Shown here piece by piece: positions 1 through 64,000 of a stretch of DNA of 64,000 nucleotides (position 1 is its first letter; the number at the start of each line of letters is the position of its first letter). A program made the translations under genes and the position numbers. A model generated the notes under the pieces. It made no database searches. It was given only the letters and a program-made list of their open reading frames with translations, and was not told the origin of the DNA. The stretch covers positions 434,001-498,000 of the forward strand of contig NZ_JAPWHB010000001.1 in the NCBI RefSeq assembly GCF_027214025.1. The letters run 5' to 3'. The stretch is from Parahoeflea alexandrii (GTDB lineage: Bacteria; Pseudomonadota; Alphaproteobacteria; Rhizobiales; Rhizobiaceae).

Positions 1-213
1 GCGGATCTGCGAGATCGCCTGACGGCGGGCATGCAGATCGCCGCGCTTGCCGAGCGTGACGAGCTTTTCGACGATCGGACGGATTTCCTTGGCCTTCGGC
101 AAGGTGGTCACGATCTGCTCATGTTCGATGAGCGAAGCCGCCATGTTGGCGAACATCGCCTTGCGGTGGCTCGAGGTACGGTTCAGCTTGCGGCCTGAAT
201 TTCCGTGGCGCAT
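1..213 (-). CDS. rplQ: 50S ribosomal protein L17 (3' end outside window)
   Basis: Large-subunit protein L17. Only the first 71 codons are present because the gene runs off the left edge of the window; this is not a mutation. The visible N-terminus ([20 protein letters not shown]) is the conserved L17 start, including the basic segment that contacts 23S rRNA. The ATG at 213 has GGAGA six bases upstream. It lies 45 bp downstream of rpoA on the same strand, the usual last position of the rpsM-rpsK-rpoA-rplQ unit, so it is probably co-transcribed with RNA polymerase alpha. Confidence 0.97.
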
Positions 214-258
214 GGCCTGTCTCCTTCACATGCAGGCACACGCCTGCCGTTTGACGGT

Positions 259-1269
259 TTAATATTGGTCTTCGTAACGCTTGGCGAGATCTTCGATGTT
301 TTCCGGCGGCCAGGACGGAACTTCCATCCCGAGATGCAGGCCCATGGAAGCCAGGACTTCCTTGATCTCGTTGAGTGACTTGCGGCCAAAGTTCGGAGTC
401 CGGAGCATTTCGGCTTCGGTCTTCTGGATAAGGTCGCCGATATAGACGATGTTGTCGTTCTTCAGGCAGTTTGCCGAACGCACCGACAGTTCCAGCTCGT
501 CGACCTTCTTGAGAAGCGACGGGTTGAAAGCCAGTTCGGCGACGGTTTCCTCGTGAACTTCCTTCTGCGGCTCGTCGAAGTTGACGAAGACGCCGAGCTG
601 GTCCTGAAGAATACGGGCTGCGTAGGCAACGGCATCCTCGCCGCTGACCGAACCATCGGTTTCGATGTTCAGCGTCAGCTTGTCGTAATCAAGAACCTGG
701 CCTTCACGGGTGTTTTCCACCTTGTAGGAGCACTTCTTGACCGGCGAATAGAGGCTGTCGACCGGGATAAGGCCGATCGGCGCATCTTCAGCGCGGTTAC
801 GGTCAGCAGGCACGTAGCCCTTGCCGTTGTTGACGGTGAATTCCATGCGGATCTCGGCACCCTCGTCGAGCGTGCAAAGAACATGCTCGGGGTTGAGGAT
901 CTCGATGTCGCCAACGGTCTGGATGTCGCCGGCCTTGACGACGCCAGGGCCCTGCTTGCGGACGACCATGCGCTTGGCTTCGTCGCCTTCCATGCGGATG
1001 GCGATTTCCTTGATGTTGAGGATGATGTCGGTGACATCTTCCCGAACGCCCGGGATCGAAGAGAATTCATGCAGCACGCCGTCGATCTGCACCGCGGTGA
1101 CGGCAGCGCCGCGCAGCGAGGACAAAAGCACGCGGCGCAGGGCATTGCCCAGGGTCAGGCCAAAGCCGCGTTCCAGCGGTTCGGCAACCACGGTGGCCTT
1201 GGTCCGGCCCGAGGTGGTGAACTCGACCTTGCTCGGCTTGATCAGTTCCTGCCAGTTTTTCTGAATCAT
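259..1269 (-). CDS. rpoA: DNA-directed RNA polymerase subunit alpha
   Basis: Alpha subunit of RNA polymerase, 336 residues, the usual length in rhizobia. Residues 1 to about 235 form the dimerisation and beta/beta'-binding domain ([18 protein letters not shown] near residue 35). After an acidic linker, residues about 250-320 form the C-terminal domain that contacts UP elements and activators ([17 protein letters not shown], then [18 protein letters not shown]). It follows rpsK by 104 bp and precedes rplQ by 45 bp, all on the minus strand, so subunit supply is tied to ribosomal-protein transcription. Confidence 0.99.
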
Positions 1270-1373
1270 ATCTTGTACCTTCCTGTTGCCGCACCATCCA
1301 ATCGTGCGGCCAAGTGAGAAGAGGATGAAACGGGCGCAAGCTGAGCCTGGCCCGTTAAAACTCGCAAAATCGG

Positions 1374-1763
1374 TTAGACGCGGCGCTTCTTGCGCGGGCG
1401 GCAGCCATTGTGCGGGATCGGCGTCACATCACGGATCGAGGTGATGACCAGACCGGCAGCCTGCAGCGCGCGGAGTGCCGATTCACGGCCCGAACCGGGA
1501 CCGCAGACTTCCACTTCCAGCGACTTCATGCCGTGTTCCTGCGCCTTCTTGGCGGCGTCTTCAGCTGCCATCTGGGCGGCGAAAGGCGTCGACTTGCGCG
1601 ATCCCTTGAACCCCTTCGAACCGGCGGACGACCACGAGATGGCATTGCCCTGCGCATCGGTGATGGTGATCATCGTGTTGTTGAAGGTCGAGTTGACGTG
1701 GGCTACGCCCGACGAGATATTCTTGCGTTCGCGCCGTTTAATACGCGCAGCTTCCTTGGCCAT
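1374..1763 (-). CDS. rpsK: 30S ribosomal protein S11
   Basis: Small-subunit protein S11 (129 residues) of the platform, where it contacts 16S rRNA near the E site. The family signatures [16 protein letters not shown]-like (here [16 protein letters not shown], about residues 21-36) and the C-terminal [18 protein letters not shown] are intact. It lies between rpsM and rpoA. The 141 bp gap to rpsM is long for this cluster but shows no clear terminator. Alphaproteobacteria do not normally carry rpsD here, and it is absent. Confidence 0.99.
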
Positions 1764-1904
1764 GGTTTTTCCTTTCGAGATATCAGCACCGCCGTAGCAC
1801 CAGCGGCTCCACCGGGATGCACCTGCGCATCGACCCCAAACCGAAAGCGGTGGTTGAACGAACCACCGCCCTGATTTCCGGACCGCCGCTCAGGCGAAAC
1901 CCAA

Positions 1905-2273
1905 TTACTTCTTCTTGCCTGCGATCGCCTTTGCCGGACCCTTGCGGGTGCGGGCATTGGTGTGGGTCCTCTGACCGCGCACCGGCAGGCCGCGACGATG
2001 GCGCAGACCGCGGTAGCAGCCCAGATCCATCAGACGCTTGATGTTCATCGAATTCTCGCGGCGCAGATCGCCCTCGACCTGATAATCGCGGTCGATGGTT
2101 TCGCGGATCTGCAGCACTTCTGCGTCAGAAAGCTGGTTGACGCGGCGATCCAGCGGAATGCCGACCTTTTCGACGATTTCCTGGGCAAACTTGTTGCCGA
2201 TGCCGTGGATGTAGGTCAGCGCGATGACGACGCGCTTGTTCGTCGGAATGTTAACGCCTGCTATGCGGGCCAT
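1905..2273 (-). CDS. rpsM: 30S ribosomal protein S13
   Basis: Small-subunit head protein S13 (122 residues), which forms inter-subunit bridges and contacts P-site tRNA. The start was moved four codons into the open frame, to [13 protein letters not shown], because S13 proteins begin there. The [25 protein letters not shown] region that contacts tRNA and 16S rRNA is intact near the C-terminus. It is the first gene after a promoter candidate at 2506-2534, so it probably heads the rpsM-rpsK-rpoA-rplQ transcript. Confidence 0.97.
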
Positions 2274-2505
2274 TTGCTTCTCCATGTGGGCCGGGACAGA
2301 TCTGATCTGGCCGGCGGGTTATCGTTGACCCGCGTCCGGTGGAGGCCGGCCCTTGCGGGGTAATCCATATCCGAAACCGCCTGCCCCGATGGGTCATCGA
2401 CGGTTCCGGTCACTTTGCAACCCGACACAGTAAAAGCGACCAGAGCCGTATCCTCAAGCCTTCGAGGAGACGCACCGGTCGCATGAATGTCGCGAGTTGC
2501 GCGGG

Positions 2506-2534
2506 TCTTAGCGGAACAGAGAGGCTTTCGTCAA
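2506..2534 (-). promoter_or_regulatory. Sigma-70-type promoter candidate for rpsM-rpsK-rpoA-rplQ
   Basis: On the minus strand, TTGACG (2529-2534) is separated by exactly 17 bp from CTAAGA (2506-2511), a close match to alphaproteobacterial housekeeping promoters. It lies in the 347 bp gap between adk and rpsM, the longest gap in this cluster. An inverted repeat, GAGAGG/CCTCTC at 2519-2540, overlaps the -35 and spacer. No transcription data are available, so the start is predicted about 230 bp upstream of rpsM. No gene is seen in the rest of the gap (2274-2620). Confidence 0.6.
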
Positions 2535-2620
2535 CCTCTCCGCAATCTTATTTTGCTTGCGCCGCCACCATGAGGGGCGATGCCGGAACCCGGCGCCGCC
2601 CTTCAGGAATGTCATTTGCC

Positions 2621-3205
2621 TCAGAGCGAAGCCAGAACAGCCTCAATCTCCTCGGTGACGGCATCAATCGAAAGCATGCCATCAACGGTGCGCAGCGTGC
2701 CCTTGGCGTAATAGTAGCCCGTCAGCGGCGCGGTCTTCTTGTAGTACTCGGTCAAGCGGTCCTGGAAGACTTCCGGATTGTCATCCTTGCGCACCGGCTG
2801 TCCGGCTGCGGCGGCTTCTTCCGCCCGCTTGACGATACGGCCGACCAGGGCCTTGTCGTCGACCAGCAGCTCGATCACCGAATCAAGCTTGGTTCCCTTG
2901 GCGCTCAGCATGGCCTCGACGGCGTCCGCCTGGACCAGGGTCCGCGGGTAACCATCAAGAATGAAACCGCGCGCGCAGTCGGGCTGATCAATCCGCTCGG
3001 AAATGATCGTGTTGACGATGTCGTCGGAGACAAGCTCGCCTGCATCCATGACCGCCTTGGCGCGCTTGCCAATTTCGGTGCCCGCAGCAACTGCTGCGCG
3101 CAGCATGTCGCCGGTGGACAGTTGCGGAATGCCGTGCTTCTCGACCAGGCGCTGCGCCTGGGTCCCCTTGCCCGCACCTGGCGGTCCCAAAAGAATTAGT
3201 CTCAT
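2621..3205 (-). CDS. adk: Adenylate kinase (short, LID-less type)
   Basis: Adenylate kinase converts ATP and AMP to two ADP in the cytoplasm. The P-loop [10 protein letters not shown] is at residues 7-16, the AMP-binding STGDMLR at 30-36, and the conserved FILDGYPRT near residue 81. At 194 residues it is the short form: between [18 protein letters not shown] and [12 protein letters not shown] it lacks the roughly 30-residue zinc-binding or long LID segment of E. coli Adk. Its ATG overlaps the secY stop by four bases (3202-3205), so it is translationally coupled to the translocon gene, the usual spc-operon context. Confidence 0.98.
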
Positions 3206-4542
3206 CGTCCCTTCTTGCCTCCCCGAAGTTTGGACTTCTTGATCAACCCTTCATACTGCTGGGCGATCAAATGTCCCTGAATCTGCGCAACCGTGTCGAG
3301 CGTCACCGAGACGACGATCAAAAGCGACGTACCACCCAAATAGAACGGAACGCCAGTCTGCGCGATTAGAAATTCGGGTAAGAGACAAACAAAAATCAGG
3401 TACATGGCGCCAATCACGGTGATTCGCGTCAGCACGAAGTCGATGTATTCCGCAGTCCGTTCGCCGGGACGAATGCCCGGGATGAAGCCGCCATGGCGCT
3501 TGAGATTGTCAGCAGTGTCCTTCGGATTGAACACGATCGCGGTGTAGAAGAAGGCAAAGAAGCCGATCATCAGCGCGTAGAGCGCCATGTAGGCCGGCTG
3601 GCCGTGGCCAAGCGACGCCAGCAGGGTCGACGCCCAGCCGGGAAGATCGCCTGTGTTGGCAAAGCCTGCAATGGTCGCCGGCAGAAGCAGCAGCGACGAA
3701 GCGAAGATCGGCGGAATGACGCCCGCGGTGTTGAGCTTGAGCGGCAGGTGCGACGTATCGCCCTGGAACATCCGCGAGCCGACCTGGCGCTTGGGATACT
3801 GGATCAGCAATTGCCGCTGGGCGCGCTCGATGAAGACGATGAAGGCGATGACGCCGATGGCGACGACGATCACCGCAATGATCAGGCCGGTCGACAGCGC
3901 GCCGGTGCGCCCCAGTTCCAGGGTGCCCGCAACAGCGGAAGGCAGTGCTGCGACGATGCCGGCAAAAATGATCAGCGAAATGCCGTTACCGATGCCGCGC
4001 GCGGTGATCTGCTCGCCCAGCCACATCAGGAACATGGTGCCGCCGACAAGCGTGATGACGGTGGCAATCCGGAAGAACCAGCCCGGATCAGTGACGATGC
4101 CATTGCCCGATTCGAGGCCCACGGCAATGCCGTAAGCCTGAACGGTCCCCAGAAGGACGGTGCCGTAACGGGTGTACTGATTGATAATCTTGCGGCCCTG
4201 CTCGCCCTCTTTCTTGAGTTGCTCGAGCGTGGGGACGACGGAGGTCATCAGCTGGATGATGATCGACGCAGAAATGTAGGGCATGATGCCGAGGGCGAAA
4301 ATCGCCATGCGCGCGACCGCGCCGCCGGAGAACATGTTGAACAGGCCGAGAATGCCGCCGGACTGCCCCTGGAAGGCCTGCGCGAACGCTTCCGGGTTGA
4401 TGCCGGGCAGCGGAATGTAGGTTCCGAGGCGGTACACCAGAAGTGCGCCAAGCGTGAACCAGATCCGCTTCTTGAGATCTTCCGCCTTGGCGAAAGCTCC
4501 GAAATTCAGATTGGAAGCGAGTTGTTCGGCTGCAGATGCCAT
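3202..4542 (-). CDS. secY: Protein translocase subunit SecY
   Basis: Central channel subunit of the SecYEG translocon in the inner membrane, 446 residues with about ten membrane segments. The start was placed at [15 protein letters not shown] rather than 15 codons earlier, because rhizobial SecY begins there and the upstream codons (RRRMGRAEN) look non-coding. Conserved features include GTYIPLPGI in the plug region near residue 43, and the C-terminal cytoplasmic loops [13 protein letters not shown] and the basic tail [15 protein letters not shown]. It follows rplO and overlaps adk. Confidence 0.98.
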
Positions 4543-4741
4543 TGCGTTCTCCGCGCGGCCCATCCGGCGCCTGATGAACCCGATCATCTCCGGAGGGTCT
4601 GAGTTGGTTTCACCGGACGTTGCGGCCTGGACGGGTTACCCGTGCCTGGCGCCTGCCCCAGTCGCCGCAGCTTGCCGCGACGGCTGATCCCATATGGGAT
4701 GAAAACCGCCCGATGTGAAGCACCGGGCGGTCAAAAACTTG

Positions 4742-5224
4742 TTATTCTTCGGTTGCTGCCGGAGCCGGAGCGAGAAGCTTGATCGAGCCGCCGGCCTTTT
4801 CGACCTTCTCGATTGCGGTGCGCGATGCGCCTGCAACTTCCAGCGTCAGCTTGGCCTTCACATCGCCATCGGCGAGAATGCGAACGCCATCCTTGAGGCG
4901 ACGGATCACACCAGCCGCCTTGAGAGCGGCGGCATCGACCGTGGCCTTGCCGTCCAACTTGCCCGCATCGACTGCAGCCTGGATACGGCCAACCGAAACG
5001 ACGTTGAAGTCGGTCGAGAAGATGTTGGTGAAGCCGCGCTTCGGCAGACGACGGTAGATTGGCATCTGACCGCCTTCAAAACCGTTGATGGCAACGCCGG
5101 AACGGGACTTCTGTCCCTTGACGCCACGACCGCCGGTCTTGCCGGAACCAGAACCGATACCGCGGCCTACCCGCTTGCGGTTCTTGGTTGCACCTTCGTT
5201 GTCGGTAATCTCATTGAGTTTCAT
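4742..5224 (-). CDS. rplO: 50S ribosomal protein L15
   Basis: Large-subunit protein L15 (160 residues), an assembly protein with an extended basic N-terminus. The sequence [22 protein letters not shown] followed by [16 protein letters not shown] is the standard signature, with the globular domain from about residue 75. It lies 16 bp downstream of rpmD and about 200 bp before the chosen secY start. The longer gap before secY (4543-4741) shows no gene. Confidence 0.99.
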
Positions 5225-5240
5225 GACAGTTCACTCCCAC

Positions 5241-5441
5241 TCACTTCTCGTCGACAACGCGAACGAGGTGGCTGACCGAGCGGATCATGCCACGAACGGA
5301 CGGGGTGTCCTCGAGGGTCCGGACGCGGTGCATCTTGTTGAGGCCCAGGCCGATCAGCGTCTGGCGCTGAACGTTGGGACGGCGAATCGGGCTGCCGATC
5401 TGTTCGACGGTGACCGTCTTGCCCTTTTTATTGTCAGCCAT
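5241..5441 (-). CDS. rpmD: 50S ribosomal protein L30
   Basis: Small large-subunit protein L30, 66 residues, made of one ferredoxin-like fold. The motif [19 protein letters not shown] (about residues 16-34) is the family signature, followed by [20 protein letters not shown]. It sits between rpsE and rplO with short spacers, as in the bacterial spc operon. Confidence 0.98.
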
Positions 5442-5479
5442 GGTCTTGGCTCCCTAATACGATAAAGGCGGACGCCCGA

Positions 5480-6040
5480 TTACTCTTCGGCGCCGGCGGT
5501 GACACCGCGGCGTTCCTGGAGCGTGGAGTACTTCATGCCGCGCTGCGAAGCGATGTCCTTGGGGTGCATCTGGTTCTTCAGCGCGTCAAAGGTTGCACGG
5601 ACCATGTTGTACGGGTTGGAAGACCCGGTCGACTTGGCCACGACATCCTGCATGCCGAGCGTTTCGAAAACCGCACGCATCGGACCGCCGGCGATGATGC
5701 CGGTACCGGGCTTGGCAGCGCGCAGAAGCACCTTGCCGGCGCCGTGACGGCCATGCACGTCGTGGTGCAGTGTCCGGCCGGAGCGCAGCGGCACGAAGAT
5801 CAGATCGCGCTTGGCCGATTCAGTGGCCTTGCGGATTGCTTCCGGCACTTCACGTGCCTTGCCGTGACCGAAGCCAACGCGGCCCTTCTGGTCTCCAACA
5901 ACCACCAGGGCTGCAAAACCGAAGCGCCGGCCGCCCTTGACGACCTTGGCAACGCGGTTGATGTGTACGAGCTTGTCGACGAATTCGCTGTCGCGCTCTT
6001 CGTCTCTACCGCGGTTATCGCGGCGACCTTCCTTGGCCAT
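5480..6040 (-). CDS. rpsE: 30S ribosomal protein S5
   Basis: Small-subunit protein S5 (186 residues), a fidelity protein near the mRNA entry site. The N-terminal RNA-binding half contains [20 protein letters not shown] and [17 protein letters not shown], and the C-terminal half contains [16 protein letters not shown]. An acidic and basic 20-residue N-terminal extension ([15 protein letters not shown]) is normal for alphaproteobacteria. No change is seen at the classical spectinomycin-resistance loop (VVKGGRRF). Confidence 0.99.
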
Positions 6041-6085
6041 TGTCCTGTTCCTTATTCTTTTCCGGAATCAATCGGCTGGTTTGAC

Positions 6086-6448
6086 TTAGAAGCTAAGACC
6101 GCCTTCGCGGGCAGCTTCGGCGAGGGCCTTGATACGGCCGTGATAGATGAATGCACCACGGTCGAAAACCACTTCCGTCACGCCGGCCTTGACCGCGCGT
6201 TCGGCAACGAGCTTTCCAACCGCTGCCGCAGCGGCAATATCCGCACCCGTCTTGAGGTCGGCACGAAGGCCGGCATCGAGAGTTGATGCTGCAGCAAGCG
6301 TGCGGCCCGCCGCATCGTCGATAACCTGAACATAGATGTTCTTCGACGAGCGATGTACCGACAGGCGTGGCCGGCCGTTGGCGACCGCTTTGATCTGGCG
6401 ACGTACCCGAGCGGAACGACGCGTAAGGGATTCTTTCCTGCTAGCCAT
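6086..6448 (-). CDS. rplR: 50S ribosomal protein L18
   Basis: Large-subunit protein L18 (120 residues), which binds 5S rRNA together with L5 and L25 in the central protuberance. The motif [19 protein letters not shown] is at about residues 26-44, and [25 protein letters not shown] ends the protein. It lies between rplF and rpsE with 12 and 45 bp spacers. Confidence 0.99.
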
Positions 6449-6460
6449 TTCGCGTCTTCC

Positions 6461-6994
6461 TTACTTCTTCTTGCCTTCTTTGCGGACAATCCGCTCTTCA
6501 GCATATTTAACGCCCTTGCCCTTGTAGGGTTCAGGACCCCGGTAGGCGCGGATTTCAGCGGCGACCTGGCCAAGCACCTGCTTGTCGATGCCGGTGATGA
6601 CGATTTCCGTCGGCTTCGGGCAAGCGATGTTGACGCCCTTGGGCGGCTGGTAGACGACGTCATGGCTGAAGCCAAGAGCCAGCTGCAGGTTCTGACCCTG
6701 CATGGCCGCGCGATAACCCACGCCGTTGATTTCGAGCTTGCGCTCGTAGCCGTCCTTCACCCCGGTCAGGATGTTGGACACCATGGTGCGCGACATGCCC
6801 CATTTGGAGCGGGCGTCCTTGGAATTATCCACGGGCGTGACCACGATCGCGTTGTCTTCAAGCTTGAGCGACACTTCATCGTTGGCGACGAAGGACAACT
6901 CACCCTTGGGACCCTTTGCGACCACTTTCTGGCCGTCGATCGTCGCGGTGACGCCGGCGGGGACTGGGACGGGCTTTTTACCGATACGAGACAT
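6461..6994 (-). CDS. rplF: 50S ribosomal protein L6
   Basis: Large-subunit protein L6 (177 residues), two repeated RNA-binding folds near the GTPase-associated centre. [15 protein letters not shown] starts the protein, and the C-terminal signature [24 protein letters not shown] is intact. It lies between rpsH and rplR in the spc gene order. Confidence 0.99.
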
Positions 6995-7032
6995 TGTTCA
7001 ACCTGTCTGTTCGAGTTGGAGGTCCTGCACGA

Positions 7033-7431
7033 TCAGAAGATCGAGCAGAGAACCTCACCACCAACATTGTGCTCGCGCGCAACATGATCGGCCAAAACGC
7101 CCTTCGGAGTCGAAAGGATCGTGATGCCGAGACCGTTGGCGACCTGCGGAATGGACTTGACGGAGACGTACACGCGACGGCCCGGCTTGGAGACGCGGGC
7201 GATCTCGCGGATCACAGGCGCGCCTTCATGGTACTTGAGCTCGATGCTCAATTCGGACTTGCCATTGTCGTACGCGACTTCGGTATATCCGCGGATATAG
7301 CCTTCGGCCTGCAGCACGTCGAGCACGCGGGCGCGCAGCTTGGATGCAGGCGTGGACACGGACGACTTGCGGCGTGCAACGCCGTTACGGATGCGGGTGA
7401 GCATATCACCCAGAGGATCAGTCATTGCCAT
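7033..7431 (-). CDS. rpsH: 30S ribosomal protein S8
   Basis: Small-subunit protein S8 (132 residues), a primary 16S rRNA binder. [17 protein letters not shown] at the start and the C-terminal [26 protein letters not shown] are diagnostic. In gammaproteobacteria S8 represses the spc operon by binding its mRNA; whether the rpsN-rplE region here mimics the S8 site cannot be judged by eye. Confidence 0.99.
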
Positions 7432-7443
7432 ATTGCGTGCTCC

Positions 7444-7749
7444 TTACCAGCTCGACTTGACCAGGCCCGGCACCTTGGCCAGCGACCCGAGTTCACGCAA
7501 TGCGATACGCGACATGCCCAGCTTGCGGTAGAACGCACGCGGACGGCCGGTAACTTCGCAACGATTGCGAACGCGAATCTTGGCCCCGTTGCGCGGCATT
7601 TCGGCCAGCTTCAGGGTTGCACGGAAGCGTTCCTCGATCGGAAGCTCCTGATTTTGTGTGATCGCCTTGAGTGCGGCGCGCTTTGAGGCGTCGCGTGCGA
7701 CCAGCTTGCGGCGGCGCTTGTTCTTTTCGATTGCGCTGACTTTCGCCAT
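7444..7749 (-). CDS. rpsN: 30S ribosomal protein S14 (zinc-independent form)
   Basis: Small-subunit head protein S14, 101 residues, the long form. It has a single cysteine in [15 protein letters not shown], so it lacks the CXXC pairs of the zinc-binding short S14. The basic start [19 protein letters not shown] is typical. It lies 12 bp before rpsH and 33 bp after rplE. Confidence 0.98.
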
Positions 7750-7782
7750 GATCAGATATCCTTTTTACGAATGCCGTTACGA

Positions 7783-8337
7783 TTACTGGCGGAAGGGGAA
7801 GTTGAACTCTTTCAAAAGAGCCCGTGCTTCGTCGTCCGTCGGTGCCGTCGTACAAACGATGATGTCCATGCCCCAGATCTGATCAACCTTGTCGTAGTTG
7901 ACCTCCGGAAACACGATGTGCTCCTTGATGCCCATGGCGAAGTTGCCACGGCCGTCAAAGCTCTTCGGGTTCAGGCCGCGAAAGTCACGAACGCGCGGAA
8001 GCGCGATGGTGATAAGACGGTCCATGAATTCAAACATGCGGTTGCCGCGCAGCGTCACCTTGGCGCCGATCGGCATCTGCTCACGAAGCTTGAAGCCTGC
8101 GATCGAGTTGCGGGCGCGGGTGATGACCGGCTTCTGGCCGGCGATCGCTGCAAGATCCTCGGCCGCGATAGCGGGCTTCTTGGAGTCTGCAGTCGCTTCG
8201 CCAACACCCATGTTGATGACGATCTTGTCGAGGCGCGGGATCTGCATCTCGTTTGCGTAGGAGAACTGCTCCTGCATCGCCTTGCGAATGCGCTCGACAT
8301 AATCCTTCTTGAGCCGTGGCTCGTACTTGTCAGCCAT
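7783..8337 (-). CDS. rplE: 50S ribosomal protein L5
   Basis: Large-subunit protein L5 (184 residues), a 5S rRNA binder in the central protuberance that contacts P-site tRNA. Visible family motifs are [35 protein letters not shown], and the C-terminal [20 protein letters not shown]. Its start codon region overlaps the end of rplX by 8 bp, pointing to translational coupling. Confidence 0.99.
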
Positions 8338-8641
8338 CGATGACCACTCCCGAACGCTTTGCTACGCGCACCTTCTTCTCGCCTTCAATGCGGAACCCGA
8401 CGCGGGTCGGCTTGCCGTCCTTCGGGTCGGCAATCGCCAGATTGGAGAGGTGAAGCGAAGCTTCCTTGTTGATAATGCCGGCTTCCTGGGTCTGGGTCTG
8501 GCGCTGGTGGCGCTTGACCATGTTCAGACCACGGACAACCGCACGGTCTTCCTTCGGCATCACAGCAAGAACTTCGCCAGTACGGCCCTTGTCCTTGCCG
8601 GTCAGAACGACGACCTTGTCGCCTTTGCGGATCTTTTGCAT
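8330..8641 (-). CDS. rplX: 50S ribosomal protein L24
   Basis: Large-subunit protein L24 (103 residues), an early assembly initiator that binds 23S rRNA near the exit tunnel. The KOW motif [23 protein letters not shown] occupies residues 3-25, followed by [14 protein letters not shown]. It follows rplN by 11 bp and overlaps rplE. Confidence 0.99.
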
Positions 8642-8652
8642 CGGTTCGTTCC

Positions 8653-9021
8653 TTACAGCACTTCGGGAGCCAGGGAGATGATCTTCATGTGGCTCTTGGC
8701 GCGCAATTCGCGCGGAACCGGTCCGAAGATACGGGTGCCGATCGGCTCTTTCTTGTTGTCGATCAACACAGCCGCGTTCCGGTCGAACCGGATGACGCTG
8801 CCGTCGGCGCGACGAATGTCCTTGGCTGTCCGTACGACAACCGCCTTCATCACATCACCCTTCTTGACGCGGCCGCGCGGAATGGCCTCCTTGATCGAGA
8901 CGACAATGATGTCGCCGATCGAAGCATATTTCCGCTTGGAACCGCCCAGAACCTTGATGCACATGACACGACGCGCGCCGGAATTATCCGCGACGTCGAG
9001 ATTTGTCTGCATCTGAATCAT
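8653..9021 (-). CDS. rplN: 50S ribosomal protein L14
   Basis: Large-subunit protein L14 (122 residues), which takes part in bridge B8 to the small subunit. The start was set at [18 protein letters not shown], ten codons inside the open frame, because L14 proteins begin there. The signature [20 protein letters not shown] and the C-terminal [24 protein letters not shown] are intact. It follows an unusually long 236 bp gap after rpsQ that contains a hairpin. Confidence 0.98.
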
Positions 9022-9163
9022 ATCAGGCCGCCTTCTTGTTGTTACCGGCACGGTTGGGCGAGAAGGCCCCCTATGCCAGCTTAGGAATCAATTCTTTTTT
9101 TGCGCGGGAAGGATATTGCCAAGGTGGTTTCCCCGAGGGGACCTTCCATGCGCTGAAAGCAGA

Positions 9164-9188
9164 AGAACGCCCGTTACCGGGGCGTTCT
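9164..9188 (-). terminator. Hairpin in the rpsQ-rplN gap, possible attenuator
   Basis: An inverted repeat, AGAACGCCC/GGGCGTTCT with a 7-base loop, lies inside the 236 bp gap between rpsQ and rplN. On the transcribed minus strand it is followed by TTCTGCTTTC, a weak U-rich tail. It sits where the S10 and spc operons can be separated. A leaky terminator or attenuator is the simplest reading; an RNA-processing site is the alternative. Confidence 0.45.
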
Positions 9189-9257
9189 GCGCCAATGGCC
9201 TGCTTCATACAGGATTCTCGGCGGGGCGCAAGTGCCCTCGCCTCAAAACCTATTCAT

Positions 9258-9497
9258 TCAAGCCTGGACTGCCTCGACGACGGTCCAGCGCTTGTCCTTG
9301 GAAATGGGCGCGCATTCCTGAATGGAAACCTCATCGCCCACCTTGTACTGATTGTTTTCGTCGTGCGCCTTGTAGTTCTTGGTGCGACGCACAATTTTCC
9401 GCATGACCGGATGCGCGAAACGGCGTTCCACCCGGACCACTACGGTCTTCTCGTTCTTGTCACTGACAACAGTGCCCTGCAGAATGCGTTTTGGCAT
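9258..9497 (-). CDS. rpsQ: 30S ribosomal protein S17
   Basis: Small-subunit protein S17 (79 residues), a primary 16S rRNA binder with an OB fold. [21 protein letters not shown] and the motif [25 protein letters not shown] are characteristic. It ends the rplP-rpmC-rpsQ run; the next gene, rplN, follows only after a hairpin-containing gap. Confidence 0.98.
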
Positions 9498-9509
9498 TTT
9501 CTTCGGTCC

Positions 9510-9710
9510 TTAGGCCTTGGATTCGGCCGCCTTCTGGCGGGCAATAGTCTTGATCCGAGCGATATCGCGGCGAACTTGCTGCACGCGCGATGTCTTTTCG
9601 AGCTGGCCGGTAGCGCCCTGGAAACGCAGATTGAACTGCTCTTTCTTCAGCTTGGCAAGCTCATCATTGAGTTGGTCGACGCTCAAGGCGCGAACATCAG
9701 CGGCTTTCAT
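9510..9710 (-). CDS. rpmC: 50S ribosomal protein L29
   Basis: Large-subunit protein L29 (66 residues), a two-helix protein at the tunnel exit that helps dock SRP and trigger factor. [18 protein letters not shown] and [30 protein letters not shown] are the expected signatures. It is 12 bp from rpsQ and 11 bp from rplP. Confidence 0.98.
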
Positions 9711-9721
9711 GATCCGTCTCC

Positions 9722-10135
9722 TTACTCTGCGATGCGCTGTACGAAGCGGGTCTTGACCGAAAGCTTGGCCGCGCCGAGACGCAGGGCTTCACGGGCGAGT
9801 TCCTCGCTGACACCGTCGATTTCGAACATGATCCGGCCGGGCTTGACCTTTGCAGCCCAGTAATCGACCGAACCCTTGCCCTTACCCATGCGGACTTCCG
9901 TCGGCTTGGAGGTCACGGGCACGTCCGGGAAGATGCGGATCCACACCCGGCCGGCACGCTTCATGTGACGCGTGATGGCACGGCGGGCTGCCTCGATCTG
10001 ACGCGCGTTGACGCGATCGGGCTCTTGTGCCTTCAAGCCGTAGGAACCGAAATTCAAGTCCGAGCCGCCCTTGGCGACACCCTTGATGCGGCCCTTGAAC
10101 TGCTTGCGGTACTTTGTACGCTTTGGCTGCAACAT
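9722..10135 (-). CDS. rplP: 50S ribosomal protein L16
   Basis: Large-subunit protein L16 (137 residues), which positions A-site tRNA near the peptidyl-transferase centre. [16 protein letters not shown], the [22 protein letters not shown] segment (about residues 62-83) and the C-terminal [12 protein letters not shown] match the family. It lies between rpsC and rpmC. Confidence 0.99.
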
Positions 10136-10170
10136 TGTTTAATTCTCCGAATTATCTGCCTGGCGCAAAA

Positions 10171-10875
10171 TCAGGCGTTTTCGCGCCGGCGATTGCCGCC
10201 AGAAGCGTCGCCTTCAGTGGCGCGACGTTCAGACGCCATGGGATCATGCTCAAGAATTTCACCCTTGAAGATCCAGACCTTCACTCCGCAAATGCCGTAG
10301 GCGGTCTTTGCCTCGGCCGTGCCGTAATCGATATCGGCGCGCAGCGTGTGAAGCGGAACCCGGCCTTCGCGGTACCATTCGGTACGTGCGATTTCCGCGC
10401 CGCCGAGACGGCCGCCGCAGGTGATCTTGATGCCTTCGGCGCCGAGACGCATGGCCGACTGGACCGAACGCTTCATGGCGCGGCGGAACGCGATGCGGCG
10501 CTCGAGCTGCTGGGCGATCGACTGGGCGACCAGGGTCGCGTCAACTTCGGGCTTGCGCACTTCAACAATGTTGAGGTGGGTTTCCGAGTTGGTCATCTCC
10601 GACAGCTTGCGGCGCAGCTTTTCGATGTCCGCACCCTTCTTGCCGATGATCAGGCCAGGACGGGCTGCATGAATGGTCACGCGGCACTTTTTGTGCGGGC
10701 GCTCGATGACAACCTTGGAAATGCCGGCCTGCTTGAGTTCGGCCAGAAGATACTTGCGGATCTTCAGGTCTTCGTGAAGCAGCTTGCCGTATTCGGCATT
10801 GTCGGCGAACCAACGGCTGTCCCAAGTGCGGTTAATGCCGAGGCGGAAACCGATCGGATTGATTTTCTGACCCAT
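10171..10875 (-). CDS. rpsC: 30S ribosomal protein S3
   Basis: Small-subunit protein S3 (234 residues), at the mRNA entry channel with helicase-like function. The N-terminal [16 protein letters not shown], the KH domain with [17 protein letters not shown] (about residues 61-75), and the C-terminal domain ending [16 protein letters not shown] are all present, with a variable basic tail. Its ATG overlaps the rplV stop by one base, so the two are translationally coupled. Confidence 0.99.
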
Positions 10876-11264
10876 TAGGCGGCCTCCCCTTTGGCTTCCA
10901 CTTCACGCACCACGATGGTCAGGTGAGCGAACGGCTTCTCGATGCGCGAAGAGCGACCGCGACCGCGAGCATGAAAGCGCTTCATGACGATGGACTTGCC
11001 GACATAAGCCTCGGCAACGACCAGCGAATCGACGTCGAGATCATGGTTGTTCTCGGCGTTTGCGATTGCGGATTCAAGCGTCTTCTTGACGGTCGAGGCG
11101 ATGCGCTTGCGCGAAAACTCAAGCTCGGCCAGCGCCTTGTCAACCTTCTTGCCGCGGATGAGGGCAGCGACCAGGTTGAGCTTCTGCGGGCTGATACGAA
11201 TGGTGCGGGCGACTGCCTGCGCTTCGTTGGTCTTGAGCCGGCGTTCGGTTTTTGCCTTGCCCAT
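10875..11264 (-). CDS. rplV: 50S ribosomal protein L22
   Basis: Large-subunit protein L22 (129 residues). Its long beta hairpin lines the exit tunnel and is a site of macrolide-resistance mutations. Here the hairpin region reads [33 protein letters not shown], with no visible deletion. It is 2 bp from rpsS and overlaps rpsC. Confidence 0.99.
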
Positions 11265-11266
11265 GG

Positions 11267-11545
11267 TTACTTCCTCTTCGCTTTCTTGTCGGCGCCGTGG
11301 CCATAATAGGTCCGCGTCGGGGAATATTCGCCAAACTTCTGGCCGACCATGTCTTCGGACACGTTGACCGGAATGTGCTTGCTTCCGTTGTAGACGCCGA
11401 ACGTCAGGCCGACGAATTGCGGCATGATGGTGGAGCGGCGGCTCCAGGTTTTGATCACTTCATTGCGGCCGCCTTCGCGAACCTTCTCAGCCTTCTTGAG
11501 AAGATAGCCGTCAACAAACGGACCTTTCCAAACTGAACGAGCCAT
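11267..11545 (-). CDS. rpsS: 30S ribosomal protein S19
   Basis: Small-subunit head protein S19 (92 residues), the partner of S13. [20 protein letters not shown] and the signature [27 protein letters not shown] are intact, with a basic tail. It lies between rplB and rplV in the S10 order. Confidence 0.99.
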
Positions 11546-11560
11546 TGGAGACTTCCTCTC

Positions 11561-12397
11561 TTACTTCTTGCGCTGATGACGCGAGCGCATGATGAACTTG
11601 TCGGTCGACTTGTTCGAGCGCGTGCGCTTGCCCTTGGTCGGCTTGCCCCAGGGGCTGACCGGATGACGACCGCCGGATGTACGGCCTTCGCCGCCGCCGT
11701 GCGGGTGATCGACGGGGTTCATCGCAACACCGCGGACATGCGGGCGCTTGCCCTTCCAGCGGGAGCGGCCAGCCTTGCCGTCGTTGATGTTGAGGTGATC
11801 CGGGTTGGAAACCGCACCGACCGTGGCAAGGCATGCACCCTGCACCAGGCGCTGTTCACCCGAATTGAGACGAAGGATCGCCATGCCCTGGTCACGACCG
11901 ACCAGCTGGGCGTATCCACCGGCCGAGCGGGCAATCTGGCCGCCCTTTGCAGGCTTCATCTCGATGTTGTGGATGATCGTGCCGACCGGCATGAACTGAA
12001 GCGGCATGCAATTGCCCGGCTTCACGTCCACGGCCTTGTCCGACGAAATCACCTTGTCGCCTGCAGCCAGACGCTGAGGAGCGAGAATGTAGGACTTCTC
12101 GCCATCTGCATAGGTGATCAGCGCGATGAATGCGGTCCGGTTCGGATCGTATTCCATACGCTCGACGGTGGCTTCCACGTCGAACTTGCGACGCTTGAAG
12201 TCGACCATGCGGTAGGTGCGCTTGTGACCGCCACCGATCGACTGCGCGGTAACGCGACCGTAGTTGTTGCGGCCGCCCTTGGAGTGAAGCCCCTGGGTCA
12301 GCGACTTGACCGGCTTTCCGCGATGAAGACCCGAACGATCAACGATGACCAGCTGGCGCTGGCTCGGGGTCGTCGGATTGTAACTTTTCAGTGCCAT
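11561..12397 (-). CDS. rplB: 50S ribosomal protein L2
   Basis: Large-subunit protein L2 (278 residues), needed for subunit joining and peptidyl-transferase structure. The signature [23 protein letters not shown] (about residues 221-243) includes the conserved histidine near the catalytic centre. The N-terminal [22 protein letters not shown] is also typical. It lies 39 bp downstream of rplW. Confidence 0.99.
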
Positions 12398-12436
12398 TTT
12401 CCTGTTCCCTTTTGGGGGCTTGTTTCCGCCCGGCCC

Positions 12437-12730
12437 TTACAGACCAGTGGAGACGTCGATCGACTGACCTTCGGCAAGCGTCACATACGCTTTTTTCACA
12501 TCGGTCTGGCGACCGGCGATGCCACGGAAGCGCTTGGTCTTACCCTTGCGCAGCAGCGTGTTGACAGCCGTTACCTTGACACCGAACAGCGCTTCGACAG
12601 CGGCCTTGATTTCAGGCTTGGAAGCACGTCGGGCGACATTGAAGACAACCTGGTTCTGTTCAGACACCATGGTCGATTTTTCGGTGATCGCCGGAGAGAC
12701 GATCACATCATAATGGCGAAGATCCGTCAT
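12437..12730 (-). CDS. rplW: 50S ribosomal protein L23
   Basis: Large-subunit protein L23 (97 residues), docking site for SRP and trigger factor at the tunnel exit. [19 protein letters not shown] and [22 protein letters not shown] are the family landmarks. Its ATG overlaps the rplD stop by four bases. Confidence 0.99.
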
Positions 12731-13347
12731 TTGAAGCGCTCCTCCAGAGCAGCGACAGCGTCCTTGGACAAGACCAGCTTGCCGCGGCGCAGGATGTCGT
12801 AGACATTGATACCCTGGACCGGCAGCACATCCACGTTCGGGATGTTCTTGGCCGCAAGGCGGAAATTCTGGTCAAGCTCGGCGCCGCCGATGAACAGGGC
12901 GTTGGTCAGACCCAGCTTCGAGAGCGAACCGGACAGTGCCTTGGTCTTGGCCTCGGCAGCAGTCAGGCTGTCGACGACGATGATGTCGGACGCCTTGGCC
13001 TTGACCGAAAGCGCATGACGCAGGGCCAGGGCGCGAACCTTCTTGGGAAGGTCATGGGCGTGGCTGCGAACAACCGGGCCATGAGCCCGACCACCGCCAC
13101 GGAACTGCGGCGCACTTGCCGCATGGTGACGGGCGCGACCGGTGCCCTTCTGCTTGAACATCTTGGCGCCGGTGCGGGCCACTTCGGAGCGGCCGAGGGT
13201 CTTGTGACCGCCCTGCTGCTTCTTGGCGAGCTGCCAGCGCACGATGCGCTGGATCAGGTCCTGGCGCGGGTCGAGACCGAAGATCGCGTCGGAAAGAGAG
13301 ATCTTTCCTGCGTCCTTGCCCTCGAGTGTGGTGACGGTGAGATCCAT
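12727..13347 (-). CDS. rplD: 50S ribosomal protein L4
   Basis: Large-subunit protein L4 (206 residues). The extended loop that reaches the tunnel constriction is visible as [38 protein letters not shown] (about residues 49-86). In E. coli L4 autoregulates the S10 operon; no equivalent leader can be identified here by eye. It overlaps rplC by one base and rplW by four. Confidence 0.99.
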
Positions 13348-14051
13348 TATTCGGCTCCCTCATTCGATACGTTGGCTGCAGCGCGGAGCGCGGCAGGAAG
13401 AGGCGCATCAGCCGGGATGCCGGACTTGACGGCGTCGCGAACGACGATCCAGGTTCCCTTGGAGCCCGGTACCGCGCCCTTGATCAGGATCAGGCCGCGA
13501 TCGACATCGGTCGAAACAATCTCGAGGTTCTGGGTGGTGACGCGTGTCTGGCCCATGTGACCAGCCATCTTCTTGCCCTTCCAGACCTTGCCCGGATCCT
13601 GGTTGGAACCGGTGGAGCCGTGCGAACGGTGAGACACCGAAACGCCGTGGGTGGCGCGAAGACCGCCAAAGCCGTGGCGCTTCATGGCGCCGGCGAAACC
13701 CTTACCCTGGGTGATGCCGGAGACATCGACCAGCTGGCCGGCAACAAAGTGCCCGGCAGTGATCTCGGCACCGACGTCGATCAAGTTGTCCGAGCTCACG
13801 CGGAACTCGACCAGCTTGGCCTTGGGCTCAACATTGGCAATGGCAAAATTGCCGCGCATTGCCTTGGACGTATTCTTCACCTTGGCCACGCCGGCTCCGA
13901 GCTGAACGGCGGTATAGCCATTCTTCTCTTCCGTACGCTGGGCCACCACCTGGCAGTTTTCCAACCGCAGGACGGTTACGGGGACATGCTCGCCGGCGTC
14001 ATTGTAGACCCGCGTCATTCCCAACTTTTGTGCAATCACACCTGAACGCAT
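13347..14051 (-). CDS. rplC: 50S ribosomal protein L3
   Basis: Large-subunit protein L3 (234 residues), an early assembly protein reaching to the peptidyl-transferase centre. [16 protein letters not shown] starts it, and the central loop [27 protein letters not shown] with [20 protein letters not shown] is intact, including the glutamine that is N5-methylated by PrmB in related bacteria (family knowledge). It follows rpsJ by 78 bp. Confidence 0.99.
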
Positions 14052-14129
14052 CGGTTCATTCCTCTTGAGATGAGCCTGTCGGGGCCCTGCCCCTTCATGC
14101 CTCGTTCCCTGTCCTTAAGGCCCAGGGCC

Positions 14130-14438
14130 TTAAAGCTTGATTTCCACATCGACGCCCGCGGCGAGATCCAGCTTCATGAGCGCATCTACGGTCTGCGGTG
14201 TCGGGTCAACAATATCGAGAAGACGCTTATGAGTGCGCATTTCGAACTGCTCGCGGCTCTTCTTGTCGATGTGCGGCGACCTGTTGACAGTGAATTTTTC
14301 GATCCGTGTCGGCAGCGGCACCGGGCCACGGACGCTTGCGCCGGTCCGCTTTGCCGTCGACACGATTTCACGCGTGGAGGCGTCAAGGATCCGGTGGTCA
14401 AACGCCTTGAGGCGGATGCGGATGTTCTGGCCGTTCAT
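14130..14438 (-). CDS. rpsJ: 30S ribosomal protein S10 / NusE
   Basis: Small-subunit protein S10 (102 residues), also the NusE antitermination factor that pairs with NusB and Nus[19 protein letters not shown] and the signature [35 protein letters not shown] are intact. It begins 71 bp after tuf, so the str and S10 groups are close enough to be read as one transcript; a hairpin lies between them. Confidence 0.99.
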
Positions 14439-14465
14439 TCGACTTGTCCTTGCTTGTGTGAGAAC

Positions 14466-14494
14466 CGCATGGCCCGGAAGCTCCGGACCATGCG
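14466..14494 (-). terminator. Hairpin between tuf and rpsJ
   Basis: A near-perfect inverted repeat, CGCATGG-CCGGA/TCCGG-CCATGCG, occupies most of the 71 bp gap between tuf and rpsJ. There is no U tract after it on the minus strand, so an intrinsic terminator is unlikely. It may be a processing or pausing element separating the str and S10 messages. Confidence 0.4.
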
Positions 14495-14509
14495 CCCTGA
14501 CCCAGTTTG

Positions 14510-15685
<1,176 letters not shown>

Positions 15686-15785
15686 CTTCGGCTCTCCATT
15701 CTCATTCAGCCCGTTTCGGGCAATTTACAGTTTCGGTCTCCGGTCCGGACCGCGTCTCAAGACGCTGGCCCGGCAGTCCGGCAAA

Positions 15786-17876
15786 TTATGCGTATTTCGC
15801 CTGGATCTCCTGGGAGACGTTCGACGGCACTGCGGCGTAATGATCAAAAGTCATCGAGTACTGCGCACGGCCCTGGGACATGGAGCGCAGCGTATCAACG
15901 TATTTGAACATGTTGGCCAGCGGAACGTGGGCATCGATGACCACGGCAATTCCGCGCATTTCCTGGCCCTGGATCTGGCCGCGGCGTGAGTTCAGGTCAC
16001 CGATCACGTCACCGACATAATCTTCCGGCGTTACCACCTCGACCTTCATGATCGGCTCAAGCAGCTGCGGACCCATGAACTTCGAGTTTTCGCGGAAGCA
16101 GGCGCGACCGGCGATTTCGAAGGCGAGAACGCTCGAGTCCACATCGTGGTAAGCGCCATCGATCAGGGTTGCCTTGACACCCAGCATCGGGAAGCCGGCA
16201 AGCGGACCGGAATTCATCACGCTGTCGATGCCCTTCTGGACGCCCGGGATGTATTCCTTCGGCACCGAACCGCCGACGATCTTCGATTCGAACACGAAAT
16301 CCTCGGTCTCTTCGTTCGGCTCGAAACGGATCTTGACGCGGGCAAACTGACCCGAACCACCCGACTGCTTCTTGTGAGTGTAATCGGCTTCGTAGGCCTT
16401 GGTGATCGACTCCCGGTAGGCAACCTGCGGGGCGCCGACATTGGCCTCGACCTTGAACTCGCGACGCATGCGGTCAACCAGGATGTCGAGGTGCAACTCG
16501 CCCATGCCCGCGATGATCGTCTGGCCGGACTCCTCGTCAGTCTTGACGCGGAACGAAGGATCCTCGGCTGCCAGACGGTTGAGCGCGAGGCCCATCTTTT
16601 CCTGGTCGCCCTTGGTCTTCGGCTCGATTGCGATCTGGATCACCGGCTCGGGGAATTCCATACGCTCAAGAATGACCGGCTTGAGCGGATCGCAAAGCGT
16701 GTCGCCCGTGGTGGTTTCCTTGAGGCCTGCGAGAGCCACGATGTCGCCTGCAAAGGCTTCTTCGATGTCTTCACGGGAATTCGAGTGCATCTGCAGCATG
16801 CGGCCGACGCGCTCGCGCTTTTCCTTCACCGTGTTCATCACCGACGAGCCCTTTTCGAGCTTGCCCGAGTAGATGCGGGCGAAGGTGAGCGAACCGACGA
16901 ACGGGTCGTTCATGACCTTGAAGGCCAGCATCGAAAGCGGAGCTTCGTCAGAGGCGACACGCGTGGTTTCCTGCTCGGTCTTGACGTCGATGCCTTCGAT
17001 GGCAGGAACGTCGGCCGGGCTTGGCAGGTATTCGATCACGGCGTCGAGCAGCGGCTGGACACCCTTGTTCTTGAAGGCGGAACCGCAGAACATCGGGAAG
17101 AACTGAACCGCGATGGTACCCTTGCGGACCAGCGCGCGGATCTCGTCATTGCCGGGCATCTCGCCTTCGAGATAACGTTCCATCGCGGCTTCGTCGGCCT
17201 CGACAACGGTCTCGATGAGCAGATCGCGGTATTCAGCGGCCTTTTCCTTGAGATCGTCCGGGATCTCGACGACATCCCACTGCGCGCCGAGCGACTCGTC
17301 GCGCCAGACAATGGCGTTCATTTCGACCAGGTCGACGACGCCCTTGAACTCGGTCTCGGCACCGATCGGCAGCTGCATGACGACAGGAGTGGCACCAAGA
17401 CGGGACTTGATCATCGATACGGAACGATAGAAGTCCGCGCCGGTCTTGTCCATCTTGTTGCAGAAGATCATCCGCGGGACGTTGTACTTGTCGGCCTGAC
17501 GCCAGACAGTCTCGGTCTGCGGTTCGACGCCGGCGTTGGCGTCGAGAAGCGCGATCGCGCCGTCGAGAACACGCAGCGAACGCTCGACCTCGATGGTGAA
17601 GTCGACGTGGCCTGGAGTGTCGATGATGTTGAAACGGCACATCTTGCCGGTGCGGCCCTTCCAGAAGGTGGTGGTCGCAGCCGAGGTGATCGTGATGCCA
17701 CGCTCCTGCTCCTGCTCCATCCAGTCCATCGTGGCTGCGCCGTCGTGGACTTCGCCGATCTTGTGCGACTTGCCGGTGTAGTAAAGAACACGCTCAGTGG
17801 TCGTGGTCTTGCCGGCGTCGATATGCGCCATGATGCCGAAGTTGCGGTAGTCTTCGATTGCGTATTCGCGGGCCAT
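15786..17876 (-). CDS. fusA: Elongation factor G
   Basis: Translocase EF-G (696 residues), a five-domain GTPase. The G1 motif [15 protein letters not shown] is at residues 17-31, [21 protein letters not shown] near 82-102, and [10 protein letters not shown] near 137. The C-terminal domain IV/V segments [17 protein letters not shown] and [13 protein letters not shown] are intact. It follows rpsG by 30 bp and precedes tuf, the standard str-operon order. Confidence 0.99.
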
Positions 17877-17906
17877 CTTGAATGCCTTTCGATCTCGGTT
17901 CGCTGA

Positions 17907-18377
17907 TTACCAGCGGTAATGCGAAAATGCACGGTTGGCGTCGGCCATCTTGTGGGTGTCTTCCCGCTTCTTGACCGCGCTGCCACGGTTGTTGGCAGCA
18001 TCCATGAGCTCGCCCGAAAGGCGCTCGATCATGGTGGTCTCGTTGCGCTTGCGCGCTGCGGCAATCAGCCAACGGATGGCAAGAGCCTGACGACGCTCGG
18101 GGCGCACATCGACCGGAACCTGGTAGGTTGCACCACCGACACGGCGGGAGCGAACTTCCACATGCGGCGCGACATTGTCGAGAGCCTGGTGGAACTGGGC
18201 AACCGGCTCCGACTTGGAACGGGCTTCGACCTGGTCAAGCGCACCATAGACGATCTGCTCGGCAACTGATTTCTTGCCGTGCATCATGATGGCGTTCATG
18301 AACTTGGTGATGACCAGATCGCCGAACTTCGGATCCGGGTTGATCTCACGCTTTTCTGCACTGTGACGTCGTGACAT
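17907..18377 (-). CDS. rpsG: 30S ribosomal protein S7
   Basis: Small-subunit head protein S7 (156 residues), a primary assembly protein and, in E. coli, the str-operon repressor. [41 protein letters not shown] and the C-terminal [10 protein letters not shown] are standard. It lies 68 bp downstream of rpsL. Confidence 0.99.
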
Positions 18378-18445
18378 GCTTTTCGTCTTTCAACTGATGG
18401 GTCGAAACGGCCGGTCGCATCCAGTGACGCGGCCAGCCGACACAA

Positions 18446-18817
18446 TTACTTCGGACGCTTGGCGCCGTACTTTGAACGGCGCTGCTTGCGGTTCTTGACG
18501 CCCTGCGTATCGAGAACGCCGCGGATGACGTGGTAACGCACACCGGGAAGGTCCTTCACGCGGCCGCCGCGGATCATGACCACGGAGTGCTCCTGAAGGT
18601 TATGGCCCTCACCGGGGATGTAGCCGATCACTTCATAGCCGTTGGTCAAACGGATCTTTGCAACCTTACGAAGCGCCGAGTTCGGCTTCTTCGGGGTCGT
18701 GGTGTACACGCGGGTGCAAACGCCGCGCTTCTGCGGATTCTGCTCCAGCGCGGGAACCTTGTTGCGCTTTACCGGCGCCTGGCGCGGCTTGCGGATCAGC
18801 TGGTTTACAGTTGGCAT
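18446..18817 (-). CDS. rpsL: 30S ribosomal protein S12
   Basis: Small-subunit accuracy protein S12 (123 residues) at the decoding site. The conserved [18 protein letters not shown] and [17 protein letters not shown] keep the lysines whose mutation gives streptomycin resistance in E. coli (positions 43 and 88), so the gene looks wild type for that trait. An RBS, AAGGGATGG, precedes the ATG. It is the first gene of the str group. Confidence 0.99.
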
Positions 18818-19294
18818 GTAACCATCCCTTTAGAATTCATGTTTCGCCCTCTCGGACACCTTGCCCACGAACCGAATGCGCAAAACAAGGGCCGGATCCG
18901 GTTTTGCCGGAGGGCCCCAAAAAGCAGAGGACACAGTCGTCAGTGTCATGCGTGCAGCATTGTCAGTTCACAGTGCAGTCAGAAACCTTGTTTGAGGCAA
19001 GTTCCAGGACGTGTCGTCCCGAAGAAAAGCGCCTCACATGGGCTTCGATGGCCGGTTACTACTGATTTCCCCACATGCCGTCAAGGCCATGGGTGAAATA
19101 ATCGTCTCTGGCCGGGTCAAGCCGCACGCGGCTCGAGCCGGGAGACATTTTATTGCGCTGGACGGACACTTTGGGGCATTTAGTTGCCCTGCCCTGTTCT
19201 CCGGCCCCGGTCCCGAGTGTCCGAACGGCGCGGCGGAGAGCGTCTCGCCGCTTCAATCCGAGTCGGGCCCCGTGCCGCGGATGATTCCGGAGAA
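18818..19294. other. Intergenic region upstream of rpsL, no gene seen
   Basis: This stretch of 477 bases separates rpsL from the GlsB-type gene. No frame here shows a plausible start, RBS and conserved sequence. It should hold the str-operon promoter on the minus strand, but no clear -35/-10 pair with 16-18 bp spacing was found. The segment near 18880-18925, with GGCCGGATCCGG and TTTGCCGGAGGGCC, can form small hairpins in the rpsL leader. Confidence 0.5.
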
Positions 19295-19549
19295 TCAGCG
19301 CTTTCGGACAAGCCCGATCACAAACAGCAGAATCACGGCGCCAACCGTGGCGTGAATGATGGAGCCGAGAATTCCGCCGCCGATCGAAATGCCGACCATC
19401 GGCAGGACCAGGCCCGCGACGAACGCCCCGACGATGCCAACCACGATGTTGCCAATCAGACCGAAGCCGTATCCCTTCATGATCACCCCGGCCAACCAGC
19501 CGGCAACCGCGCCAATAATCAGAAATATAATCAGACCCTGGATACCCAT
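19295..19549 (-). CDS. GlsB/YeaQ/YmgE-family stress membrane protein
   Basis: Small inner-membrane protein of the transglycosylase-associated (GlsB/YeaQ/YmgE) family, 84 residues from the chosen ATG. Three hydrophobic segments alternate with glycine-rich turns: IIFLIIGAVAGWLAGVIM, GLIGNIVVGIVGAFVAG, and GGGILGSIIHATVGAVILLFVIGL, ending in a basic tail RKR. The start at 19549 has GAGGCAAG upstream; an in-frame start 12 codons earlier lacks an RBS and a hydrophobic profile. The biochemical role is unknown, though homologues respond to osmotic or acid stress. It is single-gene on the minus strand. Confidence 0.85.
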   Translation of the reverse strand: MGIQGLIIFLIIGAVAGWLAGVIMKGYGFGLIGNIVVGIVGAFVAGLVLPMVGISIGGGILGSIIHATVGAVILLFVIGLVRKR

Positions 19550-19929
19550 GGTGCTTGCCTCAATGTTGGACGTCACAAACTGCATTCGGAGCCGGCCTCA
19601 ATGCGCAGCCATATCCCCCGAGCAGCAACATCAGTATGATACCATCTGGCCGCAACGCTTGATAGGGTCTGTAACCGATGCTCCACCACAGGCTTCAGGC
19701 CCCGCCCGAAGGGGCAAGCCAGGGCGGGACGCACGCTGCCCGCAGTTTCAACCGATCCGTGACAAATGCCCTGTTCCGGACCGGTACGAGCGGCCAAGCC
19801 TGACGGCGATAAGGACGGAGGGCCGGAAACTTTGCGGCTTCCGGCGTGCAAAAACCGGGTCCGGCGTTGCCATTGCACGGTTCACATGGGAGTAAATCGC
19901 TCGCACACAGCCCATGAAAGGACGGTCCG
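19550..19929. other. Divergent intergenic region, no gene seen
   Basis: About 380 bases lie between the minus-strand GlsB-type gene and the plus-strand small gene at 19930. No conserved frame is seen. The segment around 19690-19735 is rich in CCCGCCCGAAGGGGC-type repeats that can fold. Promoters for both flanking genes should be here, but none is convincing by eye. Confidence 0.5.
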
Positions 19930-20244
19930 ATGAATTCAGACAATGACAATGCCCAGGATGGTGGCGACGCACCGGCCATTTTCATCATCATCGGTCAGGT
20001 GAGCCAGGAAACCGGCGGCGACATGGCTCCCGTTCACGTCATGCTGGCCGCACCCGACGAGGACACCGCTGTGCGGCTTTGTCTCGATGCACTGTCGGCC
20101 AGGGGGTATGCCGAAGCCGATCTCGACCAGATCGGACTGATGGGCGGAATGCCGGACGAGGAGCCGCATGCCTCCGCATATCAGGGCGCGCTCGAAGGCG
20201 AAGTCGCGATCATCAATTTCGACCGGACGGCAAACCGCCGCTGA
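19930..20244 (+). CDS. Conserved hypothetical protein, 104 residues
   Basis: A small acidic cytoplasmic protein with no recognised domain. It has an RBS (AAAGGACGG) five bases before the ATG. The N-terminus (MNSDNDNAQDGGDAP) is polar. A beta-like stretch (AIFIIIGQVSQE), an amphipathic helix (DEDTAVRLCLDALSARGYAEADL), and a C-terminal beta segment (EGEVAIINFD) suggest a small alpha/beta fold. There is no signal peptide or membrane segment. It is transcribed towards rpoC and shares a bidirectional terminator with it. I do not recognise the function; coding status rests on RBS, composition and isolation. Confidence 0.65.
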   Translation: MNSDNDNAQDGGDAPAIFIIIGQVSQETGGDMAPVHVMLAAPDEDTAVRLCLDALSARGYAEADLDQIGLMGGMPDEEPHASAYQGALEGEVAIINFDRTANRR

Positions 20245-20285
20245 TCCCGGCCGGCCATCTGCCGGTACCGCCTCCCCGCACAAAC

Positions 20286-20315
20286 AAAAAAGGCCGCCCC
20301 GAAAGGCGGCCTTTT
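20286..20315. terminator. Bidirectional intrinsic terminator, rpoC / 19930 gene
   Basis: AAAAAGGCCGCC - CCGAAA - GGCGGCCTTTT forms a strong 11-12 bp stem with A and T tracts on both sides, so it can stop transcription in both directions. It sits exactly between the convergent ends of the hypothetical gene (plus) and rpoC (minus, stop at 20337). Confidence 0.9.
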
Positions 20316-20336
20316 CAATGTCTGACGCTGAGCCGT

Positions 20337-24545
<4,209 letters not shown>

Positions 24546-24723
24546 GCCTGTCTCCTTTTAGGGCTGTTCGCCCTTGACTTGCGACGGCGCCGGTCAACAC
24601 CGGCAACAGGCCATCGCCTGAAATTCATGTTCACCGCGTCAGACGCGGGTGTCATCTCCTGTCCGCCTTGAAGCGGAAAGGATGATGGCGCGAGGAACCT
24701 CGGTCCCCCGCGCCTTCCAGGCT

Positions 24724-28896
<4,173 letters not shown>

Positions 28897-29058
28897 CGTC
28901 GCTCCTTGTCAATTTGCATCCGGGCCTGCAACAGACGAACGCCGCTGGCCAAGCGACTCCGTCATATAAATGAATTCGTTCAATCTCGTTTCATTTCCCA
29001 GAACGGCGCGGCCGGAGTGCCTTGCAGTCTGGTTCGAAACCATCCTTTTGAAGAACCC

Positions 29059-29093
29059 ATTACCCAAAAGCCGTTTTCAGGCTTTTGGGTAAT
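29059..29093 (-). terminator. rplL-rpoB hairpin, likely attenuator
   Basis: A perfect 14 bp inverted repeat (ATTACCCAAAAGCC/GGCTTTTGGGTAAT, 7-base loop) lies in the 256 bp gap between rplL and rpoB. On the minus strand it is followed by GGGTTCTTC, not a strong U tract, so partial readthrough is likely. In E. coli, an attenuator between these genes lowers rpoBC relative to rplJL; this hairpin sits at the equivalent place. Confidence 0.65.
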
Positions 29094-29107
29094 CCGTTCG
29101 TCATGAA

Positions 29108-29143
29108 TGCATCCGGGGGAGAGTGACCTCGCCCCCGGATGCA
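29108..29143 (-). other. GC-rich hairpin immediately after rplL
   Basis: A perfect 12 bp inverted repeat, TGCATCCGGGGG/CCCCCGGATGCA with a 12-base loop, starts 10 bases after the rplL stop codon. It has no U tract. It could protect the 3' end of the very abundant rplL message or, with the second hairpin upstream of rpoB, form an RNase III processing structure. Confidence 0.55.
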
Positions 29144-29152
29144 ATTGTCGTC

Positions 29153-29530
29153 TTACTTGACGGTGACCTTGGCGCCAGCGTCTTCAAGCTTCTTCTTGAT
29201 GTCTTCAGCTTCGCCCTTGGAAATGCCTTCCTTGACAGCCTTGGGAGCAGCTTCGACCAGGTCCTTGGCTTCCTTGAGGCCGAGACCGGTGATGGCGCGG
29301 ACTTCCTTGATGACGTTGATCTTGTTGGCGCCGGCTTCGGCGAGGATCACGTCGAATTCAGTCTGTTCTTCAGCGGCTTCAGCAGGAGCAGCAGCAGCGC
29401 CGGCAGCAGCAACGGCCACCGGTGCAGCGGCGGAAACGCCCCACTTTTCTTCAAGCATCTTGGACAGCTCAGCAGCTTCCAGGACGGTCAGGTTGGAAAG
29501 GTCTTCCACGATTTTGGCGAGATCAGCCAT
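29153..29530 (-). CDS. rplL: 50S ribosomal protein L7/L12
   Basis: Stalk protein L7/L12 (125 residues), present in four to six copies per ribosome and recruiting GTPase factors. The N-terminal dimerisation domain is residues 1-30, followed by an alanine/proline-rich hinge (about 33-55, [22 protein letters not shown]), then the C-terminal factor-binding domain with [33 protein letters not shown]. It is 62 bp downstream of rplJ. Confidence 0.99.
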
Positions 29531-29592
29531 TTTCTTACTTCCTTGTATTCGGTTCGAACCGGTTTTGAACTATTTCACAGCGAAGTTCCGCC

Positions 29593-30111
29593 TTATGCGG
29601 CTTCGTCCTTCCGGGCGTACGCGCCGATGACGCGCGCCACCGCACCAGCAGGTGCGTTGACGATCTGGGCGATGCGCGTTGCTGGCGTCTGAATCATGCC
29701 AACAATCTTTGCGCGGAGCTCGTCGATCGACGGCATCGTGGCAAGAGCCTTGATCCCATCGGCGTCGAGTACTGTCGCCCCCATCGCGCCACCAATGATG
29801 ACCAGCTTGTCACTGACCTTGGTGAACTCGACGGCGATCTTCGGAGCGGTCACCGGATCATCGCAATAAGCGATGAGCGTCTGACCGGTGAAGAGATCTG
29901 CGACCCCTTCTGACTCCGTGCCCTGAAGAGCGATCTTGGCAAGGCGGTTCTTCGCGACCTTGACGGTGCCTCCGGCTGTGCGCATGCGCGACCGAAGGTC
30001 GTTCATTTGCGCAACCGTCAGACCGGCGTAGTGGGCCACGACAACCGAACCGGCGTTGGTGAAAACACCGTTCAGTTCCGCGACGAATTCGCGTTTTTCC
30101 GCTCTATCCAC
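29593..30111 (-). CDS. rplJ: 50S ribosomal protein L10 (GTG start)
   Basis: Stalk base protein L10, 172 residues, anchor for L7/L12 dimers. The start is a GTG at 30109-30111, giving (M)[16 protein letters not shown], the standard alphaproteobacterial N-terminus; GGAG lies ten bases upstream. An upstream in-frame ATG would add 48 residues that resemble no L10 and overlap the leader. The C-terminal helix ending [22 protein letters not shown] is the L7/L12-binding region. Confidence 0.96.
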
Positions 30112-30415
30112 TGCGTTTCTCCAGTTGGCAGATGATGCATGCACCACCTGCCGGGTTTGCCTTTGCCGCCAGGGATTCTCATCGAACCCACAAGCGACGC
30201 TTGAGGATCCTGTCCCCTTACGCCGGAACCGATTGACGGTAGCGGCACAAGGCAAGCGAGGTTCGAACCGTAGGGGCGTTCGCCCCGAAAACGGATCTTA
30301 CCCGTCTCATGCAGGTCATGAATTAAGGTGAACCGGCAAGGGCACACCACCCGCAATCTCGGACAGGGAGCCCGGAGTTGCCTCCGGACCTTTCCGGCCC
30401 TAAGGCCGAAAACTG
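30112..30415 (-). promoter_or_regulatory. rplJ leader, candidate L10 autoregulatory mRNA region
   Basis: About 300 bases of untranslated sequence precede rplJ, after the rplA terminator. They contain GC-rich foldable blocks (GGGGCGAACGCCCC near 30270-30285, TCCGGAGGCAACTCCGG near 30374-30391). In many bacteria, L10(L12)4 binds such a leader to repress rplJL translation. Position and foldability support the call; I did not verify the consensus structure. A promoter for rplJL may lie here, but no strong pair was identified. Confidence 0.45.
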
Positions 30416-30445
30416 AGGAAAACCGGACACATATCCGGTTTTCCT
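30416..30445 (-). terminator. Terminator/attenuator after rplKA
   Basis: A perfect 12 bp inverted repeat, AGGAAAACCGGA/TCCGGTTTTCCT, begins 12 bases after the rplA stop codon. The descending arm carries the TTTTCCT run on the minus strand and CAGTTTTC follows. It separates the rplK-rplA message from the rplJ leader. Confidence 0.7.
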
Positions 30446-30456
30446 AATATTCCAGA

Positions 30457-31155
30457 TCAGGCGACGCTGAGCGACGACGGATCGATCTTGAGGCCAGGGC
30501 CCATGGTCGAGGAAATCGCCACGCGCTTGACGTAGTTGCCCTTAGCGCCCGACGGCTTTGCCTTGATGACGGCATCGGCAAAAGCGCGGATGTTTTCCTC
30601 GATCTGCTGCGAGCCGAACGAAGCCTTGCCGATACCGGCATGGACGATACCAGCCTTCTCGACGCGGAATTCGACGGCACCGCCCTTGGATGCATTGACC
30701 GCACCGGTGACGTCCATGGTCACGGTGCCGACCTTCGGGTTCGGCATCATGCCGCGCGGGCCGAGAACCTTGCCGAGACGACCGACCAGCGGCATCATGT
30801 CCGGGGTAGCGATACACCGATCGAATTCGATGGTGCCGGACTGGACGATGTCGACCAGTTCTTCAGCGCCGACAATGTCTGCGCCGGCTGCGCGGGCTTC
30901 ATCAGCCTTGTCGCCTCGGGCGAAGACGGCGACGCGGACGGTACGGCCGGTGCCGTTGGGCAGGTTGACCACACCGCGGACCATCTGGTCGGCGTGGCGC
31001 GGGTCGACGCCGAGGTTCATCGAGACTTCGATGGTCTCGTCGAACTTGGCGATAGCGCGCTCCTTGATCAAGGATACGGCATCACCCAGCGGGTAGAGCT
31101 TGTTGCGGTCAACGCCTTCGTTGACCTTCTGCATACGCTTTGCAATCTTGGCCAT
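30457..31155 (-). CDS. rplA: 50S ribosomal protein L1
   Basis: L1 stalk protein (232 residues), which moves deacylated tRNA out of the E site and in many bacteria represses its own rplKA message. [26 protein letters not shown] is at about residues 46-71, and the signature [19 protein letters not shown] near 130. It is 4 bp downstream of rplK. Confidence 0.99.
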
Positions 31156-31159
31156 GGTC

Positions 31160-31588
31160 TTATCCCGTCACTTCCAGGCCCATGGAGCGGGCGGAGCCCT
31201 CGACCATAGCCATCGCGCCTTCGATGTCGGCGGCGTTCAGATCCTTCATCTTTGCTTCGGCGATCGTGCGGACCTGGTCACGCGTGATCGAGCCTGCAAC
31301 TTCCTTGCCCGGCGTCTTGGAGCCGGACTTGAGCTTTGCTTCCTTCTTGAGGAAGTAGCTCACAGGGGGCTTCTTCATCACGAAATTGAAGGACTTGTCC
31401 TGGTAGTAGGTGATGACGACCGGAATCGGCATACCCTTTTCCATTTCCTGGGTGGCGGCATTGAATCCCTTGCAGAATTCCATGATGTTGATGCCGCGCT
31501 GACCAAGTGCCGGACCAATCGGGGGCGACGGAGTCGCCGAACCGGCCGGAACCTGCAGCTTGAGTTGACCTGCAACTTTCTTAGCCAT
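31160..31588 (-). CDS. rplK: 50S ribosomal protein L11
   Basis: L11 (142 residues), part of the GTPase-associated centre and needed for RelA activation and thiostrepton action. The proline-rich helix region [32 protein letters not shown] is near residues 17-47, and the RNA-binding C-terminal domain ends [15 protein letters not shown]. It heads the rplKA pair, 196 bp after nusG. Confidence 0.99.
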
Positions 31589-31784
31589 TGTTTCTCTGCC
31601 TCTTGTTATGATGATGCGCGAGGCACCACCGTTTGCCGGAAAACCGGCGGCTGCGGTTGCGTGGTTCGATCCAAGGGCCGGCTACAGCCCCCTCGCCTCC
31701 CACGCGCTTGCGTCACCGAACATTGCGATAACACAAAAACCCGGTCGCGCTCTCTTGACGAAAACGCGGACGGGCAATCTGTCG

Positions 31785-32315
31785 TCAGACCTTCTCGACC
31801 TGACCGTATTCGAGCTCGACCGGAGTGGCCCGGCCAAAGATCGACACCTCGACCTTGAGGCGCGAACGCTCCTCGTCGACTTCCTGAACCGTTCCGTTGA
31901 ACGACGCGAAAGGACCGTCGGAAACCCGCACCTGCTCGCCGATCTCGAAGGCGATCGACGGCTTCGGCCGCTCGACGCCCTCCTGAACCTGCATCAGGAT
32001 GCGCTCAGCCTCGGAGTCCGGAATCGGAACCGGCTTGGAATCGCTGCCCAGAAAGCCGGTCACCTTCGGCGTGTTCTTGATCAGGTGGAAAGCCTCATCG
32101 GTCAGATCGGCGCGAACCATGACGTAACCAGGGAAGAACTTGCGCTCTGCGTCCACCTTGCGGCCACGACGCACTTCGACAACCTTCTCGACCGGAACCA
32201 GGATCTTCTCGAAAAGATGGCTCAAGCCCTTCTGGCGAGCCTGCTCCTCGATCGATTCCGCAACCTTCTTCTCGAAGTTCGAATAGGCGTGGACTATATA
32301 CCAGCGTGCAGTCAT
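31785..32315 (-). CDS. nusG: Transcription termination/antitermination protein NusG
   Basis: NusG (176 residues), an RNA polymerase processivity factor that couples to ribosomes through S10 and to Rho. The start is set at [18 protein letters not shown]; nine codons of open frame upstream are not conserved. The NGN domain is residues 1 to about 115 ([23 protein letters not shown]), and the KOW domain is about 120-176 ([22 protein letters not shown]). It lies 13 bp after secE. Confidence 0.98.
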
Positions 32316-32328
32316 GTTTTCCCCTGCC

Positions 32329-32529
32329 TCAAGCGCCAACATTCAGGATGAGCCCGATCGCCCATCCCAAAGCCTGGTCGGCCGTAAAGAAGAAAATGGA
32401 CGCAAGCAACACCATGACGAGAACCATGATCGTGGAGATCGAGGTTTCACGGCGTGAAGGCCATTTCACTTTCGCAGTTTCGGACCGAACCTGCTGGAGG
32501 AATGTAAACGGATTTGTTTTGGATGCCAT
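32329..32529 (-). CDS. secE: Preprotein translocase subunit SecE
   Basis: SecE, 66 residues with one membrane segment, the clamp around SecY. The start at [20 protein letters not shown] was chosen over an ATG 16 codons upstream because the conserved protein begins there. The conserved amphipathic EVRKVTWP-like motif is here [13 protein letters not shown], followed by the single transmembrane helix [23 protein letters not shown]. Gene order tRNA-Trp-secE-nusG is the usual one. Confidence 0.97.
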
Positions 32530-32604
32530 TGTCTGTCCACGCTTATACGGCGCGTAAAGCCGGTCTCCCAGCTCCACGCACCGCGTGTCTGTTAACGTCT
32601 ACAT

Positions 32605-32647
32605 AAAGCCCGATTCCCTAAATCACAAGAGGGCATCGGGCTTTTTT
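32605..32647. terminator. Inverted repeat between tRNA-Trp and secE
   Basis: AAAGCCCGAT-CCCT/AGGG-ATCGGGCTTTTTT is a long, near-perfect hairpin. The better T run is on the plus strand; on the minus strand, where both neighbouring genes lie, it is followed only by TTTATGT. It may terminate the tRNA-Trp transcript so that secE-nusG starts anew. Confidence 0.6.
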
Positions 32648-32750
32648 AATTCATGACCGGCAAACTGGCCCGAAGATTGCTAACCAGATCCTCAGATCGG
32701 GTCATCAACCGCGAACCAATCCAACAATCGCCAAAACCGGCGATCCGGGC

Positions 32751-32826
32751 TGGCAGGGGCAGCAGGACTCGAACCTGCGACCTACGGTTTTGGAGACCGT
32801 CGCTCTACCAACTGAGCTATACCCCT
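32751..32826 (-). tRNA. tRNA-Trp (CCA anticodon)
   Basis: A complete 76-base cloverleaf on the minus strand, AGGGGTATAGCTCAGTTGG at the 5' end, an anticodon loop CTCCAAA with anticodon CCA, GGTTCGAGTCC in the T arm, and an encoded CCA end. It lies just upstream of secE, where tRNA-Trp is commonly found in bacteria. Confidence 0.97.
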
Positions 32827-32842
32827 AGGCCGGTGGCGGACC

Positions 32843-32871
32843 TGATAGCGTCAAAAGCACGGGGAATGCAA
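32843..32871 (-). promoter_or_regulatory. Promoter of tRNA-Trp
   Basis: On the minus strand, TTGCAT (32866-32871) and CTATCA (32843-32848) are separated by 17 bp, and the tRNA begins 17 bases downstream of the -10 box. The spacing and hexamers fit the alphaproteobacterial housekeeping consensus. Confidence 0.75.
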
Positions 32872-33016
32872 GAAAGAAGTGACGGCAATCAGGGCCGTAT
32901 CGTGTTTTTCTCCACAATGACGGTTCGAGCGCTCCCAACAGGCAGGTTCCTGCCACCCCGCCGGGCCGTAACATGCCGCTTTTTCCGGGCTCTCGCCGCC
33001 CCCCCCTCTCGCCGCC

Positions 33017-33667
33017 TCAGGCGCCGCGCTCGAGCGCCTCGACGTCCGCGCCGGTGATGGCTTCGGCATGACGGGCTATACGCTCCAGCTCCCAGTCCCA
33101 CCAGGCAACCGCAAGCAGCCGCTCAACCACATCGTCGTCAAACCGCCGGCGGATAACGCGCCCGGGATTGCCCGCGACGATCGCATAGTCAGGCACATCG
33201 CCCGTCACCACCGCGCGCGCGGCGATGATGGCGCCATTGCCGATGCGAACGCCCGGCATCACCACCGATTCGAATCCCAGCCAGACATCATTGCCGATGA
33301 CCGTGTCGCGGCTGTTGCCGATGGACGCGGCATAGCCGCCGATCAGGTCGGGGTTGAAAACAGCAAAGGGATAGGTGGAAAACCCGTCCATGGCATGGTT
33401 GGCCGAGCTGGTGATGATGCGGACACCATGAGCGATCTGGCAGAACTTGCCGATAGCGAGGCGTTCGGGTGCTCCTGGATAGAGGTAGGGTGCCAGCGCG
33501 GCAGCGTAATCGGCAGGCGTATCAAACCCCGAATAGTAGCTGTAATCGCCAATAGAGATGTTGGGATGGTCAATCACCTGGTTGAGGTGAACTGTTCCGG
33601 TGTGCGGGCTGCCGTTGGCCAGGATGATGGGGTGACGCGCACCCGCGTCGAGAAAGGGACGGGACAT
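33017..33667 (-). CDS. CatB/Vat-type hexapeptide O-acetyltransferase
   Basis: A 216-residue left-handed beta-helix acyltransferase of the xenobiotic acetyltransferase (CatB-related) family, which uses acetyl-CoA to acetylate hydroxyl groups, classically of chloramphenicol or streptogramin A. The catalytic histidine lies in SANHAMDGFSTYPF (H91), and hexapeptide repeats run from IGNDVWLGFESVVMPGVRIGNGAIIAARAVVTGDVPDYAIVAGNPGRVIRRRF. Chromosomal relatives are widespread, and most have unknown substrates, so antibiotic resistance is not implied. It is a single minus-strand gene between the Cys-rich protein gene and tRNA-Trp. Confidence 0.88.
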   Translation of the reverse strand: MSRPFLDAGARHPIILANGSPHTGTVHLNQVIDHPNISIGDYSYYSGFDTPADYAAALAPYLYPGAPERLAIGKFCQIAHGVRIITSSANHAMDGFSTYPFAVFNPDLIGGYAASIGNSRDTVIGNDVWLGFESVVMPGVRIGNGAIIAARAVVTGDVPDYAIVAGNPGRVIRRRFDDDVVERLLAVAWWDWELERIARHAEAITGADVEALERGA

Positions 33668-33805
33668 GGTTCTGCTCTTTCGATCTGAAGTTGGACATTT
33701 CGGATTGTCAGAACGGGGTCTTGTTCACCATCGCCTCCATGCGATTGCCAATAGCGGCAGCATGAGTGCCACCTTCGCCTTCCCTAAAGGCTGTCGTTCG
33801 GCTTT

Positions 33806-34090
33806 TCAATCCTGCGTCCCGGCCGATGACCCCAAGGCGCATTCCCGGTTCAGTCCGGTTCCGGGTGCATTCTCGAATGTGCATCTGAGCGTCGGAGGAT
33901 TTCCGCAAGTTGCCTTGAGCGCCTTGAACCCCACGCACTTGCCGGTCGCATTCGACCGGTAGCCTGGCCCGCCCTTGCAGCCACAGCCCTTGCAGGGCGG
34001 ACGATCCGGGCAGCGAGCCGAGGCGGCCTGTCCCTGGACCAGCAGGCCTGCGAGGGCAAGAACGACAACACCGGCCCTGCCCCAACGCAT
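33806..34090 (-). CDS. Small secreted cysteine-rich protein
   Basis: A 94-residue protein with a clear Sec signal peptide (RWGRAGVVVLALAGLLVQG, cleavage after about A25 in AASA-RC). The mature part of about 69 residues has eight cysteines at positions 27, 33, 36, 38, 52, 62, 70 and 84, with the glycine-rich core CKGCGCKGGPGYRSNATGKC and a C-terminal RCTFENAPGTG motif. Four disulfides in the periplasm are likely. A strong RBS, GGGGGAGGCG, precedes the ATG. I recall no named function. It follows the tuf terminator on the same strand. Confidence 0.8.
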   Translation of the reverse strand: MRWGRAGVVVLALAGLLVQGQAASARCPDRPPCKGCGCKGGPGYRSNATGKCVGFKALKATCGNPPTLRCTFENAPGTGLNRECALGSSAGTQD

Positions 34091-34185
34091 TTGAACGCCT
34101 CCCCCAAAGCAACCTCGGCCCCGCGAACGAGTATGGCGCGCAAAAGGGCCGATGCCAAATCATCGGCCGGGCTTTCCTCCTGCGC

Positions 34186-34217
34186 AAACAAAAACGCGGA
34201 CCCGAAGGCCCGCGTTC
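34186..34217 (-). terminator. Intrinsic terminator of tuf copy 2
   Basis: On the minus strand, AACGCGGGCC-TTCG-GGTCCGCGTTTTTGTTT forms a stem of about ten pairs with one mismatch, followed by a T-rich tail. It lies 55 bases after the tuf stop codon and marks copy 2 as a single-gene transcript. Confidence 0.85.
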
Positions 34218-34271
34218 CGTATTCTCAAGACAGTCGCGGAAGGCTTACGCATCCCGACTTGCGACCATCAA

Positions 34272-35447
<1,176 letters not shown>

Positions 35448-35524
35448 CGTCCTGTATCCTGTAATTCTGTTGGCAGACTGTGGAACCTGAAGCGTCTGCG
35501 CCGGGTCCCGCGAGAAGTTAACGC

Positions 35525-35553
35525 GACATAAGGGTTTCGCTTCGGTTTCGCAA
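35525..35553 (-). promoter_or_regulatory. Promoter of tuf copy 2
   Basis: On the minus strand, TTGCGA (35548-35553) and TATGTC (35525-35530) are 17 bp apart. The start would lie about 70 bases before the tuf ATG, leaving a short leader with AGGAC as RBS. The rest of the gap to the GntR gene (35554-35700) shows no gene. Confidence 0.65.
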
Positions 35554-35700
35554 GTGGAAATCTCTGTCCCCCCGAAGCCTCGAAACCCGCCGCACCACGG
35601 CGTTTGCGCCTGCCCGCGGACGACAATGGCGCCGCGTCAGGTTTCGGCGACGGGCGCGAACCGGTCAATGGGGAAAACCCGACGCTCCGCCCGCCCGGTC

Positions 35701-36339
35701 TCACTGCACCCGGATGGCACCCGCTGTGTCGAGACTGTCGGCTGCGGCGAGGAACAGTGCCGCGCGTCCCTTGTCTGTTTCGAGTTGCACCGCGCGACAC
35801 AGGCGGACAAGGACGTCAACCGGCTCGCCGGCATTCGAGCGCAGATCGGCTAGTAACCAGCGCACGACGCGCCATCCGCTGACGAGGTGGGCGTCGGCGA
35901 TAACCTGTTCGGGGATCAGGCGCGACAGATTGAAATTGAGCTCGGCGAACAGATCGAACATGGCGCTTGCGTCCATGGCCGGTGCCTGCCGGGTCTGCTC
36001 GGCGAGCCCGCCGAGCCGCCTGGCAATTTCGACAGGGACGGGCGCGTCGGGCAAGCCGCCTACCAGCCGCAGTAGGCCCGCATGAACGGTGATGTGAAGG
36101 CCCCGAGCCGCTGGATCGAGCTGGTAGGCGATCGAACCGACACCTGTCCGCACCTCCACCAGCCCCTCATAAGACAAGCGCTGCAATGCCTGCCGGACCG
36201 GCGTCCGCGAAACGCCGAACTCGGCGGCTAGAGTGCCCTCCAGCAAAGTGGTCTCATCGTTGAGCGGCTGCAGGCAGATGCGCTTGCGAATGGCATCCGC
36301 GATCTCCTCGACCCGCGGCCTGGCGGCTTGAAACTGCAT
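35701..36339 (-). CDS. GntR-family transcriptional regulator
   Basis: A 212-residue regulator with an N-terminal winged helix-turn-helix (about residues 30-70, EGTLAAEFGVSRTPVRQALQRLSYEGLVEVR) and an all-helical C-terminal domain of FadR/FCD type. The start at 36339 is preceded by GGAGGG; an ATG 16 codons earlier would overlap the shared promoter region. It is divergent from the ABC transporter genes, and the 107 bp between the two starts contains the operator candidate ACCTGTATACAAGT. It probably controls the transporter and itself; ligand unknown. Confidence 0.9.
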   Translation of the reverse strand: MQFQAARPRVEEIADAIRKRICLQPLNDETTLLEGTLAAEFGVSRTPVRQALQRLSYEGLVEVRTGVGSIAYQLDPAARGLHITVHAGLLRLVGGLPDAPVPVEIARRLGGLAEQTRQAPAMDASAMFDLFAELNFNLSRLIPEQVIADAHLVSGWRVVRWLLADLRSNAGEPVDVLVRLCRAVQLETDKGRAALFLAAADSLDTAGAIRVQ

Positions 36340-36400
36340 GCTTATCGGGACCCTCCAGATTTGTACGTCACAGGGGTGACACACCAATTTCCTACATGCT

Positions 36401-36414
36401 ACCTGTATACAAGT
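36401..36414. promoter_or_regulatory. GTATAC operator candidate, copy 1
   Basis: ACCTGTATACAAGT, a near-palindrome centred on GTATAC, lies between the divergent GntR gene and the first ABC permease gene. The same 12-base core (ACCTGTATACAWGT) recurs at 38718-38731 before the solute-binding protein gene. GntR-family operators are often of the form NGTNNACN or TGTATACA, so this is the likely binding site of the adjacent regulator. Confidence 0.65.
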
Positions 36415-36446
36415 GTGCAGATCATATTAGCGGACGGCGAGGACCG

Positions 36447-37610
36447 ATGCAACAATCTCCACCCGCATTGCCCGCAAGGCGGCCGGACTGGCTCGGAGCC
36501 GGGATCGTCGGGCTGGCTCTGGCCGGACTGGCGCTGCTCGGCGTCAATATCATTCTCAACATGCAGGCCACCGGCGTCACTCCGGGCTACGGCTTCCTGG
36601 CGCAAACCGCCGGCTTCGACCTCAGCGAGAGCCTGATTCCCTACTCGTCAGGGGACAGCTATGCACGGGTGATCGTCGCGGGGCTGCTCAACACGGTGGT
36701 CCTGGCGCTGGCCTCGCTGCTGCTGGCGACGATCATCGGCGTGCTGATGGGGCTGGTCAGCGTGACCCCCAGCCCGGCGGGCCGCTGGGTCGCCATTCTC
36801 TATGTGGAGTTGTTCCGCAACCTGCCCAAGATTCTGGTTCTGCTGGTGCTCTACGTCATCACGGTGCGCGGGCTGCCGCCGGTGCGCCAGGCATTGTCAT
36901 GGGGACCGCTGCATCTGTCCAACCGTTCGCTCTATCTGCCGGCGATCGAGGCAGACCCGCGGCAACTCTGGCTGCTCGCCCCGTTCCTTCTCTCCATCCT
37001 TGCGGCCTGGTGGTGGGTGCGCAGAGCGCGCCGGATCCAGCGCGCGACAGGGCGGGAAACGCCCGTGGTGCTCGTGGCTGCGACCCTGATCCTGGCCGGC
37101 CAGCTCGGGTTTGCGGCGCTGGCGGAAGTGCCGCTGGTTGTCTCCGTGCCCACCTTCGTGCGCTTTGATTTTGATGGTGGCGCGCGGGTGTCGGTTCAGT
37201 TCCTGGTCGTGCTTGTCACGCTGGGCCTCTATCACGGCGCGCAGATTGCCGAAGTGGTGCGCGGCGGAATTCTGGCGGTCCCCACAGGACAGGTCGAGGC
37301 CGCACGGGCCCTGGGGCTTGCGCCATGGACGGTGACCCGGTTCGTGGTGTTGCCGCAGGTTTTGCGGATCGTCATCCCGCCGATGATCAATCAATATGTG
37401 AACCTGATCAAGAACACCTCGATCGCCATCGCAGTGGGCTACTCGGACCTGATGTCGGTCAGCGGAACCATCATCAACCAGACATTCCGCCCGCTGGAGA
37501 TGATGCTCATCACCATGGCCCTGTATCTCGGACTGTGCCTCGGTGCGTCGTCGCTGATGAACCGGCTGAACATCGGACTTCGCAACCGCAGCGCAAGGAA
37601 CGTGTCATGA
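36447..37610 (+). CDS. Amino-acid ABC transporter permease, AapQ-like
   Basis: Inner-membrane permease, 387 residues, of the general L-amino-acid/polar amino-acid family. The start at 36447 follows GGCGAGGAC and keeps the operator outside the gene. After the first helix (residues about 12-35) and a periplasmic segment, the transporter core contains the EAA loop GGILAVPTGQVEAARALGLAPWTVTRFVVLPQVLR, which couples to the ATPase. Its stop overlaps the ATG of the next permease (ATGA). No ATPase gene is present in this cluster. Confidence 0.9.
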   Translation: MQQSPPALPARRPDWLGAGIVGLALAGLALLGVNIILNMQATGVTPGYGFLAQTAGFDLSESLIPYSSGDSYARVIVAGLLNTVVLALASLLLATIIGVLMGLVSVTPSPAGRWVAILYVELFRNLPKILVLLVLYVITVRGLPPVRQALSWGPLHLSNRSLYLPAIEADPRQLWLLAPFLLSILAAWWWVRRARRIQRATGRETPVVLVAATLILAGQLGFAALAEVPLVVSVPTFVRFDFDGGARVSVQFLVVLVTLGLYHGAQIAEVVRGGILAVPTGQVEAARALGLAPWTVTRFVVLPQVLRIVIPPMINQYVNLIKNTSIAIAVGYSDLMSVSGTIINQTFRPLEMMLITMALYLGLCLGASSLMNRLNIGLRNRSARNVS

Positions 37611-38692
37611 TCCCCGCCGCCCCGCCTCCCCCGCAGCGTCGTGACCTCTTGCGACAATGGGCCGGTACGCCGCTGACCGCGCTGGTCTCGGCCGTGAGCG
37701 CGGCGTTGGCGATCTGGGCGATCTGGATCGTGCTGGACTGGGCCGTGCTTTCCGCATCTCCGCCGCAGCGGCCGATGCACGCCTGCGCCGAAACGGCCGG
37801 GGCATGCTGGCGGTTCTATGTGGAAAAAAGCCGGTTCATGTTGTTTGGCACCTACCCCTATCAGGACCACTGGCGACCGGGGCTGGCCTCGATGCTGTTG
37901 CTGGCGCTCTCGGGAGTCGTCGGCCTGCGCATCACCGGACGGCTCGACCGGATTACGCCGCGAGTGCTGGTCGCGCTCTGGATCGCGACCATTCCTGCCG
38001 CCTTCCTGCTGATGGGCGGTGGCTGGGCCGGCCTCGACCGCGTGGACATGTCACGCTGGAACGGCTTGCCCGTGCTGCTGATCCTGTCGGTCATCGCCAT
38101 CGCACTGGCCTTTCCGCTCGGGGTGACGCTGGCCGTGCTGCGCCACCAGGACCGCTGGCCGGTGCTGCGCAGGGCGGCGGTCGTCTATATCGAGACGATG
38201 CGCGGCGTGCCGATGGTCACGGTGCTGTTCGTGGGCGTCTTCGTGCTGCCGCTGACATTGCCGCCGGGTACGAGGATCAGCCCGGTGATGGCGACCCTGG
38301 TGGCTCTGATCCTGTTTCATGCCTCCTATTTCGCCGAAGACGTGCGCGGCGGGCTGCAATCGCTGCCCGAGGCACAGACCGAAGCCGCCAAGGCGCTCGG
38401 GCTGACCTGGAGCCAGACTATGGGGCTGGTACTGCTGCCGCAGGCCCTGTCGCGCAGCCTGCCGGCCTTGGTCAACTCCGTAATCGGCGCCTACAAGGAC
38501 ACCTCGCTGGTGGTGGTGCTTGGCATCCATGATCTGACGTCGACGGCGCGGATGGCGTTCAGCGAACCGGGATGGGGGCAATACGCGCTTGAGGCCTACG
38601 CCTTTGTCGGGATCTGGTTTCTTCTCTCCTGTGCATTCCTGTCCTGGATCGGACGCGAACTTCACAAGGGACAGAGCGCAAGAAGCCATTGA
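37607..38692 (+). CDS. Amino-acid ABC transporter permease, AapM-like
   Basis: Second permease, 361 residues. It starts at the ATG that overlaps the previous stop. A long periplasmic insert with PMHACAETAGACWRFYVEKSRFMLFGTYPY (about residues 56-86) is typical of AapM-type subunits. The EAA loop reads GGLQSLPEAQTEAAKALGLTWSQTMGLVLLPQAL. With the first permease it should form the heterodimeric channel. The solute-binding protein gene follows after 78 bp with its own operator. Confidence 0.92.
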   Translation: MIPAAPPPPQRRDLLRQWAGTPLTALVSAVSAALAIWAIWIVLDWAVLSASPPQRPMHACAETAGACWRFYVEKSRFMLFGTYPYQDHWRPGLASMLLLALSGVVGLRITGRLDRITPRVLVALWIATIPAAFLLMGGGWAGLDRVDMSRWNGLPVLLILSVIAIALAFPLGVTLAVLRHQDRWPVLRRAAVVYIETMRGVPMVTVLFVGVFVLPLTLPPGTRISPVMATLVALILFHASYFAEDVRGGLQSLPEAQTEAAKALGLTWSQTMGLVLLPQALSRSLPALVNSVIGAYKDTSLVVVLGIHDLTSTARMAFSEPGWGQYALEAYAFVGIWFLLSCAFLSWIGRELHKGQSARSH

Positions 38693-38717
38693 AAGTGTCA
38701 TCAAGCTGATGCAGTAT

Positions 38718-38731
38718 ACCTGTATACATGT
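38718..38731. promoter_or_regulatory. GTATAC operator candidate, copy 2
   Basis: ACCTGTATACATGT lies 40 bases upstream of the solute-binding protein start and matches copy 1 at 36401 in 13 of 14 positions. A further GTATAC occurs just before it (AGTATACC at 38713-38720), giving two half-overlapping sites. This points to separate control of the binding protein by the same GntR regulator. Confidence 0.65.
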
Positions 38732-38770
38732 ATGGCAATCATAAACCAGCAACCGCTGCAGGAGACCCGC

Positions 38771-39814
38771 ATGACCACTTTCAAATCCCTCGTCACCGCA
38801 ACTGCTTCCTCGCTTGTGCTTGGAGCAGCACCGGCCTTGGCCGGCCCAGTCATGGACGATATCAAGGCCAAGGACAGCCTGATCTGTCTGGTCAGCCCGA
38901 CCGCCCCGGGCTTCTCCGTGCCCGACAGCCAGGGTGTGTTCCAGGGCTTCAACGCCGATTTCTGCCGGATGGCGGCCGCAGCCATCCTCGGCGACGCCTC
39001 CAAGGCCGACATTCGCGGGGTCGGATTCTCCGATTCGATGAAGACTATCGTCGCCGGCGAGGCGCATATGGGCTCGCGTTCGATTACCCGCACGGGCACC
39101 CGCGATGCCGATGAAGGCCTGGCCTTCGTCGCCACCACCTTCTTCGATGGGCAGGGCTTCATGGTGCCCCGCTCGCTCGGCGTTGCGAGCGCCGCAGAAC
39201 TCGACGGCGCCAGCGTCTGCGCAGAGGACGGTTCGACCACGCTGCTCAACATTGCCGACTGGTTCGGCGCCAAAGGCATGAGCTACCGGGTTGAAAACAT
39301 CGCCGACAAGACCGCACGCCTGGAAGCCTTCTTCTCGGGCAAATGCGACGTCTACGCTTCCGACGTGACTGCGCTGAGCGCCGACCGGCAATTGTCGGAC
39401 ACACCGGGCGACTTTGTGATCCTGCCCGAGGTGATCTCGAACGAACCGCTGACGCTGGTCGCGCGTCCCGACCAGGCTTTCGAGGCGGCACTGTTCTGGA
39501 GCTTCCAGGTGATGCTCAACGCCGACAGCCTCGGGATTAGCTCAGCCAATATCGATGAGATCATGTCCCAGCTCGACCAGAAGACGCCGGCCGTCCAGCG
39601 CATGTTCGGCGCCGACTCCGCCACCACCGACATGGCCGCGAAACTCGGCCTGCCCGCAGACTGGGCCTATCAGGTCGTCAAGCAGGTCGGCTCCTACGGC
39701 GAAGTGTTCGACCGTCACCTGGGTGCTGACACGCCCTTCGGCCTTGTTCGCGCGACCACCCCGAACGCCCACGCGGCCGATGGCGGGCTGATGTACCCGT
39801 TCCCGATTCGCTGA
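38771..39814 (+). CDS. Amino-acid ABC transporter solute-binding protein, AapJ-like
   Basis: Periplasmic binding protein of family 3 (347 residues). The start after CAGGAGACCCGC gives a Sec signal peptide (TTFKSLVTATASSLVLGAAPALA, cleavage after A24). The mature protein has SLICLVSPTAPGFSVPDSQGVFQGFNADFCR at its N-terminal lobe, the usual signature of general L-amino-acid binding proteins, and a C-terminal FGLVRATTPNAHAADGGLMYPFPIR. It serves the two permeases upstream. The substrate is probably an amino acid or related polar compound. Confidence 0.92.
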   Translation: MTTFKSLVTATASSLVLGAAPALAGPVMDDIKAKDSLICLVSPTAPGFSVPDSQGVFQGFNADFCRMAAAAILGDASKADIRGVGFSDSMKTIVAGEAHMGSRSITRTGTRDADEGLAFVATTFFDGQGFMVPRSLGVASAAELDGASVCAEDGSTTLLNIADWFGAKGMSYRVENIADKTARLEAFFSGKCDVYASDVTALSADRQLSDTPGDFVILPEVISNEPLTLVARPDQAFEAALFWSFQVMLNADSLGISSANIDEIMSQLDQKTPAVQRMFGADSATTDMAAKLGLPADWAYQVVKQVGSYGEVFDRHLGADTPFGLVRATTPNAHAADGGLMYPFPIR

Positions 39815-39824
39815 CCCAGAAGCG

Positions 39825-39850
39825 GCGCGCTCCCTACCCGGGGGGCGCGC
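39825..39850 (+). other. Hairpin after the solute-binding protein gene
   Basis: GCGCGC-TCCC/GGGG-GCGCGC forms a compact GC-rich stem 11 bases after the stop codon and before the phosphatase-like gene. There is no T tract. It may stabilise the upstream message, which would keep the binding protein more abundant than the downstream product. Confidence 0.4.
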
Positions 39851-39870
39851 ATCTCCTCACAGGACACAGA

Positions 39871-40443
39871 ATGCAGAAAGACATATCAGACTGCCCGGGG
39901 ATCAGTTCGGTGCGCGCCATCTGTCCCCGCCGTGGCGGCGGTCGCGTCGTCACCATGGGGTTTCCGGGGCTCGACATGGACGCGCGCGGAGACGCCTGGC
40001 TCAACCCCGAGCGGATGGATGCGACCTTGAACGAGGCCACCAACGCTGGAGCCCGGCTGCTTCTCGTCCACGCAAGCAGCACGGAACTGCCCGCGGGTGC
40101 GCTGGCCCTGCTCAGGCGCAACGCCCGCGCGCGCGGCCTGCGCGTCATCGGCTTGCCGATCGAGGACTACAGCGTACCGGGAGAACCCTTCCTTCGTGCC
40201 TGGCGCCGGTTGCGGCCGTTGTTTGATGCGATCTTTGACGACGGCGGCGCGGTCGGGATGAGTTGTCATCATGGCGCCGGACGCAGTGGTGTCACCGCAG
40301 CCATGCATCTCATCGATGCGGGAGACCCGCCCGCGGAAGCGGTCACCATGTTGCGCAACCAGTTTCCCGAGACGGTGGAGAACGACACGCAGTTCCAATG
40401 GCTGGAACGCTATGCGGAGGCGGTCGGCGGCCGATTCGGCTGA
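39871..40443 (+). CDS. Tyrosine/dual-specificity phosphatase-like protein
   Basis: A 190-residue cytoplasmic protein with the Cys-dependent phosphatase signature CHHGAGRSG (C132-X5-R138), followed by the helix VTAAMHLI. A candidate general acid, D99, lies in IEDYSVPGEPF, in the place of the mobile acid loop. The arrangement resembles CDKN3/KAP-type and other bacterial dual-specificity phosphatases. It has its own RBS (AGGAC) and lies 56 bp after the ABC binding protein gene on the same strand, so it is probably co-transcribed. A role in controlling transporter or regulator phosphorylation is inference only. Confidence 0.8.
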   Translation: MQKDISDCPGISSVRAICPRRGGGRVVTMGFPGLDMDARGDAWLNPERMDATLNEATNAGARLLLVHASSTELPAGALALLRRNARARGLRVIGLPIEDYSVPGEPFLRAWRRLRPLFDAIFDDGGAVGMSCHHGAGRSGVTAAMHLIDAGDPPAEAVTMLRNQFPETVENDTQFQWLERYAEAVGGRFG

Positions 40444-40611
40444 TTGCCTTTCCGCGGGATCACCCCGACCGTCGCCACGAATTGCAAAGCCGGTGGCGCT
40501 CCACCGCCGGCCGCAGTCTTCACACGCAGCGCCCGCAAAGCCGCTGTGCACGAAGGTTCCGCATTCCTGCGATACGGATGGAACCAGCCATAGTTAAATC
40601 ATTGAAATCCT

Positions 40612-40685
40612 TGGAGCGGGTAGCGGGAATCGAACCCGCGTATTCAGCTTGGAAGGCTGCTGCTCTACCATTGAGCTATACCCGC
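40612..40685 (-). tRNA. tRNA-Gly (TCC anticodon)
   Basis: A 74-base cloverleaf on the minus strand beginning GCGGGTATAGCTCAATGG, with anticodon loop CTTCCAA (anticodon TCC), GGTTCGATTCC in the T arm and an encoded CCA. It follows tRNA-Tyr by 19 bases on the same strand, so both are read from the promoter at 40889-40917. Confidence 0.97.
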
Positions 40686-40704
40686 ATTCACGACCCCGCG
40701 ACGG

Positions 40705-40789
40705 TGGTGGAGGGAGTTGGATTTGAACCAACGTAGGCGAAGCCAACGGATTTACAGTCCGTCCCCTTTAACCACTCGGGCATCCCTCC
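40705..40789 (-). tRNA. tRNA-Tyr (GTA anticodon)
   Basis: An 85-base class II tRNA on the minus strand: GGAGGGATGCCCGAGTGG at the 5' end, anticodon loop CTGTAAA (anticodon GTA), a long variable arm, GGTTCAAATCC, and an encoded CCA. It is first in the Tyr-Gly pair. Confidence 0.97.
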
Positions 40790-40888
40790 AGACCAGCCGT
40801 CAGGGTCATGCATCCAAGATGGACAGCCTGAAAACTTCAGGCTTCGCGGGCCGGGCAATTGGTTGGAAAAGCCCCGTCCGCGGTCGGC

Positions 40889-40917
40889 GTTATGACGGCG
40901 CGCGGTTCCCGTGTCAA
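40889..40917 (-). promoter_or_regulatory. Promoter of the tRNA-Tyr/tRNA-Gly pair
   Basis: A perfect -35, TTGACA (40912-40917), and CATAAC (40889-40894) are separated by 17 bp on the minus strand. A small hairpin, GCCTGAA/TTCAGGC (40826-40842), lies in the roughly 100-base leader before tRNA-Tyr and may aid processing. Confidence 0.75.
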
Positions 40918-41051
40918 CATGGATTGAGACAAAAACCGTGAGTTCCTGTCGGACAGCGTTCGGCGCGCCAGAGCGAGCTGTTGCGCAGAGCGTTCCAAAC
41001 CGTCCTCACGCCACCGATTGCACCGCGCGGCAATTGGCGTATAAGCGCGGC

Positions 41052-41945
41052 ATGAGCAAAGATGACGATGCCGGAACGCCCGGTTCCAACCGCGATACCC
41101 ATTACGCCAAGCTGCGCCGCGCCCATCGCGACGCCAAGCGGGACAGCCAAGGCCTGCCGCCCGTGCAACCGAAGAACAAGCGCGATCTTCCCGCACGCAA
41201 GGGCGCGCTTTACGCCGACCGCGTGGCAGCCGACACCATCTATCTCTACGGCCTGCACACGGTGCGTGCGGCACTTGACAACCCGGCGCGGCGGATTGTC
41301 GGCCTGAAGGCCACGCGCAACGCGCTGATGCGGCTTGAAATCGCCGAGGATGCGGACCTGCCCTACCCGCTCGAGCTGGTCAGCCCGCAGGAAATCGACC
41401 GGCTGCTTGGCGATGACGCGGTGCACCAGGGCGTTCTTCTGGAAGCGGCGCCGCTGTCGCCGCGGCCGCTGTCGGCGCTCGGCGACACGCGGCTCCTGGT
41501 CATCCTCGATCAGGTGACCGACCCGCACAATGTCGGCGCCATCATGCGCTCGGCGGTGGCGTTCGGCGCCGGCGCGCTGCTGACCACCCAGCGTCACAGC
41601 CCGCAGGAATCGGGCGTGCTGGCCAAGGCAGCCTCCGGCGCGCTCGAACTCATCGACCATATCGAGGTGCGCAACCTTGCCGCCGCCATCGAGGAGATCA
41701 AGGCGCAGGGCTTCACCACCGTCGGACTTGATTCGGAAGGACCTGAGCCGATCGAGGCGGGGCTTTCGGGCGACAGGATCGCACTCGTGCTCGGCGCCGA
41801 AGGCAAGGGGCTCAGGCAGAAGACGCGCGAGACGGTCGACATCCTGACCCGTCTCGACATGCCCGGCGCGATCAAGTCGCTCAATGTCTCCAACGCCACT
41901 GCAATCGCGCTGTACGCGACGCGCCGTCACCTGGACAGCAACTGA
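41052..41945 (+). CDS. rlmB: TrmH/SpoU-family 23S rRNA ribose methyltransferase, RlmB-like
   Basis: A 297-residue SPOUT methyltransferase that 2'-O-methylates RNA using SAM; by similarity, guanosine 2251 of 23S rRNA. The substrate-binding N-terminal domain is at about residues 62-132 (YLYGLHTVRAALDN). Motif 1 LDQVTDPHNVGAIMRSA (152-168, with N160 and R166), motif 2 LVLGAEGKGLR (245-255) and motif 3 IKSLNVSNATAIALY (274-288) form the trefoil knot. The start at 41052 was chosen because the upstream extension lies over the tRNA promoter; no strong RBS is visible. Confidence 0.93.
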   Translation: MSKDDDAGTPGSNRDTHYAKLRRAHRDAKRDSQGLPPVQPKNKRDLPARKGALYADRVAADTIYLYGLHTVRAALDNPARRIVGLKATRNALMRLEIAEDADLPYPLELVSPQEIDRLLGDDAVHQGVLLEAAPLSPRPLSALGDTRLLVILDQVTDPHNVGAIMRSAVAFGAGALLTTQRHSPQESGVLAKAASGALELIDHIEVRNLAAAIEEIKAQGFTTVGLDSEGPEPIEAGLSGDRIALVLGAEGKGLRQKTRETVDILTRLDMPGAIKSLNVSNATAIALYATRRHLDSN

Positions 41946-41953
41946 GATCGGCC

Positions 41954-42643
41954 ATGCGCATCCTTCGTCTGCTTCACCTGCTTGGACCTCACGGAAAGAT
42001 AAAGGTGCGCTTCGGCCAATGGGGCGAAGATGTGATCGTCCATCGCAATTTCGACAAGCAGAAGCACGGTTTCTACGTCGATATCGGCGCCCATCATCCC
42101 TTCGCCCATTCCAACACCGCGCGGCTCTGGCTTCGGGGATGGACCGGCGTCAATGTCGACGCCAACCGCAAGAGCGCCGACATCTTGCGCCGGGTGCGAA
42201 AGCAGGATCGCACGATCTGGGCCGCGGTCGTCTCCGACAAGATCGCCGCGGAACGGGACACGATAGAGTTCTACTCGGGAGGCCATACGGACCTCACCGG
42301 CACGGTCGTGCAGGATATGGCGTCAGAGCGCGGCAAGCAGCAATCGATAAAGGTACCCTGCCGCTCTATCGCCTCCATCATCGCCGAGAGCGCAGAACTG
42401 GCGCCTGACGGGATCGATTTCATGAACATCGATATCGAGGGCATGGATGAAGAGGCTATCGCCTCGCTTGCGGACTGGCCGCTGAAGCCGCGCATGATCG
42501 CCATCGAGACCTATGCCCTAACCATTCCGGCCGTCATGGAGACCGAGACCTTCCGGATCATGACGGACAACGGATATGATTTCCGCTACCAGGTCGGCCT
42601 CACCTCGATCTACATGCGCAAGGATTTTCACGACGGGCGTTAA
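41954..42643 (+). CDS. FkbM-family methyltransferase
   Basis: A 229-residue SAM-dependent methyltransferase of the FkbM family. The SAM motif YVDIGAHHP is at residues 41-49, the acidic loop VNVDANR at 67-73, and NIDIEGMDEEAIASL in the C-terminal half is the family post-motif. Members often O-methylate sugars of surface polysaccharides, but many have unknown targets. It follows the rRNA methylase by 8 bp and may be co-transcribed. It ends 85 bp before tRNA-Thr. Confidence 0.88.
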   Translation: MRILRLLHLLGPHGKIKVRFGQWGEDVIVHRNFDKQKHGFYVDIGAHHPFAHSNTARLWLRGWTGVNVDANRKSADILRRVRKQDRTIWAAVVSDKIAAERDTIEFYSGGHTDLTGTVVQDMASERGKQQSIKVPCRSIASIIAESAELAPDGIDFMNIDIEGMDEEAIASLADWPLKPRMIAIETYALTIPAVMETETFRIMTDNGYDFRYQVGLTSIYMRKDFHDGR

Positions 42644-42689
42644 GCGGTGTTTGCGGCCAGACCCACCGCGCCAATCGCGCTTTTCCCTC

Positions 42690-42717
42690 TTGCTTGCGAA
42701 TCCGGTTACTGCTATCC
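42690..42717 (+). promoter_or_regulatory. Promoter candidate of tRNA-Thr
   Basis: TTGCTT (42690-42695) and CTATCC (42712-42717) are 16 bp apart, and tRNA-Thr starts 11 bases after the -10 box. The match is weaker than for the other tRNA promoters in the window. Confidence 0.45.
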
Positions 42718-42728
42718 GCATCCCCGCT

Positions 42729-42805
<77 letters not shown>

Positions 42806-42862
42806 ATTTTTCAGGTATTTGGTGCAAATCTGCTCATCCAGCCAACCAGCTAGTATGCGCAT

Positions 42863-42871
42863 AGTAAGCAA
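42863..42871 (+). repeat. Single arm-site-like repeat near attL
   Basis: AGTAAGCAA, 58 bases inside attL, matches the first nine bases of the 11 bp unit repeated five times at 63378-63432 near attR. One arm site on one side and several on the other is the pattern expected for tyrosine integrase arm-type sites. A nine-base match could occur by chance. Confidence 0.4.
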
Positions 42872-42946
42872 CCTGATTTGGCTCGCACAACAACAAACCT
42901 GCGTGAGCAACCCCAGCTGATTCGATTAGAGACGAGACCGACAAAG

Positions 42947-42974
42947 TGTTGATTTCCACTGAGAACTGACCCGG
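42947..42974 (+). repeat. IS21 left terminal inverted repeat
   Basis: 28 bases, exact reverse complement of 45114-45141. It begins TGTTGATTT. It lies next to the internal repeat 42975-42996. Confidence 0.93.
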
Positions 42975-43001
42975 TATTTCCACCGAGATTTGACCCGCCT
43001 T

Positions 43002-43813
43002 TCAGTTATCCTTCGGGTCTGATGTTGCGGTCAAGTTCTGGTTTTTCTCCTTTGCGTTTTTGGGTTCATGGGCCGAGCTGTTCTTGAAGCGGAAGCTGTC
43101 GTTTCCCGTTTCGAGGATGTGGCAGTGATGGGTGAGCCGATCGAGCAGCGCGGTCGTCATCTTGGCATCGCCAAACACGCCGGCCCATTCGCTGAAGCTG
43201 AGCTTGGTGGTGATGATGACGCTGGTGCGCTCATAGAGCTTGCTCAGCAGATGGAAGAGCAAAGCACCGCCTGATGCACTGAACGGTAGATAGCCAAGCT
43301 CATCAAGGATCATGAGATCGGAATGCATCAGGCGATTGGCGAACTGACCTGACCGACCTTGTGTCTTCTCCTGCTCAAGCGCGTTGACCAGTTCGACAGT
43401 CGAGAAGAACCGGACGCGCTTGTGATGATGCTCTATTGCCTGCACGCCGATCGCCGTGGCGATGTGGGTCTTGCCTTCGCCAGGGCCGCCGGCCAGCACG
43501 ATATTGTTGGCCTCGTCGAGGAAGTCGCATCGATGCAGCTGGCGCACCAGGGCTTCATTGACCTCGCTGCTTGAGACGTCGAAGCCGTTCAGATCACGAT
43601 AGGCTGGAAAGCGGGCGTCTTCAGCTGATAGGCTGTTGATCTGACCTCCCTCTCTGCCGTCTCGGCCTTGAGTAGTTGCGACAGGACTGGAATGGCGGCC
43701 TCAAAGGCCGGCGATCCCTGTTCGGTCAGTTCGCCGACGGCCTGTGCCATGCCGTGCATCTTCAGGCTTCGCAGCATGATGACGATAGTGCCGCTCGCTG
43801 TATTATGACGCAT
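43002..43813 (-). pseudogene. istB: istB, IS21 helper ATPase, frameshifted
   Basis: AAA+ helper of IS21 transposition. The N-terminal part (MRHNTASGTIVIMLRSLKMHG, then [18 protein letters not shown]) runs from 43813 to about 43610, where one base is missing after AAGACG. The protein continues in the next frame as [10 protein letters not shown] and the Walker A motif GGPGEGKTH, then [14 protein letters not shown]. So a single-base deletion near 43610-43618 separates the halves. Its start overlaps the istA end by 11 bases, as in intact IS21 elements. The C-terminal tail is otherwise complete. Confidence 0.88.
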
Positions 43814-45029
43814 GGCGCACCTCCGTAGCCTTCCGCAGAGTGTCGTAGCGTTCGACATTGGCCTTGGGTTCATTGGCGAGCGCCAGGGCCTGCAGCGCAT
43901 CGATGGAAGGCGGCGTGATGGATTTGCCATCGACGAGGCGAGAGCGCCGGGCTTACGCTGGACCACCGCCAGATAATGCCGCCAGTCGTAGATAGTCTGT
44001 CCTGGCCGATCATGAGAACGGTCGATGATGCGCCTGTGCTCCCAGATGATTAGTCCTTCTGCGGCGACAACGATACGGTCTGGATAGACCCGAAGACAGA
44101 TCGGGCGATTGGCGAAGGATGCCGGAACGCTGTAGCGGTTGCGCTCCAGGTGCGCCAGGCAGGTCGGGGACACTCGCTTGGTGTATTCGACAAAGCCGTC
44201 GAACGGCCGGGATGCCGGCATGAGAGCTTGCACTTCCTCAGCCCAGATGTCTGCAATCGTGCCCCGCATTTTGCCATGGGACGTCTGCGCCCAGAGTTCC
44301 TTGCATCGCCCCTCCAACCAGTCGTTCAGGGCTTCAAGCGATGGAAAGCGAGGCAGTGGCTGCCACAGTCGATGACGAGCATCCTGAACGTTCTTCTCGA
44401 CTTGCCCCGTCCGACCTTGTCGATCGCGGTCTTCATGTTGTCGTAGATGCCGCGGCGGGGAACGCCGCTGAAGACACGGAAGGCATGATTGTGGGCGTCG
44501 AACAGCATCTCGTGGGTCTGCAGCAGATAGGCCCGGACAATGAAAGCCCTGGAGTAACTGAGCTTAGTATGGGCCACCTGCAGCTTGGTGCGTTCATTGC
44601 CGATGATCGCCGGTGCTCCGACCAGTCGAACTGGAAGGCTTCACCCGGATCGAACGCCAGTGGCACGAATGTCCCGCGTCCTGTCGTCTGAAGTTCTCTC
44701 TGCATATCCGCCTTCCAATCCCGGGCGAAGGCGGCAACACGATTGTAGGAACCCTCATGGCCCAGGCTCACCAAGTCCCCATGCAGCTGCTTCATGGTGC
44801 GTTTCTGCTTGCGGGACTTCTTGGCCTCCGTCCTCAGCCAGGCCGACAATCGGTCGGCAAAAGGATCGAGCTTGCTAGGTCGCTCAGGAACCTTGAACTT
44901 CGGCTCTCCACAGTCAACGCGCAGATACTTGCGAACGGTATTCCGGGACAGGCCAGTCCTGCGGCCAATCTCCCGGATCGATAATTTCTCTCAAGAATGC
45001 CAGCGTCGGATCACGCTCAATAATGCCAT
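43803..45029 (-). pseudogene. istA: istA, IS21 DDE transposase, stop, frameshifts and deletions
   Basis: Large IS21 transposase subunit. The start MALLSVIRRWHS at 45029 meets a TGA at codon 13 (44991-44993), where homologues have arginine. The same frame continues with EKLSIREIGRRTGLSRNTVRKYL (the HTH) to AFDPGEAFQFDWSEH. A frameshift follows, then AHTKLSYSRAFIVRAYLLQTHEMLFDAH and GVPRRGIYDNMKTAIDKVGRGKSR. About 60 residues are then missing before QDARHRLWQPLPRFPSLEALNDWLEGRCKELWAQ, and a further deletion follows YDWRHYLAVVQRKPGAL. It is non-functional. Confidence 0.88.
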
Positions 45030-45113
45030 GTCGATCACTCCGTAGCCCCCGCTGAAAAAACGCAGGGCAAGGTTCAAACATGGGTCAATTCTCGATGGAA
45101 ATATCCTTTGTAG

Positions 45114-45141
45114 CCGGGTCAGTTCTCAGTGGAAATCAACA
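45114..45141 (-). repeat. IS21 right terminal inverted repeat
   Basis: 28 bases, exact reverse complement of 42947-42974, ending AAATCAACA. The DUF3768 remnant reads directly out of this end. Confidence 0.93.
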
Positions 45142-45371
45142 TCGTGATGACTGCTGGTGTTGCTGCCATGCAAGAAAGCGACCGCCGGACCCTGTTGAGG
45201 AGGGTCCGGCATTTTGATGAATTTACTTCAGAAAATGACACGTACGGCGAGCATGACTTCGGCTCTATCGACCTCGGTGGGTGCCGCCACTTCTGGACAA
45301 TTGATTATTCTGATCCGACGCTGACATGCGGCTCATCCGACGCCAGCGATACGGCCACCACAGAGCGCGTA
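45142..45371 (+). pseudogene. DUF3768 gene remnant, 5' end removed at the IS border
   Basis: Directly after the IS end, the frame reads IVMTAGVAAMQESDRRTLLR, then VRHFDEFTSENDTYGEHDFGS, then IDLGGCRHFWTIDYSDPTLTCGS, a clear match in my memory to the DUF3768 family common on rhizobial plasmids and islands. The N-terminal part is absent because the IS begins there. After TTERV the expected C-terminal helix is replaced by unrelated sequence and the frame runs on into iclR, so the 3' end is also lost. Function unknown. Confidence 0.6.
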
Positions 45372-45410
45372 CAAGCAGCAGCCACGCTTGTATCGTGCGG
45401 CGAATTCCAC

Positions 45411-45439
45411 TTGACTGCTTTCTGCGCGTCTCATAACGT
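45411..45439 (+). promoter_or_regulatory. Promoter of catabolic module 1
   Basis: TTGACT (45411-45416) and TAACGT (45434-45439) are separated by 17 bp. The iclR start follows 27 bases after the -10 box. Because iclR and the downstream genes are tightly packed on the same strand, this is likely the promoter of the whole iclR-dctPQM-oxidoreductase-crotonase-ligase operon. Confidence 0.65.
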
Positions 45440-45453
45440 GAGATTCAATCTCA
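45439..45453. promoter_or_regulatory. Perfect 15 bp palindrome, IclR operator candidate
   Basis: TGAGATTCAATCTCA is a perfect palindrome around one central base. It starts at the last base of the -10 box, where a bound regulator would block transcription. IclR-family proteins bind short palindromes of this kind (for example, TGGAAAT-type). Autoregulation by the adjacent IclR protein is the simplest inference. Confidence 0.6.
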
Positions 45454-45465
45454 ATTGGTGGAACA

Positions 45466-46251
45466 ATGACATCTCAACTGCTCCAGCGTTACCATCAGGT
45501 TCTGTCCGCCGTTGCCCTGTCGGACGATGGTATCGGCGCGACCGCAATTGCCGACGCAGTTCAACTGCCGCGCAGCACGACTCATCGTCTCGCTATGACC
45601 CTGTGCGAAGTCGGCTATCTTCGGCAGCGGCGCTCCGCAATATTCGAGCTCGGCCCCGCACTCGATGACCTCCTGATCCCGCGCATGTTCAACGCGCAGC
45701 GTTCCCATACAATCCTGCCAATCCTGCTAAACTTGGCAACGGAGCTGCAGGAAACGGCATTCTTCGCGCGTCGTCACTTCGGCCGCATTGAGATCGTCGA
45801 TGCGCTGCCGGTACCAGGAACCCAGCAGTCCTACATCTTCCCTGGACTCGGCGAGCGGCCGCTCGATAAGTGCTCTTCCAGCAAAGCGATACTCGCCTTC
45901 TGTGAGACGCAAGATGTCCAGACGTGGCTGGACAGCGCGCATGAGAAATCTGACATGCCGCTAATCCCCGAACAGTTGGAAGGCTTGTGGCAAGAGCTCG
46001 GTGAGGTGCGTAGCAGGGGTTATGCCATCTGCGATGGAGAGATCGATGAAGGCGTGTTCTCCATCGCCTCGCCGGTGTTCGTTGCGCCTTTCGGCGCCGT
46101 CTACAGCATCGGCGTCACCGGACCCACAGCACGCATGAAATCGCGCCCTTTGGAAGAGTTGGCGAATCAAATCCGCGCAGCATCGAAAGCAGCTGCCGCG
46201 CGACTGGTGGCACACTCCGTATCGAGCGGACCCACCGAACTTGGGAAATGA
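45466..46251 (+). CDS. IclR-family transcriptional regulator
   Basis: A 261-residue regulator. The winged HTH is at about residues 8-65 (GATAIADAVQLPRSTTHRLAMTLCEVGYLRQ). The C-terminal GAF-like effector domain runs from about 75 to 250, with LGERPLDKCSSSKAILAFC and GYAICDGEIDEGVFSIASPVF at the usual ligand-pocket positions. It is first in module 1, and the dctP start follows 30 bp later. IclR proteins typically control uptake and catabolism of aromatic or short organic acids, which fits the neighbouring genes. Confidence 0.92.
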   Translation: MTSQLLQRYHQVLSAVALSDDGIGATAIADAVQLPRSTTHRLAMTLCEVGYLRQRRSAIFELGPALDDLLIPRMFNAQRSHTILPILLNLATELQETAFFARRHFGRIEIVDALPVPGTQQSYIFPGLGERPLDKCSSSKAILAFCETQDVQTWLDSAHEKSDMPLIPEQLEGLWQELGEVRSRGYAICDGEIDEGVFSIASPVFVAPFGAVYSIGVTGPTARMKSRPLEELANQIRAASKAAAARLVAHSVSSGPTELGK

Positions 46252-46280
46252 TCAGAACATTAAGTGGAGGAGAAGTAGAC

Positions 46281-47321
46281 ATGACTTACAGTAATATCGG
46301 GCACACCGTTTTCAGCGCCGCATTTGCCGCCGTTCTTGGCATCACGACCGCCCCAGCACTCGCACAGGAAAAGGTTACGCTAAAGTTCGCAGACTGGATG
46401 CCTGTAAGCCACTACACCGTTGCCAACGCCGCTGAGCCCTTTATGGAAAAGGTCAAAGAACTGTCCGGCGGCAGCATCGACATCCAGTTCTTCCCGGGTG
46501 GCCAGCTCGGCAAAGGTCAGGACGCGCTGCGCCTAGTGCAGACCGGCGTAGCCGACATCGCCGACATTTCGCCAGCATACATTTCTGACAAGTTTGTCCT
46601 GAGCTCTGTTGCAGAGCTTCCGGCGATGTTTGATACAGCCTGCGAGGGCACGGCCGCCTTCGCCGAGCTGGCCACCGGCGAAGGCATCATCGCGGAAAAT
46701 GAATTCAAGCCATACGATGTGCGCATCCTCGTCTCCATCGCCTACGCACCTTACAAGATCTTGACTGTGGCGAAGAAGGTTGAAACTGTTAACGATTTCA
46801 AGGGTCTCAAGATCCGCACTGCCGGCGGCGCGATGGACATGACCGCCAATGCGCTTGAGGCAGTTTCCGTGCGCATGCCCGGCCCTGACATCCTAGCTTC
46901 CATGAGCCGCGGCACACTCGACGGCTCTTTCGCGCCGCTGCAAAGCGTCAAGGTGTTCGACCTGCAGACAGTACTCAAGCATCAGACGACCGATGTTAGC
47001 CTAGGCAGTTTTATCACGGTCTATGCCATCAGCAATCGTGCCTGGAATTCGCTTTCCGATGACCAGAGGTCGGCGTTAACGGAAGCAGGTAAGTTCGCCA
47101 CGAAGAACCATTGCGAGTATGTGGACGCGGAGGAGCCGAAGGTGATCAAGGAGCTCGAAGGCTACGGCGTAGAAGCCAACAGTATGGCAGACGGAGAGCT
47201 TGCCAAGCTGGACAACTCGCTCTCGACCGTTCAGCAGCAGTGGGCCGAGCAGGTCGACGGTCTCGGAAAGCCCGGCTCCGAAGTGCTCGCGGCCTTCCGC
47301 GATGCGCTCAACTCCAAGTAA
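46281..47321 (+). CDS. TRAP transporter solute-binding protein, DctP family (module 1)
   Basis: Periplasmic binding protein, 346 residues. The start after GGAGGAG gives a signal peptide (residues 1-28, ending APALA-QE). The carboxylate-binding arginine of DctP proteins is R179 in GLKIRTAGG. The region PAYISDKFVLSSVAELPAMFD and LASMSRGTLDGSFAP are typical. It serves DctQ and DctM encoded next. The substrate is an organic acid; identity unknown, and the enzymes downstream suggest one activated by CoA ligation. Confidence 0.92.
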   Translation: MTYSNIGHTVFSAAFAAVLGITTAPALAQEKVTLKFADWMPVSHYTVANAAEPFMEKVKELSGGSIDIQFFPGGQLGKGQDALRLVQTGVADIADISPAYISDKFVLSSVAELPAMFDTACEGTAAFAELATGEGIIAENEFKPYDVRILVSIAYAPYKILTVAKKVETVNDFKGLKIRTAGGAMDMTANALEAVSVRMPGPDILASMSRGTLDGSFAPLQSVKVFDLQTVLKHQTTDVSLGSFITVYAISNRAWNSLSDDQRSALTEAGKFATKNHCEYVDAEEPKVIKELEGYGVEANSMADGELAKLDNSLSTVQQQWAEQVDGLGKPGSEVLAAFRDALNSK

Positions 47322-47378
47322 GAGACAAGAGCGCCAACTGGCGCGAGAGTGACTAGCCGGTGGGCCGACCCCTTGCGT

Positions 47379-47405
47379 GCTGGCACCGTCGGCGACGGTG
47401 CCAGC
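47379..47405 (+). other. 12 bp hairpin between dctP and dctQ (module 1)
   Basis: GCTGGCACCGTC/GACGGTGCCAGC with a three-base loop, in the 117 bp gap between the binding protein and the small membrane subunit. There is no T tract. Such intercistronic hairpins commonly protect the upstream binding-protein message, raising it above the membrane subunits. Confidence 0.6.
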
Positions 47406-47438
47406 AAACAAGTGGCAGCGCGGAGGAGCTACAAAACC

Positions 47439-47999
47439 ATGCTAAAAGCGCTGATTGAAGCCGACAGATACCTGAAATGGCTGGATGTATTTCTGGCGGC
47501 GATGGCCGGGGCAGCGATCCTAACCATGATGGCGATAACCGGGGCGGACGTGTTGATGCGCTATGCGTTCAACAATCCGCTGGAGTGGGTCTACGACCTG
47601 ACCATTCACTACCTTCTGATTGCGGGCTTCTTTCTAGGCCTGTCCTACACGCTAAGACTCAACTATCATATTAGCGTCGATTTCTTCGCCCAGATAATGA
47701 ATCAGCACGCCTATCACGCAGCGCTTGCTATCGGCAGCCTGGCCGCAAGCTTCGTCTTCTTCTGGGTCGCCTGGCTGGGCGCGGAGGAAGCCTGGACTTC
47801 TTGGAGCAACGGAGACGTACTCTTCGGGGCCGTAATCTGGCCAATCTGGCCCGGCAAGATATTGATTCCTCTCGGCATGGCGCCTCTCGCCCTGCGCTCC
47901 CTGCATCGAGCTCTAGCTCACCTTTGCGCCTCACTCGATCCTTCCGTCGCCGACAAGCTCGAAATCGGCATTGACGCCCACGCGATTCCGCAGGAGTGA
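47439..47999 (+). CDS. TRAP transporter small permease, DctQ family (module 1)
   Basis: A 186-residue membrane protein with four hydrophobic segments (AAILTMMAITGADVLMRYAF; DLTIHYLLIAGFFLGLSYTL; ALAIGSLAASFVFFWVAW; a fourth near KILIPLGMAPLALRSL). The start at 47439 has GGAGGAG upstream; an earlier start would add the hairpin region. It pairs with DctM, whose gene starts 3 bp after the stop. Confidence 0.9.
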   Translation: MLKALIEADRYLKWLDVFLAAMAGAAILTMMAITGADVLMRYAFNNPLEWVYDLTIHYLLIAGFFLGLSYTLRLNYHISVDFFAQIMNQHAYHAALAIGSLAASFVFFWVAWLGAEEAWTSWSNGDVLFGAVIWPIWPGKILIPLGMAPLALRSLHRALAHLCASLDPSVADKLEIGIDAHAIPQE

Positions 48000-48002
48000 G
48001 CC

Positions 48003-49292
48003 ATGTTTGTCATCATCACAGTGTTGCTTCTCCTCCTCAACCTCAGCTTCGGCATTCCCGTCGCCTTCAGCCTCGCAATCGCGGGCGCGGCGGGTCTCTA
48101 TATGTTCGGTGGCTCGCAGCTTCTGTTCGGCATCCTCGCCACCGCGCCCGCGTCCGCGATCAGCAGCTATGAGTTCCTGACCATCCCGATGTTCCTGCTG
48201 ATGGCAGAGTTCATGATTGCAAGCCGCGTATCGAGCTCACTCTTTCATGCCATCGCCCGCTGGACGAGCTGGTTGCCGGGTGGCCTGGGTATCGCGACGG
48301 CGCTTACTGGCGCCGCTTTTGGCGCGATCTCTGGCTCGAGCACGGCGGCAGCGGCAACGCTGTCCTCCACCAGCATTCCCGCGATGGTGGACGAAGGTTA
48401 TGAGCGCGGCTTCGCAAGCGGCATCGTCTCAATCGCCGGCACTCTCGCCATGCTTATCCCGCCAAGCATAGCGATCATCTTCTACGGCCTTCTGACCGGA
48501 ACCAGCGTCGCCAAGCTGCTTGTGGCGGGCATCGTGCCCGGTCTTCTCGTCACGCTGTTCATCATCGCGACTATCTGGTTGCTGATCTGGCGCGACCCCT
48601 CGCTTGCCCCCTCGCGGCGCAGCTATTCCTGGAGCGAGCGATTCCGCTCGCTCAGCGTCGCCGGTCCTTTCCTTGGTCTGTTCATGCTGGTGACAGGCCT
48701 CATTTATCTCGGCATCGCCACGCCGGTGGAGGCCTCCGCACTCGGTGCACTCGGCGCATTCGTCTTCGCCGTGATCACCGACCACATGAACTGGGATACC
48801 TTTAAGCGCGCGCTTCTAAGCACCGTGCTCACCTCCGCCATGATTGGCCTCATCGTGATCTCGGCGCAGATATTCGGCTTCTTCATCACCATCACGCAGG
48901 TCACTCAGAACCTCGTCAACTTTGTCGCCGCCCACGACCTGCCGCCCTACGCCGTGATGCTGTTCCTGGTCGTGCTATACATCGTCCTCGGCTGCTTTCT
49001 CGACCAGCTCTCGATCCTTATTTTGACCGTACCGGTAGTGTTGCCAGTGGTGCTGTCGCTTGGTTACGACCCTATCTGGTTTGGTATTATCATCATCCTT
49101 CTGGCGGAGGTTGGCATGGTCACTCCACCGATCGGGCTCAACGTCTACGTGGTCGCGCGCAACACCAACCAGCCGGTGGAGACTGTGTTTCGCGGCGTGT
49201 GGCCGCATGTCGCCGCCCACATCCTGCTGATCCTGACCATGCTAATCTTTCCGCAAATCGTGCTGTGGCTGCCGGGGAGCATGGGCCAATGA
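48003..49292 (+). CDS. TRAP transporter large permease, DctM family (module 1)
   Basis: The 429-residue channel subunit with about twelve membrane helices. FGAISGSSTAAAATLSSTSIPAM (about residues 94-116) and IPPSIAIIFYGLLTGTSVAKL are conserved ion/substrate-site regions of the DctM family, and EVGMVTPPIGLNVYVVA lies near the C-terminus. Uptake is driven by a sodium or proton gradient. Its stop overlaps the ATG of the oxidoreductase gene (ATGA). Confidence 0.93.
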   Translation: MFVIITVLLLLLNLSFGIPVAFSLAIAGAAGLYMFGGSQLLFGILATAPASAISSYEFLTIPMFLLMAEFMIASRVSSSLFHAIARWTSWLPGGLGIATALTGAAFGAISGSSTAAAATLSSTSIPAMVDEGYERGFASGIVSIAGTLAMLIPPSIAIIFYGLLTGTSVAKLLVAGIVPGLLVTLFIIATIWLLIWRDPSLAPSRRSYSWSERFRSLSVAGPFLGLFMLVTGLIYLGIATPVEASALGALGAFVFAVITDHMNWDTFKRALLSTVLTSAMIGLIVISAQIFGFFITITQVTQNLVNFVAAHDLPPYAVMLFLVVLYIVLGCFLDQLSILILTVPVVLPVVLSLGYDPIWFGIIIILLAEVGMVTPPIGLNVYVVARNTNQPVETVFRGVWPHVAAHILLILTMLIFPQIVLWLPGSMGQ

Positions 49293-50275
49293 CCATGCGC
49301 GCGGTTGTCTGCGAGGAACTGCGCTGGCCGGCCAGGCTGCCGGTAGCCACCGTCGCCACGCCCGAGCCGGGACCGGGACAGATACTGGTCGAGGTGGCCG
49401 CAGCAGGGCTCAACTTCGCCGATACGCTAGTCATCGGCGGCACTTATCAGGAAAAACTGCAGCCGCCCTTCATACCGGGTGCCGAGCTTGCCGGCACTGT
49501 GACGAAGGTCGGCGCAGACGTTACGAAGTTCCGGCTGAGCGACCGGGTGATGGGACAGGTCGTCTCCGGGGCCTATGCCGAACAGGCATTACTCGATGTA
49601 GCGCGCGCGCAACGCGTGCCGGATGAGATGCCGTTCAGCGAGGCGGCGGGCTTCTTCATCCCTTACGGCACTGCCGCATGCGGTCTGTTCGAGCGCGGGA
49701 GACTTAAGCCCGAAGAAACCGTCCTCGTCACCGGCGCTGCGGGAGGCGTCGGCCGCGCGGCGGTAGAGCTCGCGCTTGCGCGCGGCGCCCGGGTGATCGC
49801 AACGGCAAGCGGCGCAGCGCGGCGCGCCGCGATTGCTTCGATGGGCGACGTTACCGTCCTCGACGCCGACCACGCCGGCCTGAAGGAACGGCTTCTGCAA
49901 GCGACCGGCGGAAAAGGCGTCGACATCGTCTTTGACGTGGTTGGCGGCGAGCTTGCTCGCCAAGCGTTACGCGCGCTTGCCTTCGAGGGGCGCTTTGTCA
50001 TCGTCGGCTTCGCCAGCGGTAACATTCCGAATTTCCCGGCCAACCATCTGCTAGTGAAGAACGTCGACGTAATTGGCCTTTATTGGGGCGTCTACCAGAC
50101 GCACCTTCCCGAACGCACAGACGCGATGTTCGAGGAGCTGGCCAAATATTACCGTCAGGGCGCGATTAGGCCGCATATCGCGGCCAGCTTCCCGCTCGAA
50201 AAAATCAATGAAGCGCTGGCCGAACTAGTTGCGCATAAACATATCGGCAAACTCATCGTGGATCCAAAGTCATGA
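49289..50275 (+). CDS. NADPH:quinone oxidoreductase-type, zinc-independent MDR protein
   Basis: A 328-residue member of the medium-chain dehydrogenase/reductase superfamily, quinone oxidoreductase/acryloyl-CoA-reductase-like. The start MTMRAVVCEE overlaps the dctM stop. The N-terminal domain has GLNFADTLVIGGTYQEKLQPPFIPGAELAG, and the Rossmann motif VTGAAGGVGRAAVELALARG is at about residues 147-166. The zinc ligands of alcohol dehydrogenases are absent. In this operon it could reduce an enoyl-CoA double bond using NADPH, rather than a quinone. The stop overlaps the crotonase ATG. Confidence 0.88.
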   Translation: MTMRAVVCEELRWPARLPVATVATPEPGPGQILVEVAAAGLNFADTLVIGGTYQEKLQPPFIPGAELAGTVTKVGADVTKFRLSDRVMGQVVSGAYAEQALLDVARAQRVPDEMPFSEAAGFFIPYGTAACGLFERGRLKPEETVLVTGAAGGVGRAAVELALARGARVIATASGAARRAAIASMGDVTVLDADHAGLKERLLQATGGKGVDIVFDVVGGELARQALRALAFEGRFVIVGFASGNIPNFPANHLLVKNVDVIGLYWGVYQTHLPERTDAMFEELAKYYRQGAIRPHIAASFPLEKINEALAELVAHKHIGKLIVDPKS

Positions 50276-51087
50276 CAGCACAGAAACCAGTTCGCATAGA
50301 ACATCTTCCCGACGCGCCCGAGATAGCCGTAGTTTCGCTCAATCGTCCCGCGCAAAAAAACGCCATCACAGACGAGATGATCGATGGGCTGATGGAGGCC
50401 GCTTCCAGCTTTCACGAGGACTCCGATACTAAGGTGATCGTCCTGCGTGGCGAGGGCGGTTTCTTCAGCGCCGGCGCGGACGTCTCAACTTTCGATGCCA
50501 TCGAGAACGAGACCGACGTAAACAGAGTGCGCCGCATGACCCATAAGGGCGGTCGGCTGTGCACGGAGTGGGAAACGCTGCCACAGCTTACCATCGCCTC
50601 GATCACCGGCGGCGCGGTCGGCGGTGGTTTAGCGCTAGCGCTGGCCAGCGACTGGCGTGTCATGGCCGAAGATGCCTGGGTTTACGTGCCGGAGGCGCGG
50701 CTCGGACTCATCTATGGCTGGAATACCGTGCCGCGGCTGACGCGTCTGATAGGCCCAGCCCGCACCAAGACGCTATCGATCCTCTGCCGCCGCCATTCAG
50801 CGGCCGAATGCGACAAATGGGGCCTAACCGACAAAATCGCCAAAGGGAACGATGCCGACAAGACGGCCTTCGAACTGGCCCGCGAGGCCTGCAGCGTCCC
50901 GCGGCTGGCCGCCCAGCTAATCAAGCGCTCGACCAATGCCGCCTCGAACGCGCTCTCGGCCTCGACCAGCTATGCCGACATGGACGACATGCTGGTCTGC
51001 ATGACCGATCCCGAAGGCAACGCCGCGCGCCAAGCGTTCATAGCGGGCCTTAAGAACAAGGACCACAAGCTTGAAGGGGGCAGATAA
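50272..51087 (+). CDS. Enoyl-CoA hydratase/isomerase-family (crotonase) protein
   Basis: A 271-residue crotonase. Oxyanion-hole elements are FSAGAD (residues 65-70) and GGAVGGGLALAL (113-124). E141 in VPEARLGLIYGW matches the first catalytic glutamate of classical hydratases. By eye, the second glutamate (E164 in rat hydratase) aligns with a threonine in ARTKTLSIL, and the usual GxGGTQRL segment is WNTVPRL. So it may be an isomerase, hydrolase or retro-aldol lyase instead of a hydratase. It is translationally coupled to the oxidoreductase and lies 2 bp before the ligase. Confidence 0.88.
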   Translation: MTAQKPVRIEHLPDAPEIAVVSLNRPAQKNAITDEMIDGLMEAASSFHEDSDTKVIVLRGEGGFFSAGADVSTFDAIENETDVNRVRRMTHKGGRLCTEWETLPQLTIASITGGAVGGGLALALASDWRVMAEDAWVYVPEARLGLIYGWNTVPRLTRLIGPARTKTLSILCRRHSAAECDKWGLTDKIAKGNDADKTAFELAREACSVPRLAAQLIKRSTNAASNALSASTSYADMDDMLVCMTDPEGNAARQAFIAGLKNKDHKLEGGR

Positions 51088-51089
51088 CC

Positions 51090-52706
51090 ATGGCCGAACT
51101 CGACCAATTCAACGACGAAACGCGGCTTGGCGACTGCCTCGACCATCACGCTGAAAATCATGCCGACCGAGTGGCAGTTCGCGATGCTCAGACGAGCCTT
51201 ACCTATGCCGAGCTGCGCGCCGAGGTGATGCGCTGTACCAGGGCACTGTACTCGGCGGGCGTGCGCGCGGGCGACCGGATTGCGACGCTGGCTGCTCCGC
51301 GCGCCGAGGTGATGGTGATCTTCCTCGCCGCCGCGAAGCTCGGCGTGTTGTGGCTAGGCCTCAATCCAAAATACACACAGCGCGAACTACACTACGTGGT
51401 CTCGGACGCCCGCCCAAAGCTGATCTTCGGCATTCGCGAACACGAAGGCCGCGACTATGCAGCAGACCTGTTAGAGATCCGCCGCGTGCATAGTTCGATC
51501 GCGCGTACAGTCGGCCTCGATGGCATTTCCGGCTACGATGTTTCCTTCGCCGACTGGCTTGACGAGCCCGACAGCGCCGACAGAGTGCTCGCTGTCGAGT
51601 TGGCGGTTGCTGCCGTCAACTCCGAAGCGGCGGCGTTACTCGTTTATACATCTGGCTCAAGCGGACGTCCCAAGGGCGTGCAGCTTCGCCAGCGCGAGCT
51701 CCTGCGCCGCAGCCGGACACAGAACGAACAATTCCCTGCCACCCCCTATCCGCGCGTGATGAACCCGCTGCCAATCAACCATATCGGCGGAATGCACTTC
51801 CTCTCGCTGTTTACTTTCGTTGGCGCAGGTACGATCACACTGGTCGACAAGCATCGGCCTGCTGATTTCGTGCGAGCGATAAAGGCGGGTGAGATCAACA
51901 TGCTCTACACGCTGCCCACTATGTTCCAGATGCTTGCAGAGCACCCGGCTTTTGAGCGGGGTATGCTCGACCAGCTGCAATGGGTCATCTACTCAGGCGC
52001 GGCGATGCCAGGCAGTCTGATCGACATCCTGTTTGCCGCCAAATGCAATGTTGGCCTGACCTATGGCATGACCGAGAGCTGCGGTTCGGTAACCTACGCG
52101 CGCAAAGACGGCTACAACCGCGACGTGATGATGAACACGATCGGCTACCCGACTCCACCGGGCGAGGTGCGCGTAGCGCGCACTGACGGCACGGTGTGCG
52201 ACGTTGGCGAGGACGGCGAGATCCAGGTGCGCGCACGCTATTGCATGAAGAGCTATTTTGAGCGTCCCGCCGAGACCGAGGCGGTGTTCACTGATGGCTG
52301 GCTGAAGACGGGCGACATCGCACGCGTGTGCCAGGACGGAAGTATCCAGTTCATCGGTCGCATGAGCGAGATGTTCAAATCTGGAGGCTATAACGTCTAT
52401 CCGCGCGAAATCGAACTTGCGCTGGAGGAACATCCCCAGGTAGTTCTGAGCGCGGTAGTCGGGCTCCCAGATCCACTTTTCGATGAGGTAGGATGGGCCT
52501 ATGTCTCACAGCAGCCTGGATCGCATCTCACGGAGGAGTCACTCAAGGCGTGGTGCGCAGAACAGCTTGCCAGCTACAAGATCCCTAAACGCTTCATAGT
52601 CTCCAACGCGCTGCCGATGCTTCCGGTTGGCAAGGTCGACAAGGTGAGCCTGAAGAAGGAGGCTCGCACCACGCTGGAAAAAGAGGCGGCCACTGATAAG
52701 CTATAA
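51090..52706 (+). CDS. Acyl-CoA synthetase, ANL superfamily
   Basis: A 538-residue AMP-forming acid-CoA ligase, which would activate the imported acid. The phosphate loop YTSGSSGRPK is at 186-195, YGMTES at 325-330, TGD at 407-409, the hinge GRMSEMFKSGGYNVYPREIE at about 423-441, and the catalytic lysine in PVGKVDK (K515). It is the last gene of module 1. The substrate class cannot be told from the motifs; carnitine/crotonobetaine-CoA, cinnamate-type or medium-chain acid ligases are all possible. Confidence 0.92.
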   Translation: MAELDQFNDETRLGDCLDHHAENHADRVAVRDAQTSLTYAELRAEVMRCTRALYSAGVRAGDRIATLAAPRAEVMVIFLAAAKLGVLWLGLNPKYTQRELHYVVSDARPKLIFGIREHEGRDYAADLLEIRRVHSSIARTVGLDGISGYDVSFADWLDEPDSADRVLAVELAVAAVNSEAAALLVYTSGSSGRPKGVQLRQRELLRRSRTQNEQFPATPYPRVMNPLPINHIGGMHFLSLFTFVGAGTITLVDKHRPADFVRAIKAGEINMLYTLPTMFQMLAEHPAFERGMLDQLQWVIYSGAAMPGSLIDILFAAKCNVGLTYGMTESCGSVTYARKDGYNRDVMMNTIGYPTPPGEVRVARTDGTVCDVGEDGEIQVRARYCMKSYFERPAETEAVFTDGWLKTGDIARVCQDGSIQFIGRMSEMFKSGGYNVYPREIELALEEHPQVVLSAVVGLPDPLFDEVGWAYVSQQPGSHLTEESLKAWCAEQLASYKIPKRFIVSNALPMLPVGKVDKVSLKKEARTTLEKEAATDKL

Positions 52707-53004
52707 TGCGAACTGGTTGGTTCCCAGCTTCTTAAATGCCCGCTGTTCCCTAACGGTCCGCGACACCAACAGAATGTCGGCTACAAATCCCATGCGTGCC
52801 CGTTTGGCTTTTGCAATTTTCGATTTGGCCACGCTATGACGGCCACTGTTTTTGTCGCAAACGCAATAAGGGCGGAGAGCGGTCGTTCGCTATGGTTTCT
52901 ACGAACGGCGGCATTGCCGACTTTGCCAATCATAGCCGCCCCGCCTCAAATTCAGGAACGAAGGCGTGCACAAATTTAGGGGCAATTCAGCCCCATTTCA
53001 GGCG
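52707..53004. other. Gap after module 1, no gene seen
   Basis: About 300 bases between the acyl-CoA ligase and the recombinase remnant. No convincing gene or intrinsic terminator was found. A foldable segment, GGGGCAATTCAGCCCC, lies at 52979-52994 and might end the module 1 transcript, though it lacks a T run. Confidence 0.45.
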
Positions 53005-53424
53005 TCAGCCATTTTCACCTAGAATCCGATAAACTTGCATCCGCGCAATTGCGGATGGCTTTTCGTCACCGCCTGCCAACCGCAGGACTTCATCCCGATC
53101 AATCCGTTGCTTGCCACCCTTGCTCCGACCAAACACCGTCATCACGATCTGACCCATTTCGCCCTTGGTCGAGACGTAGGGATCGAGCACGGTCACGAAG
53201 GCCTGCTTTTGCTCGCATTCATAGATGATATTCAACACGTCCCGGGTATCGCGGCCAAGCCGGTCTAGCCGCGTGACCATCAGCTCGTCGTCTGGTCGAA
53301 GGAAACTGAGAATGGTAGCGAGTTCGTCGCGGCTCTTGCCAGACACCTTTTCCGAGCAAATGAGGCTGCACCCCTCGGCGGTCAACCGTTCTGTCCGGAT
53401 ATTCAGGTCCTGGTCATTGGTGCT
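53005..53424 (-). pseudogene. Serine recombinase (resolvase/invertase) remnant
   Basis: The frame reads STNDQDLNIRTERLTAEGCSL, then EKVSGKSRDELATILSFLRP, then MVTRLDRLGRDTRDVLNIIYECEQ, clearly a Pin/TnpR-type serine recombinase catalytic domain. The first residues, including the catalytic serine region (YARVS), are missing where the IS3 fragment begins. Two internal deletions are visible: after QIVMTVFG about 20 residues are lost before KGGKQRIDRDEVL, and the C-terminal HTH is shortened (PSAIARMQVYRILGENG). It is inactive. Confidence 0.82.
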
Positions 53425-53614
53425 TCAGTCGCCTGATCTCGGCATCCTTGTCGTCACCGCCAGGAGGCTGTGAAAATTTCTTCATCCATACGTAGAGAGA
53501 ATGCGGGCTGACGCCCAGCCGCTTCGAAACCTCTGCAACAGCGTAACCCCGCTCGGTAATCCGAGCGACCGCATCCCGCTTGAAATCATCACTGAAATAG
53601 ATTCTGCTCAACAC
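53414..53614 (-). pseudogene. IS3-family transposase OrfA fragment
   Basis: A 66-residue frame, MLSRIYFSDDFKRDAVARITE, then RGYAVAEVSKRLGVSPHSLYVWMKKF, is the HTH domain of an IS3-family OrfA. It ends RRLKHQ-stop where an intact OrfA continues with the coiled coil, because the sequence passes into the recombinase remnant within AAGCACCAATGA. No OrfB is attached. This looks like a deletion scar joining an insertion sequence to its target. Confidence 0.8.
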
Positions 53615-53732
53615 TGCCTACTTGTGCCGTTTTTTAAGGAAGAAACCGCGTGCGAATTTGCGAGTTGTTCAATGTCGTTCGCGACCGGATCAGGTGCACT
53701 GTCGTAGGCTGAGCCAGTCACGGACAGCCATC

Positions 53733-53748
53733 TCTCATCAAATTGAGA
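53733..53748. promoter_or_regulatory. Dyad TCTCA-N6-TGAGA upstream of module 2
   Basis: TCTCATCAAATTGAGA has 5 bp arms and the overall size of a LysR-type site. It lies 98 bases before the dctP start of module 2. The LysR gene of the module lies 6.4 kb downstream. No clear -35/-10 pair was identified nearby, so this is tentative. Confidence 0.3.
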
Positions 53749-53845
53749 CGCTGGGTTCGCCAAAAGAGAATGGTGGCAGACCTCGTGCCATTCTACCAAT
53801 GAATGATCCGCAAGAAAACTTGAGTCTCTCGGGAGGAGCACAGAT

Positions 53846-54859
53846 ATGAAAACTAGCACCACGGCGCGGTTGCTGACCGCAGCAGGACTTGCGATTGGCG
53901 TTACACTGGCCGGCGCTGTTGCGTCCTGGGCCGCTGATGTCACCCTCAAGGTGACCGCGCAGCTTCCGGCCTCACATCCGACCACGTCAAATCTTATGGA
54001 ATTCAAAAAAATAGTCGAGGAGAAATCCGGTGGCGAGATCGCGGTCGAAATCTACGACTCCGCACAATTGTACAAGGACAGCGAAGTGCCGCAGGCGGTT
54101 TCCTCCGGTGCCGTCGCCATGGGTACAGCTTCGCTCACCCGTTTCGCCGGTACCATCCCGGCTGTTGATTTCTTCTATGTTCCGTTCAGCCTGCCGTCGC
54201 TCGAAGCCGTCGAGAAGGCAACCGCGCCCGGAAGCGAAATCCGCAAGCTGCTTGACGGTGCAATTGCTGAAACCGGTGCAAAGGTGCTGTGGTGGCAGGC
54301 CGTTGGCGGCGCTGTTGTCATGAGCAACAAGCCGGTTCACATGCCCGAAGATCTCAAGGGCATGAAGGTCCGCGTGTTCGGCAAGACGCTGGGCAATTTC
54401 GTTGAGTTGCTGGGCGGCGCGCCAGCCCTGATTTCCGGCTCAGAGCAATTCCTCGCCTATCAGCGCGGGACTGTCGATGCCGGTATGTCATCGGCAGCGG
54501 GCGTGACCTCGCGCAAGATCTATGAGGTGCTCGACCATCTCACCGTCACTAACCACGCTGACGTGGAATTTGTGGTACTGATCAACCAGGGCGTCTGGGA
54601 TGGGCTGAGCGATGCCCACAAGGCGATCGTCGACGAAGCCGCCAAGCAGGTTGAAAAGAGTCTGCGCGACGACGTCAACCGCAAGGAAATCGAGGCGATC
54701 GACTTCGTCCGGACCCAGACCAAGATGGAAGTCATCACGCTTGATGACGAACAGCTTGCCGCCTGGAAAAAGGCATCTGCGCCGATGATCGATAAATACA
54801 TCGAAAGCTCGGGCGACCTCGGTCGTAAAGTTGTGGAAGCTGCTGAGGCACTTCAGTAG
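53846..54859 (+). CDS. TRAP transporter solute-binding protein, DctP family (module 2)
   Basis: A 337-residue periplasmic binding protein. GGGAGGAGCACAGAT precedes the ATG, and a signal peptide is clear (residues 1-29, ending ASWA-AD). The substrate-carboxylate arginine is R176 in GMKVRVFGK. Motifs QLYKDSEVPQAVSSGAVAMG and GGAPALISGSEQFLAYQRGTVDAGMSS are typical DctP family segments. It is unrelated in detail to the module 1 binding protein, so the two systems import different acids. It is followed by DctQ after 68 bp. Confidence 0.93.
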   Translation: MKTSTTARLLTAAGLAIGVTLAGAVASWAADVTLKVTAQLPASHPTTSNLMEFKKIVEEKSGGEIAVEIYDSAQLYKDSEVPQAVSSGAVAMGTASLTRFAGTIPAVDFFYVPFSLPSLEAVEKATAPGSEIRKLLDGAIAETGAKVLWWQAVGGAVVMSNKPVHMPEDLKGMKVRVFGKTLGNFVELLGGAPALISGSEQFLAYQRGTVDAGMSSAAGVTSRKIYEVLDHLTVTNHADVEFVVLINQGVWDGLSDAHKAIVDEAAKQVEKSLRDDVNRKEIEAIDFVRTQTKMEVITLDDEQLAAWKKASAPMIDKYIESSGDLGRKVVEAAEALQ

Positions 54860-54927
54860 TCTTCGGTTTCTGGCGCCGGCCGTACAGGGTCGGCGCCATT
54901 AACTCCAGGTCGGGGCTTGGTCCGTCG

Positions 54928-55434
54928 ATGTTCAGCAAACTCACCGGTTATTTCGCCATTGTCGCCAGCGCGCTTTTCGTCGCGATCGGGGTGATGATCA
55001 GTTACGAAGTGGTCATGCGCTATGTCTTCCTTGCTCCCACCAGCTGGACCGAGGAGATGGCGCGGTTTTTCCTGATCTGGGCGGTCTACATGTCAGCCGC
55101 GCACCTGCTTCACAAACGCGAACTGATTTCGATCACCGTGATACAGGACAAGATGTCGCCCCGCTGGCGACTGGCGAGTGAATTTCTGACGCTGATCTGG
55201 ATCGCCGCCTTCAGCGTTGTCGCTGTTTATTATGGCGTGGTGACCGTCAACGAGAGCGTCCAGATTGGCCGCAAGACCGCCTCGATGCTGTCGGTTCCGC
55301 AATGGCTGACAGAAATCTCCATTCCAATTGGCTTCGCGCTGCTTTTCATCCAGTGCCTAGTCGAGGCGCAGGGGGTGCTTCGCGACGGCCATCTGAAGGG
55401 TAACGTCGACCGGAATTGGGAAGATACCATCTAG
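54928..55434 (+). CDS. TRAP transporter small permease, DctQ family (module 2)
   Basis: A 168-residue protein with four membrane segments, starting MFSKLTGYFAIVASALFVAIGVMISYEVVMRYVF. The motif PTSWTEEMARFFLIWAVYMSAAHLL is the conserved DctQ core. It abuts dctM with no gap (stop 55432-55434, ATG 55435). Confidence 0.9.
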   Translation: MFSKLTGYFAIVASALFVAIGVMISYEVVMRYVFLAPTSWTEEMARFFLIWAVYMSAAHLLHKRELISITVIQDKMSPRWRLASEFLTLIWIAAFSVVAVYYGVVTVNESVQIGRKTASMLSVPQWLTEISIPIGFALLFIQCLVEAQGVLRDGHLKGNVDRNWEDTI

Positions 55435-56706
55435 ATGACCGCGTTCCTGATCATCCTTTCGCTGTTTGCTGTCCTGCTGATCGGGATACCCATTGCCTTT
55501 GCACTCGGCGGCATGGGCGCGGTGCTGATCATCCTTGATGGTCTCAACCCGATTATTGTTACCCAGGCGCTCTACAGTTCGGTCGATTCCTTCATTCTGC
55601 TGGCAGTCCCGCTGTTTCTGCTGATGTCCAACATCCTGCTCAAGGGTGGTGTTGGCCGTGACCTGTTCGCGGCCGTTCAAAGCTGGGTTGGGCACTGGCC
55701 AGGCGGACTGGCCGTGGCAACCGTCATTTCCTGCGCCATTTTTGCCGCGATTTCAGGCAGTTCGATTGCCACTGCGGCGACGATTGCAACGGTGGCGATC
55801 CCGGAAATGACGTCACGCGGTTACCAGCGCCCGTTCGTGCTCGGGTTGCTTGCTGCCGGTGGCACGCTGGGCATTCTGATCCCCCCATCGGTGCCGCTGA
55901 TTGTCTATGGCGTTCTGACGGAGCAGAGCATTGTTTCGCTGTTTCTGGCCGGTGTCGCGCCCGGGTTGCTTCTGGCGGGATTGTTCATCGCCTTTTCTAT
56001 GCTCTATGCCGCCTACACCAAGGCCTTCGATCCGCTGCCTAAGGCAAGCTGGGACGAGCGCAAGGCAGCCAGTATCCGGGCATTGCCCAGTGTTGGTCTG
56101 GCTCTGATCATCTTCATCGGTCTGTATGGCGGTGTGTTTACACCAACTGAAGCTGCCGGTGTCGGTTTCGTGCTCGCCATCATCATTACCAGCCTGATGC
56201 TGCGCACGCTGAATTGGCAACTCTTCGGCGAAGCGGTGATCGGATCGATGCGGACCACCGTGACGATTTTCCTCATTGTTGCCGGCGCCAAGATCTTTGC
56301 CAAGGCGATCACGCTTTACCGGATTCCCCACGAAATCTCCGGGCTAATCATCGACAATTTCGACCAGGTCGGCTCGTTCATCTTCATTGTCTGCGTTGCG
56401 TTGCTGATCCTCGGTTTCTTCCTCGAATCGCTGTCGATGCTGCTGATCGTGGTGCCGGTCCTGTTTCCTGCACTCTTGAGCATGGGCATCGATCCGGTCT
56501 GGTTCGGCATCGTCTTCATGTTGATGATCGAGATCGCGCTGATCACGCCGCCAGTGGGGCTCAACCTGTTTGTCATCCAGGCGGTCGGCAAGGCCAGCCT
56601 GGGCGAGGTGACCAAGGGTGTGCTGCCTTTCCTAGCGATCATGCTGCTGACCGTTTTCCTGATCTACCTGTTTCCGCAGATCGTGCTGTTTATCCCGTTC
56701 GGGTAG
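55435..56706 (+). CDS. TRAP transporter large permease, DctM family (module 2)
   Basis: A 423-residue channel subunit with about twelve helices. Conserved segments include FAAISGSSIATAATIATVAIPEM (about residues 103-125), GGTLGILIPPSVPLIVYGVLTEQS, and EIALITPPVGLNLFVIQAVGKASLGEV. The next gene, panB-like, starts after a 252 bp gap with no gene, so the enzymes may have a separate promoter. Confidence 0.93.
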   Translation: MTAFLIILSLFAVLLIGIPIAFALGGMGAVLIILDGLNPIIVTQALYSSVDSFILLAVPLFLLMSNILLKGGVGRDLFAAVQSWVGHWPGGLAVATVISCAIFAAISGSSIATAATIATVAIPEMTSRGYQRPFVLGLLAAGGTLGILIPPSVPLIVYGVLTEQSIVSLFLAGVAPGLLLAGLFIAFSMLYAAYTKAFDPLPKASWDERKAASIRALPSVGLALIIFIGLYGGVFTPTEAAGVGFVLAIIITSLMLRTLNWQLFGEAVIGSMRTTVTIFLIVAGAKIFAKAITLYRIPHEISGLIIDNFDQVGSFIFIVCVALLILGFFLESLSMLLIVVPVLFPALLSMGIDPVWFGIVFMLMIEIALITPPVGLNLFVIQAVGKASLGEVTKGVLPFLAIMLLTVFLIYLFPQIVLFIPFG

Positions 56707-56958
56707 CCAAAGGGGTTGGTGCATTCGGCCAGACGGGACACAGCATTCGCCAATCGAGACTTGCCGATTTGTCGGTCATGTCCGAATTTCGATCCAGCCG
56801 CTGGCGCGCTTTTTCCAACCTGGAGAAATGTCCGGCTGCCGGCTCCAACAGTGCCAGGATGCCTTGCCTGCACATCTCGCGCTATCCTCCCAAGCGTGGC
56901 GCTAGTGCAGGCGGTATGCAGTCCATGCCGGTTTTAAGTCAAGCAAAGTGAGACCATT

Positions 56959-57783
56959 GTGAGCGTCCATACAACATCAAAGAAGATAACCTCCCAGCAC
57001 ATTCGCTCGCGCAAGGGTGGCGAACCGATTGTCGGCCTGACCGCTTACACCGCCGCGATGGCCAAGGCGATGGATTCCATCGTCGACTTCATCCTGGTCG
57101 GGGATTCGCTGGCGATGACGATCTATGGCGAGGATTCCACAGTAGGCGTTGACCTCGACACCATGATCCGGCACGGCAGGGCCGTGGTGCGGGCCTGCAA
57201 TCATGCTTGCGTGGTGGTCGATCTGCCGTTTGGCGATTACCAGGCAAGCCCCGAGCAGGCCTTCATGAGTGCGGCCCGGATCTTGCGGGAAACCGGATGC
57301 GATGCAGTCAAGCTCGAAGGCGGTATCGAAATGGCCGAAACCGTGGCCTTCCTGTCGACACGTGGTGTGCCAGTGATGGGCCATATCGGCTTGACGCCGC
57401 AATCCATCAACACGATGGGCGGGTTCAAGACCCAAGGTAAGGATGAGCTTGCCGTTCAGGAACTGATTACTGCGGCAAAGGCGATGGAAAGTGCGGGTTG
57501 CTTCGCGCTGGTGATCGAGGGGGTGATCGAATCCGCCTCCGAGAAGATCAATCAGGTGATGTCGATCCCCACAATCGGCATCGGCGCCTCGGTAGATTGC
57601 GACGGGCAGATTCTGGTGGTCGACGACGTGATCGGCATGTTCGAGGATTTCAAGCCCAAATTTGTCAAGCGCTATGCCCAGGTCATGCCCACCATCCGCG
57701 AAGCCATCGAGACTTTTGCAAACGAAGTGCGCACCCGGCAGTTTCCTTCCGCCGATCATGTCTTCGGTCGTTCCAAAGGGTGA
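56959..57783 (+). CDS. PanB-like ketopantoate hydroxymethyltransferase family protein (GTG start)
   Basis: A 274-residue TIM-barrel aldolase of the PanB family. Residues equivalent to the E. coli metal and substrate ligands are kept: D49 (VGDSLAM), D88 (DLPFGDY), K118 and E120 (VKLEGG), H142 (GHIGLTPQS), and E187 (VIEG). The loop after E187 reads GVIESAS, without the proline seen in biosynthetic enzymes. There is no panC nearby. In this catabolic setting it may run retro-aldol on a branched 2-oxo acid, or transfer a one-carbon unit. The GTG start was chosen because no ATG precedes the conserved N-terminus. Confidence 0.87.
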   Translation: MSVHTTSKKITSQHIRSRKGGEPIVGLTAYTAAMAKAMDSIVDFILVGDSLAMTIYGEDSTVGVDLDTMIRHGRAVVRACNHACVVVDLPFGDYQASPEQAFMSAARILRETGCDAVKLEGGIEMAETVAFLSTRGVPVMGHIGLTPQSINTMGGFKTQGKDELAVQELITAAKAMESAGCFALVIEGVIESASEKINQVMSIPTIGIGASVDCDGQILVVDDVIGMFEDFKPKFVKRYAQVMPTIREAIETFANEVRTRQFPSADHVFGRSKG

Positions 57784-57786
57784 GCA

Positions 57787-58716
57787 ATGGACCGGATTGA
57801 AATCACTGAAGTCGGACTGCGGGACGGGTTGCAGAGCGAAAAGGGGTTCTTCTCGACCGCTGACAAGATTGATCTCGGCAACCGTCTGACCGCGGCCGGA
57901 TTGCGCCGACTCGAAGCCACCTCGTTTGTCTCGCCCAGGGCAATCCCGCAACTTGCTGACGCCGAGGCGGTGATCGCCGGCATCAAGCCCGTCGACGGAC
58001 TTGTGCTTGAGGCGCTAGTGCCGAATGAACGCGGTGCCAGGCGGGCCATTGCGGCAAATGTCAAGGTCTGGGTCGCCTTTGCATCTGCTACTGAAAGCCA
58101 TTCGCTGGCCAATTCCAACACAAGTATCGAGATAGCGCTTGAGCGCATCAAGCCGCTTGGGGAACTGGCCAAAACGGCTGATGCTGAGCTTTATGGCTCG
58201 GTGGCCGTGGCCTATGACTGCCCGTTCGAGGGACAGGTCGGGACCGCTCAGGTGCTCAAGCTCGCCACGGCGTACCATGCGATGGGAATCCGGGTTCTCA
58301 AACTAGGCGACACCATCGGCTCGGCATCCCCGCGGCGGGTAAAGCAACTGATTTCGAGCCTTCAGGCGGAACTGCCGGACATGCAGTTGATCCTGCATTT
58401 TCACGACACCCGAGGCATGGGGCTCGCCAATGTCATGGCGGGCCTGGAAGCCGGTGCAAACCGGTTTGAAAGTGCCATTGGTGGTCTTGGCGGTTGTCCA
58501 TTCGCGCCCGGCGCATCGGGTAACATCTCGACCGAGGACTTGGTGCATCTTCTGCATCTGGAAGGTCTGTCTACCGGCATTGATCTGCCGACTCTAATTG
58601 ACGTAGGCAAGCTGCTTGAAAGCAGGCTCGGACGCACTCTTCCCGCCCGGCTGTTACGCTCCGAACCGGTCGGAACCCTTTATGACTTGAACGCCTCGGC
58701 ACGCGCTTCGGGTTGA
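57787..58716 (+). CDS. HMG-CoA-lyase-like enzyme, DRE-TIM family
   Basis: A 309-residue metal-dependent lyase. All catalytic and metal residues of HMG-CoA lyase have equivalents: R12 and D13 (EVGLRDGLQ), E43, D175 (LKLGDTIG), H204 and H206 (HFHDTRG), C237 (GGLGGCPFAPGASGN) and N246. The reaction would be retro-Claisen cleavage of a 3-hydroxy-3-substituted acyl-CoA to acetyl-CoA or another acyl-CoA plus a keto acid. It lies 3 bp after the PanB-like gene. HMG-CoA, citramalyl-CoA or a longer analogue are candidate substrates. Confidence 0.9.
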   Translation: MDRIEITEVGLRDGLQSEKGFFSTADKIDLGNRLTAAGLRRLEATSFVSPRAIPQLADAEAVIAGIKPVDGLVLEALVPNERGARRAIAANVKVWVAFASATESHSLANSNTSIEIALERIKPLGELAKTADAELYGSVAVAYDCPFEGQVGTAQVLKLATAYHAMGIRVLKLGDTIGSASPRRVKQLISSLQAELPDMQLILHFHDTRGMGLANVMAGLEAGANRFESAIGGLGGCPFAPGASGNISTEDLVHLLHLEGLSTGIDLPTLIDVGKLLESRLGRTLPARLLRSEPVGTLYDLNASARASG

Positions 58717-58762
58717 GCCACCTGCGCCCGACCACCTACGCCGGACAATGACGGAGACAAGC

Positions 58763-59959
58763 ATGAGCCTCAACGGAATTCGGGTTGTCGACCTGACACG
58801 TATCATCTCCGGTCCGTTCTGCACCCAGCTCCTCGCAGATTTGGGCGCGGATGTGATCAAGATCGAGACCATCGGCGGCGACCCGCTGCGCGAGCAGGGC
58901 GCCAAGGTGAATGGCTTCAGCTGGTATTTCGCGGCCTACAATCGCAACAAGCGCTCAGTTTCGCTCGACCTTTACAGCGACGAAGGCAAGTCCATTCTCA
59001 GACAGATAATCCGCAGCGCCGATGTCCTGGTGGAAAATTTCCGACCGGGTGTGCTCGACAAGATGGGCCTGTCCATACCGGAACTGGAAGAACTCAATTC
59101 CAAGCTGATCGTCTGCAACATCAGTGGCTTCGGCGCCAGCGGTCCCTATGCGCAGCGGCCGGCCTTTGATTTTATCGCCCAGGCCCTCAGCGGCTTCATG
59201 AGCGTCAATGGCGTCGAAGGCGAACCGCCCGTCCGTTCGGGGCTTCCGATCAGCGATCTGGTGGCCGGCCTCTATGGCGCATTGGGTGTGGTTTCACGCC
59301 TGGTGGACCGACCGGCAGCAGGCAGTGCGCCTTCCGGGGTTCAGAATGTTGACATCAGCCTGACCGACAGCATGGTCAGTCTGCTCAGTTACATGGCGTC
59401 CGATCACCTGGCGGTCGGCAGATCGCCGATGCGCAGCGGCAACGATCACCCGCTGGTTGCGCCCTATGGAGTGTTCGAGACGGCGGACAAGCCGATTGCC
59501 CTGGCGCCCAGCAATGACGGGGTCTACGCGAAGTTGCTTGCCGCTATGGATCTGCAGCATCTGCACAGTGACCCCCGGTTTGTGACCAATGCCGACCGGC
59601 TGGCCAATCGTGGTGCCTTGCGTGATATTCTGGAGCCGATCTTCAAGTCTGCCCCAGGCGATCACTGGATCGCGCTCCTCAACAAGGCCGGTGTTCCGGT
59701 AGGGCCGATCCTGTCGGTGTCGGAAGTCTTCGAGGATCCCCAAATCATGCACCGTGACATGAAGATCGAGGTCGATCATGGTGACCGCGGCTCCGTGCAG
59801 ATGCTGGGGTTCCCGATGAAATTCAGCCAGGAGTCCTGCGAAGTCCGATATCCGGCACCGAGCTTGGGTGAGCACAGCAGCCAGGTGCTGGCTGAAGCCG
59901 GTTTCAGCCAGGCCGAAATCGACGCATTCGTCCAAAATGGGGTGTTGCGCCAGGACTGA
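58763..59959 (+). CDS. CaiB/BaiF family III CoA-transferase
   Basis: A 398-residue CoA-transferase, which would activate the imported acid by moving CoA from a donor such as succinyl-CoA or acetyl-CoA. The catalytic aspartate is D136 in AFDFIAQALSG. The start at 58763 (MSLNGIRVVDLTRI) has ACGGAGACA as RBS; an ATG five codons earlier overlaps it. It follows the lyase by 46 bp. CoA-transferase plus DRE-TIM lyase is the pairing expected for activation followed by C-C cleavage. Confidence 0.92.
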   Translation: MSLNGIRVVDLTRIISGPFCTQLLADLGADVIKIETIGGDPLREQGAKVNGFSWYFAAYNRNKRSVSLDLYSDEGKSILRQIIRSADVLVENFRPGVLDKMGLSIPELEELNSKLIVCNISGFGASGPYAQRPAFDFIAQALSGFMSVNGVEGEPPVRSGLPISDLVAGLYGALGVVSRLVDRPAAGSAPSGVQNVDISLTDSMVSLLSYMASDHLAVGRSPMRSGNDHPLVAPYGVFETADKPIALAPSNDGVYAKLLAAMDLQHLHSDPRFVTNADRLANRGALRDILEPIFKSAPGDHWIALLNKAGVPVGPILSVSEVFEDPQIMHRDMKIEVDHGDRGSVQMLGFPMKFSQESCEVRYPAPSLGEHSSQVLAEAGFSQAEIDAFVQNGVLRQD

Positions 59960-60171
59960 CTAGACGGTTTTGCCATTTGTATCCTGGCGCCTCGCTTGGC
60001 TTCCGTGAGATGCCGCGCCTTCCGGAAGCGTTCGACGGAGCTTGTTGATCGTTATCAGTCTTGCGGAGCTCCGCGGCGGCGAGTAGGTTCCGGCCATGCC
60101 AGCCACCGGCATTGCACCCACATTTTGCGCTGCCGGTCACCGTCGTAATCCATGATCAGAAAAAGCCTCTC

Positions 60172-61059
60172 ATGAATATTGACTTTGTCAGCCTGAAGGC
60201 ATTCTTGACGGTCGTCGATACCGAAAGCATTCGCGCTGCATCGGAAAATCTCAACCTGTCCATTTCCGCCGTCAGCCGGCGCATATCCGAGCTTGAGATC
60301 GAGTTTGGCCAACAGCTTTTCACACGCCACTCGCGCGGCGTGGAAATCACGGAAGCAGGGCGGCTGCTGGCCGCGCGCACCCGCGAGACCTTTGCAACGC
60401 TGGGTCTGATGTGTTCGGACATGGATAAGCTCAAGGCGGGCAACATCGGCCGGGTGATGATCAGCGCCAATGGCTCCTCGCTGGTCAATGGACTGGCCAG
60501 ACATATTCGCGAGTTTCTCGATGCCCACCCCAACGTCGCCGTCGATCTTCAGGAACAGCTGACACCGGATATCCTCCACCACGTGGCGGGCGGCTCGACC
60601 GATATCGGTTTCGTCTCCAACACCATGCGGTTGCCCGAGGGCGTGACGACCTATCCCTACTGCAGCGACAAATTGGTGCTAGCGGTTGCTGCAATCCACG
60701 CCCTGGCAGACCTTGGAAGCGTGCGGTTTTCTCAGATGCTCGAATTTCAGGTCATCGGTGTCAGCGAAACCAGCTCGCTCACGCGGCTGCTGAGGAAGGT
60801 TGGTGGCATGGCCAATTCGGGATTCAGTTACAGCTACATGGCCAGCACCAACGAGATAGCCCGCACAATGGTGGCCAACAATCTCGGCATTGCAGTTCTG
60901 CCCGAGCAATTCGTCGTGCCCTACACCGACATGCTGCCCATCCGCGCGATCCCGATTGCCGAGGATTGGGCGCATCGTGAGATCTCGATGGTAATTCGCA
61001 GCGGAAGGGAAATTTCCGGCCCAGCAAGAGCATTCTTTGAATGGATCTGCAAGATGTGA
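60172..61059 (+). CDS. LysR-family transcriptional regulator
   Basis: A 295-residue regulator, starting MNIDFVSLKAFLTVVDTESI. The HTH is at residues about 1-60 (AASENLNLSISAVSRRISELE), and the effector-binding domain is about 88-293. It lies on the same strand as module 2, 212 bp after the CoA-transferase, and is the last intact gene of the island. It probably responds to the module 2 substrate or a CoA intermediate. Confidence 0.92.
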   Translation: MNIDFVSLKAFLTVVDTESIRAASENLNLSISAVSRRISELEIEFGQQLFTRHSRGVEITEAGRLLAARTRETFATLGLMCSDMDKLKAGNIGRVMISANGSSLVNGLARHIREFLDAHPNVAVDLQEQLTPDILHHVAGGSTDIGFVSNTMRLPEGVTTYPYCSDKLVLAVAAIHALADLGSVRFSQMLEFQVIGVSETSSLTRLLRKVGGMANSGFSYSYMASTNEIARTMVANNLGIAVLPEQFVVPYTDMLPIRAIPIAEDWAHREISMVIRSGREISGPARAFFEWICKM

Positions 61060-61091
61060 CGTGCCCCAGCCGGGTGGTCCAAAATCGGCTC

Positions 61092-62110
61092 TCACGTCAC
61101 ATATTCCTGTGGCGTCAAGCCAGCGAGGCTGCAATGCGGGTGGCACTGGTTGATATCGGTGCACCATTCCGTCACCAGATTGCGAGTATGATCTAAATTG
61201 GCGAACAGGTGGTCATTCGACAATTCGTCGCACATCCGACCTTTGAAGAATTCAACGATTCCGTTTTGCATGGACTTGGCCGGCGCGATGTAATCACCAC
61301 TCAACTGTGCGGTCCTCTTGCCAAGTCAGGATCGCGTTCTCGGTCAGCTCTAATTCATTGTCACCGACCACCATGCAGACGTAGTCCCACATCTCGGCGA
61401 TTTGGTTAAGTCCACGTGCGGCGCGGATGTCTGACAGGGCGGTATCGACAACTGCGGCCAAACATTCCCGTCTGAATTCATCAATCACGTTCAGGATGCG
61501 GGACCGGCGATCCATACGACAGGCTATCGGCTACGAAGTCTAAACTCCAGAGCTGTTAGGCCGCTGCGGGATTGCCATCGGCGCTATGGTGCCAAGGCAC
61601 GCTTCCTGCCACCACGTTTGCGCACGGCGGGCCCTTCCTCCTCGAAGAGGTGATATAGCTTTCCTCCATTTCACTTGCCGGCCTTCAACCCGCAACAGGA
61701 CATGCGGATTTCGATGGCCAAATCGTCACCACTCTGATGAGAATTCCTTTAACCGCGCCGTAGCTCAGCATCTTCCGATCGCGTTGACGCCCCCCCCCCC
61801 GATAAACACGCGGGTCGACCCCAGCCGACGAGGCCCGCCGCTGTAGAGATCCCTTCTTTGTCATGGCCAAATCCACGACGCGCCGCCGTGCGCCAGACCT
61901 TATAAGCTCTTGCGTAGCATTTCTCTTGGTGTCGAGACATACAACATCTGATCTGCCAGCGGCATTTCAAGTTTAGCGTTCTCGGCTTCCAGCGCCTTCA
62001 GCTTCTTGCCGCCTAACACTTCCATGCCGCAAACCTTGCACGCCACTTATACAAGGTCACATGGCTTTCGCCGTGTTGCTGGCGTAGTTCCTTCAGTAGG
62101 AACAGACCAA
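61092..62110 (-). pseudogene. IS3-family (IS407-like) insertion sequence remnant
   Basis: Frame-broken IS3 debris read on the minus strand. OrfA pieces at about 62110-61910 read QHGESHVTLYKWRARF, GGKKLKALEAENAKLEMPLADQM. OrfB pieces include VRKRGGRKRALAP (about 61620-61580), DRRSRILNVIDEFRRECLAAVV (61515-61450), VGDNELELTENAILTWQEDRTVEW ending 61294, and MQNGIVEFFKGRMCDELSNDH to GLTPQEYVT (61271-61092). Stops and frameshifts interrupt every domain. An 11-base C run at 61790-61800 lies inside it. No transposase activity is expected. Confidence 0.78.
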
Positions 62111-62171
62111 CCTCAATCAGGGGAGGTTCCAGGGGTACAGGTCAAAATCGATCCGCCAAATGACTTGAAAT

Positions 62172-63350
62172 TCAAGTTTGCTTAGTTTTCGTCGTTGCTG
62201 GAAATATATCGATCTTTTCACCGATTTGATTGGCCGCAAATTTCAGCGGATCATCGGATAAATGTGCATAGCGTGCAGTTGTTTGAGGTTGGGAATGGCC
62301 CAGCAGTTTTCCAATCATAGGAAGGGACATGCCGCTGGCGACAGCTATTGATGCAAAGGAATGGCGCAAATCATGAATGCGCACATTGTCGAGCCCTGCC
62401 CGTTTGCGGATTCTGCGCCACGGCTTTTGCAGATTGACTAGGCACGAGCCCCTTTTCAGCCCACATATGACATGAGGATTGTCTTCGTAACGCGGCAGAC
62501 TGGTCAAAACTTGCCTAGCCTGCGGACTGAAGTAAATCGTTTTCGCACCGGTCTTGGGGTCAGGAAGCCGGATGCAGGAATTGTCAAAATCAATCCAATC
62601 CCATTTTAGCGTCAGAACTTCACTCAATCGCGCACCAGTTAGAATGAGCAACCTGAGTGCCGCAATCACAAAAGGGCTTTGGGCCCCCTCCTCTTTCTAC
62701 CGAAGCAAGTGCTTCGCCCAGATGAGTGATCTCGGCAGACGATAAGAATCATTCACGCTTGCACTCCTTGAAAGGCACGACATGCAAAGTTGGATTGCTG
62801 TGATCCGCCCGAAAGCCATTTTGCTCACACCAGTTGAAGAACTTGCGCAGCACCGCCAACAGACGGTTCGCCTGGTATGGTGTTTTCGCCAGATCATTAT
62901 GAACTTGGGCAACATGAGAGCGACCAATTTCGGTGATCGGGAGCCTAGACAGGTTCGACGGCACTAGAGTTTCTACCAAGCGCCTGTATTCGGCACTTGA
63001 GCGGCCTTTGAGTTTTGCGTCGGCATGCTCTTGAAGGAACTGCTCTAGGAGCTAGCCTGCGCCCTTCTCCGCCCTTTTCAAGTCCCGCTCGGCCATGGGG
63101 TCATCGCCACGCGCTATCTGCCGCAAGGCGGCTTGTGCATGCGAACGCGCCTGATCAGCGGTCAACGCACCGAATGTGCCAAGCGTGATGCGGCGTGAGC
63201 GTCGCCCTATCCGGTATTGAAGAACAAAGAGACCTTTCTCCCGGAAGGAGTGACCTTTAACCCATAGCCCGCCAATTCATCATCTCAAATGAACGCATCC
63301 TTGTCGGTGGCAGCAGTGGCATCAATCAGTCGTTTGGTGATCTTTGGCAT
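62172..63350 (-). pseudogene. Tyrosine integrase of the island, multiply disrupted
   Basis: An arm-domain (DUF4102-type) tyrosine recombinase. It starts MPKITKRLIDATAATDKDAFI at 63350 and meets TGA at codon 22 (63285-63287, tryptophan expected), shifts frame near QYRIGRRSRRITLG, has TAG at 63052-63054, TGA at 62749-62751 (KRE-stop-FLSSAEI, arginine expected), and a frameshift in the G run near 62685. The catalytic C-terminal part is undamaged: R in LTGARLSEVL, HDLRHSFAS, LLGHSQPQTTARYAHL. It reads away from attR, the normal integrase orientation for a tRNA island. Confidence 0.9.
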
Positions 63351-63377
63351 GACTTGGCCTCCTAACCCAAGGAAACC

Positions 63378-63432
63378 AGTAAGCAAATAGTAAGCAAATA
63401 GTGAGCAAATAGTAAGCAAATAGTAAGCAAAT
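63378..63432 (+). repeat. Five tandem 11 bp repeats, candidate integrase arm sites
   Basis: AGTAAGCAAAT is repeated five times with no spacers; only copy 3 differs by one base (AGTGAGCAAAT). An 11 bp period keeps every copy on nearly the same face of the helix. The array lies 28 bases upstream of the integrase start and 111 bases from attR. Integrase arm-type or Xis binding sites are the likely role; integrase autoregulation is possible. A partial copy lies near attL at 42863. Confidence 0.75.
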
Positions 63433-63543
63433 CAGCAGGAAATCGCAATAATCTTAGGGAATGCAAATCTCATTGCTTATTTGTTTTTATTAGTTTTTAT
63501 CCGTCCCCTGACTCTACAGGATCCGCAAGAATCACCAAAATGT

Positions 63544-63593
63544 CTGATTTGCAATCGGGGGGTCGCGGGTTCGAATCCTGCCGGGGGCACCAT
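63544..63593 (+). repeat. attR of the tRNA-Thr genomic island
   Basis: Fifty bases match tRNA-Thr 3' sequence (42756-42805) at 48 positions. It lacks the 5' half of a tRNA and cannot fold as one. The T to C change makes the former anticodon TGC. It marks the right border, after which sequence is chromosomal again. Confidence 0.9.
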
Positions 63594-63757
63594 TCTTTCA
63601 TTCCCAGAGCGCATGTAAACTCGCCGATTGATCCGGCCGGCGTGGCGTGAACTGACACCCGGGTTCGCTCCAGTTCCGGGGACCGGAGCAATCCAGGCCA
63701 GCGGAAGCATTTCAACCGAACCTCTGCCCTGCACCTGCAAACGGTCTTGCTGCAGGC

Positions 63758-64000
63758 TCAGCCGAGCGCTGCGATCACCGCGTCTGTCTTTGTCACCAGC
63801 GACACGTTCTGCAGCGCGTAGTTAATCGAGGCATTGTGCCAGTCGGCGTTCATCGTCGAGCATCCGTCTTCCGGGATCACCATGACGTAGCCCTTGTCCG
63901 CCCCGGTGCGGGCGGTGTGCTCGATCGACATGTTCGTCCATGCGCCCGTTTCGATGATCATGTCGCGGCCTTCGGCCTTGAGAATGGTTTCGAGATTCGA
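63758..64000 (-). CDS. Isochorismatase-family cysteine hydrolase (5' end outside window)
   Basis: The last 80 codons of a minus-strand gene that begins beyond the right edge. The frame reads LETILKAEGRDMIIETGAWTNM, then SIEHTARTGADKGYVMVIPED, and ends SLVTKTDAVIAALG. The segment GAWTNMSIEHTARTGADKGY corresponds to the V(x)CVxxTARxAxxxG region of isochorismatase-like amidohydrolases; the usual cysteine position here is occupied by N/M, so the catalytic cysteine is not in this segment as read. The substrate cannot be assigned from a fragment. Confidence 0.75.
   Translation of the reverse strand, partial: SNLETILKAEGRDMIIETGAWTNMSIEHTARTGADKGYVMVIPEDGCSTMNADWHNASINYALQNVSLVTKTDAVIAALG

Follow-up and report, generated by a model that had tools for sequence, protein, structure and literature searches.

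A run of seven genes in Parahoeflea alexandrii unites a TRAP importer, a homologue of the ketopantoate hydroxymethyltransferase PanB, an HMG-CoA-lyase-like DRE-TIM enzyme, a family III CoA-transferase and a LysR regulator. Our reading, a tentative one held at a little under even confidence, is that of a mobile catabolic cassette, linked to a LysR regulator, that serves the use of a hydroxy-carboxylic acid taken up from outside. The acid would be activated with CoA and cleaved by the lyase, with PanB carrying out one-carbon exchange.

Gene content and recurrence of the cassette

The window, which is the whole stretch of 64,000 nucleotides that was analysed, carries the following features, the first and last being flanks of the cassette:

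53005..53385, - strand, resolvase N-terminal fragment (PF00239, 1.6e-14)
53846..54859, + strand, DctP, TRAP solute-binding protein (PF03480, 6.8e-62; best PDB sequence match 4p47)
54928..55434, + strand, DctQ, TRAP small permease (PF04290, 6e-29; 87.5% identity to G298)
55435..56706, + strand, DctM, TRAP large permease (PF06808, 4.2e-106; TIGR00786, 380.5 bits; 97.4% identity to G298)
56959..57783, + strand, PanB homologue, ketopantoate hydroxymethyltransferase family, GTG start (PF02548, 6.8e-103; TIGR00222, 311.9 bits)
57787..58716, + strand, HMG-CoA-lyase-like DRE-TIM enzyme (PF00682, HMGL-like, 1.1e-41; NF004283, 330.6 bits)
58748..59959, + strand, family III (CaiB/Frc) CoA-transferase (PF02515, CoA_transf_3, 2.5e-122)
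60172..61059, + strand, LysR regulator (PF00126, 3.8e-19; PF03466, 8.4e-31)
62172..62669, - strand, integrase C-terminal fragment (PF00589, 5.1e-23)

Each of the seven cassette genes reads as an open frame on the + strand and matches its family strongly in profile searches, confirming the gene set (TRAP DctP/Q/M, PanB, lyase, CoA-transferase, LysR) that had been named in a sequence-only reading of this DNA. The N-terminus of DctP, judged by eye, is signal peptide-like. For LysR, the ATG at 60172 is likelier to be the start than the TTG at 60061 that opens the frame, since in the longer frame the HTH domain is matched from residue 44 onwards. The genes had also been described as tightly arranged, which from the coordinates is true of DctP-DctQ-DctM (gaps of 68 and 0 bases) and of PanB-lyase-CoA-transferase (3 and 31 bases), but not of the 252 bases between DctM and PanB or the 212 bases upstream of the LysR ATG; because of these two wider gaps, the cassette may be split into two transcription units. 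When compared with G298, a genome of the same genus as the window host, all seven genes have a dN/dS of 0.03-0.12, which looks purifying and thus argues that the gene set is not a product of chance.

The LysR/PanB/lyase/CoA-transferase core is found in three further genomes: G298, where the cassette lies at a different site with 87-97% identity, Roseovarius sp. ZX-A-9, and G1315, which represents another genus of the host family. The order PanB-lyase-CoA-transferase is identical in all four genomes, and a gap of 3 bases separates PanB from the lyase in three of them (window, G298, G1315); in Roseovarius the two genes overlap by 4 bases. LysR follows this core in the window and in G298 and precedes it in Roseovarius and G1315, with identities to the window homologue of 87.1% (G298), 48.5% (Roseovarius) and 42.7% (G1315). 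The Roseovarius and G1315 cassettes have TRAP systems that are alike and not close to that of the window, and both are accompanied by an SMP-30 lactonase-like gene, which was not found beside the window cassette. The TRAP system is therefore outside the strictly conserved core. Of the PanB-DRE-TIM-CaiB-DctPQM neighbourhood for which the sequence-only reading had suggested a genome search, the PanB-lyase-CoA-transferase part recurs, but the transporter differs in Roseovarius and G1315; the concern that the set might be conserved nowhere else is answered by the three other genomes, and their shared core supports the idea of a conserved catabolic gene set.

The cassette is rare in the searches made, one genome-contig scan having used exact peptide patterns by which members may be missed. 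Among plasmids, 642 records were matched, with a best place at 60-80% identity in 2 of them, and a scan of IMG/VR found no relative. The cassette is apparently mobile and would have moved horizontally. A lyase from Pontibrevibacter (L125) falls within the cassette lyase clade and is found with TRAP and CoA-transferase genes; PanB was not found at this locus or on its plasmid, and so is not always needed. The Roseovarius MAG L038 has a PanB of the cassette clade, with no window-like lyase or CoA-transferase found within 10 kb of it; its neighbours are an MTTB-family gene and a flavin oxidoreductase. In L042, where PanB lies ~1 kb from the contig end, the other cassette genes are absent from the first 20 kb of the contig. 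The PanBs of Bordetella (L071) and Azospirillum (L039/L040) were rejected as cassette members, being outside the cassette clade in the PanB tree.

The PanB homologue and pantothenate synthesis

The window PanB matches TIGR00222 over its full length, above the equivalog cut-off of 207.55 bits, and it has the E. coli residue at each of the nine active-site positions that were compared. Residues D45, D84, E114, K112, H136 and E181, which we take to be the metal ligands and catalytic residues, are kept in the PanBs of the window, G298, Roseovarius and L038, and the metal ligands are thus intact in the window, as had been stated from the sequence. An unusual active site, as the sign of a new reaction, was not seen at the compared positions of the window PanB, and ordinary KPHMT-type chemistry is therefore kept in the model. 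The PanB of G1315 carries D84E and E114G, with the loss of a conserved active-site carboxylate, and so its chemistry may be lost or changed. In the PanB tree, the cassette PanBs form one clade with a long stem (support 100/100), and the window PanB has A where 67 of 69 other compared PanBs have G (E. coli G48).

These residue losses bear on a rather unlikely alternative, in which PanB is a passenger that was captured beside an ordinary lyase/CoA-transferase/TRAP organic-acid module and is either drifting or doing work unrelated to the lyase. Such a passenger would fit the G1315 PanB, the Pontibrevibacter module and the PanB-less lyase/CoA-transferase pairs that were met repeatedly, but it is at odds with the spacing of PanB and lyase in all four cassettes, with a PanB dN/dS of 0.034, among the lowest of the set, and with the PanB and lyase trees, which share the same split except for one PanB-less member (Pontibrevibacter L125).

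In annotation, the presence of PanB is taken to indicate pantothenate synthesis. In the window's genome, no second PanB was found with PF02548 and no PanC with PF02569 (which matched in 9 of 14 control genomes), the latter across the whole assembly of 68 contigs, extending to the genome what had been said of the neighbourhood. Of 18 genomes of the host genus, one has panC and two have a full-length PanB; a third PanB match, in G313, is only partial (28%). Roseovarius sp. ZX-A-9 carries, in addition to its cassette PanB, an adjacent biosynthetic-type panB-panC pair elsewhere, with a PanB of another clade. The sequence-only reading had held that a sole PanB falling in the biosynthetic clade would speak against it; the PanB is indeed the only one found, but it belongs to a separate clade and no PanC was found. 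With PF02548, PF02569 and PanB protein searches finding no second PanB and no PanC, pantothenate synthesis was rejected as the PanB role in the window's genome, as that reading had anticipated. The cassette PanB probably has another job, because the search of the genome yielded nothing for the step that comes after PanB in the vitamin pathway. It is accordingly unlikely that PanB still makes ketopantoate for pantothenate from an operon site that is incidental or supplies 2-oxoisovalerate: the kept catalytic positions and the presence of panC, with no other PanB found, in the genomes of G298 and L038 would agree with such a role, but the failure to find PanC here, the separate panB-panC pair of Roseovarius and the long-stemmed clade of the cassette PanBs argue against it. 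A PanB under purifying selection, in an apparently mobile cassette and with no PanC found, suggests that such annotation can mislead, as can predictions of vitamin auxotrophy made from PanB alone.

The lyase, the CoA-transferase and solute binding

The lyase exceeds the NF004283 cut-off of 246 bits and retains R41, D42, H233, H235, C266 and N275 (human HMGCL numbering), presumably the catalytic residues of HMG-CoA lyase, in keeping with the earlier description of a complete set as far as these positions were compared. In the lyase tree it is placed outside the clade of 15 methylcrotonyl-CoA-carboxylase-linked lyases, four others and human HMGCL, and it carries the changes F134H, R165Y, Y167S and Y238R in the same numbering. 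In the leucine set, F134 and R165 are each present in 20/20 rows and Y167 in 16/20. Counted over all 48 alignment rows, position 134 is H in 23/26 and L in 3/26 of the CoA-transferase-linked lyases and H in 5/5 cassette-clade lyases, while LeuA also has H at the aligned position. Three CoA-transferase-linked lyases (L095, L100 and L101) keep R165 and Y167 with L at 134, and the residue pattern is therefore not universal among lyase/CoA-transferase pairs. A sister lyase/CoA-transferase pair in Roseomonas lies near LeuC/LeuD-like genes, a context that points to alkylmalate-type substrates. Judged by its residues and position in the tree, the window lyase is probably not an HMG-CoA lyase. The lyases of HMGL-like/CaiB pairs are called hydroxymethylglutaryl-CoA lyase in public records; here they fall outside the leucine-type clade of the tree.

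In the CoA-transferase, PF02515 spans residues 8-377 of 403, and the best PDB sequence matches are YfdE (4hl6) and 4ed9, with which the Asp of the motif ISDLVAGLYG is aligned, an Asp that we take to be the catalytic residue of family III. The enzyme also matches 9br6, a 'succinate--hydroxymethylglutarate CoA-transferase' (6.1e-74), and scores 322.2 bits with the succinate--glutarate CoA-transferase model, below its cut-off of 750. These names, together with HMG-CoA lyase as the best named model of the other enzyme and the kept catalytic lyase residues, would suit plain use of 3-hydroxy-3-methylglutarate (meglutol), where the CoA-transferase forms HMG-CoA, the lyase splits it into acetoacetate and acetyl-CoA, and PanB plays no part. 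This is nonetheless quite unlikely, for the lyase lies outside the leucine-type clade with all four substitutions, and both PanB and the SMP-30 gene are left unexplained.

The importer is complete, with DctP, DctQ and DctM all present. In the PDB, the window DctP has distant sequence matches (109 bits at best), which are named as binding proteins for C4-dicarboxylates, sialic acid and isethionate. Pantoate and erythronate are established TRAP ligands according to the available passages of two papers (PMC5812351; PMC11668362), and those of the second give Arg152, Arg173 and Asn213, in 4P47 numbering, as ligand residues of the pantoate/erythronate group of solute-binding proteins. When aligned with 4P47, the window DctP has Gly at Arg152, keeps Arg173 and has Ser at Asn213, so that two of the three residues are missing. 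The G1315 DctP aligns two Arg and one Asn with those of its PDB relative 4pc9, which may be equivalents of the same group. Together with the SMP-30 gene of two cassettes, these residues and ligands recall pantoate or pantolactone catabolism, in which a lactonase would open pantolactone, pantoate would be oxidised to ketopantoate, and PanB would release 2-oxoisovalerate and methylene-THF. We consider this very improbable: a pantoate dehydrogenase was not recognised in the cassettes, the lyase and CoA-transferase would be without a role, and the window DctP departs from the ligand residues as described.

A candidate pathway and its relation to known systems

In the cassette model that we prefer, the TRAP system would, going by its family, import a hydroxy-carboxylic acid, of which the family III CoA-transferase would form the CoA ester. 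The lyase, from its group and residues, would then cleave a tertiary 3-hydroxyacyl-CoA of the 2-alkylmalyl-CoA type by a retro-Claisen reaction, giving acetyl-CoA and a 2-oxo acid. PanB would exchange a one-carbon unit between tetrahydrofolate and the released 2-oxo acid, most likely by removal of a hydroxymethyl group, so that the ketopantoate hydroxymethyltransferase reaction would run backwards. The sequence-only reading had suggested a branched hydroxy-dicarboxylate as the imported compound, a candidate as tentative as the order of the steps and the removal of a one-carbon unit by PanB. In Roseovarius and G1315, the SMP-30 lactonase-like protein may open a lactone first. On chemical reasoning, the gamma-lactone of R1R2C(CH2OH)-C(OH)(COOH)-CH2-COOH is a candidate substrate class that would fit all the enzymes. 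The fuller claim is of a new pathway, in which a CoA-transferase and a non-HMG DRE-TIM lyase convert a branched hydroxymethyl acid or lactone to acetyl-CoA and a 4-hydroxy-2-oxo acid, reversed PanB strips the hydroxymethyl group as methylene-tetrahydrofolate, and the cassette passes from one to the other of two orders, Hyphomicrobiales and Rhodobacterales; we regard it as somewhat doubtful. If PanB does run in this direction, catabolism would thereby supply methylene-tetrahydrofolate, and the pathway, if true, would offer a handle on HMGL-like/CaiB pairs. Counted against the main model are the G1315 PanB residue losses, the PanB-less Pontibrevibacter locus and panC without another PanB in G298 and L038, as well as a window TRAP unlike the other two, no SMP-30 gene found beside the window cassette, the rarity of the cassette and the L095, L100 and L101 residues.

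No paper on this gene set was found in the open-licence literature. The panB of P. putida J5 in nicotine catabolism was set aside as a precedent, the available text concerning pantothenate synthesis (PMC3891541). The cassette PanB resembles ketopantoate hydroxymethyltransferase in its equivalog-level score and nine active-site positions, but differs in its long-stem clade, the A at G48, its catabolic setting and the lack of any panC found in the genome. Likewise, it is homologous to the PanB of panB-panC pantothenate operons, whereas no PanC was found here and Roseovarius has a pair of that kind as well as its cassette PanB. With the HMG-CoA lyase of leucine catabolism (MvaB/LiuE; human HMGCL), the window lyase shares the family, metal ligands and catalytic Arg, Asp, His and Cys, yet it lies outside that clade and is changed at residues 134, 165, 167 and 238. 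Alphaproteobacterial HMGL-like/CaiB pairs accompanied by a TRAP or TTT importer likewise combine a lyase, a family III CoA-transferase and organic-acid import, but PanB was found beside the lyase in none of 8 plasmid regions and none of 34 genome loci, in contrast to the window cassette. The itaconate/citramalate pathway employs a transporter, a CoA-transferase and a CitE-like lyase; the cassette follows the same logic, but with a lyase of the HMGL/DRE-TIM type and with PanB as an additional enzyme.

Gene layout and recurrence

The seven genes under study, with the two flanking fragments, are as follows.

Features of the cassette and its borders (window coordinates)
53005-53385, resolvase N-terminal piece, flanking
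53846-54859, +, dctP, TRAP importer
54928-55434, +, dctQ, TRAP importer
55435-56706, +, dctM, TRAP importer
56959-57783, +, panB-like gene
57787-58716, +, HMG-CoA-lyase-like (HMGL-like) gene
58748-59959, +, CaiB-type CoA-transferase gene
60172-61059 (if the ATG is used), +, lysR
62172-62669, integrase C-terminal piece, flanking on the other side

The sequence-only reading described these genes as tightly arranged, which holds for the PanB-lyase and lyase-CoA-transferase junctions (3 and 31 bases), but not for the 252 bases between DctM and PanB. This gap contains a terminator-like hairpin at 56912-56930, although such matches exceed shuffles by only a modest margin (14 versus a mean of 7.1, sd 3.4). 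To the right of the cassette, short frames at 61092-62046 resemble IS3-type transposase pieces by eye, and an 11-base unit, AGTAAGCAAAT, is repeated in tandem in about 6 copies near the integrase fragment (63367-63454). Just upstream (48000-52706) stands a second catabolic-looking set, with a TRAP large permease and quinone-oxidoreductase-like, enoyl-CoA hydratase-like and acyl-CoA ligase-like genes. Two Sinorhizobium records align to 80-83% of the window's first 25 kb at 84% identity, which makes the host a relative of Sinorhizobium. The seven genes very probably form a catabolic cassette.

The complete set recurs in a same-genus genome, G298, at a different chromosomal site, between glmS/glmU/ccdA-like and PilZ/arsC-like genes (by eye). 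Its seven proteins share 87-97% amino-acid identity with those of the window, with dN/dS values of 0.034 (PanB), 0.085 (lyase), 0.076 (CoA-transferase), 0.099 (LysR), 0.043 (DctP), 0.122 (DctQ) and 0.034 (DctM). In 84,980 species genomes, a pattern-based scan picked out 40 PanB loci, of which three reach 60% or above: L037 (73%), from Roseovarius sp. ZX-A-9, with the order LysR-PanB-lyase-CoA-transferase; L038 (68%), from a Roseovarius MAG; and L042 (62%). Of 394 genomes sampled in the window's own family, 17 carry a PanB past E 1e-102, namely the window's own, one from another genus (G1315) at 67%, and 15 at 56-58%, in all of which PanC adjoins PanB. In the Roseovarius family sample, 1 of 394 passes the PanB threshold, ZX-A-9 itself.

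In G1315, LysR, an SMP-30 gene, PanB, lyase and CoA-transferase stand in line, with the TRAP system on the opposite strand. Its neighbours match those of Roseovarius at 58% (SMP-30), 73% (DctP), 50% (DctQ) and 73% (DctM); in contrast, similarity to the DctM of the window reaches just 34%. A search for a close SMP-30 match found none in the window, in a 20-kb G298 stretch or in an 18-kb stretch that overlaps the last 1 kb of the window and continues rightward, where there is a 28% partial match. Because G1315 and Roseovarius share an SMP-30 gene and a TRAP system unlike the window's, the conserved core is LysR-PanB-lyase-CoA-transferase, and the importer differs between cassettes. The proposed PanB-DRE-TIM-CaiB-DctPQM neighbourhood is thus conserved, with LysR, in G298, Roseovarius and G1315 as far as its three enzymes go, while its TRAP type varies.

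PanB and pantothenate synthesis

The cassette PanBs (window, G298, Roseovarius, G1315) and that of L038 form one clade (support 100/100, stem 0.47), outside which the panC-paired Roseovarius PanB falls; a second tree of 74 rows, built without G1315, gives the same result. The earlier statement that panC is missing extends from the neighbourhood to the whole genome, a 5.54-Mb assembly in 68 contigs with a completeness of 100. A whole-assembly search finds a single PanB, and none of the 68 contigs matches a PanC model that finds its target in 9 of 14 control genomes. Pantothenate synthesis does not explain this PanB.

Among 18 genomes of the genus (15 of them with completeness of 90% or more and contamination no higher than 5%), PanB matches occur in three: the window's own, G298 at 95% and G313, partial, at 28%. 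A full-length PanB match is absent in 16 of 18 and a PanC match in 17 of 18, G298 alone having PanC; from these absences, pantothenate auxotrophy is predicted. Across the order, 243 of 297 sampled genomes have a PanB match, the best non-self one among the matches listed being 58% identical. Besides its cassette PanB, Roseovarius sp. ZX-A-9 has a second one adjoining panC (C11:157550-159165). The clade-type PanB may be biosynthetic in G298 and the L038 genome, since each has panC and no other PanB. In a Bordetella sp. (L071, 8849-10825), a PanB outside the cassette clade follows a TctC-type binding-protein-like gene (by eye), with panC elsewhere in the genome.

Active sites of PanB and the lyase

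The window's PanB agrees with E. coli at all nine compared active-site positions (D45, S46, D84, K112, E114, H136, E181, I202 and I212); the metal ligands are intact, as the sequence-only reading had it. Four clade members compared share few departures (A for G48, D at 61, C at 175 and some others), and have T at position 50, as does E. coli, versus the V usual in other rows. The PanB of G1315 (L169, 9999-10820), the single one found in that genome, carries D84E and E114G in a full-length frame, with a dN/dS of 0.08 against Roseovarius at a near-saturated dS of 1.77. This may represent a natural loss or change of activity. At L038 (5153-10822), the clade-type PanB has an MTTB-family gene and a flavin oxidoreductase in its vicinity, possibly a one-carbon context, and no lyase or CoA-transferase like the window's was found within 10 kb.

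Lyase matches at E 1e-60 or better occur in 134 of 385 genomes of a class sample, and at 1e-76 or better in 6 of 397 of an order sample, self counted in both. In the 34 non-self loci from these samples (29 + 5; further class-sample matches were listed without a locus), no PanB was found at a distance of up to about 1.5 kb from the lyase. The lyase tree agrees with the PanB tree, separating the window and G298 from Roseovarius and G1315. Nested inside the cassette lyase clade is a Pontibrevibacter plasmid lyase, whose neighbours are TRAP, CoA-transferase (36% to that of the window), MmgE/PrpD and acyl-CoA dehydrogenase genes; a search of that plasmid found no PanB. The leucine-pathway clade (support 100/98) comprises 15 lyases beside a methylcrotonyl-CoA-carboxylase-like gene, 4 others and human HMGCL, and includes none of the 26 CoA-transferase-linked rows, the window's among them.

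All compared catalytic positions are kept in both groups and in the window's lyase, as previously claimed. Relative to human HMGCL, the window's enzyme has F134 replaced by H, R165 by Y, Y167 by S and Y238 by R. Across the full set of 48 rows, the leucine set has F at position 134 in 20/20, the CoA-transferase-linked rows have H in 23/26 and L in 3/26, and the cassette clade has H in 5/5. The three L rows (L095, L100 and L101, from family f85) retain R165 and Y167; they represent a third residue type and occupy a separate long branch. Under three alignment modes, the E. coli LeuA residue aligned to 134 is H. A sister pair of HMGL-like and CoA-transferase genes on a Roseomonas haemaphysalidis plasmid (L132) lies near annotated 3-isopropylmalate dehydratase large and small subunits, oxaloacetate decarboxylase and several TTT binding proteins, and is a candidate for an alkylmalate or citraconate pathway. 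The H134 pattern shared with LeuA, together with this pair near LeuC/LeuD-like genes, would fit a substrate from which a 2-oxo acid is released. On balance, the window's lyase is somewhat more probably something other than an HMG-CoA lyase.

Proposed scheme and relation to known systems

In the most likely scheme, the substrate would be imported, activated with CoA and cleaved in a retro-Claisen step to acetyl-CoA and a 2-oxo acid, on which PanB would exchange a one-carbon unit. The lactonase-like protein (PF08450) of the Roseovarius and G1315 cassettes could first open a lactone. A candidate substrate type engaging all enzymes would be R1R2C(CH2OH)-C(OH)(COOH)-CH2-COOH or its gamma-lactone. 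PanB reversal is chemically reasonable, because E. coli KPHMT is reported to show metal-dependent class II aldolase activity without the folate cofactor (PMC7610986). The D84E and E114G changes in G1315's only PanB would count against reversal, and the retro direction is put forward tentatively.

HMGL-like/CaiB pairs with importers are already present in public annotations. The statement that no characterised pathway is known to have this exact set stands after a search of the open-licence literature, which found no paper on PanB within such a set.
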